A DNA stretch of 64,000 nucleotides from Sulfurospirillum sp. 1612 (GCF_036556685.1 NZ_CP140614.1:992001-1056000); one strand, 5' to 3'; counted from the stretch's first letter, positions 1 to 64,000 are shown. A program made the numbers and translations. Notes: generated by a model not told the origin, from the sequence alone.

Positions 1-65
1 TGAGTCGTGTTTTGTTTAGCGATATTGGTTCTGATTTGATCTAAAATATACGCTTTTGAAGTCAT
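1..65 (-). CDS. lutC: LutC, LUD-domain lactate utilisation protein (5' end only)
   Basis: Only the first 21 codons lie in the window; the reading frame runs off the left edge. It begins MTSKAYILDQIRT and its ATG (65-63) overlaps the TGA of lutB in an ATGA junction, so the two are translationally coupled. LutC proteins of the LUD family are the third component of the LutABC iron-sulfur complex that oxidises L-lactate to pyruvate. The assignment rests mainly on operon position after lutA and lutB; the visible residues alone are too few to identify the family. Confidence 0.7.
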   Translation of the reverse strand, partial: MTSKAYILDQIRTNIAKQNTT

Positions 66-1426
66 TTTTTACGCTCCTTATACAACTCCTTGAAACTCTG
101 CTTTGGAAAGGGTGGCAATTCTCGATTTTTTCCCCAGACATTGAATTTTGAATACAAAAGATTGCGCGGTAATATGGGGACTAGTTTTCTTGCAATCTTG
201 CCACCTGAATCCATAATCATAGGGTGTTTCATCACCCACGTTGCCATTTTAAGTGCGCGATGTTTTGTTTTGTCCAACAAACCCGCATCCACGACATCTT
301 GACGGTGGAGGTAGAGTTGCTCATGTAAATCTACCTTTACCGGACATATATTGCTACACGAAGCACACAGTGAACAGGCAAAAGGCAGCGAAGCATTTTT
401 TTGAATCGCTTTACTCGCTCCAAGGGTGGAGCCAATAGGTCCTGGAATGGTGTAACCATAGCTATATCCTCCGCTTCTTCTATAAATCGGGCAGGTATTG
501 AGACATGCGCCACAGCGGATACATTGAAGCGATTTGACATATTTTTTGTTGCCTAAGATTTGGCTTCTGCCATTGTCCACGATGATGATGTGCATCTCTC
601 CTTCATGTTGCGGAGAGTGGTAATGAGAGGTATAGGTCGTGATCGGTTGTCCCGTGGCACTGCGTGCTAAAAGGCGGGTAAAGACAGAGAGATCCTTGAG
701 TCGTGGGATAATCTTTTCAATTCCCATGGATGCAATATGTAATTTCGGAAGACTCGCACCAAGGTCAGCATTTCCCTCATTGGTACATACGACAATACCA
801 CCGGTTTCACTAATGGCAAAATTGACGCCCGTGAGTGCGGCATCGGCACCTAGAAATTTCTCTCGAAGATGTTTTCTGGCCTCATGTGTGAGATAGGTAG
901 GGTCACTGTTGCCTTTTTGTGTATGGAGAAATTTTTCAAATGTTGTACCGACATCTTCTTTCTTGAGATGAATGGCTGGCAAGACGATGTGAGAAGGAGG
1001 TTCGTGTCGGAGTTGGACAATTCGTTCTCCCAAATCCGTGTCAACCACATCGATGCCATTTTCTTCTAAAAAAGGATTGAGATGGCACTCTTCTGTAAGC
1101 ATGGATTTGCTTTTGACAAGTTTCGTCGCTCCATTACGGCGCAAGATATCGAGCACTATTTTGTTATGTTCTTGAGCATCTCGTGCCCAATGTACTTCAA
1201 TATCGCGTTTTCTAGCATTGGTCTCAAATGCGCTGAGATAATGGTCTAAATTCGCTAATGTATGCGTTTTGATAGCATCAGCTTTATCTCTTAGTGCTTC
1301 CCACTCTGGCAGACTTTGTGCTTGGATGTCCCTTTTTTGGCGAACAAACCACAGTGCTTTGTCATGCCATTTCATACGGTTGGTATTTGAAGCAAATTTT
1401 TCGGCGAGTTTAGGATGGTCACTCAT
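62..1426 (-). CDS. lutB: LutB, iron-sulfur lactate utilisation protein
   Basis: A 454-residue LUD-type protein with a C-terminal ferredoxin-like part. The N-terminal two thirds holds the LUD domain, including GVNFAISETGGIVVCTNEGN. Two [4Fe-4S] cysteine motifs follow: CIRCGACLNTCP near residue 302 and CSLCASCSNICP near residue 347. This is the LutB/LldF layout: an electron-transfer subunit of the LutABC complex for L-lactate oxidation to pyruvate in the cytoplasm. The ATG overlaps the lutA stop by 4 bp (ATGA) and its own stop overlaps the next ATG, giving an A-B-C order. No truncation or missing cysteine is visible. Confidence 0.93.
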   Translation of the reverse strand: MSDHPKLAEKFASNTNRMKWHDKALWFVRQKRDIQAQSLPEWEALRDKADAIKTHTLANLDHYLSAFETNARKRDIEVHWARDAQEHNKIVLDILRRNGATKLVKSKSMLTEECHLNPFLEENGIDVVDTDLGERIVQLRHEPPSHIVLPAIHLKKEDVGTTFEKFLHTQKGNSDPTYLTHEARKHLREKFLGADAALTGVNFAISETGGIVVCTNEGNADLGASLPKLHIASMGIEKIIPRLKDLSVFTRLLARSATGQPITTYTSHYHSPQHEGEMHIIIVDNGRSQILGNKKYVKSLQCIRCGACLNTCPIYRRSGGYSYGYTIPGPIGSTLGASKAIQKNASLPFACSLCASCSNICPVKVDLHEQLYLHRQDVVDAGLLDKTKHRALKMATWVMKHPMIMDSGGKIARKLVPILPRNLLYSKFNVWGKNRELPPFPKQSFKELYKERKK

Positions 1427-2166
1427 GCTAACCCCTTTGCTAATATTTGTGCGATGTAGATAGTTTTTATGGGGAGTTTATCTCGATCAATCAAGCCTTG
1501 CATGTGCATCAAACAAGACATATCTACCCCGGTGATATACTCACTGCCTGCTTTGATGTGATCCTCAAGTCGTGCTCGTCCCATCGCTACGCTCATGGCT
1601 TCTTCGCTCACCGCAAAGGTTCCTCCAAAGCCGCAGCATTCATCATTGCGCTCTAAGGTAGAAAAGGAGATATCTGATACCAAATCCAAGATATCTTTGA
1701 TTTTAGAAAATGCTGGTGCATGGCATTCGCTCATGCTCGCAAGCCCGAGTTCTCGGTGTCCGTGACAAGAATTATGGATGCCCACTTTGTAAGGAAAACT
1801 GACATTGAGATGGTCTGGTTTGATGATATCGTGTATAAATTCGATGAGTTCATAAGTGTTTTTTTGGACGTGTTCAAAGCCCTCCATCTCAGAAACAAAC
1901 TGAGCATAATGGTGTCGTACCATGCTCACACAACTACCACTTGGTGCGACGATATAATCATAGTGCTTGAAAATTTCTACAAATCGCTTAGCCAGTTGGG
2001 CACTCTCATGAGCGCACCCGGTATTGGCCATGGGTTGACCACAGCAGGTTTGTTCCAGTGGATAGTCCACATCCAATCCAAAACTTTCTAAAATCTTGAG
2101 AGTATCCATGGAGGCTTCAGGATATAATTCATTCATAAAACAGGGAATAAACAGTCCGATTTTCAT
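1423..2166 (-). CDS. lutA: LutA, CCG-domain lactate utilisation protein
   Basis: A 247-residue protein with two cysteine-rich CCG domains: EQTCCGQPM at residues 39-46 and NDECCGFGG near residue 175. This matches LutA/LldE, which resembles the heterodisulfide reductase/glycolate oxidase GlpC-type subunit. It is the first gene of a minus-strand lutABC operon; an AGGAG ribosome site (2174-2178 region) precedes the ATG at 2166. A long inverted repeat lies just upstream (2200-2244). The usual lactate permease is not adjacent in this window. Confidence 0.93.
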   Translation of the reverse strand: MKIGLFIPCFMNELYPEASMDTLKILESFGLDVDYPLEQTCCGQPMANTGCAHESAQLAKRFVEIFKHYDYIVAPSGSCVSMVRHHYAQFVSEMEGFEHVQKNTYELIEFIHDIIKPDHLNVSFPYKVGIHNSCHGHRELGLASMSECHAPAFSKIKDILDLVSDISFSTLERNDECCGFGGTFAVSEEAMSVAMGRARLEDHIKAGSEYITGVDMSCLMHMQGLIDRDKLPIKTIYIAQILAKGLA

Positions 2167-2199
2167 CGCAAGTGCTCCTCTTGTATTGGCATCGCAAGG

Positions 2200-2244
2200 A
2201 TAAATTTCTCATCATGATTGCACCAGCATTCTAGAGAAATTTAT
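2200..2244. promoter_or_regulatory. 11-bp perfect inverted repeat upstream of lutA
   Basis: The arms ATAAATTTCTC (2200-2210) and GAGAAATTTAT (2234-2244) are exact reverse complements separated by 23 nt. The element sits 34 bp upstream of the lutA ATG, and a second small dyad (ACATAT-AAC-ATATGT, 2281-2295) lies further out. It could be an operator for a lactate regulator or an RNA hairpin in the lut leader. I cannot name the regulator. Confidence 0.45.
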
Positions 2245-2310
2245 GAGGGTTACGTATGGTTATCACCAATTTTAACGTTTACATATAACATATGTATGAC
2301 ATTTTATATA

Positions 2311-2403
2311 TTAGGTGAGAATTGCCTCCAAAAAGTACTCAATCAGTAGCGTTCCTACTAATAAACTGAGGATGATAAAGGATACCAATAATGCCTTTTT
2401 CAT
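2311..2403 (-). CDS. possible 30-residue single-span membrane peptide
   Basis: The frame starts with ATG one nucleotide after the stop of the LysE-type gene (TAATATG) and reads MKKALLVSFIILSL, continues through a hydrophobic span, and ends with YFLEAILT before TAA. The composition (two lysines, then about 20 hydrophobic residues) is that of a one-pass inner-membrane microprotein with an inside N-terminus. No clear Shine-Dalgarno is seen, so expression would depend on coupling to the upstream gene. I recognise no family. Chance cannot be excluded for an ORF this short. Confidence 0.35.
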   Translation of the reverse strand: MKKALLVSFIILSLLVGTLLIEYFLEAILT

Positions 2404-2404
2404 A

Positions 2405-3034
2405 TTATCGGTTGGTGAAGGCTAATTTTAAAGCCAGCAAGGTGAAGATTCCACCGGCTATTTTGTTCATGATACCTTCTGCATTTTTATTTCTATTGAA
2501 CCAATGCCCCAATTTTCCTGCGACAAGACTAATGGAACTAAAGACGATAAAGGTACAAATAATAAAGATAAATCCCAAAACAAAGATTTGCAAGGTCATG
2601 CTACCGTTTTTAATATCTGTAAATTGCGGTAAAAATGCCAAAAAGAAAATAGAGACTTTTGGATTGGTAATATTCATGAAAATACCACGACGATAAAGCT
2701 TGAAATAGCTCATTTTAGAGTGATTGGCATTGAAATGATGGGAAGCACCACTTTTAAAAGAAAGATAAGCAAGATAGAGTAGATAGGCCGCACCGATGTA
2801 TTTGAGGATATCAAATGCCAATTGTGAAGTTTGGAAGATGGCCGCTACTCCCAATGCGACGGCAGTCGTGTGGACGATCAATCCCGTACAAAGTCCCATC
2901 GTGACAAAAATACCAGGTTTTGAGCCTTTGCTCATTGATTGGGTTAAAACAAAAATATTGTCAGGTCCAGGAGCCAGAGCTAAAAGGGCGGATGCTGTAA
3001 CAAACAAGATAAGCGTATCAAGCGGAAATAACAT
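2405..3034 (-). CDS. LysE/RhtB-family amino acid exporter
   Basis: A 209-residue integral membrane protein with the family signature near the N-terminus, ALAPGPDNIFVLTQSMSKG, and about six hydrophobic segments, the usual size and topology of LysE/RhtB exporters. These export amino acids or related metabolites from the cytoplasm; the substrate cannot be read from sequence. The ATG at 3034 follows AGGA, and a TACAAT -10-like element lies on the minus strand at 3059-3054. It is divergent from ktrB. Confidence 0.88.
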   Translation of the reverse strand: MLFPLDTLILFVTASALLALAPGPDNIFVLTQSMSKGSKPGIFVTMGLCTGLIVHTTAVALGVAAIFQTSQLAFDILKYIGAAYLLYLAYLSFKSGASHHFNANHSKMSYFKLYRRGIFMNITNPKVSIFFLAFLPQFTDIKNGSMTLQIFVLGFIFIICTFIVFSSISLVAGKLGHWFNRNKNAEGIMNKIAGGIFTLLALKLAFTNR

Positions 3035-3136
3035 AAAAATCCTTTTTTTCTTAATTGTAACAAAATAAGATTTATACCATGTTGAGATTCACGCAATGGG
3101 ATGCACTCTTTAATACCTTTTTGATGTAACGTAGCC

Positions 3137-3142
3137 TATAAT
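3137..3142 (+). promoter_or_regulatory. TATAAT -10 element upstream of ktrB
   Basis: An exact TATAAT lies 43 bp before the ktrB ATG, in the 151-bp divergent gap shared with the lysE-type gene. No convincing -35 box is present at normal spacing, which is common for sigma-70 promoters in this phylum. Confidence 0.5.
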
Positions 3143-3185
3143 TTCAAAAGACCTTTATAAATTTCTACGATTTAAAGCGAGCCAG

Positions 3186-4517
3186 ATGAATCATAAAACT
3201 CTAAAGATTATCTTTTTAAGTTATTTTATTTTGATATTTGCCGGTGCCTTTGCTTTGATGCTGCCATTTACTCATGTGGGGCATCTCAAATTCATCGATG
3301 CGATTTTTACCTCGACTTCAGCGGTGTGTGTGACAGGATTGATTGTCAAAAGTACGTCGGAGTATTTTAACTTTTCAGGACAGTTTATCATCTTGATGCT
3401 CATACAAATAGGCGGTGTTGGGTATATGAGTTTGGTGACGCTATTTTTTCTGTTTACGAAAAAAAATCTCAATATTCATGAAAAAAACCTTGCTAAAGAT
3501 TCATTGAATTATTCAAGCAATTTGGAGATTCAAAATTTTATCAAAAAAGTTTTTTTGTTCACCTTTGTGATTGAAGGTGTTGGTATTGTTCTTTTAACCT
3601 TGCATTTTAGCTTTCAAATGTCTTTTTTCAAAGCGTTGTGGGAAGCGATATTTCATACGATATCAGCCTATAACAATGCCGGTTTTTCACTCTTTTCTGA
3701 TAGTTTGATTGGCTACAACAGTGATATCTGGGTCATCATGATCCTCTCTTTGTTGATTATCTTTGGGGGGATTGGATATCTTGTTCTTGTTGAGTTGCAT
3801 GCCAAAGCAGTATCAAAGCGCTATATGCTCTCGGTACATACCAAGATTACGTTGGTAGGAACCGCCATACTCTTAGTCTCAGGGACACTATTATTTCTTG
3901 CAATCGAGTGGGATAATCATGACGTTTTTGGCAATATGCCTTTATGGCAGCGTATTTTGAATAGTTTTTTTCTCTCTGTCAATTTTAGAACAGCAGGTTT
4001 TAATAGTGTCGATCTCTCAACTTTAAGCGAACCGTTACTTTTTTGTTCTACAATCTTCATGATGATAGGTGGTGGCGCTGGCAGTACCGCAGGAGGTATT
4101 AAAATTACCACGGTTGCGGTGTTGATAATCGTCACCATTCATACGATTAAATTGAGTAATCAAAAGCCAAATCTCTTTAAAAGAACGATTTCTTCAGAAG
4201 TTATTCAACGGGCATCTGCGATTATTATTGTGGCCTCTTTTGTTGTGATGATTGCGACAATTTTATTGACAGAAACACAGCATACAGGTTTTATGAAGAC
4301 GCTCTTTGAGGCGATTTCTGCTTTTTGTACCGTGGGGGTATCTGTGGGGAATGGCGGAATTTTAAGTTTTTCGAGTGATTTTGACTCTTTTGGTAAGGCC
4401 ATGATCATCTTGTTGATGCTCATCGGAAGGATTGGAATTTTTGCCTTTGGTTTTTTAATCATGGGGAAAGAAAAAGTAAAACATATACAATACCCAGAAG
4501 GAAGGATTTTATTATGA
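3186..4517 (+). CDS. ktrB: KtrB/TrkH-type potassium uptake membrane subunit
   Basis: A 443-residue polytopic protein of the Trk/Ktr/HKT superfamily. Four pore-loop segments with the filter glycine are visible: STSAVCVTGL, SAYNNAGFSL, NFRTAGFNSVD and AFCTVGVSVG, so the four-fold M1-P-M2 pseudo-symmetric pore is intact. A glycine-rich GGGAGSTAGGIK follows the third pore, as in the family gating loop. The length is closer to KtrB than to E. coli TrkH. The next gene, overlapping by 4 bp, is its cytoplasmic RCK partner, so the pair forms a potassium uptake system in the inner membrane. Confidence 0.93.
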   Translation: MNHKTLKIIFLSYFILIFAGAFALMLPFTHVGHLKFIDAIFTSTSAVCVTGLIVKSTSEYFNFSGQFIILMLIQIGGVGYMSLVTLFFLFTKKNLNIHEKNLAKDSLNYSSNLEIQNFIKKVFLFTFVIEGVGIVLLTLHFSFQMSFFKALWEAIFHTISAYNNAGFSLFSDSLIGYNSDIWVIMILSLLIIFGGIGYLVLVELHAKAVSKRYMLSVHTKITLVGTAILLVSGTLLFLAIEWDNHDVFGNMPLWQRILNSFFLSVNFRTAGFNSVDLSTLSEPLLFCSTIFMMIGGGAGSTAGGIKITTVAVLIIVTIHTIKLSNQKPNLFKRTISSEVIQRASAIIIVASFVVMIATILLTETQHTGFMKTLFEAISAFCTVGVSVGNGGILSFSSDFDSFGKAMIILLMLIGRIGIFAFGFLIMGKEKVKHIQYPEGRILL

Positions 4518-5176
4518 AAACATATGCCGTAATCGGATTAGGAAAATTTGGGCATCATATCGCTAAAGGATTGGCAGATGAGGGTGTTGATGTTATCGCA
4601 ATCGATAATGATGAACATAAGATTCAAGAAATCAGTGAATACATAGAAGATGCCATCGTTTTAGACAGTACTGATATCAAAGCACTCGAAGAGGCGGGTG
4701 TGGTGGATTTAGATACCGTGATTATCAGTATTGGGGAGAGTTTGGAAGCGAGTATTTTGACATTGATGGCGCTCAAAGAGCTCAACAACAAAAACATCAT
4801 CGCCAAAGCCATGAGTCTTACCCATGGTGAAATTCTCTCGCGATTGGGTGCTTTTAAGATTATCTATCCGGAGCGAGATTCAGCCAAAAAATTAGTAGAA
4901 AATATCGTCGGAGATGTATCGATGGATAATGTGGACTTTAGTACGACCAATAAAATAGCGAAATTTGAAGCCACTAAATCATTTATCGGTAAAAGTGTTC
5001 GAGAAGCGGAGTTGATGTTTGATCATGAGATTCATATGATTGCGTGCAGAACCAAAGGAATTTGGTTTTTTGATATTGACAAAGAGTATATCATAAAAGA
5101 GAAAGATAAGTTGGCATTTATCGGGAAAAACGCATTTATTGGAAAACTGAGAAATCTCACCAAGAAAGAGGAATAA
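4514..5176 (+). CDS. ktrA: KtrA/TrkA-type RCK regulatory subunit
   Basis: A 220-residue cytoplasmic protein with one RCK unit: a Rossmann TrkA-N domain starting YAVIGLGKFGHHIA (nucleotide-binding GxGxxG) with the acidic residue IDNDE after strand 2, then a TrkA-C domain over roughly residues 135-215. Single-unit length indicates KtrA-type octameric rings rather than the double-unit E. coli TrkA. It gates the KtrB pore in response to nucleotides. The 4-bp overlap with ktrB indicates co-translation. Confidence 0.93.
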   Translation: MKTYAVIGLGKFGHHIAKGLADEGVDVIAIDNDEHKIQEISEYIEDAIVLDSTDIKALEEAGVVDLDTVIISIGESLEASILTLMALKELNNKNIIAKAMSLTHGEILSRLGAFKIIYPERDSAKKLVENIVGDVSMDNVDFSTTNKIAKFEATKSFIGKSVREAELMFDHEIHMIACRTKGIWFFDIDKEYIIKEKDKLAFIGKNAFIGKLRNLTKKEE

Positions 5177-5230
5177 TCTAAATACGAGAGTAAAATTGTT
5201 AGCCAGACACACTAAAATTTTAGTCAACTT

Positions 5231-5240
5231 TGTGTATAAT
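5231..5240 (+). promoter_or_regulatory. extended -10 promoter of mqnC
   Basis: TGTGTATAAT is an extended -10 type element ending 32 bp before the mqnC ATG. A small palindrome ACTAAAATTTTAGT (about 5210-5223) lies just upstream and could end ktrA transcription. Confidence 0.55.
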
Positions 5241-5272
5241 GCCCATAATAAAATAGTATATTAGGAAAAATT

Positions 5273-6319
5273 ATGTCAAGAATTACAAAAGAAGAAGCGT
5301 TAGAGCTGATTCGCCATTATGACCTGAATGAACTCGGACGCTTGGCTACACTTAAAAAACAAGAGCTACATCCAGATAAAGTGACCACTTTTATCGTAGA
5401 TAGAAATATCAATTACACCAATGTTTGTTGGGTTGATTGCAAATTTTGCGCCTTTTATAGACACGCTAAAGAAGAAGATGCCTATGTTTTAAGTTTTGAA
5501 GAAATTGGTAAAAAAATCGAAGAATTAATTGCCATTGGAGGGACACAAATCCTGTTTCAAGGCGGGGTGCATCCTAAACTCAAAATCGAATGGTATGAAG
5601 ATTTGGTATCATGGATTAGTACGCATTATCCGACGATTACCATCCATGGTTTTTCTGCCATAGAGATTGATTATATTGCGAAGATTTCAAAGATTTCATA
5701 TAAGGAAGTATTGGAGCGTCTAAAGGCCAAAGGATTGTTCTCAATTCCTGGTGCTGGAGCTGAGATTTTGAGTGATAAAGTTCGTGATATTATTGCACCA
5801 AAGAAATTAGATACCGCAGATTGGATTGATATTCACAGACAAGCCCATAAAGTTGGCATTAAATCAACAGCTACGATGATGTTTGGTACGGTTGAAGAGG
5901 ATGAAGATATCATCGAACATTGGGACCATATCCGAAATCTTCAAGATGAAACCGGTGGTTTTCGTGCGTTTATTATGTGGAGTTTTCAATCCGATAATAC
6001 ACGCCTAAAACGTGAAATCCCTAGCATCAAAAAACAGTCCTCCAATCGATATTTGCGTTTGTTAGCCGTGAGTCGATTGTTTTTGGATAATTTTCCCAAT
6101 ATACAAAGCTCATGGGTCACACAAGGCAGCTATGTCGGACAACTTGCCCTCATGTTTGGTGCCAATGATTTAGGCAGTACCATGATGGAAGAAAATGTCG
6201 TAGCCGCAGCGGGTGCTAGTAATGAGATGAATCAAGAAGAGATGGTTCGATTGATTCGTGAAGTGGGAGAATATCCTGCCAAAAGAGATACTGCATACCG
6301 TATTTTAGAGAGGTTTTAA
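5273..6319 (+). CDS. mqnC: MqnC, cyclic dehypoxanthinyl futalosine synthase
   Basis: A 348-residue radical SAM enzyme. The cluster motif CWVDCKFCAFY (CxxxCxxC) follows DRNINYTNV, and QGGVHP and PGAGAEIL are typical of the MqnC/MqnE/CofH group. MqnC converts dehypoxanthine futalosine to its cyclic form in the futalosine route to menaquinone, the route used by Campylobacterota. Length is normal. It is preceded by AGGA and an extended -10 promoter. The downstream peptidase gene begins two bases after the stop; no other menaquinone gene is nearby. Confidence 0.93.
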   Translation: MSRITKEEALELIRHYDLNELGRLATLKKQELHPDKVTTFIVDRNINYTNVCWVDCKFCAFYRHAKEEDAYVLSFEEIGKKIEELIAIGGTQILFQGGVHPKLKIEWYEDLVSWISTHYPTITIHGFSAIEIDYIAKISKISYKEVLERLKAKGLFSIPGAGAEILSDKVRDIIAPKKLDTADWIDIHRQAHKVGIKSTATMMFGTVEEDEDIIEHWDHIRNLQDETGGFRAFIMWSFQSDNTRLKREIPSIKKQSSNRYLRLLAVSRLFLDNFPNIQSSWVTQGSYVGQLALMFGANDLGSTMMEENVVAAAGASNEMNQEEMVRLIREVGEYPAKRDTAYRILERF

Positions 6320-6320
6320 T

Positions 6321-7604
6321 GTGAAAAATCTTATTATTTTGTTTTTATTTTTGCAAGGAGTTTTGATGAGCCAAAGTTTGGATAGTATAAAGGTTAATGG
6401 TGTTTCCATACCGATTATTTTTGAAAAAGAGACACATCTGCCTATCGTCACGGCACAGATTATTTTACGATGTAGCGGTAGTATTGAAGATGGCAAACAA
6501 AGCGGTCTTGCAAGATTTACAGCCAATATGCTCAATGAAGGAACTAAAAAACTCGGCTCCGTTGCCTTTTCAGAACAACTAGAAGAGCGTGCGATTCATC
6601 TGAGTACTCACGCAGGATTTGAGACGTTTGTATTTGAAATTTCATCCTTAAAAGAACAGTTTCCTTATTCGATGAGTATGCTCAAAGAGCTTTTGATGGA
6701 TCCAAATTTTACACAAGAGAGTCTCTTGAAAGTGAAGAGTCAAACGTTGGGAATGCTCTCTTCTAAAGAGAGTGATTTTGATTATATTGCCAATATCAAT
6801 CTAAAAAAACTCATTTACAAAAATACCCCAATGCAAGAGCCAACAGCAGGAGATAGTGCGAGTATCAAAGCATTGACATTAGATGATGTCACGCATTTTT
6901 ATCATGAGCATCTTGATTTGTCCAATATGGTCATCGTGGCCGGTGGAGATATTGACATTCAAGCCTTTAAAAAAGAGTTGATGGATGTATTGAAAGTCTT
7001 GCCTGTGGGTGCTAAGCGACAGTTGGTACATTTTGATGCCAATGGCGATGAAAACAACCAAACGGTACACAAAGAGACCGAGCAAGCTTATATTTACTTT
7101 GGCGCGCCACTAGATATGAGCAGTAGTGATTCAGATGATTATAAATCAAAAGTTGCCAGTTTTATCCTCGGAGAGAGTGGGTTTGGTAGTCGGTTGATGG
7201 AGGCAGTGCGAGTCAAAAAGGGATTGGCTTATTCAATTTACTCTAGAAATAGTATCAATAAATCACACAGTGCCTTTACGGGTTATTTGCAAACTAAAAA
7301 TGAAAATCGCAAAGAAGCAGAACGCATTGTCAAAAATGTTATTGATGATTTTGTGAAAAACGGTGCGACAAAAGATGAACTCGAACAAGCCAAAAAGTTT
7401 TTACTCGGAAGCGAACCCTTACGCAATGAAACGCTATCTCAGAGACTGAATCGTGCCTTTTTTGAATATTATCGTGGATTTAAACTTGGGCACTCTAAGG
7501 AAATTTTGGAGAAGATCGATGCGTTATCTTTGGGTGAACTTAATGCTTTCATCAAAAAACATCGAGAGATTACCCAGTTGAGCTTTTCTGTGGTTACTAA
7601 CTGA
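6321..7604 (+). CDS. M16-family peptidase homologue lacking the zinc motif
   Basis: A 427-residue protein with the two-lobe M16 (pitrilysin/MPP) fold. The C-terminal lobe keeps the family region GFGSRLMEAVRVKKGLAYS. In the N-terminal lobe the position of the HxxEH zinc site reads GLARFTANMLNEGT: the histidines and glutamate are replaced (RxxAN), so it should not bind catalytic zinc. Non-catalytic M16 subunits are known partners of active ones, as with MPP alpha. The GTG start at 6321 adds a hydrophobic MKNLIILFLFLQGVL leader, consistent with export; an alternative ATG at 6366 has a better AAGGAG site and would make a cytoplasmic form. Confidence 0.85.
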   Translation: MKNLIILFLFLQGVLMSQSLDSIKVNGVSIPIIFEKETHLPIVTAQIILRCSGSIEDGKQSGLARFTANMLNEGTKKLGSVAFSEQLEERAIHLSTHAGFETFVFEISSLKEQFPYSMSMLKELLMDPNFTQESLLKVKSQTLGMLSSKESDFDYIANINLKKLIYKNTPMQEPTAGDSASIKALTLDDVTHFYHEHLDLSNMVIVAGGDIDIQAFKKELMDVLKVLPVGAKRQLVHFDANGDENNQTVHKETEQAYIYFGAPLDMSSSDSDDYKSKVASFILGESGFGSRLMEAVRVKKGLAYSIYSRNSINKSHSAFTGYLQTKNENRKEAERIVKNVIDDFVKNGATKDELEQAKKFLLGSEPLRNETLSQRLNRAFFEYYRGFKLGHSKEILEKIDALSLGELNAFIKKHREITQLSFSVVTN

Positions 7605-7612
7605 TTTAGAAT

Positions 7613-9445
7613 ATGAAACGGTCGCTTCAACTACAATCAGAAGAAGATCAAAAAAAATTTGATAAATTAAGAATTGATTCTATTTTGGGATTGGCATTGT
7701 TAATCCCAAAATCTTATGACAATAGTTTTATCACCCAAACCCCCCAGCTCAATCAAAAAAACTGTATCGAAGTTGAAGTACAACATGTGAGCAAAACACC
7801 CAAGGCGCTAAGCTTGGATCTTTTTTGTATCACGTGGAATGAAAAGATTAAAGGGGTGATTTTTAGACCCAGTTTTTATCATACGAAAATTTTCAAACCA
7901 GGTAGCCTTATGCATGTCAGAGGTAAAATTGTCTGGGGTATGGGCAAAATACAAATACAACAACCTCAGGTTTTAAAAGCCATCAATACCATTACCTCCA
8001 AATATAAAACAGCCCTTTCAAACGAAGCGATGCGTACTCTAGTGAAAAAATATGTCACAAAAGAAGCTTTGATTTCAGAGGGGATGAGTGATAAAGATGC
8101 TACGAATTTATGGCGTTTGCATCATCCTGATCTTGATTTTTTATATGAATTTGAAAAAAATGGCTATCCTCATGATATCAAAGAAACGTTGAAATATGCT
8201 GAGATTTATCACTATCTGGATGCATTAAGTAAAAAAAATATTACCTATCTTGCAAAGAATAGATTGGAGCATGACGCAGAACCCTTTATCGCTACCTTGC
8301 CTTTTGATTTGACACCAGGCCAAAGAGCGTGTATCGATGCCATCAAGCAAGATTTTCAAAGTTCAAAAGCTGCCAAGCGTTTGATTATGGGTGATGTTGG
8401 TTGCGGGAAAACTATCGTGATGTTGGCTGCTGTGATGATGGCATATCCTAAACGTACGATTTTGATGGTCCCTACAACCGTCTTGGCAAATCAAATCTAT
8501 GAAGAAGCTATCAAATTTCTCCCCTCCAATGTCACGGTTGCTAAAGTTGTCCAACAATCTAGCAAAGAGATTGATTTGGAGACTTTTGACTTCATTATTG
8601 GTACGCATGCTTTGCTCTTTCGGAAATTGCCTGAGACCGATTTGGTGATGGTAGATGAACAACACCGTTTTGGGACAAATCAACGTGCAACCATCTCAAA
8701 TATCGCCAAAGTTGGTAATACGCGTGCACATTTTTTGCAATTTTCAGCCACACCAATCCCGCGTACTTTGAGTATGATGCATGCCTCAGTCATCGATTTT
8801 TCATATATCAAAGAGTTGCCTTTTAAAAAAGATATCGAGACACATATTATCGGAAAATCTAAATTTCCACAGTTGATTGGACATCTCAAAGATGAGATTG
8901 CAAAGGGTCATCAAGCCATCATTGTCTATCCGCTCGTTGAAGAGAGCGAAGTGATTGATTATCAATCAATAGAAGAGGGGCGTGGTTATTGGGAGAAAAA
9001 TTTTGAGCATGTGTTTGTCACTTATGGCAAAGATAAAAATAAAGAAGAGACCTTGCAACGATTTCGTGATGAGGGCAATATCCTCGTTTCAACAACAGTC
9101 ATAGAGGTAGGAATTTCTCTGCCAAAATTGACCACTATTGTTCTGGTGGCACCTGAGCGATTGGGATTGGCGAGTTTGCATCAGTTAAGAGGGCGTGTCA
9201 GTCGAAACGGGCTCAAAGGCTATTGTTATTTATATACTAATCTAGAAAAGAGTGATAGGCTGAGTCAATTTGCCAAAACAACCAATGGCTTTGAAATTGC
9301 AGAGCTTGATTTACAGTATCGAGCAGGGGGTGATATGCTTCGTGGAATTTTTCAAAGTGGGAATAATTTTGTCTGGTTTGATATGGCTGAAGATCATGAA
9401 ATTCTAAAAAAAGCTAAAGCAGCAATGGAGTATAATGGCGCCTAA
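7613..9445 (+). CDS. recG: RecG, ATP-dependent branch-migration helicase
   Basis: A 610-residue superfamily 2 helicase. Walker A is MGDVGCGKTIV near residue 258, motif II is DEQHRFG near residue 347, motif III is FSATPIPRT, and motif VI lies in QLRGRVSRNG. The N-terminal part is the wedge/OB region (about residues 1-180) used to unwind forks. It is shorter than E. coli RecG (about 690 residues), with a reduced wedge part, as usual in this phylum. It rescues stalled forks and processes recombination intermediates. The start follows the M16 gene by 8 bp. Confidence 0.93.
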   Translation: MKRSLQLQSEEDQKKFDKLRIDSILGLALLIPKSYDNSFITQTPQLNQKNCIEVEVQHVSKTPKALSLDLFCITWNEKIKGVIFRPSFYHTKIFKPGSLMHVRGKIVWGMGKIQIQQPQVLKAINTITSKYKTALSNEAMRTLVKKYVTKEALISEGMSDKDATNLWRLHHPDLDFLYEFEKNGYPHDIKETLKYAEIYHYLDALSKKNITYLAKNRLEHDAEPFIATLPFDLTPGQRACIDAIKQDFQSSKAAKRLIMGDVGCGKTIVMLAAVMMAYPKRTILMVPTTVLANQIYEEAIKFLPSNVTVAKVVQQSSKEIDLETFDFIIGTHALLFRKLPETDLVMVDEQHRFGTNQRATISNIAKVGNTRAHFLQFSATPIPRTLSMMHASVIDFSYIKELPFKKDIETHIIGKSKFPQLIGHLKDEIAKGHQAIIVYPLVEESEVIDYQSIEEGRGYWEKNFEHVFVTYGKDKNKEETLQRFRDEGNILVSTTVIEVGISLPKLTTIVLVAPERLGLASLHQLRGRVSRNGLKGYCYLYTNLEKSDRLSQFAKTTNGFEIAELDLQYRAGGDMLRGIFQSGNNFVWFDMAEDHEILKKAKAAMEYNGA

Positions 9446-9466
9446 ATACCAAAAAATGGAGCTAAT

Positions 9467-9976
9467 ATGGAAAAACCCCAGCCAAATTCGCAACAATATG
9501 AACTGGAAGATAATGATTTTATTATCTCAAAGACGGATTTAAAAGGACGCATCACATATTGCAATCAAATTTTTATTCGTCTATCACAATATGATGAAAA
9601 GGAGCTGATTGGTGCTCCACATAATATCATCCGACACCCTGATATGCCTCGTATCATTTTCAAATTACTATGGGAGCGGATTCAGAGTCAGCAAGAAATT
9701 TTTGCTTTTATTAAAAATCTCACCAAAGATGGTGGATATTATTGGGTTTTTGCAAACATAACAGCCTCTTTAGATATTAATGGTGCGAGTATTGGGTATT
9801 ATTCGGTGAGAAGAAAAGCGAATCAAGAAGCAATGCCTACCATTATTGCATTATATCAAAAACTCTCAGCGCTTGAGAAAAGCGAAAATATAAGTGCGTC
9901 AGAGCAATATTTAAATGATTTTTTAGAAAAAAAAGAGATGAATTATGATGAGTGGGTCATCTCCTTGCAAGGATAA
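9467..9976 (+). CDS. PAS-domain sensor protein (Aer/CetB-like)
   Basis: A 169-residue soluble protein made almost wholly of one PAS domain. The stretch [17 protein letters not shown], followed by a [10 protein letters not shown] segment, is the hallmark of Aer-type PAS domains, which usually hold FAD and read redox state. It has no output domain and no membrane segment; the next gene, 5 bp away, supplies a chemoreceptor signalling domain. This split arrangement recalls CetB/CetA of C. jejuni energy taxis. The cofactor is inferred from the family and not shown by sequence alone. Confidence 0.85.
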
Positions 9977-9981
9977 GCAAT

Positions 9982-11271
9982 ATGTTTAACATCAATAAAA
10001 AATACAATCAGGAACTATTAGAAAAAATCAATAGTGTTATTGAGAATGCGGCCATGGGCAAACTAGAAAATCGTATTGTCAACATTGATATGAATGACCC
10101 TTTGGCTAAGACGGCTTGGGGTATTAATGATTTATTAGACCAGCTAGAAGCCTATATGAGAGATGCCAATACGGCTATTGATATGACGAGTCAGGGTATT
10201 GGTTATAGAAAGATGTATCCACAAGGTCTCAAGGGATTGTTTGCTATCTCAAGTCAGCGTATTGCAAAAGGTGTGGATGCGATTTTAATCGCGAGCAAGG
10301 AGCAGTTGCGTGCAAGTTTGAGTACAAAATTTGGTAATTTAAATGGCGGAATGGCTTCGTCTTTAAGAATTTTACAATCAGATATGATTGAAGTGATTGA
10401 TGTGGTATCCAATATTAAGACATTAGCAGAACAAACAGCCACAAAATCCAATGATAGTATGGCGGTTACAGATGATGTCTCTGAAAAAATAGAAATTTTG
10501 ACGGGTTTGATTGTTGATATTGTAGAGGCGATACAATCTCTTGGTGTTCGATCTGAAGAGATTTCATCTGTGGTCAATTTAATCAAGGATATTGCAGACC
10601 AAACCAATCTACTGGCACTCAATGCTGCGATTGAAGCTGCACGTGCTGGAGAACATGGCAGAGGATTTGCCGTAGTGGCTGATGAGGTGCGAAAGTTGGC
10701 GGAGAGAACAAGCAAAGCCACAGCAGAAATCGCCATCACCATACAAACGCTTCAGCAAGAGACACAGGGTATTCAATCAAATGCACATGAAATCAATACG
10801 ATTGCAGTACAATCAGCAGAGGCGATTGAGGGTTTTACAAAGACATTGTATGAGTTTAATAAAGATGCCCACAAAACCTCAAAAGCCTCCAAATATACAG
10901 AAGATAAAAGCTTCTCAACTTCAGCAAAAATAGATCATATTATCTATAAAACACGAGCTTATGCCTCCGTACTCAATGAAAATATTCATGATGAAGTACT
11001 CACAGATGAATCAAAAAATCGTTTTGATCTTTGGTATTATGCTGCAGGGAAAGAGTCCTTTGGGCAAATGCCGGCTTATCGGTCGATTGAGCCTTTGTAT
11101 CAAGAGGTGAAAAAGCGGGTTTCTTCGAGCTTAGAAGAATTAGAACACCATGGACTCAAAGCGCAAAATGCTGATTTTTTCTTGAATAATTTTGTCGAAT
11201 TAGAGGAATTTAGTAACAAAATATTTAAATGTTTGGATACGATGGTAGTAGAAAAATCTAAAAGGGAGTGA
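9982..11271 (+). CDS. soluble methyl-accepting chemotaxis protein with degenerate CZB-like tail
   Basis: A 429-residue chemoreceptor with the conserved hairpin tip [16 protein letters not shown] and [16 protein letters not shown]. The N-terminus (about residues 10-70) is HAMP-like, and there is no transmembrane segment, so it is cytoplasmic. The C-terminal segment [11 protein letters not shown] through [13 protein letters not shown] resembles a CZB zinc-binding domain, but of the usual 3His/Cys set only the first histidine is in place. I chose ATG 9982 because AAGGA stands 8 nt before it; an in-frame ATG at 9952 would start inside the PAS gene. It probably signals for the PAS protein to CheA. 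Confidence 0.87.
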
Positions 11272-11281
11272 CCCCTTTTAG
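11258..11281. terminator. terminator hairpin between the convergent chemoreceptor and hpf genes
   Basis: CTAAAAGGG (11258-11266) pairs with CCCTTTTAG (11273-11281) around a 6-nt loop. On the minus strand the stem is followed by ATTTTTC, so it fits best as the hpf terminator; on the plus strand it overlaps the chemoreceptor stop codon and lacks a T-run. Confidence 0.6.
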
Positions 11282-11294
11282 ATGTGAGTGATGT

Positions 11295-11810
11295 CTAGTA
11301 GAGGCCAAATTTGGCATCAGATCTTTTATATAAGACACGTACTTTGTCTTCTTTATCATGAAAGATCATAAATTGTTGTCCGTTTTCTTTGAGTTCGGCA
11401 AGCGCGTCATCAACATCGATTGGTTTATAACTCTCTAATCGCATTGGTACGATTTCATCTTCTGAGTATTCTACTTCTTCTGTTTCAACTTCTGGTACTT
11501 CTTTTTGTTTGAAACTTGTGACTTTATCATGATGTCTTCTCAATACTTTTTGAGCGCGATCAATCGCTAAATCAATAGCGGCATAAACATCTTTATCTTT
11601 TTGTTTGATGACGACGGTGTTCATATGTGCGAGATTGATAGCAAATTCTACGCTAAAGCCTTTTTTCCCATTTTTTTCATCAGCTGAAAGTATGCATTTT
11701 GTTGAAATAATATCTAGATTGTACTTTTTTAGTGTATCCACAGCACCTTGTATGTGCCCCTTGATTGAATCTGTCAACTCTAGCTGTTTTCCTACGATAC
11801 TTAAATTCAT
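11295..11810 (-). CDS. hpf: long-form ribosome hibernation promoting factor HPF
   Basis: A 171-residue protein with an N-terminal S30AE domain (MNLSIVGKQLELTDSIKGHI; HMNTVVIKQKDKDVYAAID) and a C-terminal dimerisation domain (about residues 115-171: MRLESYKPIDVDDAL, FMIFHDKEDKVRVLYKR). The long form joins 70S ribosomes into inactive 100S dimers in stationary phase. I place the start at 11810, where an AGGAGA site (11820-11815) is correctly spaced; an upstream in-frame start at 11834 would lie before that site. The leader carries a hairpin, and its promoter abuts a tandem repeat array. Confidence 0.92.
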   Translation of the reverse strand: MNLSIVGKQLELTDSIKGHIQGAVDTLKKYNLDIISTKCILSADEKNGKKGFSVEFAINLAHMNTVVIKQKDKDVYAAIDLAIDRAQKVLRRHHDKVTSFKQKEVPEVETEEVEYSEDEIVPMRLESYKPIDVDDALAELKENGQQFMIFHDKEDKVRVLYKRSDAKFGLY

Positions 11811-11824
11811 AATGTCTCCTTGAT

Positions 11825-11840
11825 GCCCTACCATTAGGGC
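11825..11840. terminator. 6-bp hairpin in the hpf leader with a plus-strand T-run
   Basis: GCCCTA (11825-11830) pairs with TAGGGC (11835-11840). On the plus strand it is followed at once by TTTTTT, the form of an intrinsic terminator, although no plus-strand gene ends here. On the minus strand it lies in the hpf leader about 5 nt upstream of the ribosome site, where it could tune translation. Confidence 0.4.
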
Positions 11841-11867
11841 TTTTTTGGGTACAATTCACCCATCAAA

Positions 11868-11873
11868 ATTATA
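11868..11873 (-). promoter_or_regulatory. TATAAT -10 element for hpf
   Basis: An exact TATAAT on the minus strand lies 58 bp before the hpf start. The region where a -35 would fall is occupied by the 22-bp palindrome and first tandem repeat, so repeat number or structure could affect this promoter. Confidence 0.5.
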
Positions 11874-11876
11874 ACA

Positions 11877-11898
11877 AAACTCAGCTTAAGCTGAGTTT
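11877..11898. terminator. perfect 22-bp palindrome, probable terminator of the pilin-like operon
   Basis: AAACTCAGCTT (11877-11887) and AAGCTGAGTTT (11888-11898) are exact reverse complements. Read on the minus strand, the transcript from the upstream pilin-like genes folds into AAACTCAGC-TTAA-GCTGAGTTT and then runs into TGTTATAATTTT. The right arm is the start of the first 31-bp repeat; the left arm is an inverted copy of the same sequence. Confidence 0.55.
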
Positions 11899-12107
11899 CT
11901 GTGAAAACGAAGACAATAGGGCTGAGTTTCTGTGAAAACGAAGACAATAGGGCTGAGTTTCTGTGAAAACGAAGACAATAGGGCTGAGTTTCTGTGAAAA
12001 CGAAGACAATAGGGCTGAGTTTCTGTGAAAACGAAGACAATAGGGCTGAGTTTCTGTGAAAACGAAGACATTGGGGCTAAGTTTTCTGTGAAAACGAAGA
12101 CATTGGG
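11890..12107. repeat. 31-bp direct tandem repeat array, seven copies
   Basis: The unit begins GCTGAGTTTCTGTG and ends GACAATAGG with no spacers. Copies 1-5 (11890-12044, 31 bp each) are identical. Copy 6 (12045-12075) ends ATTGGG in place of AATAGG, copy 7 (12076-12107) is 32 bp with GCTAAG and an extra T, and an eighth fragment starts at 12108. Divergence therefore increases toward the pilin-like gene. Each unit holds a small TTTC-TGT-GAAA dyad. The array fills most of the 312-bp gap between the hpf start and the pilin-like gene at 12123. Confidence 0.95.
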
Positions 12108-12122
12108 GCTAAATTTTTGTAT

Positions 12123-12572
12123 TTATGGTTTTTGTATCGTACGTCTGTGGATTCGGATTGGCTCTAGTGACACTGTTGGATTGGTCGTGACAATGGTATC
12201 GATGATAACCGTGCGATTGGAATCGGCTGTGACGATATCCGTCCCTAGTTGTGTACATTTTGGCGATGCTGGGAGGTTGTCGCCAATATATTGAATTGTG
12301 ATATTGACATCATGAGTGTAATTTGTACCAGATGTGGGGTATTTGATATCGATATGATTCAAACAGCCATTAGTTGCATTGACTTCATGTCCACTAATCG
12401 CTAGTAATGCGTATTCGGTAGCACTTTTTGCCAACAATTCCGCTTCTATTTTAAGATACTGATCGGTAGTCTGTTTGGCTGATTGTGTTGACATAGAAAG
12501 CGCCAAAATCGATAGCGTTGCTACGACAAATAAAAAGATAATTGCGGTGATAAGAGAAAAACCTTTACGCAT
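12123..12572 (-). CDS. MshP-like minor pseudopilin
   Basis: A 149-residue protein starting MRKGFSLITAIIFLFVVATL: a short basic leader, G|FSL cleavage-type junction and hydrophobic helix, like class III prepilins. Position +5 is not glutamate, a feature shared with GspK/PilX/MshP-type minor pilins. The rest is a small globular domain with a cysteine pair (GCLNH and PKCTQ). Start ATG at 12572 overlaps the previous stop by one base (TAATG). It is the last of four coupled genes. The MshP identification rests on helix type, size and the gene order. Confidence 0.7.
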   Translation of the reverse strand: MRKGFSLITAIIFLFVVATLSILALSMSTQSAKQTTDQYLKIEAELLAKSATEYALLAISGHEVNATNGCLNHIDIKYPTSGTNYTHDVNITIQYIGDNLPASPKCTQLGTDIVTADSNRTVIIDTIVTTNPTVSLEPIRIHRRTIQKP

Positions 12573-13504
12573 TAGTACACCACCTTTTCTTTGCAAAATG
12601 CAAAGTCATAATTTCCACTTTGGTTGCCATCACGAATACAGAGTTTGAGTCGGATGGTATCTCCGATTTTTGTAAATTTAAAGGTACTGACATGTTCGCA
12701 TAAGATCGCTTTTGATGTATTGGTATCATCATACTTTTCATCTTCCCACGGTTGATAATTGTAGTGCAGGGTGAGATTAAAATCATCAGAATTACTACCT
12801 TCAGGAACAACAGAATAAGCACTCCACGCCAAATAATAGTGCTCAAAAATCTCATCTAGCGCAGAAGTGTTTTGATCAAAGTTCAAAACATCATTGGCAC
12901 CTGAGGTATAAGAGACTTTATAGGTATATTCTCCTTTGGTTCCATTCCATCCATATTGGGAGACATCAAAATTTGATTGACCATTAAAGATGAGTGCAGG
13001 TCTGTTAGCGGCAACACTATTATCGAGTCTCACTTTTCCATTAGAGAGTGCTCCGATGATTTGATCGGTAGTATTGAGATCACTTCCGATTGTCTTGAGC
13101 TTGCCATGAGCACCTAGCGCTTTGTTTGTTGTAGCATTATTAAGATCAATAAAACCACTCCATCCTGGATTATTCACACCTCGAAAACTCTCATTATCAT
13201 ACCCAATCCACTCTAAAATCTGATAGGAATCATTAGCATCGGTTAATGATACATAATGAGGAGCTGGAGTTCCCGCTGAATCGGTATCTCTAGCGATGAT
13301 GCTGTCTTTTATACGAAATTGTAAGCGTTGTGCTATCTCATTCAAAACCAAATCACTTTGTGCTTGTAAGCGATTGATGGCTCTGGTTTTGATGTAATTA
13401 TCATAAAGTTTTACGATGATTTCTGCTCCGATACTGGCGACGATTCCCAAAACGACGATGACCATGACCAGTTCAATCATTGTAAAAGCAGGTTTTTTGC
13501 GCAT
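12572..13504 (-). CDS. MshO-like prepilin-type protein
   Basis: A 310-residue protein with the leader MRKKPAFTMIELVMVIVVLG: prepilin peptidase site before FTMIE, glutamate at +5, and a long hydrophobic helix. A globular domain of about 270 residues follows, with cysteines near the C-terminus (LCEHV, LCIRDG, FAFCKEK). Large minor pseudopilins with this shape include GspJ and MshO. The ATG overlaps the upstream TGA by one base. Likely inserted in the inner membrane and processed by PilD, then incorporated at a pilus or pseudopilus tip. Confidence 0.78.
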   Translation of the reverse strand: MRKKPAFTMIELVMVIVVLGIVASIGAEIIVKLYDNYIKTRAINRLQAQSDLVLNEIAQRLQFRIKDSIIARDTDSAGTPAPHYVSLTDANDSYQILEWIGYDNESFRGVNNPGWSGFIDLNNATTNKALGAHGKLKTIGSDLNTTDQIIGALSNGKVRLDNSVAANRPALIFNGQSNFDVSQYGWNGTKGEYTYKVSYTSGANDVLNFDQNTSALDEIFEHYYLAWSAYSVVPEGSNSDDFNLTLHYNYQPWEDEKYDDTNTSKAILCEHVSTFKFTKIGDTIRLKLCIRDGNQSGNYDFAFCKEKVVY

Positions 13505-14166
13505 CAATAGGCCTTTCTTAATAGAGTGCTTTCACCAATATTACAAGAATATGTCCGAAGTGTAAATGGGGTTTCATTGTTTCCTGTGACACTTAAGGTA
13601 AGCAGTTTGATATTGGTTGATGTTCCACTAGCGGTCGTCCCAAATACAAAGTTGATATCATTGGCGTTATAATTGGCTGTATCACTCACATAGACTACGC
13701 TGGTTGTTAGATTAAAATCTTTAAAATGATAGTCAAGATTTGTATTTTGTGCGGGTAATTGTAGTTGACTTGGTGTGGCACTGTTAAAGTCATCAATATC
13801 ATCAAGATCTCCACTATCAGGACCTAGATTTGCGGGGGAAGTCGAGGCATTGAGGTCGGTGAAAAATTTCCTTCTTTTATCTCCTTTGACATGACCGATT
13901 CTACGAATACCATCACTAGAGACATTGAGATCACTGTCACCATCGGTGGTTAAGACACGCACGGTATCATTTTGGATGGAATTTTCATCCCATCGATAGG
14001 TCAAAGTATCTCCTAGTTTTGTCCGAGCTGCCAAGATGACTTCTTGCTGCATGGTATAGGCATTGTTGTTTTGCGTTTGTGTGAGCAACATAGGCAAGGT
14101 CATCACAGCAATTCCCATCACAACAATGGCGACGATGAGTTCCAGCATAGAAGCTGCAGAGCGCAT
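13504..14166 (-). CDS. MshD-like prepilin-type protein
   Basis: A 220-residue protein starting MRSAASMLELIVAIVVMGIA. The SMLEL segment preserves the type IV pilin helix start with glutamate at +5 although the residue before the cut would be alanine rather than glycine. The remainder is an Asp/Thr/Asn-rich globular domain with a single cysteine (TYSCNIG). Start ATG 14166 overlaps the giant gene's TGA by one base. In MSHA loci mshD precedes mshO and mshP; the same D-O-P order is seen here. Confidence 0.75.
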   Translation of the reverse strand: MRSAASMLELIVAIVVMGIAVMTLPMLLTQTQNNNAYTMQQEVILAARTKLGDTLTYRWDENSIQNDTVRVLTTDGDSDLNVSSDGIRRIGHVKGDKRRKFFTDLNASTSPANLGPDSGDLDDIDDFNSATPSQLQLPAQNTNLDYHFKDFNLTTSVVYVSDTANYNANDINFVFGTTASGTSTNIKLLTLSVTGNNETPFTLRTYSCNIGESTLLRKAY

Positions 14167-17100
14167 CACCAGTTCAACCTTCTGTTAGATCGTGTAGAGA
14201 CATTGGTATCAATGACATGCCCGAGTTTCCCTTGTCCTGCCCACTCTTTGCCATCTTCTTGAAATTCAAGTATAAAATCTTTTGGATCATACGTAATCCA
14301 ATCGGTTGCATTGATTTCAACTTTGTCGATATACGGTAGATTATTTGGATCGGCAACAACATCCAGAGTATCGGTACCATTGGTCGGATTTCCAAGGAGT
14401 GTGGCATTGGTATCATCTGAGCCACTTGCATAATTAGTGCCAAATCGTACGTTTTCTACAGTAGAATATCGACTAACATTGCCATCGATGACATTGGCAT
14501 GTTTGGTATTGATGTACCAATTGATTGAGTCGATACTCTCTCCACCATTGATTGACATCAAGTTTCTATCCGCTGGTGTGCAATCTTTACAATAAACTTC
14601 ATAATAGACAATGGCTTTGCCACTATTGCCTGCAAATCGATAATCTGGAGCGTGAACACGACCATAATAAAAGTGGATATCATTGGTTGCATTGATGTCT
14701 GTTCCTGCTCCTGCTGTTACATCAGCTAATGCAATACCTAAGTAACTTGTGATAGAGCCTTTGAGCGTTTGTGCATCAATAAGAGCCGGTTGGATCGGTG
14801 TAGTTGCATTTCTCTCTACGGCCATTCGAAGCGTAATCGCTGAAGTTCCTGAGGTAAAGTTATTGTCATAAGCAACTGTATCAGCGTGATTGTTCGTAGC
14901 ACTGATATTGTTATCAGTGGTCATATCGGATGTATTTTGATCATTGGCAATACTGATGCGAAGGGCTGAGAGATCTTTGCTTTGGGCATTGTACGTGAGT
15001 GCTACATCGACATCATTGGCAAAACACATACTAGAGAAGAATGTTGTGGTGTTGTTATCAACATTTTTTGCTTCTACCGTGGTATCGATAGTGGCATACA
15101 TTGGATCGATAATTGGTTGGTTTACCATATAGGTAAAACCATCGTTGTAATCATTAACCGTTGTATTGGTAAATTCAAAATGATCCGGTTGAAATACGAT
15201 TGATGTCGAATTACCATCCACACTACAACTAATCAATCCAGCACTACTATCGTTTTGACCGATAGAGCTGGCATTACAATCTCCAACAATCGAGTCTCTG
15301 TAGGTCCAATTGCTATCTTTAACAACAAGTTTGATAACCCCGACATTGGAATACTTAGCATTGCTTGCTGTGGCGAATCCATCGGTGAAATTGGCTGTAC
15401 TGATATTGAACTCATTGGAATCAATACATGCGTTATTGGTTGAAAATGCAGAATCTAAGCCGATGTCGATATTGCCTGCTGCCTTAGATAGCGAGGCATT
15501 GTAGGAGAGTGAATCATTGGACCCATTATAATCAGGTGCGTGTATGTCAAGTCCCAAGTTTGAGGCTCCTGAATTGACGATGTAATAGGCTCCTGAATGC
15601 GTTGCTCCTGTGAGATTTATATCAAAAGAGGCCGGTCGGGTCGTAAAGACATCACCAGCATATGGTGCTGAAGAGTTGAAATCATCAGGATATAGTTTGG
15701 ATTCGGTGTGGTTGCCATCATTGGTTCCGATAGAAATATTCAAATCAAATCCTAACTCTCTTGAAGCGCGATCATAAGTCGTGCCACTAGTGAGCCAATG
15801 GATATTATTGATATCTGTCAATGGAATACCGACATTTGCATCAACGACTGTTGGGTAAATATCTTTTGATGTTCCATTGTAAATATCTTTGATGCGAAGA
15901 GAATTGATGAAAATTGATGTATTGGCATCCACATCCAGTGCGCTGATACCTCCGAGTGAAATATTGAGGTCAAAAGGGGCATTGACCACTTTTGCTCCGA
16001 CGGTACTTCTACCGATATCTTTTGCCACGACAACAATATTGTCCCAGTTAAAATAGACCGGACTTGATTCTACCGGTAGGGATACTTGAGTGACGGTACC
16101 ACCGGAGAGATTATAATCTTTCAATGTTGGATTGGTAAAGGTAATGGACATACTATTGGAAAATGTTTTTCCGAAAGTAGCCAGAGAATTAATCGTAGCA
16201 TTAAATTCTATCCATGCTACATGATCTTGAGCAAATGATGAGAAAGAGTAAACCAGAGTATTTGAACCAACATCATATGTGGTATCACTGTAACTGTGAT
16301 TAATCAAGTTTGGATCAAGAACATAAGTGGCGTTTGTATCATTACTGTCTGCTCTATCTTTAAGTACCACGGCACATTGGTCTCTTGTTGATTCACTGCT
16401 GTTATACGTTGGATCTTCACAAGGTGAGCCTACTTGAAATGGCGTCAGATTTGTGACAACGCTACTGTTGTTTTCATAGGTGAGTTCTCTCGGAAGTGCA
16501 TCTGTGATATAAACATCATCTGCAGAATCATCACCTGTATTGAGGATAGTGAGACGGTATTTGACGATATCACCCCGTCTTAATTGTGGTGATGGATCAG
16601 AACATTTATTCCATCCAGCAGCTGGATTAAGAGGTTCTTTGAGCTTGAAACACTCTTTATAAGAGTCAATGAAATCTGGGGCAAAAATTTGTGTTTGCAT
16701 AGAGAGCATTTGTACAAAAGCTTGCTCACTAGGATAGGCAATACCACTTAATACATCAGATTCATTGACCGCAATCGTCGCTTTGGTGTGATTTTGTGAA
16801 TGTGAGAGATAACAAGGTCTTCCATCAGTATTGGTGCAACTGCCGTTTCCATCATAATTGCTACTCAAGTTGTATTGATCCATATCATTACCCAGATTAT
16901 AAGTTAAACCAGGATTTTTCGTTATGAGATTATTGTTGACATCTTGGAACGTAATGGTATCGTTAAAGAGGTTGTCTGTATTGTTTGTATCCTCAATAAC
17001 CGCATTGGCAGTACCATTTTTATCATCAATGGTCATACCCTCTAAAGAGATCTGTTTATCACCACCTTGGACAAAATCATAAAGAGAGGATTCTATGTCT

Positions 17101-20100
17101 CCAGAAATTGGGGTGATAAATCCACTAATATCAATTGGTAATTTTGCTTGACCACCTGGACCTGGTGGGACTAAATCAACAAAACCACTAAATACGGACA
17201 AGTTCTTAAATTTGACTTCTCTGTGATATCTGTGGTTGACAGAATAGGCCACTACCATAGTCCAACCTCCAAAATATCCAAACGTCGTACCACCTTTCCA
17301 TGATGTTTGTGTGACGTTGTTTTCTGTTGTGGTGGATGGAGCAAAATCTATGGTATCTCTTCCTTGTGTGACTTGCATATCTGCGACGGTATAATTACCA
17401 TTTATATTGCCATTTAAATTTTTAATAATATCTGTGATATCTGCTTTGGCACCATAGAAGATTCTGTAATTACCAATATTATCCGTGTTATTTGCATCTT
17501 CGTCGCCTTTTTTAAACTGATAATAATCCGCTCGATTGGAAGGATCGGCGGTACCGTTCAAATCAGTTTTTGCAACGGTTATATTATGAACGGAACCATC
17601 TGGGGTGATGAGTTTGACGCTATTAAAAGGAATATCATCTCCTGTTTCATTTTTATCATCTCCATGAAGATGACCGCCCCAGAAAAGACCCGCATATTCG
17701 ATCGTGATATTGTCTTCAGGATTGGAAGTATTGGTATCTACGATGTGTAGAAGTGCGGAGGAGGCATTGGTGTATCCTCCCACAGAATGTGCGTAGGTTG
17801 AGTTTACTTCATCAAGATTTTGTGAACCGTCATAGTTTTGAGGTACTAATATTGTATTACCAATGGTTGCGATATTACCATATTTATTGACGCTAACATC
17901 GTTGTTGAAATATTTCAAAGACGGTCTTAATATATCCACACTTGTTGCTGAAGTATTGGTGTCAATCGTCGTATTGACATCATTATTGTTCATATTTGTA
18001 TCTACCGTACTGCTACTGACCGATGCATCATTGGTAAGTCCTGATGCTTGATTTGGTGAAATCATGGTGACATAGAGTTCGACATTGTTTCCCATGCTGA
18101 GATGATTCATACTACATGAAAAGGTATTGCTTACAGGGGTAGTACAGCTAACAGTTGCGTTGGATTCATTGGTGTTGGTTGTGATACCAACGTAGGATAA
18201 GCGACTATCAAAATGATCCGTAATCGTGATATTTTGTGCATCGGCATAGGTGCTAATATTATCAACTCTCACCGTATAAACAAAAGCGGAACCTGGATTT
18301 GGTTTGATTGGGGAGGCCGTTTTTGTTATTTTTAGATCGGTACCGATGATATAGTTTTGTGCTGTGTCGCTATTGTTTGCACTATTTTCATCGGGTTGAT
18401 TTGTGGCCGTAGCTGTGGCGGTATTGGTAATATTGACTTTGTCAACATTGGCTGTTTGTGCATTGAGGGTAAATGTTTCAGATTCATTTTTACGTAGAAT
18501 CAAAGTATCTGGGAAGGTACAGTTGAAACTATTGGTTCCTGTACAGTTGAGGTTTATTGAGTGTGATTCACTGGTATAGCTTACATTAGGCGGTAAGGTA
18601 TCTGTTAGCGTAAATCCTTTTGTCACCGGTTCATTCGATAAATTGGTTACCGTGATTGTATAGGCAAGATTTGATTCTGCTCCAACATTTCCGGAAGGAT
18701 TTGATGTTTTTATGACACTAAGATCGACACCACAAATTGTTTCTGGTCTATCTGTTCCATCATAATTTTTCAGCGCTTTTTCGTAATTGTAAATGTTCTT
18801 AACCGCTCTTGCATCCAGAGCAATGTTATAAATTTCCACTTCGTCAATGTAACCTTGAAAGTGTTCTATTGTTTTATTATTATTTAATTTTGTTCCTCCA
18901 TTAACATATCCTATCCCTGTATCGTCGCTATGAGCGTTTAATCTCGTTCCATCGCCACTTCCAAATGAGATACCATTGAGATAAGCATGAAAAGCACCAG
19001 ACTTGAGAGTATCACTATCCTCAGCATCAAGGGTTAACACGACATGATTCCATTTATTGATTTGTATCGGGGTATAAAGATATGTTCCAGAACTCCAGCC
19101 TCCCTCTTGATTCCAACCCCCAACATACAAGTTTGAGCCTCTTAAATATATTGCCAAACCTCTAGCACTGCCACCTTCTTCGTAGATAATTTTATTTCTA
19201 TTATTAGCTGTTGTCGTATTGGAATCAAACCAGAGAGAAATTGATCTTTTATTGTGGGCTGCTGTATTTATCAATGTATTATCGGGTATGTCTATGTAAT
19301 CATTACTTCCATCAAAACTACCACTTCTCCACGCGGTTGAAAAGTTGTTGTCATCATAGGCTAAGATATGGTTGATGGTTTGTGCACCATTTTTAGCTTT
19401 ACCATTGACACCATTGATACTATCAACAACTTCTCCATTACTACCATCCCAAGAACACTCTTCAAAACGATAATCGACATCGGGCTTAATAGGATAGACT
19501 TTGACATCAACCGAGGCAGTATGACTCACTAGATTCTCTTGAGGCGTTGGCGTTGTGACTTCTACTGTGCTGGTTAAAGGATCAATCAAAGTATTGGTAT
19601 TTGGCATCGTTGCAACTACAGTGATGTTTTTATTTTGGTTGTAATCAAGTGTCGAATAGTTACAAGTAACGGATTGATTGGAATCGGTGAGATTACAATC
19701 ACTAGCCCCTGAAGTGATATAGAGTGCATTGATAGTTTTTGAAAATGTTTGTTTTAATACGACATTATGAGCGGTTGAGATATTGATATCGCTCACGTTT
19801 ATATTGTAGGTGACATTTCTGTCTTCTAGCACATCAGTTGGGGTCGCGTTGATGCTGACGTTAAGATCAGCTCCGATGACTCTTACATCTGGGGCAGTCG
19901 CATTGATAGGATTTTCTATCGAATTTGAGTTGATATCGACGGCATTGGTATAAGTGCCAATTTTATTTGCGGGTGCTTTGACATTAAGTCTTAGGATACT
20001 CTCTCCACTATATGCTTGTATCAAAGGTTGTGTGCAAGCTACTGTATTGCCCGTGGCGGTACAACTCCAATCACTATCACTTCCATTATTGTCAATATAA

Positions 20101-23100
20101 GTTAAATCTGCAGGTAAGATATCAGTCGTATTAACATCGATTGCAGGATTTCTACCGGTATTGTTGATATCTAAAACATAAGTATAAATTTCACCCAATG
20201 CTACTTGTGTTTTGGGAGCATCAAAGGTGGCATTTAGCGTGGCACCTTCGAGTTTGATTTTAACATCATCGTTATTATTACTATTATCCACTTCGGCTGT
20301 ACTGGAGTTGATATCCGCAACATTGGTGACATTTCCTATACTACCAGATGTTTTAGCAGAAACCAATATGTCCGTTGCTGTTGTATTTGGCGCAAGCGTG
20401 CTTCTTGTACATGTTAACGTATCTGAGGCAAATGAACAGTTCCAATCACCCGGATTGGTAATATTAAAATCACTAAAACCATTTGGCATCACATCGGTGA
20501 GCGTGATATCTTTTGCTAGTCCTTTATCTATATTTTCAACAGATAATTTAAAATCTACAGTTTTCCCAACACCCACTGTGATATTATTATCATGATACAA
20601 TCCATCGCTCAGAGGATCAGGGTCATGTGCATATTTGGTGATTTTTAAATCAGCTCCTCTTATCGTAGTCGTGATGACTTTACTTTGTCCGGTTGTATTA
20701 TTTGCATCATCACTTCCTACAACAACAGCAGTATTGGTGATGTTGCCATTGTAGTTTGGCGCTATTGATGAGATGGTTATAGGATTTGCCGTAGAACTCT
20801 TGGCTAAGGTTGGAAGGTGGCATATAATCTTTGAATTATTTGCATCAAATGCATCACAATTCCATCCGGTTCCACTTGCATTAACATCACTCCATCCCGG
20901 AGTTGCAGACATGTTGTTGAAGCTAAAGGTGACATTGATGTCTTTTGCATCGGATAAGCCTTGGTTTTTGATACTGATAAAGTACTGATGGGCTCCATAA
21001 GCTCCGACTGGGTTGGGACTTTGTGTCGGATCATTAGCAAAGACGATATCCCCACCTTGTATCGTTGTCTCCCAACTTGCTTTATTTGGAGTAGAAGTTT
21101 CGACAGTACTGGTAAATGCTTCTACATCATTTCTAGCCGTTCCGGTATAGTGAGGGAGCGTCGAGTTAAATGTAAATGTTGTTGATTCATGACCTGAGAG
21201 ATTTTGATCATATATAAATTTTTTGCTTCCATTGACATCCGTTCCTAAACTCCAATGTGAGTTGGAGATATTTCCATCATAAGTGGCGCCGTTTGGAAAA
21301 GTATCAAGGACATATATATCAGAAGCAGGCACTGAACTGCTATTTGTAACTGTCACGCTATAGGTGACGACATCACTCATCCCAGCGATCGCAGGACCGC
21401 TTTTAGTGATAGAGATATCAGTACCTTGCGTTGTTGTCGTTATAGTATCTGTATTATCTGGCAATAATCTTGTGAGTTCTGGAGTTGAGTTAGTAACATT
21501 GGCTTCATTACTCAGAACTTCTCCCGTGCTATTTGGAGTGGTGACATTGACGGTGATATCTGGTGCTGAATTTGATGGTGCAACCGTGTTTCCATAAGAA
21601 CATGTAAGGATATGACTTGCTTCAGTACAATTCCAATTGGTTCCACTTGCACTTATAAAATTGACATTTGCAGGTAAGGTGTCTTTTACCACGATAGTAT
21701 CAGCTGTCGTACTTGGAATATCATGTGCCGCAGTTCCGGTTCTTGGATAATTTCTCGTGGCAAGTGTATAACTGAAGGATTGATTTGCTCCAACTGGATC
21801 AGCTGATACGGTTTTGACGATGGACATATTGGCACCGCGAACGAGTGTATTGGTATGAAGATATCCATCTCCAGTGGTTGGTGCATTATTGCCTAGATTT
21901 TGATCGCTAAGGGAAGTTTCTGCTTTGTATCTATTGACTATGAAGTTTTCGTTTTCATCATTGATGTCAAAACTTGCAGCATTAAAAGCATTGGAGTTTA
22001 CGGTGGCTACCAAAACCCATCCGTTTGCAACAGTTAAAGGAGTATTTAGTCCATCATTCATAGTACAAAATAGTGTTGCTCCCGCTGTCGTAGGGTTATT
22101 ACAAGTAAATCTAGCATCTGGTGTGACTGAAATATTTGTTATGTTATCTGGTAAAATATCAGTTACATTAACATCTGTAATGCCTGGCGGTGTTGTACCA
22201 GATATTGGGGCATTTCTGACATAAATATCATATTTTAAAGTACCATCGATAGCGACATAGTTTTCAGTTGTACCATAATAACTTCCATTGATAGTTTTTG
22301 CTGCTTGCAAGTCAATATTTATAACTTCCGTAGTCGCAGTATCAGTATTGTTATCATAGCGAGATTCAGATGTGTCTGTCGCTGTTGTAGCGGTGTTATA
22401 TACCCAGTCATGAGCTGGTCCTGCTGTGACATTAAAACTGACGATGTTTTGATTGTATCCTACAGGAATTGTAAGATTGGAATCATTGGTGTGACATGTG
22501 ATATTTGAACCGTTGATTGAACAGGTCCAATCAGAACTTAAAGTGCTTAGAGAACCATTGACATAAGTGACATTTGAGGGGATTGTGTCATTGATCTCTG
22601 CTCCATAGGCTGGAGAATGTCCTATATTTTGTAAATTAATCGTGTATCCATAAGTTGAATGACCGGCGACTCTTGCTGGGGCCGTTTTGGTGATAGCAAG
22701 ATCTGCACCTTCTACATCAAGATTGACAGATGCGGTATTATTCGCCGTATTTTTTTCCAGTGTTTCTGAACCGGTGGTTGCAGTATTGAGATAGGTTCCA
22801 TTTGTATTGGGCGCATTGGTTGTGATGGTAAAAGATTTACTGGCATTTTGAGCAAGATCTCCTAGAGTACAGTGTACGGTTTGTCCTGAAACATTTGACC
22901 CGTCATTGGTACAGCCGTTTGTTGATATATTTGTAAAGCCATTTAGAAGTGTATCATCAACATAAGCATTGGTGGCGGTCGCAAGTCCAGTGTTTGTAAC
23001 CTTTATAGTATAGGTGACACTTTCATTGAGTTGTGCTGTTGTAGGGAGTACAGATTTTGTTATACCAAGATCCGCTCCTCTAATAGTCGTTCCAGCAATT

Positions 23101-26100
23101 GCATGATTGCTAGTGGCGATTTCTTTCTCTGCCGTTGTAGTAGATACATTGGCCTCATTGCTTCTTACCTGATCAATGGCATTGATATCATTTGGAGCCG
23201 TTGCCTCGATGGTTATATCTGTTGTTGACGCATTTAATGCAAGAGATGGCGCGTAGGAACAGCTAAACCCCGTATCTGTCACATTGCTACACGTCCATCC
23301 TGCCCCAGCACTTAAGGTGGATGTTTTAAGTTTAAAACCATCCGTCCCTGATTGTGTAACATAATCATCTAAAGTAATATTATTAGCAACTGCTTCCCAT
23401 TGGTTTTCTACATGAATGGTATATGTTACCGTTCCTTTGAGAGCGACATTAGTTTTATCGACATCTTTAAATACAACAATATTTGCCCCATGTACTTCTA
23501 CACCCCAATTTTGTGTATCATTGCTTGTATTGCTTTGGCTTGTTGAGGTCACTGCTTGGCTTTTATTTAAGATATCACTGTTACCCGGGAAATTACTATC
23601 GTAGTTTGGTGCGGTTGCACTGATGGTGATTATTTTAGAAGCATTTTTAGCGATATCTCCCAGCTGACAGGTGTAGGGTGCCCCCGTAGTGTAATTTGTC
23701 CCACCGTTACAATCTATGAGTATATTTGTAAAATCTCCATCTGTAGTATTTGCCGTATTGAAAAAGTTGGTGATATTGACATCTTTTGCTGTGGCACTTC
23801 CGTCATTTCTGACTTCAACGCTAAAGACGACATTTTCATTGGCAACTGCAGTGGTGGTTGTCGGTGGTATCACAACGATATCGGCACCTTGTATTTCGGT
23901 GCTTGCACTATCGCTTACTGTAGGTTGTGGCGTTGTTGTCGTTGTTACCGATGCGGTGTTGGTTCTGGTTCCCAATGTCGCATTATAGGGGACATTGACC
24001 TTGAAATGTATCGTAGAGCTTGCACCTTCGGCTAAAAGTGTTGGTCTTGTACAGTTCAGTGCTGAAGTTCCAACTCCAGAACAGGACCAACCATCTGAAT
24101 TTATAACAGAGTTGATGGTGTATCCTGCCCCTAAACTCGTGGCTAGATTATCGCTTAAAGTGAGGCTTTGTGCATCTGAATGTGAGGTATTTGTCACTGT
24201 GATATTATAATCGATCAACCCGCCTGCTTCTACGATAGGGGTTGCTACTTTATCGATGGTGAGGACAACACCAGTAACATTGACGTTTGCGGTGTCGGTA
24301 CCATCATTTGAATTGAGTGAATGACTTATCTTGGCGGTATTTTGTACCGTCCCCGTAGTGGCCGATGGAGCCTGGGCTTCAAAAGTGATACTGCTACTAC
24401 TGCTTCCTGGAATAGTTGCTTTAGTACAATGAAAGGTACCGGTAATAGGAGTAGCTGGACAATTCCATCCATCATTAGATAAGATATTGATGATGCTGAC
24501 CCCTGATGGGAGTTGATCTTCTATATCTGCATCAGATGCAGGAGCGGTATTGACATTGGATACATTTATGGTATAAGAAAAGGTTTTGCCAAGACCTACA
24601 TCGGTGACATTGGCACTTTTGGTGATATTGAGATTAGGTCCTTTGATGTGAGTGGTTACAGTATCAGATGTATTGGTAGTATTTTGCTGGTCTGTATCGG
24701 TTGTGACACTCGCTGTGTTAGTAACATCATCGAGACTAGTGGTTGGCATCTTGACCTTAACGGTAAAACTCCAAGTCTCTCCTGGTGCCATACTTGTTTT
24801 AGTACATGTAAGCGTTTGTCCACTTCTAGAACATCCTGCTGAATCACTGATAAAACTCATATCAGGATCTAACGTATCGGTGACGACAACATTGTCTGCA
24901 GCTACTTCACCGGCATTGGTAGTTTTTATTGTATAGGTGTATTCTGTGCCAATATCGGTACTGCCATTATCAGGTTTTTTTACAATATTTAAATCCGCTC
25001 CCAATACTTGTGTTGTTAGAGTAGTTGAATTGTTTGTCGTACTGAGTTCTCCCGTGGTCGTTGATGCCGTGGCATTATTGGTGATGGATTGGTGTGTGGT
25101 TGGCATCGTAACGTGTAAATCTAAATCATAAGCTTCATGATACGCAAGTGTTGTATCTTTTAAAGTACAATTTATCGTCGAAGAGCCACTACACGTCCAA
25201 TTTGTGTTGTCATAGCTTGATAAAGTGACACCTGCTGGTAATGTGTCGCTTAGTGTGACATCATAAGCAGGACTCGCTCCATTATTAATGACATGCAATC
25301 TATAAATCACATTGCTGCCCACACCGGCATTACTGGCATCGATTCCGTTTATAAGTGAAGAAGTAAGAACGATGTCGGCGGCTTGGACGACGACTGCTGC
25401 ACTAGGTTCTAGTGGCATCGTATTATAATCACTTGAATCGGTATTTAATCTAGCGGTATTGGCAATAGGTTGTTCATTTGAACTAGCGGGAGCTTTGACA
25501 TTGATAACTAAGGATTTGCTATCTCCTACTGCTAAATCCAATCCGCTACAACTGATAGTACCTGAAGATTCTGAACAGGACCAGCCACTTGGCGTAGAAT
25601 TAAAAGAAACAAAACTTATATTTGCTGGCAATGTATCACTCAGCGTGACATCTCTAGCCGCAACAGTGGTTGTGCCTTTATCTGGATTGGTGACGTTGAT
25701 TGTATAAGTAAAGGCTTCATTGAGTTGTAAAGGTGTTTTAGAGGCGGTTTTTGTGGCATGTAGATTTGATTTTCCGACGCTAAATGTTAGACTTGTTGTG
25801 TCGTTACTAGAATTTGGGTCCGGAATGGTATTTGCTACTGCTGTGACGCTTGGCGTGATAGTCCCAACAGAAGAGGGTGCTGTAATTTGCAAATCGAGTG
25901 TATTAGAAGAAGATGCGTTGTGTATGGCATAGGCATACGTACACGTGACAGTTGTAGAATCACTAGTACAACTCCAACCTGTGCCACTGCTGGTGTTATA
26001 ACTTGCTCCTGTTGGCAGTGTGTATTCTATCTTTTCATTTGTCTCATAGATGTCGGTTTCATTACTAGGATTTTGATTGGACAGAGTGATATGATTATGA

Positions 26101-26273
26101 AACACTTTTCCCGCTTCAATCGTAGTCGTAGGAGCTGTCAATGAGACACTCAAATCAATGGTATAATCAGTCGCATTTAATTTGGATGTTGAGATAAATA
26201 ATATAAATAAAAATATTAAAAAAGTATATGGAGAAAAACGCCTATTTATTGCTCTTGTAAGATAAAAATTCAT
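14166..26273 (-). CDS. giant exported MshQ/DUF11-repeat adhesin-like protein
   Basis: A 4,035-residue protein. The N-terminus MNFYLTRAINRRFSPYTF plus a hydrophobic stretch is a Sec signal peptide, probably cut after KLNA. Seventeen DUF11-type Ig-like repeats of about 120-140 residues follow (to about residue 2263), most starting GADLxITK and holding YTIxVTN, DTLP and one cysteine pair. Then come a LamG-like domain (about 2264-2505), two more DUF11 repeats, a module with YAGLFWGG and GGWTMVVAYS (about 2780-3200), one further DUF11-like repeat, and a DUF6701/MshQ-like tail with VFQPDHFEF near 3694. There is no LPXTG or outer-membrane barrel. I chose ATG 26273 because AGGGAG stands 7 nt before it; longer starts are TTG and lack a signal peptide. 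It probably forms a long tip or surface fibre carried by the three pseudopilins encoded downstream. Confidence 0.85.
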   Translation of the reverse strand: MNFYLTRAINRRFSPYTFLIFLFILFISTSKLNATDYTIDLSVSLTAPTTTIEAGKVFHNHITLSNQNPSNETDIYETNEKIEYTLPTGASYNTSSGTGWSCTSDSTTVTCTYAYAIHNASSSNTLDLQITAPSSVGTITPSVTAVANTIPDPNSSNDTTSLTFSVGKSNLHATKTASKTPLQLNEAFTYTINVTNPDKGTTTVAARDVTLSDTLPANISFVSFNSTPSGWSCSESSGTISCSGLDLAVGDSKSLVINVKAPASSNEQPIANTARLNTDSSDYNTMPLEPSAAVVVQAADIVLTSSLINGIDASNAGVGSNVIYRLHVINNGASPAYDVTLSDTLPAGVTLSSYDNTNWTCSGSSTINCTLKDTTLAYHEAYDLDLHVTMPTTHQSITNNATASTTTGELSTTNNSTTLTTQVLGADLNIVKKPDNGSTDIGTEYTYTIKTTNAGEVAADNVVVTDTLDPDMSFISDSAGCSRSGQTLTCTKTSMAPGETWSFTVKVKMPTTSLDDVTNTASVTTDTDQQNTTNTSDTVTTHIKGPNLNITKSANVTDVGLGKTFSYTINVSNVNTAPASDADIEDQLPSGVSIINILSNDGWNCPATPITGTFHCTKATIPGSSSSSITFEAQAPSATTGTVQNTAKISHSLNSNDGTDTANVNVTGVVLTIDKVATPIVEAGGLIDYNITVTNTSHSDAQSLTLSDNLATSLGAGYTINSVINSDGWSCSGVGTSALNCTRPTLLAEGASSTIHFKVNVPYNATLGTRTNTASVTTTTTPQPTVSDSASTEIQGADIVVIPPTTTTAVANENVVFSVEVRNDGSATAKDVNITNFFNTANTTDGDFTNILIDCNGGTNYTTGAPYTCQLGDIAKNASKIITISATAPNYDSNFPGNSDILNKSQAVTSTSQSNTSNDTQNWGVEVHGANIVVFKDVDKTNVALKGTVTYTIHVENQWEAVANNITLDDYVTQSGTDGFKLKTSTLSAGAGWTCSNVTDTGFSCSYAPSLALNASTTDITIEATAPNDINAIDQVRSNEANVSTTTAEKEIATSNHAIAGTTIRGADLGITKSVLPTTAQLNESVTYTIKVTNTGLATATNAYVDDTLLNGFTNISTNGCTNDGSNVSGQTVHCTLGDLAQNASKSFTITTNAPNTNGTYLNTATTGSETLEKNTANNTASVNLDVEGADLAITKTAPARVAGHSTYGYTINLQNIGHSPAYGAEINDTIPSNVTYVNGSLSTLSSDWTCSINGSNITCHTNDSNLTIPVGYNQNIVSFNVTAGPAHDWVYNTATTATDTSESRYDNNTDTATTEVINIDLQAAKTINGSYYGTTENYVAIDGTLKYDIYVRNAPISGTTPPGITDVNVTDILPDNITNISVTPDARFTCNNPTTAGATLFCTMNDGLNTPLTVANGWVLVATVNSNAFNAASFDINDENENFIVNRYKAETSLSDQNLGNNAPTTGDGYLHTNTLVRGANMSIVKTVSADPVGANQSFSYTLATRNYPRTGTAAHDIPSTTADTIVVKDTLPANVNFISASGTNWNCTEASHILTCSYGNTVAPSNSAPDITVNVTTPNSTGEVLSNEANVTNSTPELTRLLPDNTDTITTTTQGTDISITKSGPAIAGMSDVVTYSVTVTNSSSVPASDIYVLDTFPNGATYDGNISNSHWSLGTDVNGSKKFIYDQNLSGHESTTFTFNSTLPHYTGTARNDVEAFTSTVETSTPNKASWETTIQGGDIVFANDPTQSPNPVGAYGAHQYFISIKNQGLSDAKDINVTFSFNNMSATPGWSDVNASGTGWNCDAFDANNSKIICHLPTLAKSSTANPITISSIAPNYNGNITNTAVVVGSDDANNTTGQSKVITTTIRGADLKITKYAHDPDPLSDGLYHDNNITVGVGKTVDFKLSVENIDKGLAKDITLTDVMPNGFSDFNITNPGDWNCSFASDTLTCTRSTLAPNTTATDILVSAKTSGSIGNVTNVADINSSTAEVDNSNNNDDVKIKLEGATLNATFDAPKTQVALGEIYTYVLDINNTGRNPAIDVNTTDILPADLTYIDNNGSDSDWSCTATGNTVACTQPLIQAYSGESILRLNVKAPANKIGTYTNAVDINSNSIENPINATAPDVRVIGADLNVSINATPTDVLEDRNVTYNINVSDINISTAHNVVLKQTFSKTINALYITSGASDCNLTDSNQSVTCNYSTLDYNQNKNITVVATMPNTNTLIDPLTSTVEVTTPTPQENLVSHTASVDVKVYPIKPDVDYRFEECSWDGSNGEVVDSINGVNGKAKNGAQTINHILAYDDNNFSTAWRSGSFDGSNDYIDIPDNTLINTAAHNKRSISLWFDSNTTTANNRNKIIYEEGGSARGLAIYLRGSNLYVGGWNQEGGWSSGTYLYTPIQINKWNHVVLTLDAEDSDTLKSGAFHAYLNGISFGSGDGTRLNAHSDDTGIGYVNGGTKLNNNKTIEHFQGYIDEVEIYNIALDARAVKNIYNYEKALKNYDGTDRPETICGVDLSVIKTSNPSGNVGAESNLAYTITVTNLSNEPVTKGFTLTDTLPPNVSYTSESHSINLNCTGTNSFNCTFPDTLILRKNESETFTLNAQTANVDKVNITNTATATATNQPDENSANNSDTAQNYIIGTDLKITKTASPIKPNPGSAFVYTVRVDNISTYADAQNITITDHFDSRLSYVGITTNTNESNATVSCTTPVSNTFSCSMNHLSMGNNVELYVTMISPNQASGLTNDASVSSSTVDTNMNNNDVNTTIDTNTSATSVDILRPSLKYFNNDVSVNKYGNIATIGNTILVPQNYDGSQNLDEVNSTYAHSVGGYTNASSALLHIVDTNTSNPEDNITIEYAGLFWGGHLHGDDKNETGDDIPFNSVKLITPDGSVHNITVAKTDLNGTADPSNRADYYQFKKGDEDANNTDNIGNYRIFYGAKADITDIIKNLNGNINGNYTVADMQVTQGRDTIDFAPSTTTENNVTQTSWKGGTTFGYFGGWTMVVAYSVNHRYHREVKFKNLSVFSGFVDLVPPGPGGQAKLPIDISGFITPISGDIESSLYDFVQGGDKQISLEGMTIDDKNGTANAVIEDTNNTDNLFNDTITFQDVNNNLITKNPGLTYNLGNDMDQYNLSSNYDGNGSCTNTDGRPCYLSHSQNHTKATIAVNESDVLSGIAYPSEQAFVQMLSMQTQIFAPDFIDSYKECFKLKEPLNPAAGWNKCSDPSPQLRRGDIVKYRLTILNTGDDSADDVYITDALPRELTYENNSSVVTNLTPFQVGSPCEDPTYNSSESTRDQCAVVLKDRADSNDTNATYVLDPNLINHSYSDTTYDVGSNTLVYSFSSFAQDHVAWIEFNATINSLATFGKTFSNSMSITFTNPTLKDYNLSGGTVTQVSLPVESSPVYFNWDNIVVVAKDIGRSTVGAKVVNAPFDLNISLGGISALDVDANTSIFINSLRIKDIYNGTSKDIYPTVVDANVGIPLTDINNIHWLTSGTTYDRASRELGFDLNISIGTNDGNHTESKLYPDDFNSSAPYAGDVFTTRPASFDINLTGATHSGAYYIVNSGASNLGLDIHAPDYNGSNDSLSYNASLSKAAGNIDIGLDSAFSTNNACIDSNEFNISTANFTDGFATASNAKYSNVGVIKLVVKDSNWTYRDSIVGDCNASSIGQNDSSAGLISCSVDGNSTSIVFQPDHFEFTNTTVNDYNDGFTYMVNQPIIDPMYATIDTTVEAKNVDNNTTTFFSSMCFANDVDVALTYNAQSKDLSALRISIANDQNTSDMTTDNNISATNNHADTVAYDNNFTSGTSAITLRMAVERNATTPIQPALIDAQTLKGSITSYLGIALADVTAGAGTDINATNDIHFYYGRVHAPDYRFAGNSGKAIVYYEVYCKDCTPADRNLMSINGGESIDSINWYINTKHANVIDGNVSRYSTVENVRFGTNYASGSDDTNATLLGNPTNGTDTLDVVADPNNLPYIDKVEINATDWITYDPKDFILEFQEDGKEWAGQGKLGHVIDTNVSTRSNRRLNW

Positions 26274-26282
26274 AAATTCACT

Positions 26283-26365
26283 CCCTTGCCCACTCAGGGG
26301 TAGGGTGGTCGATTGAAAAAGAGATGTTAAACATAACTTTTGGCAACCCAACCACCCACCTAATC
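26283..26365 (-). promoter_or_regulatory. structured G-rich leader of the giant adhesin gene
   Basis: On the minus strand the leader has GG-T-GGG-T-GG-TT-GGG at 26360-26347, which could form a two-layer G-quadruplex. Its inner GGGTGGT (26357-26351) is the exact complement of ACCACCC at 26309-26303, so a duplex with a 41-nt loop is an alternative fold. A TATTAAT-like -10 candidate lies just upstream near 26370. No known riboswitch consensus was recognised. Confidence 0.4.
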
Positions 26366-26424
26366 ATTAATATGACAATGCTGCTTACTTATTTTACAAT
26401 GATAAAAATAAAAATAAACTTAAT

Positions 26425-26802
26425 CTAAATATAGCTAGAAATGCTTTCTATAATACCAAAATCCTGATGTTTGCTCGCATCAAGTAGGACTTGTGCCATA
26501 ATCTTTCGATCATGATTAAAAATCAAAGGGGCAATAAAATTGACCGTGGAATCCTCAATAGGCGAGGTCGTTATCATGATATTAAAAATAGAGATATTAG
26601 TGTTTTCATCTAGCTCCAATAATTTTTTAAAGTATGCCGGTACTTCAAAATCATAACTTCTTAACATAAAAGGGTTGATGAGTGTAAACTCTGTCGTATT
26701 GTCAGGGCTTTTTAATTTCATAAAAAAGTCATCAATTTTTTCTAAATTGACAGTTTTTAGTCCCTCAAAGCCTAAAATTGGTGATATGATGTCAAATGTC
26801 AT
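26425..26802 (-). CDS. fliW: FliW, flagellin-binding assembly factor
   Basis: A 125-residue protein with the FliW fold: ILGFEGLKTVNLEKIDD at the N-terminus, FTLINPFMLRSYDFEVP in the middle and NFIAPLIFNHDRKIMAQVLL toward the end. FliW binds flagellin and relieves CsrA-mediated repression of flagellin translation. Length is normal for the family. It is divergent from bamD across 146 bp and stands next to the start of the giant adhesin operon. csrA is not in the window. Confidence 0.9.
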   Translation of the reverse strand: MTFDIISPILGFEGLKTVNLEKIDDFFMKLKSPDNTTEFTLINPFMLRSYDFEVPAYFKKLLELDENTNISIFNIMITTSPIEDSTVNFIAPLIFNHDRKIMAQVLLDASKHQDFGIIESISSYI

Positions 26803-26910
26803 AAACTTCCTTATCTCTTCTTGGATATCGTGATTATAGCAAAACTGAATAAATAAATCGGTTAAAATAAAAAAAAATCAACTTTAATTTTCTGATAACT
26901 AAAAAAAAGA

Positions 26911-26916
26911 TACAAT
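26911..26916 (+). promoter_or_regulatory. TACAAT -10 element for bamD
   Basis: TACAAT lies 33 bp before the bamD ATG, inside the A-rich divergent gap shared with fliW. No -35 box stands out. Confidence 0.4.
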
Positions 26917-26948
26917 ACAAACCTATTTATAGAATAAGGAAGATATAT

Positions 26949-27593
26949 ATGAAGATGTATAAAATTTTACTATTGGTGACGTTGATTGTGTTCGTGACAG
27001 GGTGCTCTACAAAAGAAAAAGTTGCTATTTATAACAAGCCTGCACTCTATTGGTACAATTCCATCATCAAAGAAGTAAAAAATCAAGATTTGGAAAAAGC
27101 AGATGATTACTTTACATCGTTGTCAAGTGAGCATGTTGAATCCCCTTTGTTACCGACAAGTATGTTGATGCTAGCCCATGCGCACATGCAAGAAGAAGAG
27201 TACATCCTCGCGAACTTCTATCTTGATGAGTACATCAAGAGATTTGGTAATGCTAAAAACACAGAATATGCCAGATTTTTGAAAATGAAAGCTAATTTTG
27301 ACTCTTTTTTGCAACCGGGTAGAAATCAACAATTGTTGCTCGATACCATTCAAAGTACCAAAGCATTTGTCAAGCGCTATCCAAATTCAAAGTTTCGACC
27401 AATGGTAGATACGATGTTGGTAAAATTGGAATTGGCAAATTTTCAATTGACAGAGGAAACGGCCAGTTTATATGGACGTCTTGACAAACCCAAAGCAAAA
27501 AAAATCTACGACGAAAAAATCCAAAAGTCACCTTTAAAGGATGCAAAGATGATTAAGCCGCACGTTTCTTGGTTTCGATCACTCTTTGAATAA
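26949..27593 (+). CDS. bamD: BamD-type outer membrane assembly lipoprotein
   Basis: A 214-residue lipoprotein: MKMYKILLLVTLIVFVTGC ends in a lipobox (VTGC), so Cys19 should be acylated. The mature part is helical with TPR-like repeats (YWYNSIIKEVKNQDLEKA; ANFYLDEYIKRFGN; STKAFVKRYPNSKF), the BamD/ComL pattern. BamD works with BamA to insert beta-barrel proteins in the outer membrane. An AGGAAG site precedes the start. It sits between fliW and lon, an order I recall from C. jejuni. Confidence 0.9.
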   Translation: MKMYKILLLVTLIVFVTGCSTKEKVAIYNKPALYWYNSIIKEVKNQDLEKADDYFTSLSSEHVESPLLPTSMLMLAHAHMQEEEYILANFYLDEYIKRFGNAKNTEYARFLKMKANFDSFLQPGRNQQLLLDTIQSTKAFVKRYPNSKFRPMVDTMLVKLELANFQLTEETASLYGRLDKPKAKKIYDEKIQKSPLKDAKMIKPHVSWFRSLFE

Positions 27594-27679
27594 CTATTGA
27601 CTTCGTGGAACATCTTGCGTGATGAGGGTGTTCCCATTAGGTCACAACACACTACAATACAATAATATTAGGAGATAGA

Positions 27680-30100
27680 ATGCATTTAGATGATTATCTA
27701 CAATTTCCTTCAACCTTACCGATTTTAGTTGAAGACAACTTATTTTTATATCCGTTTATGATTTCTCCGATTTTTTTATCTGATGAAGATAATATTGAGG
27801 CAGTAAATCTCTCATTAAAAAATAATACCCCAATCATAGTCTGCCCTGCCTTACCCGAAGAAGAGGGTGGCAGAGATTTTGGCAGTATTTACAAAGCCGG
27901 GGTCATTGGCTCTATCATGAGAAAAGTAGAATTACCAGATGGTCGCGTTAAAGTGCTCTTCCAAGGCATGCAAAAAGGAAAAATTGTCGAGGAAATAGGA
28001 ACAAAACCGTTGCAAGGGGTGGTGGATTTGATAAAAACACACGAATCCAACTCACAAACCAGCGAAGCGGGATTGGTGATTTTGAAAGAAAAAGTCCATG
28101 CTTTAGCCAAAGTGAGTAACTATTTTCCCCCGGATTTTTTGAAAACAATCAATGACAACAATGAAGTACATCGTGTTTGTGATTTGATTGCGAGTAGTAT
28201 GCGCCTCAAAAAATCTCAAGCTTACGAACTTTTTATCATCGAAGATGATGAAACCAAACTGCTCAAATTGATGGAATTTTTGGCTGAAGAAATCGAAGCG
28301 AGTAAATTGCAAAAAGAGATCAAGACCAAAACACATTCTCAAATTGACAAGATTAACAAAGAGTACTTTTTAAAAGAACAACTCAAGCAGATTCAAAAAG
28401 AGTTAGGTACAGACAATCAGCGAGACGAAGAGATTGCGGAGTATCGAAGAAAGCTGGAAATCAAGAAAAAATATATGGAAGAGGATGCTTATAAAGAGAT
28501 TTCCAAACAGATTGACAAACTCTCACGCATGCACCCAGACTCCAGTGATGCGAGTATGATACAAAGCTATTTAGATTGGGTTATTGAGATACCATTTGAA
28601 AAATTGGCTTCCAAAAAATTGGATATTTTAGATGTCAGAGCACAACTTGACAAGGATCATTATTCACTGAAAAAACCAAAAGATAGAATTGAGGAGTATT
28701 TCGCCGTTCGGGAGCTCTTGGATCGACGTGGCATCAAAGACAAAAAAGCAAAAGGGGCAATACTCTGTTTTGCAGGACCTCCAGGTGTTGGTAAAACATC
28801 ATTGGCAAACTCTATTGCGAGGGCATTAAAGCGTGAACTTGTCAGGATTGCATTAGGTGGGTTGGAAGATGTCAATGAATTAAGAGGTCATAGACGTACC
28901 TATATTGGTGCGATGCCAGGACGCGTTGTCCAAGGGATTATTGAAGCAAAAGAGATGAATCCAGTCGTCGTATTAGATGAAATCGACAAAGTGGCACGAA
29001 GTTATCGTGGAGACCCGACAGCGGTGTTGTTGGAGATACTAGATCCTGAGCAAAACAATAAATTTAGAGATTATTATCTGAATTTCAATATTGATTTGAG
29101 CAAGGTGATTTTCATCGCTACGGCTAATGATGTCTCTTCTATTCCTACGCCGTTACGAGATCGTATGGAATTTATCTTTTTGAATTCTTACACGCCACAA
29201 GAAAAATATCAAATAGCCAAAAAATATTTACTTCCTCAAGAGCTCAAAAAACATGGCCTCAAAAATAGTGAAGTTTTTATCTCAAAGTCTACGTTGGAAA
29301 AGATTATAGAAAACTACACCCGAGAATCTGGTGTGCGAAACTTGAGAAGAAGATTGGCTGAGATATTGAGAAAATGTGCCAAACAACTTTTGATTGACCC
29401 TGAAATAAAGAAAATCAGTATTACCAATAAAAATATCGAAGAGTATCTTGAAAAAACGATATTTGAAATTGAGGAAAAAGAGAAAGTAGATCTCATCGGT
29501 CAAGTCAATGGCCTCGCATGGACGAGTGTGGGGGGTGATGTTTTGCGTATCGAAGCCATCAAGATTCAAGGAAAAGGTACTTTGCAACTCACGGGTTCAT
29601 TGGGTGATGTCATGAAAGAATCCGCACGGATTGCTCAGAGTGTGGTAAAAGTGCTGATAGATAATAACAAACTCGCGATTCCACTCTCCATCATACCAAA
29701 ACCTCCAGTGGACAAAGAGGGTAAGAGCGCGAAAATTACACCAAGTGATGTGTATCGACGCTTTGATTTGCATATTCATGTGCCAGAAGGAGCCACGCCA
29801 AAAGATGGTCCAAGTGCCGGTATTACCATGGCGACGGCGATTGCATCAATACTCTCAGAGAAAAAAGTACGCAGTGATGTCGCGATGACGGGTGAATTGA
29901 CATTGAGTGGAAAAGTATTGCCGATTGGTGGGCTCAAAGAAAAGCTTATAGCTGCGTATAAAGCAAAGATAAAAACAGTTTTGATTCCAAAGAAAAACTA
30001 TGATAGGGATTTGGAAGATATACCAGAAGAGGTAAAATCAAAGATGGAATTTATCGCGGTCTCTAGGATTGAAGAAGTATTAAAACAAGCGCTTATCTAA
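27680..30100 (+). CDS. lon: Lon ATP-dependent protease
   Basis: An 806-residue LonA protease. The N-terminal substrate domain covers about residues 10-210, a coiled-coil segment follows ([20 protein letters not shown]), Walker A is [11 protein letters not shown] near residue 365, Walker B includes [10 protein letters not shown], and the protease domain has the catalytic serine in [10 protein letters not shown] near 711 with the lysine in [10 protein letters not shown] near 753. It degrades misfolded and regulatory proteins in the cytoplasm. An AGGAGA site precedes the ATG and a TACAAT -10-like element stands at about 27653. A strong hairpin follows the stop. Confidence 0.97.
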
Positions 30101-30113
30101 AGTGCTTGTTTCA

Positions 30114-30145
30114 CATGATCTTGCAACAAAAGCTGCAAGATCATG
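30114..30145. terminator. bidirectional terminator hairpin between lon and rpsR
   Basis: CATGATCTTGCA (30114-30125) and TGCAAGATCATG (30134-30145) form a perfect 12-bp stem around an 8-nt loop between the convergent lon and rpsR genes. T-rich sequence (ATATTTGT) follows on the plus strand. Confidence 0.75.
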
Positions 30146-30159
30146 ATATTTGTCGTGTG

Positions 30160-30426
30160 TTATTGATTGAGTAAATCAAACGGAGTAGCAACTACTTTTT
30201 TGGTATTTACAACGTATGGAATCAATGCAGCAGCACGTGCTCTTTTGATTGCAAGTTCTACCATTTCTTGATGTCTTTTGCAGTTTCCTGTTAATCTACG
30301 TGGCATTATTTTGTATCGCTCAGATAGAGAGTGTTTAAATAATTTTGTATCTTTGTAGTCCATGAATTCTATTTTTGCTTCGCAATAAGTACAATATTTT
30401 CTTGCGTATTTTCTTTTTTCTGCCAT
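30160..30426 (-). CDS. rpsR: 30S ribosomal protein S18
   Basis: An 88-residue bS18. It has [17 protein letters not shown] and [20 protein letters not shown], so it is the cysteine-containing, zinc-type paralogue. S18 pairs with S6 on the platform of the small subunit. It is the last gene of the rpsF-ssb-rpsR operon, 25 bp after ssb. Confidence 0.97.
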
Positions 30427-30451
30427 TTTTTATCCTTTTTATTCTTGTATA

Positions 30452-30919
30452 TTAGAACGGTATTTCATCTTCATCAATGTCGATGACAGGTGTCTCGTTG
30501 CCGTTGTGTACTTGAGCAGCCGGTTGTCTATAACTTTTTTGCTCATCTTTGTAGTGTGACTGTTCTGGCTTATAATCGCCACTCTCATTGGAGCCTCTTG
30601 AGTCTAACATTTGCATATTGTCAACGACGACAGAGTGCTTGCTTCTTTTTCCACCATTTTGATCGGTCCACTGATCGAGCTTTAATCTTCCTTCGACGAG
30701 GATTTTTTTGCCACGATTTAAATATTGGTTTGCTACCTCTGCGGTTCTACCAAAAAAAGTGATATCGATAAAACAGACTTCTTCACCTGGTGTTCCGTCT
30801 TGTTTTTTGAACTTTCTATTAGTCGCGATACCCGTGGTGCACACAGCGCCACCGCTTGGCATATAACGAAGCTCTGGATCTCGTGTCAAGTTTCCTACTA
30901 ATATGACTTTGTTAAACAT
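30452..30919 (-). CDS. ssb: single-stranded DNA-binding protein
   Basis: A 155-residue SSB. An N-terminal OB fold starts MFNKVILVGNLTRDPELRY and contains FIDITFFGRTAEVANQYL and LVEGRLKLDQW. A disordered Ser/Gln-rich linker leads to the acidic tail DIDEDEIPF used to recruit repair and replication partners. It lies between rpsF and rpsR, the usual order. Confidence 0.97.
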   Translation of the reverse strand: MFNKVILVGNLTRDPELRYMPSGGAVCTTGIATNRKFKKQDGTPGEEVCFIDITFFGRTAEVANQYLNRGKKILVEGRLKLDQWTDQNGGKRSKHSVVVDNMQMLDSRGSNESGDYKPEQSHYKDEQKSYRQPAAQVHNGNETPVIDIDEDEIPF

Positions 30920-30940
30920 GATATGACTCCTATAGGTCTT

Positions 30941-31366
30941 TTAGTCTTCTACGGTTTCTTTCACTGTTTCTTGCTCTGGTGTTGCGACAGGCGCTTCTGT
31001 TGCTGGTTCAGCTGCTGGTTCTTCAACTGCTTTTGGTGTAAACTTTGCAACTTGTTTATTCCAATAAGCAAGCTCTTTTTGGTTTTCATATTTAACACTC
31101 ATAAATCGGATGAATTCTTCTGTAATACGAATAATTCTCTCTACTTCTATAATGGCTGTAGTAGGAGCTGTGAAGTAAAATACACTGTAGTATCCTCTAT
31201 CGTGTTTTTCGATAGGATATGCTAATCTTCTTACTTTCATATCTTGTAATGCCGCAATTTGGGCACCATTTTTTTCTAAAACTTCTCTAACGAAGTTAAT
31301 CTTTGCCTGAAGTTCCTCTTCTGTAAGAGTCGGTTTCAGTACGGTTAGCAACTCATAATGTCGCAT
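30941..31366 (-). CDS. rpsF: 30S ribosomal protein S6
   Basis: A 141-residue bS6 with [19 protein letters not shown] and [20 protein letters not shown]. The C-terminal 40 residues form a Pro/Ala/Glu/Val-rich extension ([12 protein letters not shown] and on), probably disordered. S6 binds S18. First gene of the operon; AAGGAG precedes the ATG. The leader (31367-31443) has an imperfect ACCAT/ATGGGT stem, but I do not see the CCG-bulge S6:S18 motif. Confidence 0.96.
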
Positions 31367-31443
31367 GGTTTCTCCTTTTGGTTTTCACCCATAACTGAGT
31401 AAGGATGGTTTATTTTTGACTATCAAAATAGTTCAAGGTTGCG

Positions 31444-31449
31444 ATTATA
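31444..31449 (-). promoter_or_regulatory. TATAAT -10 element for rpsF-ssb-rpsR
   Basis: TATAAT on the minus strand lies 78 bp upstream of the rpsF ATG, preceded by GTAG and a TTTTTTG tract. It overlaps the final codons region of holA by position (holA ends at 31450), so the operon has its own promoter just after holA. Confidence 0.55.
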
Positions 31450-32436
31450 CTACAAAAAAGTTTGAAGTTTTATTAAGGTAGATAAAAGTAGTGCGTTTTT
31501 ATCGATATTTTGCATTTTTTTGAGTTTGAGTTCACTCTCAAACAGCAAATCAAGCATCGCTTTGTAGCTTGTGAGATCAATCATCATGCAAAGACGTGAT
31601 CGTTCATTGGCGATTTGAGGAGGCAGCGGATATCCTAAAATCTCCTTGGGATTAAATTTACCATGCGTTTTGATGTAAGCTTGAAACATAAAAAGTTGCG
31701 CTAATTGCGTTTGAATGGCATTGATGATGCGAACTTCATCAGCGCTTCCTGATTCCATGAGTTTTGTATAGGTATGGGAAATATCTTTTTTTTGTAATAA
31801 TTCCGTGATAAATTTGTCCATACTGACCGTCCCGACTCCATAAATCACATTGTCAATGTCTGATACTTCGATTTCTTTGTCAAGAATAGCCAGTTTATCA
31901 AGATCATTAATGCACAGTCCGATATCTTCATCTTCGAGTTGAAAGAGATGGGCAAGTGCAAATTTGCTGATTTTTATCGCTTTGTCTTTGGCCGCATTGT
32001 CTAAGAGCATCAATGCTTCCCCTTGATTGGGACGAAAAAATCTGACAAAATTAGCACTGACTTTGGGAGAAAATGATTTTTCCATATTTTTGGCTTTTTT
32101 ATCTTCGCCAAAAAATTGAAAAATAAAAAAATTTCCTTCATTTTTATGACACAATTGGACTAATTGATCCAAATCTTTTTTGGGGATGGTGGTATCGGTT
32201 TTGATAATCAAGATATTGCGATCTCCAAAAAGTGATGCTTGGGAGAGAAAATTTTTGGCTCCGGTGAGATTGTATTCATCATAATAAAGTTGTAATTTTT
32301 CTTCTGGTCTGACATCAAGTTTCGAGAGCATTTTGGACATAAAAAGATTATTTTGATAGAGACAACTTCCATAAAAGAGGATTGATTTTGGTAAGGTGTT
32401 TTGGTGCAGAAGGTTTTCAAATTCTCTCTTATACAT
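31450..32436 (-). CDS. holA: DNA polymerase III delta subunit
   Basis: A 328-residue HolA-like protein: YKREFENLLHQNTLPKSILF at the start, a degenerate P-loop region (LFYGSCLYQNN), and C-terminal collar helices (ADEVRIINAIQTQLAQLFMF). Delta opens the beta clamp inside the clamp loader. The family is divergent; length and the neighbouring rnr gene support the call. The ATG overlaps the rnr stop by 8 bp, so rnr and holA are likely co-transcribed. Confidence 0.85.
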   Translation of the reverse strand: MYKREFENLLHQNTLPKSILFYGSCLYQNNLFMSKMLSKLDVRPEEKLQLYYDEYNLTGAKNFLSQASLFGDRNILIIKTDTTIPKKDLDQLVQLCHKNEGNFFIFQFFGEDKKAKNMEKSFSPKVSANFVRFFRPNQGEALMLLDNAAKDKAIKISKFALAHLFQLEDEDIGLCINDLDKLAILDKEIEVSDIDNVIYGVGTVSMDKFITELLQKKDISHTYTKLMESGSADEVRIINAIQTQLAQLFMFQAYIKTHGKFNPKEILGYPLPPQIANERSRLCMMIDLTSYKAMLDLLFESELKLKKMQNIDKNALLLSTLIKLQTFL

Positions 32437-34369
32437 CGGTTTGGACTACCTTTGCGAAAATTCTAGCGGAGGGAATATCCACCTCTGTGATACTGATACG
32501 TATCTTTTGAAAGAGTTGCACATTATAATCCAATAAAAACAGTCGTGCCCCTTTGATTTCATCATCTAATTTTGCAATCGGAGTGCGCTCAGCACTCGTG
32601 ACGACAGCCTGATAGGTTTCACCAATATGTTCTGCTGCCCATCTGGCAAATTTACGATCCATATAATCCCACGCCACTTTAGCACTTTGGCGTTCTAACT
32701 CACTGATTTTTTCACATGTGGTGGTGATATCTTGGAGCAAATAATTAAAACGTTTACTCTCATGATGCATGGTTGCTTTCAAAAGACGGTGCAAAATCAA
32801 GTCGCTGTAGCGTCTGATGGGTGATGTAAAATGGGTGTAAGATTTAAATCCTAGACCAAAATGTCCACGGTTTTCTGGCTCGTATTTGGCTTTTTTTTGA
32901 GAGCGTATGATGAGCTTGTCTACTTCGGTCCTAATATCTAAGAGTGAGGCTTTGTCTTGAATCTCTTTAATCATCTTGGGAATGTCTGTTGAAAAATCCA
33001 CGGAGATACCAATCATCGCCAAATCATCTAACATCGTTTGTAATTTATCGTATGAGGGGTCATCATGGGTTCTAAAAATCCCGTAAGAAATTTTCTTGGA
33101 GGCTGCTTTGTTGGCTAAGAGCATACAGTCTTCTATCAATTGATGTGAAGGAGTTTCAACCTCTTCACGGGTAGCGATTAGGTTTTGCTCGGTATCTAAT
33201 TCCATTCTTATTTCACTCGATGCAAAATCAAATCCCTCTTGAAGACGTTTGTTCTTGAGTTTTTGTGTGACCTCATGTAGTGGCATCAAAAATGTGCGTA
33301 TTTTGTGATCCATCGCATCGAGATTGGGGTATTGGTTTTGCAAAATAAGATCGATTTGGTCATAATGATAGCGTTTTTTAGAATTAATAACCCCATCAAA
33401 AAGTTCCTCTTTGATTGGGTTGAGAGTTTTTCTATCTAGCGTAATTTTAAAAGTATAGGCAAGCCGATCGACATTGGGTTTTAAAGAACAGATATTTTCA
33501 CTAAGTGCCCTGGGTAACATCGGGATAGATTTGTGAGGAAAATAGATAGAAAAGCCACGTTTTTTAGCCTCTTTATCGATGTGTCCCATCTCAAAGACAT
33601 ACTCACTCACATCCGCAATGGCGACGTATAATATAAAGTTTTCATGATCAAAGTAGATGGCATCATCAAAATCTTTTGCATCGATAGGGTCGATGGTGCA
33701 AAACGGCAGATGTGTCAAATCCACACGATTGGGATAGAGTGTTTTATCGACATAAGTACCATGACTCAAAGCTTCCTCTTCACTCTCTTTTGAGAAAAAT
33801 TCTTCTTTTTCATATAATCCTAATGCTATTTTTTCATCGACACTCGGGTCATCCATCGAGCCGAGAACTTCGATGATATTGTTGGTGGCATTATCGATTT
33901 TTAAGACAGTATGTTCAGGTAACAATTTGAGTGATTTTTGGGAGGCGGTGATATCGCATGGCAAAGCAGTGCTGATGTTGATACCGACGATTCTGTTGTT
34001 TTGTGTTTTGGTATAGATAATACTTGTATTGTGCGCGCGCTCTATAATCAAGACCACTTTGGCTTTGATACGGGAACGATTTTTGGAGTGAAGTTGTCTT
34101 GCGAGGACAAAATCACTTTTAGCAGCACCGTTGAGATCGCGAGTTTCAATCAATAAATCTCTGCCACTTTCTCCTGCTACATTTAAAAATCTAATGCCAC
34201 TTGTGACGATATCTACCGTACCGAGTTTGAATTTTCGATTGAGAAAATATGTGTTTTTGTGCTCATCAATCGCTTTTGCTTTAATCAAGTTATTGATCAT
34301 GGGCTGAAACTCTTGTGTGACCTCAGATCTTGGGATACCGTCGTTTAGTTTGAGAATAAAGTCTTTCAA
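32429..34369 (-). CDS. rnr: RNase R/RNB-family 3'-5' exoribonuclease
   Basis: A 646-residue exoribonuclease. The RNB catalytic signature TIDPIDAKDFDDAIYFD carries the metal-binding aspartates, and GHFGLGFKSYTHFTSPIRRY is the family box. It lacks an obvious C-terminal basic tail and is shorter than E. coli RNase R (about 810 residues), with an S1-like part at the end. It degrades structured RNA. It overlaps holA at its 3' end and the HDOD gene at its start (4 bp), giving a three-gene minus-strand run. Confidence 0.93.
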   Translation of the reverse strand: MKDFILKLNDGIPRSEVTQEFQPMINNLIKAKAIDEHKNTYFLNRKFKLGTVDIVTSGIRFLNVAGESGRDLLIETRDLNGAAKSDFVLARQLHSKNRSRIKAKVVLIIERAHNTSIIYTKTQNNRIVGINISTALPCDITASQKSLKLLPEHTVLKIDNATNNIIEVLGSMDDPSVDEKIALGLYEKEEFFSKESEEEALSHGTYVDKTLYPNRVDLTHLPFCTIDPIDAKDFDDAIYFDHENFILYVAIADVSEYVFEMGHIDKEAKKRGFSIYFPHKSIPMLPRALSENICSLKPNVDRLAYTFKITLDRKTLNPIKEELFDGVINSKKRYHYDQIDLILQNQYPNLDAMDHKIRTFLMPLHEVTQKLKNKRLQEGFDFASSEIRMELDTEQNLIATREEVETPSHQLIEDCMLLANKAASKKISYGIFRTHDDPSYDKLQTMLDDLAMIGISVDFSTDIPKMIKEIQDKASLLDIRTEVDKLIIRSQKKAKYEPENRGHFGLGFKSYTHFTSPIRRYSDLILHRLLKATMHHESKRFNYLLQDITTTCEKISELERQSAKVAWDYMDRKFARWAAEHIGETYQAVVTSAERTPIAKLDDEIKGARLFLLDYNVQLFQKIRISITEVDIPSARIFAKVVQTDV

Positions 34370-35178
34370 ATTTTTAACGTCTCGATGGCATTGACAAATG
34401 GATCAGCTTCTAATTGGTAGGATTCTAACAGTTTTAAAGATTCTGCGACTTGTGCTTCCTCTAAAATACCGAAAATATTCACAGATGTTTTGACAACGTG
34501 TAAGGCTTTTGCATACGCTTGTATATGTTCGTGTGCTAAGTTTGGATTATTAGAAAACTCTATCGCTTCAATGAGTTCGGTTTCTAAATTCCATTTTTCA
34601 AAAATTTTTGCGGTTACTTCTTCATTGGTGAAATTTGTCAACTCTTCTTCGACTTGAGACAAACTTTGCAAATCAGAGTGCGCTTGTATTTTGTTTTTGA
34701 AGCCTTCGCTTTCATTTTGCTCTATCAGTTCATGTGCGATGATGAGCTTGCCGACTTCAACCATAAAAGAGGCAGGTTGCAATACATCAAGCATTTTTCG
34801 ATCTACTCGATTATACCACTTAAACATCAAAACACTCTGCATCGTGCTAATCTCTAAAAATTTCTCTTTACTAATACAATAGGGGCTGAGATTGATTTTG
34901 ATATTGTCTTTGATGGCACTTGAGAGTGCAAAACCTCGAATCGTCGCCATACCAAAAAGTGAGACAGCATGTGAAATACTATTGATTTCTTTGCTAAAAC
35001 CGTATAAAGGTGAATTGGCGGATTTGAGTATATTAGCAGTGAGCATCGGGTCTCTTTGCACCACTTTAACTAAATCTTGCATTGAACTGTTAGTATCCGA
35101 GCAGATGTTTTGTATCATGATTACGGTGTCATCAAGGGGTGGCAACGCTTTTATTTTTTTGAGTATTCCACTATCCAT
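34366..35178 (-). CDS. HDOD-domain signalling protein
   Basis: A 270-residue single HDOD domain: QDLVKVVQRDPMLTANILKS, NSPLYGFSKEINSISHAVSL and FGMATIRGFALSSAIKD. HDOD domains resemble HD phosphohydrolases without the metal residues and act in regulation, often with c-di-GMP or chemotaxis signalling. It precedes rnr with a 4-bp overlap and is divergent from the GGDEF response regulator across 201 bp. Its partner and output are unknown. Confidence 0.88.
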   Translation of the reverse strand: MDSGILKKIKALPPLDDTVIMIQNICSDTNSSMQDLVKVVQRDPMLTANILKSANSPLYGFSKEINSISHAVSLFGMATIRGFALSSAIKDNIKINLSPYCISKEKFLEISTMQSVLMFKWYNRVDRKMLDVLQPASFMVEVGKLIIAHELIEQNESEGFKNKIQAHSDLQSLSQVEEELTNFTNEEVTAKIFEKWNLETELIEAIEFSNNPNLAHEHIQAYAKALHVVKTSVNIFGILEEAQVAESLKLLESYQLEADPFVNAIETLKI

Positions 35179-35311
35179 ATATTCAACCTTTTTATAAAGA
35201 AGTTTTTTATTTTACTATTTTGTATATTACAATTGGCTAAAAAATTTTCTTTATTCCTGCGAGATAGGGCGTGTTAAAATGGATTTATTTTGAGTTTCAT
35301 TTTCATATTGC

Positions 35312-35341
35312 TTGACTAATGGTATTGCAAAGTGCTATGAT
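35312..35341 (+). promoter_or_regulatory. sigma-70-type promoter of the GGDEF response regulator
   Basis: TTGACT (35312-35317) and TATGAT (35336-35341) are separated by 18 bp, close to consensus at both boxes. Transcription would begin near 35348, which rules out a start codon at 35341 for the gene and supports the TTG at 35380. Confidence 0.6.
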
Positions 35342-35379
35342 TGATTTCATATTATAGCAAAAAGTATTTAGGAGGATTT

Positions 35380-36645
35380 TTGTCTGCTTATTTACAACAA
35401 TTATCAGTGCTTTATGTTGAGGATGAAGCGGATATAAGAGAGGGTTATTGCCGTACTCTTAAGCGACATTTTAAAGAGACATACAGTGCCTCCAATGGCT
35501 TTGAAGGCTTGGCCTTGTATAAACAATATTGGCCCGATATTGTGATTACTGATATTCGAATGCCTGAATGTAGCGGTATTGAAATGTCCAAAGAAATTCT
35601 CTCCCTTCGTCCTGAGCAAATTATCGTCTTTACGACGGCACACAGTGAGTCTGAATACACACTAGAGGCTCTTGAATTGCGGATTAGTGCTTATATACTA
35701 AAACCTGTGGAGAAGAATAAACTCATAGAAAAACTTTCCAAACTCGCTGAGAATTTAATCCAGCAAAGAGAAACACGCCAACATCAAGAGACAATCCAAA
35801 ACATGCTCAATAATCCGTCAAATCTTCTCATTCTCACAGATTTAACGCAAGTGACTTTTGCATCTCCTGGGTTTTTTGACCTCTTCGGAGTCAAGGATAA
35901 AGAGGCTTTTCATGATCGATTTAGAACCTTTTTGGATATTTTTGACAGCAGTGAGATACCGAGTCATCTGAGTATCAAAGAAGATTTTTTAAATCATACG
36001 CTTTTGGATAAAGACCCTGATAAAATTGTCGCCATACTAACACAAGAGGGAATGCGAAACTACCATATCAAAGTGACTCAAGTGGGCAAAGCACAAACAT
36101 GGTACCTTGTTACGATGTGGGATGTTACCAATATTTATCATGAAAAGATAGACGCTGAACACAAAGCCAATCATGATGAACTCACTCAAGTCTTTAGTCG
36201 GGTACGATTCAATGAATTTTATCATCAAGAGTTTTTACGAGCGCTAAGATACAAACGAGCACTCAGTTTGGCTGTTTTAGATATTGATCATTTTAAAGCG
36301 ATTAATGACACTTTTGGACATCTAGTCGGGGATGAAGTCCTCAAAACGCTTGCCAATTTTTGTCAAAAGAATATTCGTAATACGGACTTTTTATCCCGAT
36401 GGGGAGGAGAGGAATTTGTACTAATTTTAAGTGAGACACCGATTGAAGATGCCTTTGTTGTCTGTGAAAAGTTGAGAATTGGTTTGATGGAACTTCAATT
36501 TACGAAAAATATTCCGGTGACTATTAGTATCGGCTTGAGCCAATTACAACCGGGAGATTCAAAAGAGAGTTTATTGCGTAGAGCTGATAATGCTTTGTTT
36601 AAAGCCAAACAATTAGGTAGAAATCAAGTGAACATCAATGCGTAA
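35380..36645 (+). CDS. response regulator with GGDEF diguanylate cyclase output
   Basis: About 421 residues. An N-terminal REC domain (LSVLYVEDEADIREGY; phospho-acceptor in DIVITDIRMPE; KPV near the end), a PAS-like middle, and a GGDEF domain with RWGGEEFVLILSE, the active-site GGEEF. No inhibitory RxxD precedes it at the usual place. It should make c-di-GMP when phosphorylated. I chose TTG 35380, preceded by AGGAGG (35370-35375); an earlier TTG at 35341 lies within the promoter. The histidine kinase 20 bp downstream is the likely partner. Confidence 0.88.
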   Translation: MSAYLQQLSVLYVEDEADIREGYCRTLKRHFKETYSASNGFEGLALYKQYWPDIVITDIRMPECSGIEMSKEILSLRPEQIIVFTTAHSESEYTLEALELRISAYILKPVEKNKLIEKLSKLAENLIQQRETRQHQETIQNMLNNPSNLLILTDLTQVTFASPGFFDLFGVKDKEAFHDRFRTFLDIFDSSEIPSHLSIKEDFLNHTLLDKDPDKIVAILTQEGMRNYHIKVTQVGKAQTWYLVTMWDVTNIYHEKIDAEHKANHDELTQVFSRVRFNEFYHQEFLRALRYKRALSLAVLDIDHFKAINDTFGHLVGDEVLKTLANFCQKNIRNTDFLSRWGGEEFVLILSETPIEDAFVVCEKLRIGLMELQFTKNIPVTISIGLSQLQPGDSKESLLRRADNALFKAKQLGRNQVNINA

Positions 36646-36664
36646 CAGCTAAAAAGTAGTGTGT

Positions 36665-38860
36665 ATGAAATTTTTTATTCTTTTTTGTTTTTCGGTGCTA
36701 CCGATGTTTGCGCTCAATATTCTTATTCTCAATTCTTATGAATCCACTTTTGCCTGGACACAATCTCAAACGAGCGCGATTATCGAAAAACTGCATGAAA
36801 AAAATCTCAACCATTTGCATATCTACACGGAGTATATGGATACAAAAGTATTGCCACTAACGGCAAAAAGAGAGCAAAATATCTTAGGGTTTTTACAAAA
36901 TAAATATGAAAAAATTCCTTTTGATATCGTGGTCACTACCGATGATAATGCATTGAAATTTGTTGAATATTATAAAGAAAAAAAACTCTTCAAAAAGGCA
37001 AAAGTTTTCTTCTCTGGGGTGAATACCATCTCTTTGGCGAGTCAATTAAATCCGCGTGAATATGCCGGTGTTTTTGAAAAAAAACATCCTTTAAAAAACT
37101 TCAATCTAGCGAAAAAAATAAATCCGAGATTAAAAGTGATTTACTTGGTGACAGATGATTCGAAGACATCGACAGAAGAGATGCAGTTATATCAAAAACA
37201 GTTACACGGTGAAACTGCAATCAAATTGGTGTATATTCAAGAGAAAAATATCGAAAATGTACTGAAAAAGCTCAAGCATTATGAACCAGAATCTATCATG
37301 ATATTATTGGTGTTTTCAAGTTTTCAGTACAATCACCAACACCTCCCTTATCAAAAAGCAGCACAACTTTTATCGCAAGTGTACCAAAATCCCATGCTCG
37401 TTCATACCCATGTTTATATCAATATTCCCCATACGAATATTGTAGCAGGTGATTGTACCGATGGTAAAGTACAAGGCACTATGGTTGCGAAAAAAATCTT
37501 TCAATATCTACTTGGCACCAAGATGCAAAATATCGGTTTTGAGATGCAAGATGGCAATCGTATTTATCTTAATGTGAAAAATCTCCATCGCTATAATATT
37601 CATATTAACGATTTAGGCGTTACCAATCCGAAGTTGGTGAATCCACTCACCTCTTTTTATGATTTGTACGCTTCTTGGATTTATGCATTTCTTATTATAT
37701 TAGGGGTCATTTTGTTGCTTTTTTACACTTTGACCAAAAAGAATCAATCACTTAAAAAAGCACTAAAAAATTTGAAAATATTAGCAGAAACCGCATTTGG
37801 TGGTATTATTGTACTTGATCCCAAAATGAAAATCGAGTATGTCAATCAAAGAGTGTTTGATATCACAGCGTTTGAACATCATGAAATGCTAAGGATGCAT
37901 ATCTTAAAGTTTGTGCATCCCAATGACGTTAAAATTGTCGAAAACATGATAGAAACCCAACAAGAAAAACCAATAGAAATACGGTTTCTCAAAAAAAATC
38001 ATACATTTTTTTATGTGCTCCTTCGATGCAGGAAGATGAGCTTTAACAATAAAATTTATATGATTATCGGGATGACAGATATCAGTGATATGAAGCGGCA
38101 AGAAGAAAAAATCATACAGATGAATGAGACGCTCAAAGAAGAAATCGCTCGCGCTTTAGAAGAAAACACCAAACACCTTCAAGTCCTTCAAGAACAGAAC
38201 AAATTGGCTTCTATGGGCGAGATGATTGGGTCTATCGCACATCAGTGGCGACAACCTTTAAATGCTCTCAATATTAACGTGCAGAATTTGGATGATGATT
38301 ACGATGAGGGTTTGATTGATAAGCATTTTATCGACAATTTTATAATCAAAAATAGAAAGATTATTGAGTTTATGGACAAAACCATTGATGATTTTAGAAA
38401 CTTTTTTAAAATCGATAAAGAAGTGACGTGTTTTAGTGTTGCCAAAATTATTGATGAGGTACTTGTATTAGAGTCAAGCCATCTGAAAAACAACCATATC
38501 CTCGTGACGATTCGAGGTGATGATTTTGAGGTGCGAGGATTTGCCAACGAATTTAAACAAGTGATTCTCAATCTCTTGAGCAACGCTCGTGGCGCGATTT
38601 TGGACCATGCCATAGAACAAGGTTATATTGAAATCATACTTGATGCCCCGTCACTTAAAATCCAAGACAATGGCGGGGGTATTAAAGAAGAGATTATGGA
38701 CAGAATTTTTGAGCCATATTTTACAACCAAATCGCAAAGTTATGGAACAGGTGTTGGATTGTATATGTCAAAAATCATCATAGAAAAAAACATGGGTGGA
38801 ATTTTGAGAGTTGAAAATACGCAAGATGGCGCACTCTTTGAGATTATTACACAGAATTAA
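36665..38860 (+). CDS. membrane sensor histidine kinase with periplasmic substrate-binding domain
   Basis: About 731 residues. A signal-type N-terminus (MKFFILFCFSVLPMFA) leads to a periplasmic domain of about 300 residues of the ABC-substrate-binding type (LNILILNSYESTFAWTQ; YAGVFEKKHPLKNF). A transmembrane helix lies near residues 341-362, then a PAS domain, a coiled coil, the H-box AHQWRQPLNAL (His near 523), N-box NLLSNARGAI and G-boxes DNGGGI and GTGVGLYMSK. The complete kinase follows the GGDEF regulator by 19 bp. The ligand cannot be read from sequence. Start ATG 36665 rather than GTG 36659 keeps a clean signal peptide. Confidence 0.88.
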   Translation: MKFFILFCFSVLPMFALNILILNSYESTFAWTQSQTSAIIEKLHEKNLNHLHIYTEYMDTKVLPLTAKREQNILGFLQNKYEKIPFDIVVTTDDNALKFVEYYKEKKLFKKAKVFFSGVNTISLASQLNPREYAGVFEKKHPLKNFNLAKKINPRLKVIYLVTDDSKTSTEEMQLYQKQLHGETAIKLVYIQEKNIENVLKKLKHYEPESIMILLVFSSFQYNHQHLPYQKAAQLLSQVYQNPMLVHTHVYINIPHTNIVAGDCTDGKVQGTMVAKKIFQYLLGTKMQNIGFEMQDGNRIYLNVKNLHRYNIHINDLGVTNPKLVNPLTSFYDLYASWIYAFLIILGVILLLFYTLTKKNQSLKKALKNLKILAETAFGGIIVLDPKMKIEYVNQRVFDITAFEHHEMLRMHILKFVHPNDVKIVENMIETQQEKPIEIRFLKKNHTFFYVLLRCRKMSFNNKIYMIIGMTDISDMKRQEEKIIQMNETLKEEIARALEENTKHLQVLQEQNKLASMGEMIGSIAHQWRQPLNALNINVQNLDDDYDEGLIDKHFIDNFIIKNRKIIEFMDKTIDDFRNFFKIDKEVTCFSVAKIIDEVLVLESSHLKNNHILVTIRGDDFEVRGFANEFKQVILNLLSNARGAILDHAIEQGYIEIILDAPSLKIQDNGGGIKEEIMDRIFEPYFTTKSQSYGTGVGLYMSKIIIEKNMGGILRVENTQDGALFEIITQN

Positions 38861-38898
38861 AGTTTTTTTCGGTAAAATTGACGAAATTAAAATAGTAA

Positions 38899-39933
<1,035 letters not shown>

Positions 39934-39941
39934 CCCCCTAA

Positions 39942-39974
39942 CATCGGGTCGATAAGGTCTTATCGCACCCGATG
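39942..39974 (+). terminator. long hairpin after ilvC
   Basis: CATCGGGT plus CGATAAG (39942-39956) pairs with CTTATCG and ACCCGATG (39959-39974) with a single bulged C, giving 15 base pairs around a 2-nt turn. A clean T-run is missing, so it may stall, attenuate or protect the ilvC mRNA rather than fully end transcription. Confidence 0.6.
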
Positions 39975-39998
39975 TCCAATTTAATATAAAGATTATTT

Positions 39999-41111
39999 TT
40001 GATAAAAAAGAAGAAAAAACATCCAAGAAATAAAAAGAAAAGCTCTAAAAAAACAGCAAATTTTAAAAACCAATTATTTTATGCTGCCCTTGTTTTTATT
40101 GTTGTATTTTTAGGATTTGGTATCTACCAATATTTACATCAATCGTCGCAACGAAGCCAATCATCACAGTTGGTTAAAAAGCAAGACCAAGCAACACGCG
40201 ATTTAATGCGCAAGATGAAACAGATGCTAGAAGTGGAAAACAAAAGCGTCAAAGCAGAAATCAAAGCGATAGAAAAAAATAAAACAACAGAAGCAATTCC
40301 TGCGAAACAAGTCAGTGCCACACCCTTAGATAAAACACTACCTACCCCTAAAATAAAAATAGAAAAAGAGACAAAATCACTCTCAGAAATCCAAGATTAT
40401 GAGAGCAATAAGAAAAAAGATGTCCCAGAAAAACCTCCCGTTATAACCCATCATGATGAGCCTTATAAGGGGGCACCAAAGTTAGCGATTATCATCGATG
40501 ACGTGGCTTTTGCTCATGAGGTGAAAAATATTAAAAAGATACCTTTCAAAGTCTCGCCGTCGTTTTTCCCTCCCACCAAAGGGCATCCTAATACGATAAA
40601 ACTCTCACAGCAATTTTCATTTTCGATGGTACATCTCCCTTTAGAGGCAATGCATTTTGCCCATCCTGAACCGCATACTTTATTGGCGAGTGATTCTAGG
40701 GAGACGATTTATCAAAGAATTCAAACAATAAAAAAAGAGTTCCCTCGAACAACTTACTATAACAATCATACCGGTAGCAAATTTACCTCCAATGAAGCGG
40801 CCATGGAGAAATTGCTTGGTGTGATGCATGGTTTTGGGTTGCATTTTGTAGATAGTCGCACGATTGCCTCTACAAAAGCTCAAGTTGTGAGTAAAAAATT
40901 GCATTTGCGTCTTTTATCAAGGGATATCTTTTTGGATAATAATTCTGATCCTAAGGCGATCATAGCACAGTTGAAAAAAGCAGTACTCTTGGCAAAAAAA
41001 AGAGGGTATGCCATCGCGATAGGTCATCCGCATAAAAATACATTGCAAGTATTAGAGCATGCAAAAGGGTATCTACAGGGTGTGCAATTAGTCTATATCA
41101 ATGAGATTTAG
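39999..41111 (+). CDS. divergent polysaccharide deacetylase family protein
   Basis: A 370-residue protein. A very basic N-terminus (MIKKKKKHPRNKKK) precedes one transmembrane helix (LFYAALVFIVVFLGFGIYQY), a Lys/Glu-rich linker to about residue 160, and a divergent polysaccharide deacetylase domain (APKLAIIIDDVAFAHEV; MVHLPLEAMHF; YYNNHTGSKFTSNEAAM; GIGHPHKNT-type end). It is likely anchored in the inner membrane with the domain in the periplasm; function is unproven. The start is TTG. The dprA ATG directly follows its stop. Confidence 0.85.
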   Translation: MIKKKKKHPRNKKKSSKKTANFKNQLFYAALVFIVVFLGFGIYQYLHQSSQRSQSSQLVKKQDQATRDLMRKMKQMLEVENKSVKAEIKAIEKNKTTEAIPAKQVSATPLDKTLPTPKIKIEKETKSLSEIQDYESNKKKDVPEKPPVITHHDEPYKGAPKLAIIIDDVAFAHEVKNIKKIPFKVSPSFFPPTKGHPNTIKLSQQFSFSMVHLPLEAMHFAHPEPHTLLASDSRETIYQRIQTIKKEFPRTTYYNNHTGSKFTSNEAAMEKLLGVMHGFGLHFVDSRTIASTKAQVVSKKLHLRLLSRDIFLDNNSDPKAIIAQLKKAVLLAKKRGYAIAIGHPHKNTLQVLEHAKGYLQGVQLVYINEI

Positions 41112-41873
41112 ATGCAAGAAATTAAGCCTATTCCTAGTGCTTTTAATAGCCTAAAAGATCAACCCAAAAAGCTCTATTTCCAAGGAAACACCGCTTTACT
41201 TACTATGCCTAAAGTCTCAATTGTAGGGACAAGACATCCTATCTCTTATACCAAGCAAATGTGTCAAAAATTGGCTCATGCCTTAAGCAAACGTGGCGTT
41301 TGTGTGGTGAGTGGTGCCGCGATGGGTGTGGATGCTTTGGCGCATCGATCTGCTTTTCCTAATACGATTGCGGTGATGGCCAATTCACTTGATATTGTTT
41401 ATCCTAAAGTTAATATGGCATTGATTCAGGATATGGCACAGAAATCATTAGTGCTGAGTGAATATGAGCGCCATACCAAGGCGACACGATACAGTTTTGT
41501 ATTACGAAATCGTTTGGTTGTTGCATTGGGTGACGTTTTAGTCGTCGCAGAGGCAGATTTAAACAGTGGCTCAATGCGTAGTGTTGAAATCGCACAAAAA
41601 TTAGGCAAGAAAATCTATGTTTTTCCACATCGATTGCATGAGAGTTTGGGTACCAATTCACTCTTAGAAAAACATGAAGCCACGGCTATCTACGATATTG
41701 ATGCCTTTGCAGATCAGTTTGGTAGGGTAGAAGAAAATATCGATGCCTTGACAAAATTTTGCCAAACCCATGATGATTTAGACGATTTTTTAGAAGAATT
41801 TGGCACTGAAATCTATGATTTTGAGTTACAAGGTCGTATTGAAATTTCTAATATGAAGGTGGTGCTAAAATGA
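41112..41873 (+). CDS. dprA: DprA, DNA processing protein for transformation
   Basis: A 253-residue DprA. The Rossmann-like core shows VSIVGTRHPISY, VVSGAAMGVDALAH, and RNRLVVALGDVLVVAEA. It lacks both the N-terminal SAM domain and the C-terminal winged helix beyond a short tail, which explains the length. DprA protects incoming ssDNA and loads RecA. It is tightly coupled to the deacetylase and overlaps ruvX by 4 bp. Confidence 0.92.
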   Translation: MQEIKPIPSAFNSLKDQPKKLYFQGNTALLTMPKVSIVGTRHPISYTKQMCQKLAHALSKRGVCVVSGAAMGVDALAHRSAFPNTIAVMANSLDIVYPKVNMALIQDMAQKSLVLSEYERHTKATRYSFVLRNRLVVALGDVLVVAEADLNSGSMRSVEIAQKLGKKIYVFPHRLHESLGTNSLLEKHEATAIYDIDAFADQFGRVEENIDALTKFCQTHDDLDDFLEEFGTEIYDFELQGRIEISNMKVVLK

Positions 41874-42253
41874 TTTATGCCAGTATCGATGTGGGGTTGA
41901 AACGCATCGGTGTAGCCGTTTGTTTAGATGGGAAAATCGTATTTCCAAAAGATGCCATCATGCGCAAAAATAGACAACAAGCCGCACGGGATGTTGATGA
42001 TTTTTTGCAAGAGTGGCATGTGGATGTTTTGGTTGTGGGCCTTCCCCAAAGTGGCAGTAGTGCCCAGGAGATGCAGCGTCGAATTCGCCATTTTGTTTCA
42101 CTGTTAGATTTTGATCAAAAGATAGCCTTTCAAGATGAATACGGAAGCAGTCTTGAAGCCCAAGAGATGATGAAAGGCATCACCAAGCAGAGAAAAGATG
42201 GTAAAATCGATTCTCTAGCGGCAAAGATTATTTTAGAGCGGTGGTTATCTTAG
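41870..42253 (+). CDS. ruvX: RuvX/YqgF, putative Holliday junction resolvase-like nuclease
   Basis: A 127-residue RNase H-fold protein with ASIDVGLKRIGVAVCLDG at the start, the VVGLPQSGSSAQEM segment and a C-terminal KIDSLAAKIILERWL with the last acidic residue. Family members process 16S rRNA 5' ends and/or resolve junctions. Its 3' end overlaps the convergent Spx/ArsC-like gene by 9 bp. Confidence 0.92.
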   Translation: MIYASIDVGLKRIGVAVCLDGKIVFPKDAIMRKNRQQAARDVDDFLQEWHVDVLVVGLPQSGSSAQEMQRRIRHFVSLLDFDQKIAFQDEYGSSLEAQEMMKGITKQRKDGKIDSLAAKIILERWLS

Positions 42254-42586
42254 AAAGATATCTCGATATTTTTCCTCATCAAAGGCGACAATAACCTGAT
42301 CTTCAAATTCTATAACGGGACGTTTGATGAGTAGATTTTCATCGGCTAACCACTGAATTTTTTGTGCATCATCGAGATGTAATTCTTTTAACTTCAGCGT
42401 TCGGTATTTTGTTCCTTTGTTGTTAAACAGTAGCTCAAGTGGTACGTGTTTGAGCCACTTATTGATATGATCAAGACCAACAGGTTCTTTCTTAAAATCT
42501 ACCAACTCATAGGCAATATCATGATCTTTGAAAAACTTCAAAGCTTTTCTGACACTGCCACATGTTTTGATTCCATATACTTTCAT
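42245..42586 (-). CDS. Spx/ArsC (YffB-like) family protein
   Basis: A 113-residue thioredoxin-fold protein: MKVYGIKTCGSVRKALKFF carries one active-site cysteine followed by SVRKA, and LIKRPVIEF is the conserved ArsC-family RP segment. With a single cysteine and no CxxC it resembles YffB/ArsC rather than redox-switch Spx. A role in thiol chemistry or arsenate reduction is possible, and no ars genes are near. It is divergent from the flagellar rod-like gene. Confidence 0.85.
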   Translation of the reverse strand: MKVYGIKTCGSVRKALKFFKDHDIAYELVDFKKEPVGLDHINKWLKHVPLELLFNNKGTKYRTLKLKELHLDDAQKIQWLADENLLIKRPVIEFEDQVIVAFDEEKYRDIFLR

Positions 42587-42653
42587 TTGTTAATCCTATT
42601 TTAAATTTCAATAGTGTATAGTATATAAAATTATCTATTAAAAAGGAGTTATA

Positions 42654-42935
42654 ATGCAAGTAAATCTTAGTTCAATGCGCACTTATGAAGATTGGCTTTC
42701 AAATAATTCCAATAATATTGCCAATGTTAATACACAAGATTATAAGGCGATTGAGACGACACTAAAAAACAGTGCTGATAGCGTCACAGCCCATGCGAGC
42801 AACGGTGACAATGGTGTAGATTTAGCCAAAGAGATAACCGACCAGATTGTCATAAAGAATGGATTCCAAGCTAATGTCTCGGCTATTAAGACCCAAGATG
42901 AGATGATTGGCTCGGTATTGGATTTACTCGCTTAA
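42654..42935 (+). CDS. miniature flagellar rod/hook-type protein
   Basis: A 93-residue protein that joins both ends of the FlgB/C/F/G-E family: an N-terminal rod motif SNNSNNIANVNTQDYKA and a C-terminal helix QIVIKNGFQANVSAIKTQDE followed by IGSVLDLLA. Rod proteins are normally over 130 residues and carry a middle domain, which is missing here. AAGGAG lies 6 nt before the ATG. It may be an axial-protein helper or spare rod component. No flagellar gene is adjacent. Confidence 0.75.
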   Translation: MQVNLSSMRTYEDWLSNNSNNIANVNTQDYKAIETTLKNSADSVTAHASNGDNGVDLAKEITDQIVIKNGFQANVSAIKTQDEMIGSVLDLLA

Positions 42936-42939
42936 AACC

Positions 42940-43962
42940 TTAGAGGATTAACATCGCATCGCCATAAGAGAAAAATCGATACTTTTCTTTTACTGCTTCT
43001 TCATACAATGCCATCGTTTTTTCAATGCCAACAAATGACGCAACGAGCATCAAAAGGGTTGATTTTGGTAGATGGAAATTTGTCAAAAGATGATTGACAC
43101 GTATGGGCTTGTTTTGTGGATGTAGAAATAAATCACAATAGCCACTCTTTTCTCCTACTCTTGCATAATACTCGATGGTTCTTGTCACCGTAGTACCAAT
43201 AGCTAAAATGGGTTTATCAGAGCGTATTAATTCACAGGTTTGATTGCTAATGTCAAAGTACTCTTCATGCATTTTGTGATCATGAATATCCTCACAAGTG
43301 ACTGGCTTAAACGTTCCCGCACCCACATGTAAGGTTACTTTTTGGGTTTCAAAGCGATTTTGTAATATCTCAAACATCTCATCATCAAAATGTAGGGATG
43401 CCGTTGGTGCCGCGACAGCACCGCGGTGTTTGGCAAAAACACTCTGATAGTCACTGCAATCATCTTGTGTATCTTCTCTTTTGATATAAGGAGGAAGCGG
43501 GATGTGTCCTATGAGTTCTAAGACATCAAAGAGTTGCGCGGCATTGATTTTTTCTTCTTCAAGAAAAAATTCTACGACTCTCAATCCATCATCATGCATG
43601 GCAATGACACATGCTTTGAGACCATGGTCAAACCTTAGCCAGCTTCCCGGCTTGACGCGACCTTTGATATAAACAGAAAAATGATTCTCTTGTAAAGGGG
43701 CATTAAGAAGAAGTTCGACCTTGCCACCGGTGGATTTTTCACCATAAATTCTAGCTTTGACGACTTTGGTGTCATTAATCACAATAGCAGTATCTTGAGG
43801 AATATAATCTAAAATATCTCGAAAAGTCGTATGAATAATAGTATCTTTTTGACGCTCATAAATCAAAACTCTCGCACTCTTTTTGTCAGCCAGTGGGTTG
43901 AAGGCAATCAACTCACTGGGCAAATCATAGTCATAAGTCGCTACTGAAAATGGATCAATCAA
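42940..43962 (-). CDS. queA: QueA, SAM:tRNA ribosyltransferase-isomerase
   Basis: A 340-residue QueA: YDLPSELIAFNPLADKKSAR at the start, AVAAPTASLHF and LHVGAGTFKPV in the core, VNHLLTNFHLPKSTLL near the end. It transfers the ribosyl part of SAM to preQ1 in tRNA during queuosine synthesis. Start follows tatC by 4 bp on the minus strand; it is convergent with the rod-like gene. Confidence 0.96.
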   Translation of the reverse strand: MIDPFSVATYDYDLPSELIAFNPLADKKSARVLIYERQKDTIIHTTFRDILDYIPQDTAIVINDTKVVKARIYGEKSTGGKVELLLNAPLQENHFSVYIKGRVKPGSWLRFDHGLKACVIAMHDDGLRVVEFFLEEEKINAAQLFDVLELIGHIPLPPYIKREDTQDDCSDYQSVFAKHRGAVAAPTASLHFDDEMFEILQNRFETQKVTLHVGAGTFKPVTCEDIHDHKMHEEYFDISNQTCELIRSDKPILAIGTTVTRTIEYYARVGEKSGYCDLFLHPQNKPIRVNHLLTNFHLPKSTLLMLVASFVGIEKTMALYEEAVKEKYRFFSYGDAMLIL

Positions 43963-43966
43963 TGCA

Positions 43967-44758
43967 TTACTCGGCGTCTTTTTTTTCTAATGTTTGTATT
44001 GTAGGTTCTGCGTCATCATCGTCATCTTCGGTTTCGTCATCATCATCTTTTTGAGCAGGGTTGACAATTTTTGCCACAATAATAGAGAGTCCATAGAGTA
44101 ATACCAAAGGACCTGCCATTAAAAACTGCGTCAAGACATCAGGTGGGGTTAATAGAGCAGAAACTGCAAAAATGATAATAATCGCATATCTAAAAAATCC
44201 CTTGAGTGATTCATCATCAACAAGTCCTAATTTTGCAAAAAAGAAGGTGATAACCGGCAACTCAAACGCGATTCCAAATCCGACAAGAAGTTTCGTAAAA
44301 AATCCGACATATTCTCCAATACTCGGCAGTGCCGTAAAGAGTTCGGAGCCAAAATTAATAAGAAAATTAAATCCAAGAGGGATGACAAGATAATAGCAAA
44401 AAATAGACCCAGCCAAAAACATAAAGGTTGCGGAGAGGACAAACGGCAGGACAAGTTTTTTTTCATCTTCATAAAGTCCCGGTGCTACAAAGAGCCAAAA
44501 TTGCCAAAAAAGTACTGGCAAAGATAGGATGATACCGGTAAAGAAAGAGACTTTAATCGCGGTAAAGAATGGTTCTTGAACTTTCGTAAAAATAACATGA
44601 GAATTAGCCGGTAAGACACCATTAAGGGGTGCAATCATCCAAGCGAGGATAGGTTCCCAAAAAGTAAAACAAGCAAAGAACATGACAAAGATGACAACGA
44701 CAGAGATAAACAGTCGCTTTCTTAGTTCGACTAAATGTGGTTTTAATTCATCAAACAT
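43967..44758 (-). CDS. tatC: TatC, twin-arginine translocase core subunit
   Basis: A 263-residue six-span membrane protein: PHLVELRKRLFIS at the cytoplasmic N-terminus, FTKVQEPFFTAIK in the first periplasmic loop, and FGIAFELPVITFFFAKLGLV. The tail after the last span is strongly acidic (KDDDDETEDDDDDAEP). TatC is the receptor for folded proteins with RR signal peptides. It starts 2 bp after tatB. Confidence 0.96.
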   Translation of the reverse strand: MFDELKPHLVELRKRLFISVVVIFVMFFACFTFWEPILAWMIAPLNGVLPANSHVIFTKVQEPFFTAIKVSFFTGIILSLPVLFWQFWLFVAPGLYEDEKKLVLPFVLSATFMFLAGSIFCYYLVIPLGFNFLINFGSELFTALPSIGEYVGFFTKLLVGFGIAFELPVITFFFAKLGLVDDESLKGFFRYAIIIIFAVSALLTPPDVLTQFLMAGPLVLLYGLSIIVAKIVNPAQKDDDDETEDDDDDAEPTIQTLEKKDAE

Positions 44759-44760
44759 TG

Positions 44761-45204
44761 TTAGGCATCCTCTTTGTCAGTTTTTTCAAGCTTTTCTGGC
44801 TGTTTTATTGTTTCGCTTTTCTCAATCTTTTCGACGGTTCTATTCGTGCCCATTGGGTCTTGTATGGCTCTTTTAGTTTTTGCGATGTCTTCTTTGACCT
44901 CTTTAAAAGTCTCATTGAGTCCTTGGGTGCTGCTTTTTATCTCTTCGAGTTCATCAAAAGAGAGTTCTTTTTTCGCGCTGGTTGCGGCACTATCAAGTTT
45001 TTTCTTATATTCCAATGCTTCATCTTTTAACTCTTGTATGTGCATTTCTTGTTCGATTGATGATTTTGCCTCATTGATGCTTTTTTTGAAAGTTTTAAAG
45101 AATTTGGCGACTTGCACCATCGCATCAGGTAGTTTTTCAGGTCCTAAAAATAATATAGCGATGATCGCTATAATCATTAATTCGCTAAAACCCATTCCAA
45201 ACAT
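44761..45204 (-). CDS. tatB: TatB, twin-arginine translocase subunit
   Basis: A 147-residue protein: MFGMGFSELMIIAIIAILF forms the single membrane helix, LGPEKLPDAM is the hinge and start of the amphipathic helix, and a long charged Lys/Glu coiled region follows. The length and tail suit TatB rather than TatA. TAT operon with tatC. A minus-strand TATAAT at 45244-45239 is a suitable promoter. Confidence 0.92.
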   Translation of the reverse strand: MFGMGFSELMIIAIIAILFLGPEKLPDAMVQVAKFFKTFKKSINEAKSSIEQEMHIQELKDEALEYKKKLDSAATSAKKELSFDELEEIKSSTQGLNETFKEVKEDIAKTKRAIQDPMGTNRTVEKIEKSETIKQPEKLEKTDKEDA

Positions 45205-45293
45205 AGTATATACCGCCTTTCGGTTTTTTAAAAGAGGAATTATATCCTACATTTACTCAAAAATAAATAAAGCTTTAGCAATTGAGGTGATTG

Positions 45294-47591
45294 TTATGAA
45301 TCCAATTTTTTGCAAATCCCCTGTGTGGTGCGCAAGAGCGTTTCAAAAGCATCTTTTGAGAGTGGTTTTTCACAATAATAACCTTGGAGATATGTTGCCT
45401 TTCGGTCTTTTATAAAGTGGTATTGTTCCTTTGTCTCAACACCCTCAGCAATGGTTTCAAGATTGAAATTTTTAGCGATGTTGAGTATGGTATGAATCAA
45501 CTCTTTGTCATCAGCATCATCTTGAATATCTTGAATAAAGGATTTATCGATTTTCAATGTGGTAAAGGGCAATTTTTTGATGTAGAGCAAAGAGGAGTAT
45601 CCCGTACCAAAATCATCAATAGAAAGATTGACACCCATCGCTCTTAATGTTTGCATTTTTTTGGTAATGCGTTTGATATTTTTGATGATAATCGACTCAG
45701 TGAGTTCGAGTTCGAGACAGTTAGGATCGATTTGGTTTTCATCTAGTATGGTACGTAATTGTGTCAAAAAGTGTGGATTGTTAAATTGATTAACGCTCAC
45801 ATTAATCGCAATCTTTTTTAATGGTACTGTGTCTTGAAAGGTCTCACGCCAGATTTTAAATTGTCGGGTTGCCTGGCGCAATACCCATGCGCCTAAACTC
45901 AAAATCAGACCGCTCTCTTCAGCAATAGGAATAAATTCATCGGGTGCGATTTTTCCTAGTGTTTTATTATTCCATCGTAGCAAGGCCTCTGCTCCGATAA
46001 TATAAGAAGATTCCAAAGAGACGATGGGTTGGTAATGGATTTCAAGCTCATCATGAGCAATGGCATTTCGGAGTTCATTCTCGATTTGAAGATAGCGTTT
46101 TGCTTTTGCTTTCATATAAGATTCATAAAAACGCGTGGTATTTCTACCAGAATTTTTTGCTTGATACATCGCGATATCTGCATGTTTGAGTAAATCCTCT
46201 GTACTCTCTTCTTTGTGGGTAATCAATGCGATTCCAATACTCAACGAAATATTCAGATGAAATCTTTGAATATGATAAGCATCTGTAAATACTTGATGTA
46301 TTTTTTGTGCGACCAATTCTGCTTTAATCATGGCTTTTTCTTGCTCTTGTGACAAATCGCTTAATAAGATGACAAATTCATCTCCACCAATACGTGCGAC
46401 CATGTCATCTTCCCTAATGGCACTTTGTAAGCGCTTGGCCGTTTGAATCAGCAGTTCATCTCCGATGCTATGTCCTAAGGAGTCATTAATGTTTTTAAAA
46501 TGATCAATATCCAGAAAGATGACGCCGCAGATGATACCGTGTCGTCTGTATCGGATGATTTCTCTATTGGTATTTCGCAAGAGATTCATTCTGTTTGGAA
46601 TATTGGTGAGCGTATCATGATTGGCTTGGTATTCAATATTTTTTTCTTGTTTGACACGTTTTGTAATATCCATTACGATGGCAACGGCATTGGTGACTTC
46701 ATGTTCGGTATTAAAAAGTGGATTGGTATTGATGATGACCCAAATATCTTTATTGGCATATTTTGTTTTATACGCACCTTCGTAGGCACCGGGTTGTCCA
46801 TCTATTGCTGATTGCAAAGCATATATCACTTTTTTGTTGTCTAGACGTTTCATATCCAGACCGATAATAAATTCCCGAGGTGCCCCAAGAAAATTTAAAA
46901 ATTCCTGGTTTGTATCTTGGATGATTAAATTTTTGTCGTATAAAAACGATCCGATAGGAACATTTTGAAAAATGGTTTCAAATTTTTGTTCAGATTGGGT
47001 CAATTCATTTTTTTTCTTCTGATACAATTGCATTGAATTGACCGCACTAACATAATTTTGATTGAGTTTTTGAGCCATGTATTGCAACATGATAAAATAG
47101 AGTGTGACTAATAATGCAATATAATGGTACATCACTTCAGTTTCTTCCAACAGCACCACAATAAGGGGCACTAAGAGGAAAGTTAAAAATGCGCTGACAT
47201 TAATGCGTATTTGAGACAGCGTACTTAAAGACCCCGCACTAATACCGCTTAAAATCATCATGATAAGCATTTGATAGAGATAATTCTCATTGATAAAAAA
47301 CAAAATCGGAACCGCTCCCCAGATGGCACCTGAGAGAATGACTCCCAAGGTAAAAAGGCGACTCCAACATACATTGGTGCACAAAGCATGATGATGATGA
47401 AAAGAATAAAATAAAACATAGCGCAGGAGTGTGATAAGGCTACTCATCAAAAACCAAGTGATGAGTTTAGAAGCATCCACGCGACCGTAAAAGAATACAA
47501 AAAATGTCACAGTAATAATACCAAGACCAAGAAGTGACAACGCGAGGTTTTGATAAGTATCTTTGAGCAATTGTTCTTTATTCAATGCCAT
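45294..47591 (-). CDS. membrane GGDEF-EAL protein with PAS domain
   Basis: A 765-residue protein. About seven hydrophobic spans (residues 15-190) form an N-terminal sensor, a PAS domain follows (FETIFQNVPIGSFLYDKN), then GGDEF with ARIGGDEFVILLSD and EAL with IIGAEALLRWNNK, DFGTGYSSLLYIKKLP and a C-terminal EGVETKEQY. Both the cyclase GGDEF and phosphodiesterase EAL motifs are intact, so it could synthesise or degrade c-di-GMP. The stop lies 90 bp after tatB on the opposite reading order. It appears as an insertion in a gene block that I recall as tatB-hemW in Campylobacter. Confidence 0.92.
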   Translation of the reverse strand: MALNKEQLLKDTYQNLALSLLGLGIITVTFFVFFYGRVDASKLITWFLMSSLITLLRYVLFYSFHHHHALCTNVCWSRLFTLGVILSGAIWGAVPILFFINENYLYQMLIMMILSGISAGSLSTLSQIRINVSAFLTFLLVPLIVVLLEETEVMYHYIALLVTLYFIMLQYMAQKLNQNYVSAVNSMQLYQKKKNELTQSEQKFETIFQNVPIGSFLYDKNLIIQDTNQEFLNFLGAPREFIIGLDMKRLDNKKVIYALQSAIDGQPGAYEGAYKTKYANKDIWVIINTNPLFNTEHEVTNAVAIVMDITKRVKQEKNIEYQANHDTLTNIPNRMNLLRNTNREIIRYRRHGIICGVIFLDIDHFKNINDSLGHSIGDELLIQTAKRLQSAIREDDMVARIGGDEFVILLSDLSQEQEKAMIKAELVAQKIHQVFTDAYHIQRFHLNISLSIGIALITHKEESTEDLLKHADIAMYQAKNSGRNTTRFYESYMKAKAKRYLQIENELRNAIAHDELEIHYQPIVSLESSYIIGAEALLRWNNKTLGKIAPDEFIPIAEESGLILSLGAWVLRQATRQFKIWRETFQDTVPLKKIAINVSVNQFNNPHFLTQLRTILDENQIDPNCLELELTESIIIKNIKRITKKMQTLRAMGVNLSIDDFGTGYSSLLYIKKLPFTTLKIDKSFIQDIQDDADDKELIHTILNIAKNFNLETIAEGVETKEQYHFIKDRKATYLQGYYCEKPLSKDAFETLLRTTQGICKKLDS

Positions 47592-47779
47592 TCCTTCATT
47601 TCCTGCGCGATTTCACACACGTGTCTTTCAAGCTAAAATACTTTCTGTATCATGAGAGCATATTATATCAAAAAATAGAGTGAAATTAGGGGGTTTTATT
47701 TTATAAAAAGGTATAAAAAGGTATTCTTACTTATAAATATATTAAATAAATATATTGATTTAATATCTTAAGGTGTAAT

Positions 47780-49348
47780 ATGAAATATGATGTTGTTGTT
47801 ATCGGAAGTGGCATTGCAGGGATGCGAGCAGCCATAGAAGCAAAAGAGCTTGGCGCAAATGTTGTACTGATTACAAAATCGTCTCCATCAGCGAATAACT
47901 CGTTTATGGCCAAAGGAGGGATCAACGCGGCATTTGGCAATATGGGAGATAAAGATAATATATTTCAGCATAGTAATGAGACGTTGAAAAGTTCAGTAGG
48001 CATTGGCAATGAAGAGTCAATCCGTATCTTTTGTGAACAAGCGCCTGCGGCGGTTAGGGATTTGATTGGATATGGCGTTGAATTTAGCACATTAAAAAAC
48101 GGCAAAATTGCCCAAAGACCTTTTGGTGGCTCAAAATATAAAAGAACGGTTTATGCTGCTGATGAGACCGGTCCTGCTATCATGAAGGCATTGCATCGTG
48201 TGATAAAAAAATACGAAATTGATGTCATTAAAAATCATATGGCCATCAATCTCGTTAGTAAAAATAATATCATCTCCGGGGTGACACTTTTTGATGAAGA
48301 GACCCAAAAAGTCGTCGTGTGTGAGGGTAAAAGTGTCATACTTGCAAGTGGTGGATTTGCTTCATTATATAAAAATTACACCTCCAATGTCAGAGATGCC
48401 ACCGGCGATGCGATTGCGATGGGACTCAGAGCCGGACTTCGAGCTATTAATCTTGAATTTGTACAATTTCATCCTACGGGGTTGGAGGGGACAAATTTTT
48501 TATTAAGTGAGGCAGCAAGAGCAGAGGGCGGCAAATTGGTTGATGAAAATGGCGAATCTTTTGTAGATGAACTCAATACGCGCGATTTTGTAACCCGTGC
48601 TATTTTTAAAGAGATGCAAAAAGGCAATAAAGTCTTTTTGGATTTGCGAGACGTACCCCAAGAGGTACTAGATACGAAGTTAATCGGTATCAAAAAAAGA
48701 GTGCAAGCTTTGAAAAAGCTCGATGCGAGTAAAGATTTGATACCCGTTAGTCCTATTGCCCACTATACCATGGGTGGCGTTGAAACTGATGCCATAGGGC
48801 GTACCAATATTGAGGGGCTTTTTGTCGTCGGAGAAGCAGGCGATAATGGCGTCAATGGTGCCAATCGATTGGGTGGTAACTCTCTGTCTCAAGGTGCTGT
48901 TTTTGGTAAAATTTCTGCTTATGAGGCGATTAAGTTTGCCAATAAAGTGAAAAAATTCAACGGTGTGGATTATTATGACATCATGAAAGACATCCAACTT
49001 GTCGAAAATCTAAAAATATTGGCGGGGCACACCGATGCTGTAGAACTTCGAAATGAGATTGGACATATTCTGTTTAAGAAATTAGGGATTATTAGAACGG
49101 GCGTGGGCATGAAAAAAGCACTAGAACGCTTTGAGGAGATTGAAGCCTCACTGGAACAAAACCGTAGCGAGAAATCTACTACGATTAAAAATATGTTGGA
49201 ATTGATGAATGCGATTTTGGTGGCCAAAGCTGTGGTGAAATCTGCCTTGTCTCGTGAAGAGAGTAGAGGGTCGCATTTTCGTATTGATTTCCCAGAAACC
49301 GATCGTAAATTTAAGAAAAATAGCTACATTTCAATGGCGGAGTTATAA
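47780..49348 (+). CDS. FAD-dependent fumarate reductase/succinate dehydrogenase/L-aspartate oxidase family flavoprotein
   Basis: A 522-residue flavoprotein. DVVVIGSGIAGMRAAIEAKE is the FAD dinucleotide site; LEFVQFHPTGLEG, SEAARAEGGKLV and GANRLGGNSLSQG are family motifs. The segment that in SdhA/FrdA carries the FAD-linking histidine reads NNSFMAKGGINAAF, without the histidine, so flavin binding is probably non-covalent, as in L-aspartate oxidase (NadB). No iron-sulfur or anchor subunit is next to it. NadB for NAD synthesis, or a soluble fumarate-type reductase, are both possible; the family call is secure. Confidence 0.85.
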   Translation: MKYDVVVIGSGIAGMRAAIEAKELGANVVLITKSSPSANNSFMAKGGINAAFGNMGDKDNIFQHSNETLKSSVGIGNEESIRIFCEQAPAAVRDLIGYGVEFSTLKNGKIAQRPFGGSKYKRTVYAADETGPAIMKALHRVIKKYEIDVIKNHMAINLVSKNNIISGVTLFDEETQKVVVCEGKSVILASGGFASLYKNYTSNVRDATGDAIAMGLRAGLRAINLEFVQFHPTGLEGTNFLLSEAARAEGGKLVDENGESFVDELNTRDFVTRAIFKEMQKGNKVFLDLRDVPQEVLDTKLIGIKKRVQALKKLDASKDLIPVSPIAHYTMGGVETDAIGRTNIEGLFVVGEAGDNGVNGANRLGGNSLSQGAVFGKISAYEAIKFANKVKKFNGVDYYDIMKDIQLVENLKILAGHTDAVELRNEIGHILFKKLGIIRTGVGMKKALERFEEIEASLEQNRSEKSTTIKNMLELMNAILVAKAVVKSALSREESRGSHFRIDFPETDRKFKKNSYISMAEL

Positions 49349-49359
49349 GAAACCTATTG

Positions 49360-49365
49360 TATAAT
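49360..49365 (+). promoter_or_regulatory. TATAAT promoter for hemH
   Basis: TTGTATAATAG places a TATAAT 43 bp before the hemH GTG start and shortly after the flavoprotein stop, so hemH has its own promoter. Confidence 0.5.
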
Positions 49366-49407
49366 AGAGACTAAAGTTTTCGAGATAATAAAATTTTAGG
49401 AATACTC

Positions 49408-50337
49408 GTGAAAAAAGCGATATTATTATTGAATATGGGAGGTCCCAATAACCTCTCTGAAGTCAAACTATTTTTAAACAATATGTTTCATGATAAAGCC
49501 ATCATTGGCGCACCATTTCTCATCAGAAAAATGATTGCTTATTTTATCGTAAAGGGTCGTCTTGAAGAGGCGACACGTAATTATGAAAAATTAGGGGGCG
49601 TCTCACCGATTGTGCAAAATACGAAGAATCTCGTAGAAGCGTTGCAACAAGAGCTGGATTTGGATGTGTTTTACATCATGAGATATACCCCACCTTACGC
49701 ACATGATGTTCTCTCTAAAATAGAAGATTATGAGCACTTTTATGTGATTCCTCTCTATCCACATTTTTCTACGACGACGACGCTATCATCGCTTGATCAT
49801 CTTTATGAAGCGGCTGAGTCATTGGGTATTGATGATGAGAAATTTTCGATTATTGATCAATACTACAATAACGCCCACTACAATCAAACCATTGTCAACC
49901 GGATTAAAGAGCGCTTGGGTGATGATAACCCTCAAGATTTTGAGCTCATCTTCTCAGCACACGGATTGCCCCAACGCGTGATTGACCGAGGAGATCCTTA
50001 TCAAGTGCATATCAAGCGTAATGTTTACTGGGCCCGTAAAGCGCTGAATGATAATGGCATCCGATTTTACAAAACGCACCTGGCGTATCAATCCCGACTT
50101 GGACCGGTGGAGTGGATTAAACCTTATTTGGATGACAAACTCAAAACCTTAGAAAAAAAGCGCGTGATTATCTATCCGATTGCTTTTTTGATTGATAATT
50201 CTGAAACCAAATATGAGCTAGATATTGAATACAAAGAGATTGCTGATGCGCTCGGATTTGTGGATTATCGTGTCGCTGAAGCGCCTAATACTTTGATAAA
50301 AGATACGATTATAGATCTCTATCATAAAATGTCATAG
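49408..50337 (+). CDS. hemH: ferrochelatase HemH
   Basis: A 309-residue ferrochelatase, starting GTG. LLNMGGPNNLSEVK marks the N-terminus, SAHGLPQRVIDRGDPY has the catalytic His and KTHLAYQSRLGPVEWIKPY the second conserved segment; the C-terminal glutamate for metal is in IDNSETKYELDIEY. It inserts ferrous iron into protoporphyrin IX. It is convergent with hemW, with only 3 bp between the stops. Confidence 0.94.
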   Translation: MKKAILLLNMGGPNNLSEVKLFLNNMFHDKAIIGAPFLIRKMIAYFIVKGRLEEATRNYEKLGGVSPIVQNTKNLVEALQQELDLDVFYIMRYTPPYAHDVLSKIEDYEHFYVIPLYPHFSTTTTLSSLDHLYEAAESLGIDDEKFSIIDQYYNNAHYNQTIVNRIKERLGDDNPQDFELIFSAHGLPQRVIDRGDPYQVHIKRNVYWARKALNDNGIRFYKTHLAYQSRLGPVEWIKPYLDDKLKTLEKKRVIIYPIAFLIDNSETKYELDIEYKEIADALGFVDYRVAEAPNTLIKDTIIDLYHKMS

Positions 50338-50340
50338 TAT

Positions 50341-51396
50341 CTATTGTGTGATAAAAAGTGCCAATTCATCGCTAAGAAAATAATCTAGATTGTAGACCCT
50401 GCCTTGATCTGCTTTTAGTTTATGTTCCTCAAGTAAGATGGTGACATATTGTAATTCATCATGATGAAACTCTTCCATGGCGATGCCCACCTTGCTTCGT
50501 AATCCCAAAAAGATTTTTTCTACATGGATATCCTCACTATTGAGCGGTTCTTCTGTGATGCTTTTGGGATTTTTGATAAAGGCTTCAATCCCTTTTTCGG
50601 TATAAAATCTGTGCTTATCATGATACCCCACAGCTCCCGCTCCAATCCCGATATAATCATCATGCTCCCAATACCCTCTATTGTGCACACTCTCATACGT
50701 GCCAAAGTTGGAAATCTCATATTGGGGAAGACCTCTTTTGATAATGTCTTGAACAAATGTCGTAGCAAGAGGAAGGCAATCGTGTGCTACTTGCGGTGTT
50801 TGGAAAAAAGGAGTTCCCTCTTCTATGGTGAGGGAATAGGCGCTTAGGTGGTTGATGGGCAATGAAAACGCGATATCTAAATCATGAGACAACAGCGCAC
50901 TGGTGTCCATACTCGTACCATAAATTAAATCAATAGAAATATTCTCAAATCCCGCTTGGTGGGCATGGTTTACTGCTTTGATTGCAAGATTTTTGTTGTG
51001 ATTGCGTCCTAAGAATTTTAATTTTTCATCATCAAAACTCTGGACGCCAAAACTCACACGATTGACCCCTAGGGCTCGCATCTCTTGAAGCCAGGGAAGG
51101 GTCGCTGAGTTGGGATTGGCCTCAGTGGTGATTTCAGCATCATCGCAAAGATAAGGACGAAGCAGTTCAAAGAAACCTTCATAATATTTTGGTGTGATGG
51201 TTGAGGGCGTACCTCCACCGATGAAAAGGGAGCGGATGCTCTTGGGTTTGGGCTCAAAACGTGCCAATTCATCTTTTAAATGTGTCTGAATCGCGTTCAT
51301 ATAAGAGGGTTTTAGATTAAATTTATCAACGTAAGAATTGAAAGCACAATAGTGGCATAAGCTATCGCAAAATGGAATATGGAGATATATAAGCAT
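50341..51396 (-). CDS. hemW: HemW-type radical SAM protein (HemN-like)
   Basis: A 351-residue radical SAM protein: HIPFCDSLCHYCAFNSY holds CxxxCxxC, SLFIGGGTPSTI and VNRVSFGVQSFDDEKLKFLGR are typical. The C-terminal part is short and, with no CxxxCxxC-extra cysteine as in HemN (CxxxCxxCxC with anaerobic oxidase function), this matches HemW, the heme chaperone. The cysteine set is followed by A, not C, supporting HemW. Convergent with hemH. Confidence 0.88.
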   Translation of the reverse strand: MLIYLHIPFCDSLCHYCAFNSYVDKFNLKPSYMNAIQTHLKDELARFEPKPKSIRSLFIGGGTPSTITPKYYEGFFELLRPYLCDDAEITTEANPNSATLPWLQEMRALGVNRVSFGVQSFDDEKLKFLGRNHNKNLAIKAVNHAHQAGFENISIDLIYGTSMDTSALLSHDLDIAFSLPINHLSAYSLTIEEGTPFFQTPQVAHDCLPLATTFVQDIIKRGLPQYEISNFGTYESVHNRGYWEHDDYIGIGAGAVGYHDKHRFYTEKGIEAFIKNPKSITEEPLNSEDIHVEKIFLGLRSKVGIAMEEFHHDELQYVTILLEEHKLKADQGRVYNLDYFLSDELALFITQ

Positions 51397-51486
51397 AAAT
51401 AAATCACTTTTTTGATAGTATTTTATCTAAATAAAAGTGACTAAATCCTTTAGGAAACTATTAAAAAATAAGAAAGTTTTGATAAA

Positions 51487-51957
51487 ATGCCGGAAATTAA
51501 AAAATACAGACAGAATGTGGCCGCAGTAATATTGTCGCACCGATATCCGCTTGCATGTGAATTTTTAATCGCCAGAAGGAATGATATAAAAAACGTTTGG
51601 CAATTTCCTCAAGGCGGTATTGACGAGGGCGAGTCGGCACAAGAGGCACTTTTTAGAGAACTTAAAGAAGAAATAGGCACTGATAAAGTTGAAATAATTA
51701 CAAAATATCCGGAACAATTAAAATATGATTTTCCAAAAACGATTGCGAAGAAAATGTATCCATTTGATGGGCAGAGTCAAACGTACTTTCTTGTCAAATT
51801 GAAGCAAAATGCTACCATCAATCTCAATACAAAACATCCTGAGTTTGATGATTATGATTTTGTAAAATTGAAAGAAATTTTTGATGTGGTGACCTATTTT
51901 AAGCGACCGGTATATCAAAAAGTATTACAATATTTTAAAAAAGAAGGGTATTTATAG
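51487..51957 (+). CDS. rppH: RppH/NudH-type Nudix RNA pyrophosphohydrolase
   Basis: A 156-residue Nudix protein with [15 protein letters not shown] and RELKEEIG, the complete Nudix box, and [14 protein letters not shown] at the C-terminus. The RppH family removes pyrophosphate from mRNA 5' ends, starting decay. Divergent from hemW with 90 bp between; lysC starts 17 bp later. Confidence 0.9.
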
Positions 51958-51974
51958 ATGGGAGTTGGAACAAG

Positions 51975-53177
51975 ATGCTAATCGTGCAAAAATACGGCGG
52001 AACAAGCGTCGGAACAGTAGAGCGAATTACAGAAGTGGCAAAAAGAGTTGCTCAAAGGAAAAAAGAAGGTAATGATTTAGTCGTGGTAGTTTCTGCGATG
52101 AGTGGTGAGACCAATAAGTTAATCGAATTAGCACACAGTTTTAGCAAAGACCCAAAAAAACGAGAGATGGATTTATTGCTGAGTTCAGGAGAGCGGGTAA
52201 CCAGTGCGCTTTTGGCCATAGCGTTGAGCGAAATGGGTCATGAAACCGTTGCCATGAGTGGACGACAAGCGGGAATTCAAACCGATGATCTTCATACTAA
52301 GGCTCGGATTGAGCATATTGATGGGTCACGTATTGAAAAAGAATTAAAAAAAGGCAATATCGTCGTCGTAGCGGGTTTTCAAGGTATCACTGAAATTGGT
52401 GAAGTCTCAACGCTCGGTCGTGGCGGTAGTGATTTGAGTGCGGTGGCGATTGCGGGGGCATTGGGTGCGGATGTTTGTGAAATCTATACCGATGTTGATG
52501 GGGTCTATACCACAGATCCAAGGATTGAACCAAAGGCAAGAAAATTAGCTAATATTAGCTATGATGAAATGCTAGAATTGGCAAGTTTAGGTGCTAAAGT
52601 CTTACAAAGCCGGTCGGTTGAATTAGCAAAGAAATTAAATGTTAATTTGATTACAAGAAGTAGTTTTAACAACAATGAAGGAACAAATATTTTGAGAGAA
52701 GAGGACATAATGGAAAAACCACTCGTTAGTGGTATTGCTATTGATAAAAATCAAGCAAGGGTTACATTAAGAGGTGTTACTGACAAACCGGGTATTGCTG
52801 CTGAAATCTTCAGAAAACTTGCAGAAGAGGGTGTCAATGTCGATATGATTATCCAAAATGTGGGGGTTGATGGTGCAACAAATTTAGGATTTACAATTCC
52901 AAATAATGAACTCAATATCGCAAGAAAAGCGATGGAAGATATCCAAGCATCAGAAAAAATAGAGATTGATGAGGGGATTGTCAAAGTCTCTATCGTAGGA
53001 GTAGGGATGAAATCTCACAGTGGTGTTGCTTGTACTGCATTTGATACCTTGGCTGATGAGCGAATTAATATCCAAATGATTAGCACAAGTGAAATTAAAA
53101 TCTCGATGGTGATTAGTGCAAAATATGGAGAATTAGCCGTTCGTGCACTTCATGATGCCTATAAATTGGACCAATAA
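51975..53177 (+). CDS. lysC: aspartate kinase LysC
   Basis: A 400-residue aspartokinase: [16 protein letters not shown] at the start, [31 protein letters not shown] and [16 protein letters not shown] in the kinase domain, with two ACT domains in residues about 265-400 for feedback control (lysine or threonine). It catalyses the first step of the aspartate-family amino acids. Stop lies 3 bp before hobA. Confidence 0.96.
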
Positions 53178-53180
53178 TTT

Positions 53181-53732
53181 ATGCAGAAATTTTTAAAGTG
53201 GTCATTGGAGAATATTCGTAAAGATAGCTCCATGATGAGTTGGATGGAAGAGAAGAGATTTGAATGGGTACCCCTCAATGTCTCAATGCTCAAAAACTTA
53301 TTGGCCGGACACACTATCTTGATTGTCACTGATGATGATCGTGAATGGTTCGGTCAATATGTTTTAAGTGATGTCAATCGATTGACGAAAAACAGACCAA
53401 TTTTACCTTTTGTCTCATTAAAGGCATTATTTCCTAATCTCAACACTTTAAAAACCAAAGAGGATATTGAATTACTCGAAAATATGCTGATGCAATCTTT
53501 CCCGAATGGCTACACGTACTTTTATGTGGGAAAAAATAATAATATCAAAATGCAAATCGCCAAAAGAAAAGACGATAGTTTTATCTGGGTTATGGACGAA
53601 CAGTTGCAAAATAGCTTTTTTCTCTCCTCGAGTGATGAGAATTTGGATATTAAACTGATACAACTCTATAAACTTCTAGATAAAAGTATCAATGCCTTGC
53701 TTTTTGCTGAGGTAGATTTTGATAGTGAATGA
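53181..53732 (+). CDS. hobA: HobA, DnaA-binding initiation factor
   Basis: A 183-residue protein with WSLENIRKDSSMMSWMEEKR and the middle segment DDREWFGQYVLSDVNRLTKN, as in HobA, the Campylobacterota counterpart of DiaA that organises DnaA at oriC. It lies between lysC and holB, the position I recall for C. jejuni Cj0583. The identity rests on family resemblance and synteny. The last codons overlap the next gene by 14 bp. Confidence 0.85.
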   Translation: MQKFLKWSLENIRKDSSMMSWMEEKRFEWVPLNVSMLKNLLAGHTILIVTDDDREWFGQYVLSDVNRLTKNRPILPFVSLKALFPNLNTLKTKEDIELLENMLMQSFPNGYTYFYVGKNNNIKMQIAKRKDDSFIWVMDEQLQNSFFLSSSDENLDIKLIQLYKLLDKSINALLFAEVDFDSE

Positions 53733-54342
53733 TGAAGACCTTCGCAGTCATATCCTGATTTGTAAAAATTTACAAAAGGCATATGACCATATAGAAACTC
53801 TGTATGCTGATGTCTATCGCAAATTATTTTTTCGAGATGATTTTCTCTTGGAAGATGCTAAAAGTGTGACTAAGGAAGCCTATATTGCTGAAAATGAGAA
53901 AAAACTCCTCATTTTAGGGGCTAAAAATTATAATATTTATGCTCAAAATTCTCTTTTGAAAATGCTAGAAGAACCCCCTCGAAATATTGTTTTTATTTTG
54001 GTTTGTGAGACAAAAAATGTTTTTTTACCTACCATTCGCTCAAGATTGCTAGCGAAACAATTGGATTTTAAAGAAGAGAAGATACCGCTAGATATCAATC
54101 TGGCACAATTGGATTTGAAGGTGATTTTACACAGCGTACAACGCTATTCTAAAATCAGTAAAAATGAGTTAAAATCTCTGCTTCAAACAATTGTATCAGA
54201 TGCTATTACCCGCTATCATATGGAGTTTACGACTCGTGAGATGGAGCATTTTGAGCGCTTGTTTCAATTAGCGGATATGAATTCAAGACCGGGCAATGTC
54301 CTCGTGTCACTTTTGTTGAGTATTTATTTAAAAAAGAGATAA
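53719..54342 (+). CDS. holB: DNA polymerase III delta'-like clamp-loader subunit
   Basis: A 207-residue protein resembling the middle of delta': LLILGAKNYNIYAQNSLLKMLEEPP and a VFLPTIRSRL sequence in the SRC position (here SRL). It has no P-loop and is far shorter than HolB (about 330 residues), as in other Campylobacterota. It pairs with tau/gamma and delta in the clamp loader. Start is TTG 53719 or GTG 53725, both inside hobA. Confidence 0.82.
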   Translation: MIVNDEDLRSHILICKNLQKAYDHIETLYADVYRKLFFRDDFLLEDAKSVTKEAYIAENEKKLLILGAKNYNIYAQNSLLKMLEEPPRNIVFILVCETKNVFLPTIRSRLLAKQLDFKEEKIPLDINLAQLDLKVILHSVQRYSKISKNELKSLLQTIVSDAITRYHMEFTTREMEHFERLFQLADMNSRPGNVLVSLLLSIYLKKR

Positions 54343-54343
54343 T

Positions 54344-55486
54344 ATGAAACTGTATAAAATGTCAGATGATACCAATATAAAAGAGTGCCTTAAAGACTTA
54401 GAAGTGACCCCAGAAGGGGCCAAAATATTATGTAAAAAATCAAAATATTACTTGATTTATATCAAAGATCTCAGAGCACCGGCTGCCAATATTCTAAAGC
54501 AAGATGCACTCTCAATAGGAGCTGATTTGGCCGTACCCAAAAATAGTGTCACCTGCCAAGACCCTTTGGTGGATGCGGTATTGATTGCCAATGAAAATCA
54601 TATCAATCAACTTGCAAAAAAAGAAAAAATACAACCCTTTGGACTCAAAGAGCTCGCCTCGCGTTTGCCAGAATTTTTACATCACAAAAAGGACAAAACG
54701 CAGATTATGGGCGTGCTCAATGCCAATCATGATAGTTTCAATGCCAATAGTCGATTTTCGGATTATGATGCTCAAATGCGCATTGAAACAATGATGGCTG
54801 AGGGGGCTGATATTATTGATATTGGTGGACTCTCAAGCCGACCCGGTAGCACTCCCATTAGTGATGAAGCGGAATGGGAACGCATCAAGAATATTGTTGA
54901 TATTATAGAGAAAAATAAATTTTATGATCAGGTTTTGTTTTCGCTTGATAGTTACAGCCCTTTGTGCCTGCGATATGCCTTAGACCGTGGATTTAGCATT
55001 ATCAATGATATTACGGCTTTGGAAAACGATGAGGTTGCCAAGATTGCTTCAGCTTATGATGCTACGGTTGTATTGATGCATAAACGAGGCACCCCGAAAC
55101 AGATGCAAGACAATCCACAATATGATAATGTTATCTTGGATGTGGATGCTTTTTTTGATGAACGTGTGCAAAAAGCAAGAGCATTTGGCGTCCAAAAAAT
55201 TGTCTTAGATGTCGGCATTGGTTTTGGTAAGACATTGGAGCACAATCTCTCACTCCTCCAGCATCATGAGCATTTTTTGCATTTTGGATACCCCCTTTTA
55301 ATAGGAGCAAGTCGCAAATCGATGATTAATGCAATCAGTACGAGTGAGGTGGCCGAACGATTGCCCGGTACCTTAGCGATTCACCTCGAAGCGGTGCGCA
55401 AAGGGGCATCAATCGTGAGGGCTCATGATGTGAAAGAACATCAACAAGCATTGCGTGTACAAGATGCTATATTGGAGGCACAATAA
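54344..55486 (+). CDS. folP: dihydropteroate synthase FolP, N-terminally extended
   Basis: A 380-residue dihydropteroate synthase. The catalytic domain starts near residue 120 with QIMGVLNANHDSF (usually MGVxNxTPDSF) and includes ADIIDIGGLSSRPGS, IINDI and GASRKSMI. The first ~118 residues form an extra domain with no motif I recognise, as in Campylobacter FolP. It joins pABA to the pterin in folate synthesis. It directly follows holB. Confidence 0.9.
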   Translation: MKLYKMSDDTNIKECLKDLEVTPEGAKILCKKSKYYLIYIKDLRAPAANILKQDALSIGADLAVPKNSVTCQDPLVDAVLIANENHINQLAKKEKIQPFGLKELASRLPEFLHHKKDKTQIMGVLNANHDSFNANSRFSDYDAQMRIETMMAEGADIIDIGGLSSRPGSTPISDEAEWERIKNIVDIIEKNKFYDQVLFSLDSYSPLCLRYALDRGFSIINDITALENDEVAKIASAYDATVVLMHKRGTPKQMQDNPQYDNVILDVDAFFDERVQKARAFGVQKIVLDVGIGFGKTLEHNLSLLQHHEHFLHFGYPLLIGASRKSMINAISTSEVAERLPGTLAIHLEAVRKGASIVRAHDVKEHQQALRVQDAILEAQ

Positions 55487-58897
<3,411 letters not shown>

Positions 58898-59697
58898 TTC
58901 TATTGCCATTGGAACGTTTGATGGATTGCATTTGGGACATCAGCAATTAATCAAAAAGCTTTCCCCAAATGGCGCTTTATTTGTCATCGATAGGGCAAAA
59001 GCAAACTTGACTCCGGGTCGAAAACGAAGTGATTATACGACATTCCCATGCTTTTATTATAAAATCGATCAAATCAAATCTTTTGATTGTACGACATTTG
59101 TCTCTTTTTTAAAAGCGGAATTTCCCAATCTGAAAAACATTATTATTGGTTATGATTTCAAATTTGGTGCACAACGGTCTTGTGATATTATGGACCTCAA
59201 AAACCTTTTCAAAGGAACAATTACCATCGTGGATGAATTTTTCTTAGATGGTATTTCGGTTCACTCTTCCAAAGTGAGAGAACTGATTCAAAAGGGAGAA
59301 ATAAGACAAGCCAATCATCTCATCGGTAGGCGTTATTGCATTAGTGGTCAGCATATTCGAGGACAAGGATTGGGGAAAAAAGAGTTTGTTCCCACGATTA
59401 ATTTAGAAATTGGAAGGTACATCCTCCCTAAACATGGCGTTTATTCAACAGTGAGTAAGATTGGAACCTCATTATTTCCTTCTGTCACTTTTATTGGCAT
59501 TAGAGAGAGTTCTGATGGCAAATTTTCTTGTGAAACACACATCCTTGATTCAGAGATTGAAGCACCGGAATCTTTGGAAGTATGTTTTGTAGATTTCATT
59601 AGAGAAAATAAGAAATTTGACTCTTTTGAGGCATTAAAAATACAAATATTGAAAGATATTGATACGGCTAAAAAGATTATTACAAAAAGTGGTCTTC

Positions 59698-60405
59698 ATG
59701 GATAAAGTATTTACAAAACCCATTGAAAAACAGTTTGAATTTGATGAAAATGTTGCGACGGTTTTCGATGATATGCTTGAACGCTCCATCCCTTTTTATC
59801 AAGAGGTTATTGCACTCATTTGTAGCGTTATTAACGCACGCGTTAAAGACAATGCTCGAATTTTGGATTTGGGTTGTTCAACCGCACGTACCTTGCTTTC
59901 ACTCTATCAAAAAAGTGAGAAAAAACTGGATTTGATTGGATATGATAATTCAGAAGCTATGCTACATCAAGCTCATAATAAAATCAAGGCCTATGGTGCT
60001 GATATTAAGTTGGAATTAGGGGATATCTTAGAGGCATCTTTACCAAAAAGTGATGTGATTATTGCCAATTATATGTTGCAATTTATTCGCCCTATCCACC
60101 GTGTGAGTTTTTTGAAAAAAATTTATAATGCATTACAACCAGGTGGCTTGTTTATCTTTAGTGAAAAAATTGTCTATAACGATAACAAACTCAATAAAGA
60201 GATTATCGATATTTATTATGATTTCAAAAAGACACAAGGCTACAGCGAGTTTGAAATCTCACAAAAAAGAGAAGCTCTGGAGAATATATTGATTCCTTAC
60301 ACCGAAGATGAAAATAAAATGATGGTGAGAGATATTGGTTTTAAGAGAGTTGAGACGATTTTCAAATGGGGAAATTTTGTGACTTTTATCGCAACCAAAG
60401 CCTAA
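59698..60405 (+). CDS. cmoA: CmoA-type SAM methyltransferase
   Basis: A 235-residue methyltransferase with FDEN VATVFDDMLERSIPFYQ, ILDLGCSTARTLLSLYQ, NYMLQFIRPIHR and FIFSEKIVYND typical of carboxy-S-adenosyl-L-methionine synthase, which makes Cx-SAM for tRNA wobble uridine modification with CmoB. I chose ATG 59698 (MDKVFTKPIE); an in-frame start at 59659 lies inside ribF. It converges with the potassium channel gene, overlapping by 4 bp. Confidence 0.87.
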   Translation: MDKVFTKPIEKQFEFDENVATVFDDMLERSIPFYQEVIALICSVINARVKDNARILDLGCSTARTLLSLYQKSEKKLDLIGYDNSEAMLHQAHNKIKAYGADIKLELGDILEASLPKSDVIIANYMLQFIRPIHRVSFLKKIYNALQPGGLFIFSEKIVYNDNKLNKEIIDIYYDFKKTQGYSEFEISQKREALENILIPYTEDENKMMVRDIGFKRVETIFKWGNFVTFIATKA

Positions 60406-62066
60406 AATTCTTCAAAATTGTTGCTGATATATTCGAGTTCATGAATATTTTGTGCAATGTATTCAACATCTTGACTTGCTTCATAGGACGCAGCAAAGAG
60501 GAGTTTATCTCCCTCTTTTAAAAGCATTTGCGTATGAGGAAGCAAATGAAATTTATTTCCCCTTTGTAGGAGCAGTGTTATCACGCTATTTTTAAGCACT
60601 CTATCATCGCGTCTTCTTAAGAGATAATCGAGCAAAATTGGATGCCCCACATGAAGGGCGTTGACGATTGCATGGGCTTGATTTGCATCGATGATGAGTT
60701 CAAAAATCTTTGGATTTGCACCGATTAAATCCATAATCTGTCTGATTAAATTTGCCCCAAAAGCTTCATTTTGCTTTTTCAAAAGGATTAAAAATTTGTC
60801 AGACATCGGATTGATTAATGCATTGACGGTTTTATGTATCAGAATTTTGGAGAGCATATAGACATAATCAATCTTTGAATATTGAAAGATTGAGTAATTT
60901 TCAAGTTCATTTTCTCTCGCAATGGTGATGATATTAGGGTTTAATTTCTTAGCCGTTGATAACAGTGAGAGATTGGTCGTATCATCGTTGGTGCCCGCAA
61001 TGATGACGACAGCCTCTTCAATGCCTTGGTCTTTGAGCATGTCTCTATCATCTGCATCGCCAATGACGACGCCTCTTTTGTTGGGGTTTTTAAGTTGGTT
61101 GATATCAATCTCTATAAAAGTGGCTTCTATTTTATTTTCTTCTAAAACATGGTAGAGTTTTTTCCCCATTCTACCGTATCCGCAGATGATGTATTTGCCT
61201 CTTGGTAATTTTATTGGATCTTTTTCTAAGGTATCGATATTGTAAACCCATTTTTCAATTTGATAAATAGAGGGCGAATTGAGGCTTAAATGGAGATGAT
61301 TTGAGATAATACTAAAGGGATTTTCAATAATCTCAACACCCACATCCGAAAGGTTTTCCGTGAGATTTTCTGTGGTTGACTTGATGGCAAGAGGCACATT
61401 GGGGTTGGTGAGTTTACAGGTGATTGCAATTCTGAGATTTAAGTTGTCATCTTCAAATAAAGAGACAAGCCCTTTACAATAGCGTGATTTGATACCTGAT
61501 ATTTCCAGTGCGACAGGATCATAAATATCAGCTTGAATCACGGGGACAATGGGCGTGTATGCTTCCAAGAGGAGCTCATTGACCCGCTCTTCATTTCGTT
61601 CGATTACGACGACACGAAATCCCTTTTTTAAAGATTTTTCTATGATTTTACGTGTGGTGCTATTAAAGCCTAAAATAATAAAGAAATCTTCTTTGAGGTT
61701 TTTGATCTGTTTTTTGAAACGTGCTCGTGCGAGTTCTTTGATGAGGATTTTATCTTGTACGAGTGAGATAATGCTACCAATACTATAAAACCATCCAATG
61801 ACGGTGATATAAATGAGCATCGAGACCCAAATTCTCTGAGGATATGTAAAAACATAAGGGGTCTCACCAAAACCTATGGTAGTAGCCGTATAAGTGACAA
61901 AGTAAAAGGCATCGAAGATGCTCATATGATATATTTTGCCATCACTCGTGACCCCATCAATCGAGACCAGTCCAATGATTGCCACAGTATAAGCAATGAT
62001 GAGCACGATAAATGGCACGCGCATCTTCTGCAAGATTAAAAACAAAGAACTATTCTTCATTTCCAT
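60402..62066 (-). CDS. two-pore-helix potassium channel with double RCK (KCh-type)
   Basis: A 554-residue protein. Two transmembrane helices (residues about 15-35 and 80-105) flank the filter region YTATTIGFGETPYV, where TIGFGE replaces the canonical TVGYGD. The C-terminal part has two RCK units: one starting FIILGFNSTTRKIIEK and the other YIICGYGRMGKKLYHV with GDADDRD. It is a ligand-gated or otherwise RCK-controlled potassium channel, not the Ktr pair of 3186-5176. The gene overlaps the convergent cmoA; a DUF6394-like membrane protein follows in the same direction. Confidence 0.86.
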   Translation of the reverse strand: MEMKNSSLFLILQKMRVPFIVLIIAYTVAIIGLVSIDGVTSDGKIYHMSIFDAFYFVTYTATTIGFGETPYVFTYPQRIWVSMLIYITVIGWFYSIGSIISLVQDKILIKELARARFKKQIKNLKEDFFIILGFNSTTRKIIEKSLKKGFRVVVIERNEERVNELLLEAYTPIVPVIQADIYDPVALEISGIKSRYCKGLVSLFEDDNLNLRIAITCKLTNPNVPLAIKSTTENLTENLSDVGVEIIENPFSIISNHLHLSLNSPSIYQIEKWVYNIDTLEKDPIKLPRGKYIICGYGRMGKKLYHVLEENKIEATFIEIDINQLKNPNKRGVVIGDADDRDMLKDQGIEEAVVIIAGTNDDTTNLSLLSTAKKLNPNIITIARENELENYSIFQYSKIDYVYMLSKILIHKTVNALINPMSDKFLILLKKQNEAFGANLIRQIMDLIGANPKIFELIIDANQAHAIVNALHVGHPILLDYLLRRRDDRVLKNSVITLLLQRGNKFHLLPHTQMLLKEGDKLLFAASYEASQDVEYIAQNIHELEYISNNFEEF

Positions 62067-62073
62067 TGTGATA

Positions 62074-62451
62074 TTACCTTTTGGACTTTACAGTATCACC
62101 TACGTACAAAATAACAGACGTGATATTAGCAAGCAATGCGCCTCCTGATAAAGAGACAATGAGAACAGAAACATGAGATCCCATGACTTGATTATAAGTC
62201 GCAATAGTCCATATCGTCGCCGCTGTGATAAGTTGTATATCTGCGACTAATGAAGTCGCCAATAAGACAGAGCCCATCTGTGTTCGATCTCCTAACTTGA
62301 GGATGGTGGCAATCAGATTGATAACAATGGCGGCGAGAAGTTCATACTTATCATGATGGGCAATGGAATCAATATCCCCATAAAAAAAACCAAAATTTAA
62401 TGTCATGGCCAGGATTATAAAAAATCCCGCTCTTACTTTTTCTAAATTCAT
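62074..62451 (-). CDS. DUF6394-like membrane protein
   Basis: A 125-residue protein with about four hydrophobic segments: FFIILAMTLNFGFFYGDIDS, VINLIATILKLGDRTQ, VADIQLITAATIW and a final VSLSGGALLANITSVILYV. This looks like DUF6394, found beside K+ channel/transport genes. It precedes the potassium channel by 7 bp and may act with it. Function unknown. Confidence 0.7.
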   Translation of the reverse strand: MNLEKVRAGFFIILAMTLNFGFFYGDIDSIAHHDKYELLAAIVINLIATILKLGDRTQMGSVLLATSLVADIQLITAATIWTIATYNQVMGSHVSVLIVSLSGGALLANITSVILYVGDTVKSKR

Positions 62452-62472
62452 CTTTAATCCTTGTTATAGGGT

Positions 62473-62721
62473 TTATTCAAACAGCTTCGGATGATTTTTC
62501 TTGACATATTCGATGATTTTGATAATCTCATCTCTGCCCATTTCACTATCTTCATCATCTTTGAAAACAATGTCTATCGCGTTGACATAAGCATCGACGG
62601 CCTCTTCAAGTTTCTCTTTTTTAACCCCTGCAAAATAAAGCGCAACATTTAACATATCGGTCAATTGTATTGCCAACTCTTCAATCTCAGACTCTATATT
62701 TTGAATTTCGTTATCTTGCAT
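62473..62721 (-). CDS. small acidic helical protein, family not recognised
   Basis: An 82-residue protein rich in Glu, Asp and Ile with predicted helices: IESEIEELAIQLTDMLNVAL, EEAVDAYVNAIDIVFKDD, and a final KKNHPKLFE. It has no membrane segment, signal or cysteine motif. Start overlaps the end of the DHH phosphoesterase gene by 11 bp. The XseB signature is absent. I do not recognise it. Confidence 0.75.
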   Translation of the reverse strand: MQDNEIQNIESEIEELAIQLTDMLNVALYFAGVKKEKLEEAVDAYVNAIDIVFKDDEDSEMGRDEIIKIIEYVKKNHPKLFE

Positions 62722-63754
62722 TTTTCCCTCCTAGTTTTTTTGTTATCAAATTCATGATTTGGCTTCTGATTCCTTCATAGACAAAACCGTCTTTGAATCC
62801 GCCCAATAAACCGCCGCTAGCATTTGCATGCCCCCCACCGTTGGCTATTTTTGCTGCCATCTTACTGACATCGATTTTGCCATCAGCTCTCAAACTGATG
62901 GTTTTTTTAGATGTCACATCCATGAAAAAATCAAAATTTGGATTGGCTTTTAGAAATGCATTGCCAATAACAGAGACGTTTCCGATGTTATAGGTCAAGA
63001 TTCCTAGATGCCCATCGTATTCAATTTTCATGAACTCTTTATTCTTGTTCAACATTTTAACATTATATTCGGAAATTAGATTACTTAATGTGTCGTTTTT
63101 ATCTTGCATGAGGATTTCTTTTTTGATTTTATGTATATTTTCATCCAAAACAATGTGCGGGTCTTCATAATCAAAGTAGGGCTGTATCTTGGTAAGCAGT
63201 TCAAATATGTATTGGCTGTTTTCTTTGGGGAACATAATACGGTTGATTTCTTTTGCTCCACTGACCAATCCCAAGCAGACTTTTCCTAGCTCAAATTCTG
63301 CTTTATCTTCGAGCCATATATCCACAGCATTGACGACATTGACAAATTTGTTGAGCTTCTCATCACGGCCATATAACTTAGAAAAGAAATCATAAGTGAT
63401 TTTAGTCGCACATCTTGTATCATCAAGATAATACCAATCAAACTCTTGCGCGCAATCTTGACCTGATTTATGATGGTCAAGTAATAAGATCATGATGTTT
63501 TCTTGCGTATTCATAATCTTGGAGTCAAACTCTTTGGCTTGCTCAGGCGTGAGATTTAAATCTGTGATTAAGATGATATTTTTTTCAAAACCATCATTTT
63601 GAATATCGGCAAAGATTTGATTGAATCTTTCGTTGATTTCTCTACCATAATTTGAGTTATAAAAGGTGACGGAGTCAAAATATCTTCGTGTGACCATTTG
63701 ACACCCATAACCGTCCAAGTCTGTATGTGAGAGGTGATATAGCTTATAATCCAT
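62711..63754 (-). CDS. DHH-family phosphoesterase
   Basis: A 347-residue phosphoesterase: SHTDLDGYGCQ, a DLNL motif, LLLDHHKSG (DHH) and the C-terminal DHHA1 GGGHANASGG. Such enzymes hydrolyse nanoRNA, pAp or cyclic dinucleotides in NrnA/GdpP-like proteins; it has no membrane or GGDEF part, so NrnA-like function is more likely. It follows flhA by 8 bp in the same direction. Confidence 0.85.
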   Translation of the reverse strand: MDYKLYHLSHTDLDGYGCQMVTRRYFDSVTFYNSNYGREINERFNQIFADIQNDGFEKNIILITDLNLTPEQAKEFDSKIMNTQENIMILLLDHHKSGQDCAQEFDWYYLDDTRCATKITYDFFSKLYGRDEKLNKFVNVVNAVDIWLEDKAEFELGKVCLGLVSGAKEINRIMFPKENSQYIFELLTKIQPYFDYEDPHIVLDENIHKIKKEILMQDKNDTLSNLISEYNVKMLNKNKEFMKIEYDGHLGILTYNIGNVSVIGNAFLKANPNFDFFMDVTSKKTISLRADGKIDVSKMAAKIANGGGHANASGGLLGGFKDGFVYEGIRSQIMNLITKKLGGKNAR

Positions 63755-63762
63755 GTATTTCC

Positions 63763-64000
63763 TTATAAATTTTCAATTTCAATGGCTCCTAATACTTCAA
63801 ATTTCGCATTTGAGTCGATTTCTGCGTGGCTTAAGACAACCACATCGAGGTTGAATTTTTCAAAGATATCATTGAGCGATTTGCGTAGTAATGGATCGAC
63901 GACAATCACAACAGGAGCGATGCCTTTTTGCAAGACCTTTCCTGCCTCTTCACTGATAACTTGAACCAATTGGTTGATTTGTCCGATATTCAAGATAAGA
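63763..64000 (-). CDS. flhA: FlhA, flagellar export gate protein (3' end only)
   Basis: Seventy-eight codons plus the stop, open through the right edge. The cytoplasmic C-terminal motif PVVIVVDPLLRKSLNDIF and VVVLSHAEID, FEVLGAIEI is the FlhA end that docks chaperone-substrate complexes. The N-terminal membrane part is outside the window. Confidence 0.9.
   Translation of the reverse strand, partial: LILNIGQINQLVQVISEEAGKVLQKGIAPVVIVVDPLLRKSLNDIFEKFNLDVVVLSHAEIDSNAKFEVLGAIEIENL

Follow-up and report, generated by a model that had tools for sequence, protein, structure and literature searches.

The window analysed here is a 64-kb stretch of DNA that covers bases 992001-1056000 of a complete genome of 2,377,931 bp. 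Within it, four genes on the minus strand, coding for a giant exported protein and three small prepilins, lie between fliW and hpf. The features are as follows, with positions counted in the window.

26425-26802, minus: fliW (PF02623, E = 4e-24), the 5′ neighbour in most relatives, used as synteny marker
14166-26273, minus: giant exported adhesin of 4,035 aa, the MshQ-like slot protein
19497-26111, minus: first DUF11 array of the giant, residues 55-2259, 17 repeats (PF01345; repeat HMM and Cys count)
18801-19313, minus: LamG-like domain (Laminin_G_3), residues 2321-2491 (PF13385, E = 3e-15)
17967-18674, minus: two more DUF11 repeats, residues 2534-2769 (repeat HMM and Cys count)
16668-17768, minus: second shared domain, residues 2836-3202, two beta-sandwiches, common to 41 slot proteins
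14169-15683, minus: conserved C-terminal domain, residues 3531-4035, DUF6701-related, Ig-like sandwiches, ending in NRRLNW
13504-14166, minus: MshD-like minor prepilin (D), 220 aa, prepilin N-terminus AASMLELIVAIVVMG; same gene in relatives
12572-13504, minus: MshO-like minor prepilin (O), 310 aa, N_methyl 23.5 bits (cut-off 21.2); family alignment
12123-12572, minus: MshP-like minor prepilin (P), 149 aa, weak PilX_N match; C-terminus RRTxQKP kept in relatives
11295-11834, minus: hpf (S30AE; PF02482), the 3′ neighbour in most relatives, used as synteny marker

An earlier note had described four minus-strand genes joined by one-base stop/start overlaps, and we found that the coordinates and reading frames were correct. 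The giant gene runs from the ATG at 26273, with GAGTG on its 5′ side, to the TGA at 14166. The adhesin/D, D/O and O/P junctions read TGATG, TGATG, and TAATG, and in each of them one base is common to the stop codon and the next ATG. The giant protein starts with a hydrophobic N-terminus, whose end lies near ...STSKLNATDYT. The MshD-, MshO- and MshP-like prepilin N-termini of the same note were also seen; that of O passes the N_methyl cut-off, and those of D and P fall below it, their class III prepilin motif being visible by eye only. The MshP-like protein has Thr, not Glu, at +5. In addition, a 31-bp unit is repeated 7.1 times (97% matches) at 11890-12110 of the window, directly 3′ of the MshP-like gene, and no further copy was found in the rest of the genome.

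Pfam agreed with the LamG and DUF11 domains noticed before in the giant. DUF11 was found in 20 stretches (E = 6e-178), the 20th repeat lying at residues 3234-3318. Exactly two Cys, spaced 8-15 residues, occur in 19 of the 20 repeats and in 16 of the 17 repeats of the first array, the repeat at 1634-1738 having none. Thus, the repeats would have about one disulfide each, as the Cys pattern suggests. Furthermore, TIGR04226 matches and the positions of K, D and N suggest that isopeptide bonds may be present in the DUF11 repeats. No match of the giant to the PilY1/PilC beta-propeller family was found by Pfam up to an E value of 1. The predicted second shared domain gave jelly-roll-like fold matches. 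GH86 accessory domains came first (Z = 9.9, 123 residues aligned, rmsd 3.9), and a module that binds porphyran also matched (Z = 7.7); this might be a weak hint of sugar binding.

The locus is widespread in Campylobacterales. An MshO match was found in 55 of 60 related genomes, and many of the sampled genomes are of one family, so that these counts are not independent. Named members of the MshO protein family come from Sulfurospirillum diekertiae, S. cavolei, S. arcachonense, Sulfurimonas, and many environmental MAGs. The order fliW-(proC)-[adhesin]-D-O-P-hpf was seen in most of the module loci read, and in about 20 relatives the adhesin, D and O genes are tightly coupled, either overlapping by 1, 4 or 7 bases or having 1-2 bases between them. 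The giant itself is intact in two other genomes: one of the same genus (G006; 64% identity over 3,981 aa) and one of another family (G039; 35% identity over 3,797 aa). Because of this recurrence in relatives and these two intact homologues, the four-gene order and its tight coupling are more than chance. The G039 homologue (L055:3579-15815) is full length with 4,078 aa, and no mshP-like ORF was recognised beside the O gene of that genome. The earlier note had proposed a search for the same gene order elsewhere in Campylobacterota, and it is indeed present. Its view of an MSHA-type module with an MshQ-type adhesin in first place is supported, except that this arrangement is no peculiarity of the present locus; it is the rule in the phylum.

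The slot adhesins are 572-4,078 aa long; proteins in slots of the window type (B) start at about 300 aa, some of them being probably fragments or other genes, with a median of about 1,380 aa. Comparison of the slot proteins indicates that the outer part of the adhesin is freely exchanged between species, the anchor end being conserved. In addition, three lineages (L059, L163, and L164) have D-O-P without any adhesin. Thus, D-O-P should be functional without an adhesin, a point against the tip model proposed below.

The earlier note proposed that the module would use machinery encoded elsewhere. In agreement with this, we located two MSHA-type machines in the same genome. It also encodes a single prepilin peptidase, at 1,392 kb, and has PilT-like ATPase genes at 370 and 808 kb. 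Operon A, at about 857-874 kb (L039:5732-20000 and L040; G000:C1 857,732-874,219), is a complete MSHA-type operon; it includes a 1,404-aa beta-helix adhesin as its first gene, D, O, P and a further prepilin, then MshI/J/K-like genes (by position) and genes for secretin, AAA, TPR, MshE, and MshG proteins. Operon B lies at 1,066-1,075 kb, past the right end of the window and about 60 kb from the module. It encodes proteins of 506, 216, and 148 aa, a secretin (499), an AAA protein (270), proteins of 297 and 187 aa, an ATPase (586), and a platform protein (413). The secretin of machine B matches the MshL equivalog TIGR02519 with 271 bits (cut-off 250.2) and GspD with 163 bits. Its ATPase matches MshEN (PF05157; 53 bits, cut-off 23.1) and PF00437 (440 bits), and the platform protein (MshG) matches PF00482 (160 bits). 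The AAA protein has an AAA_22 match of 34 bits, its assignment as MshM resting on position. No pilin gene was found in operon B, and no major pilin was recognised in the window or in operon B. Two prepilins (162 and 176 aa) lie by themselves at 1,622.4-1,623.4 kb (L041:8381-9404), away from both machines, and are candidate major pilins of machine B.

To see which machine goes with the module, ATPases and O proteins of 60 genomes were typed as A or B by the better of two queries. The A and B ATPases formed separate groups, with a support of 99/99 for A and a weaker one at the base of B. Of the 20 genomes that have ATPase A, 19 carry A-type O, as against none of the 40 that lack this ATPase (Fisher’s exact test, P = 1e-14). 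The window-type O is independent of machine A, being carried by 33 genomes of 13 families that have no ATPase A. Since A-type O tracks ATPase A and window-type O does not depend on it, the typing makes it most likely that the window module is served by machine B. The direct association of window-type O with machine B is weak by itself (P = 0.013) because both are nearly universal. Furthermore, seven genomes have ATPase B and no window-type O, and three of these have A-type O only. Thus, either the coupling is not strict or the drafts are incomplete. We also considered machine A, with its complete MSHA operon, as the partner of the window module, and the co-occurrence of O proteins and ATPases disfavours it.

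An HMM of the C-terminal domain, grown from residues 3531-4035 of the giant, matched 82 of 89 slot proteins, and the match lay at or near the C-terminus in nearly all of them. Slot proteins of module type A were among the matches, and the A and B domains are homologous. Relatedness to DUF6701 had been suggested by the earlier note. By Pfam, neither the window protein nor its own C-terminal domain matched PF20419 above the gathering score, so the suggestion failed directly; it held by way of relatives, as 12 of 69 homologues of the domain match DUF6701 (best E = 3e-23). For instance, the window protein finds L053 with E = 4e-30, and the G010 protein of that slot finds PF20419 with 5e-24. These intermediate sequences, and only these, indicate that the window protein is homologous to MshQ/DUF6701. 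The domain was predicted as beta-sandwiches (pLDDT 84, pTM 0.80). In the fold search, the Ig-like adhesins FdeC (Z = 10.7, 292 residues aligned, rmsd 5.0) and InvE (Z = 8.2) were the top matches, and no sequence relatives were found in the PDB. Such a match of predicted folds reflects a common arrangement and shows no function.

For the last residues of the giant, the structure prediction has a low confidence (pLDDT about 50), and they are conserved nonetheless. Trp is the final residue in 75 of 83 B-slot proteins, 63 of them with [RK][RK]xxW, and seven of the eight proteins without it also lack the C-terminal domain. In the A-slot proteins, the terminal residues are KxFR in all six. The giant is the sole match to N[RK][RK]xxW-stop among the real ORFs of its genome, and a whole-genome search for the NRRxxW tail found no other real protein. 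The simplest reading is that the conserved tail would be a docking peptide.

The giant is also rich in potential glycosylation sites. D/E-x-N-x-S/T is the sequon of PglB, and we found 67 such sequons in the giant and 9.7 ± 3.1 in shuffled sequences. At the N-x-S/T sites, acidic residues were enriched at position -2 only (OR 6.9, P = 6.5e-15), with no significant enrichment at nine other offsets. Most slot proteins have the same sequon enrichment, and other ORFs of the window do not (0.08 vs 1.67 per 100 aa). Two Campylobacteraceae MAGs (L100 and L111) are among the few whose slot proteins have no enrichment (odds ratio near 1). In addition, 52 of the sequons are common to the G006 orthologue, and Asn residues in sequons are conserved more than other Asn (P = 0.0013). 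The sequons are unevenly distributed: residues 1-689, the N-terminal DUF11 repeats (24207-26273 of the window), have none, and the last 800 residues have about 3.2 per 100 aa. A STT3/PglB homologue was found in a 738-codon open frame (G000:C1 906938-908173). The giant is thus probably N-glycosylated by a PglB-type transferase, and its distal (N-terminal) end may be free of sugar.

Taken as a whole, we proposed, with a probability of roughly 0.65, that the giant and D-O-P are the pilus-tip module of machine B. The adhesin and D-O-P would be made as a translationally coupled unit. The giant would be exported by Sec; each DUF11 repeat would acquire about one disulfide, and the PglB-type transferase would probably add N-glycans. 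A minor-pilin complex of D, O, and P would then hold it at the C-terminal, DUF6701-related end (NRRLNW), and would prime and cap a pilus. Machine B (G000:C1 1,066-1,075 kb) would build this pilus with the help of the PilT-like ATPases and of the prepilin peptidase at 1,392 kb, which is shared. About 25 beta-domains would project outward as a fibre with the N-terminus distal, and this adhesive stalk would have a length on the 100-nm scale. A more general reading for Campylobacterota is tentative and rather doubtful: the adhesins, up to 4,000 residues long, heavily N-glycosylated, and freely exchanged, may carry a short C-terminal peptide ([RK][RK]xxW or KxFR) as an address, through which the matching minor pilins would assign them to either of the two MSHA-type machines that coexist. 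A transformation-type pilus would thereby become a long-reach adhesion device.

Other explanations should be weighed against the machine-B tip. Machine B might be mainly a DNA-uptake pseudopilus of the Cts type, with D-O-P at its tip and the giant as a DNA- or surface-binding accessory of transformation. The transformation operon of Campylobacter is ctsRDPXEF (PMC10893306), and machine B resembles it in the way its secretin, NTPase, ATPase, and platform genes are ordered, gene order being what was compared. Furthermore, D-O-P directly follows fliW-proC in two lineages, whose adhesin slot is empty, and Campylobacter has proC (cj1076) and ctsT (cj1077) at that place (PMC8308473); this gene position by itself suggests that D could be the counterpart of CtsT. 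However, LamG, DUF11, and beta-helix domains occur in the slots that are filled; they point to adhesion more than to the binding of DNA, and we regard the transformation reading as unlikely.

The co-occurrence data bear on a further alternative, that the window module is another tip for machine A or that both machines share both tips. The presence of two machines and two tip modules within one genome, the homology of the C-terminal domains of the A and B adhesins, and the three genomes with machine B that carry A-type O only would all fit such sharing. Against this, A-type O tracks machine A, window-type O occurs in 33 genomes without it, and the tails differ, being KxFR in A and [RK][RK]xxW in B; we judge it a little less probable than the transformation reading. 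It is very unlikely, finally, that a type II secretion-like pseudopilus, with no pilus being built at all, exports the giant to act as an adhesin either free or bound to the cell. The secretin, ATPase, and platform proteins match T2SS families too, and the lack of a recognised major pilin in the window and in operon B would agree with this route; nevertheless, MshL is the one secretin model that passes its cut-off (271 bits vs 163 for GspD), and relatives have separate T2SS-like ATPases that branch apart.

MSH systems have already been detected in Epsilonproteobacteria (Denise et al.; PMC6668835). In V. cholerae, the mshB-mshQ structural operon ends with mshD-O-P-Q (PMC4624765), and MshQ is among the MSHA parts without known function (PMC9815625). 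A plasmid search found no gammaproteobacterial MSHA loci for comparison. Like the MSHA pilus of Vibrio and Shewanella (mshI-F, mshB-A-C-D-O-P-Q), the system described here has an MshL-type secretin, an MshEN ATPase, a platform, an MshM-like AAA protein, and D-O-P minor pilins beside an MshQ-like protein. However, the adhesin comes first here and last there, the tip module is detached from the machine operon, and two parallel systems occur per cell. The adhesin is also much longer, exchanged between species, and rich in sequons, and most of it consists of DUF11, LamG, and other domains, unlike MshQ. PilY1 with the minor pilins PilVWX is similar in that a large exported protein, thought to cap the pilus (PMC7541494), works with minor pilins; the giant differs by its lack of a PilY1/PilC family match and by another C-terminal domain. 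What is new here is that the adhesin of an MSHA-type tip module is exchangeable, very long, and probably N-glycosylated, and that the module lies apart from its machine and coexists with a second such system.

As the outer part varies, the anchor and last residues are fixed, and the family is order-wide, the question of MshQ function becomes testable; so do the docking of the tail to minor pilins and its choice between two machines in one cell. If true, free-living Campylobacterota gain a tip adhesin system on a pilus perhaps related to the transformation machine of Campylobacter, and a very large predicted target is added to bacterial N-glycosylation.

The two machines may also differ in control. 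In the comparison of MshEN-repeat ATPases (L039:17922-19589 and L144:5440-7200), a repeat of the R[LI]GDxL type was found in all six A ATPases (KLGDLL in one) and in none of 12 B or basal ATPases. An R[LI]GDxL...Q repeat is typical of MshEN domains that bind c-di-GMP. Furthermore, a GGDEF gene lies just upstream of operon A. Thus, it is plausible from these sequences that c-di-GMP would control machine A and not machine B. Two more prepilins follow operon A on the other strand.
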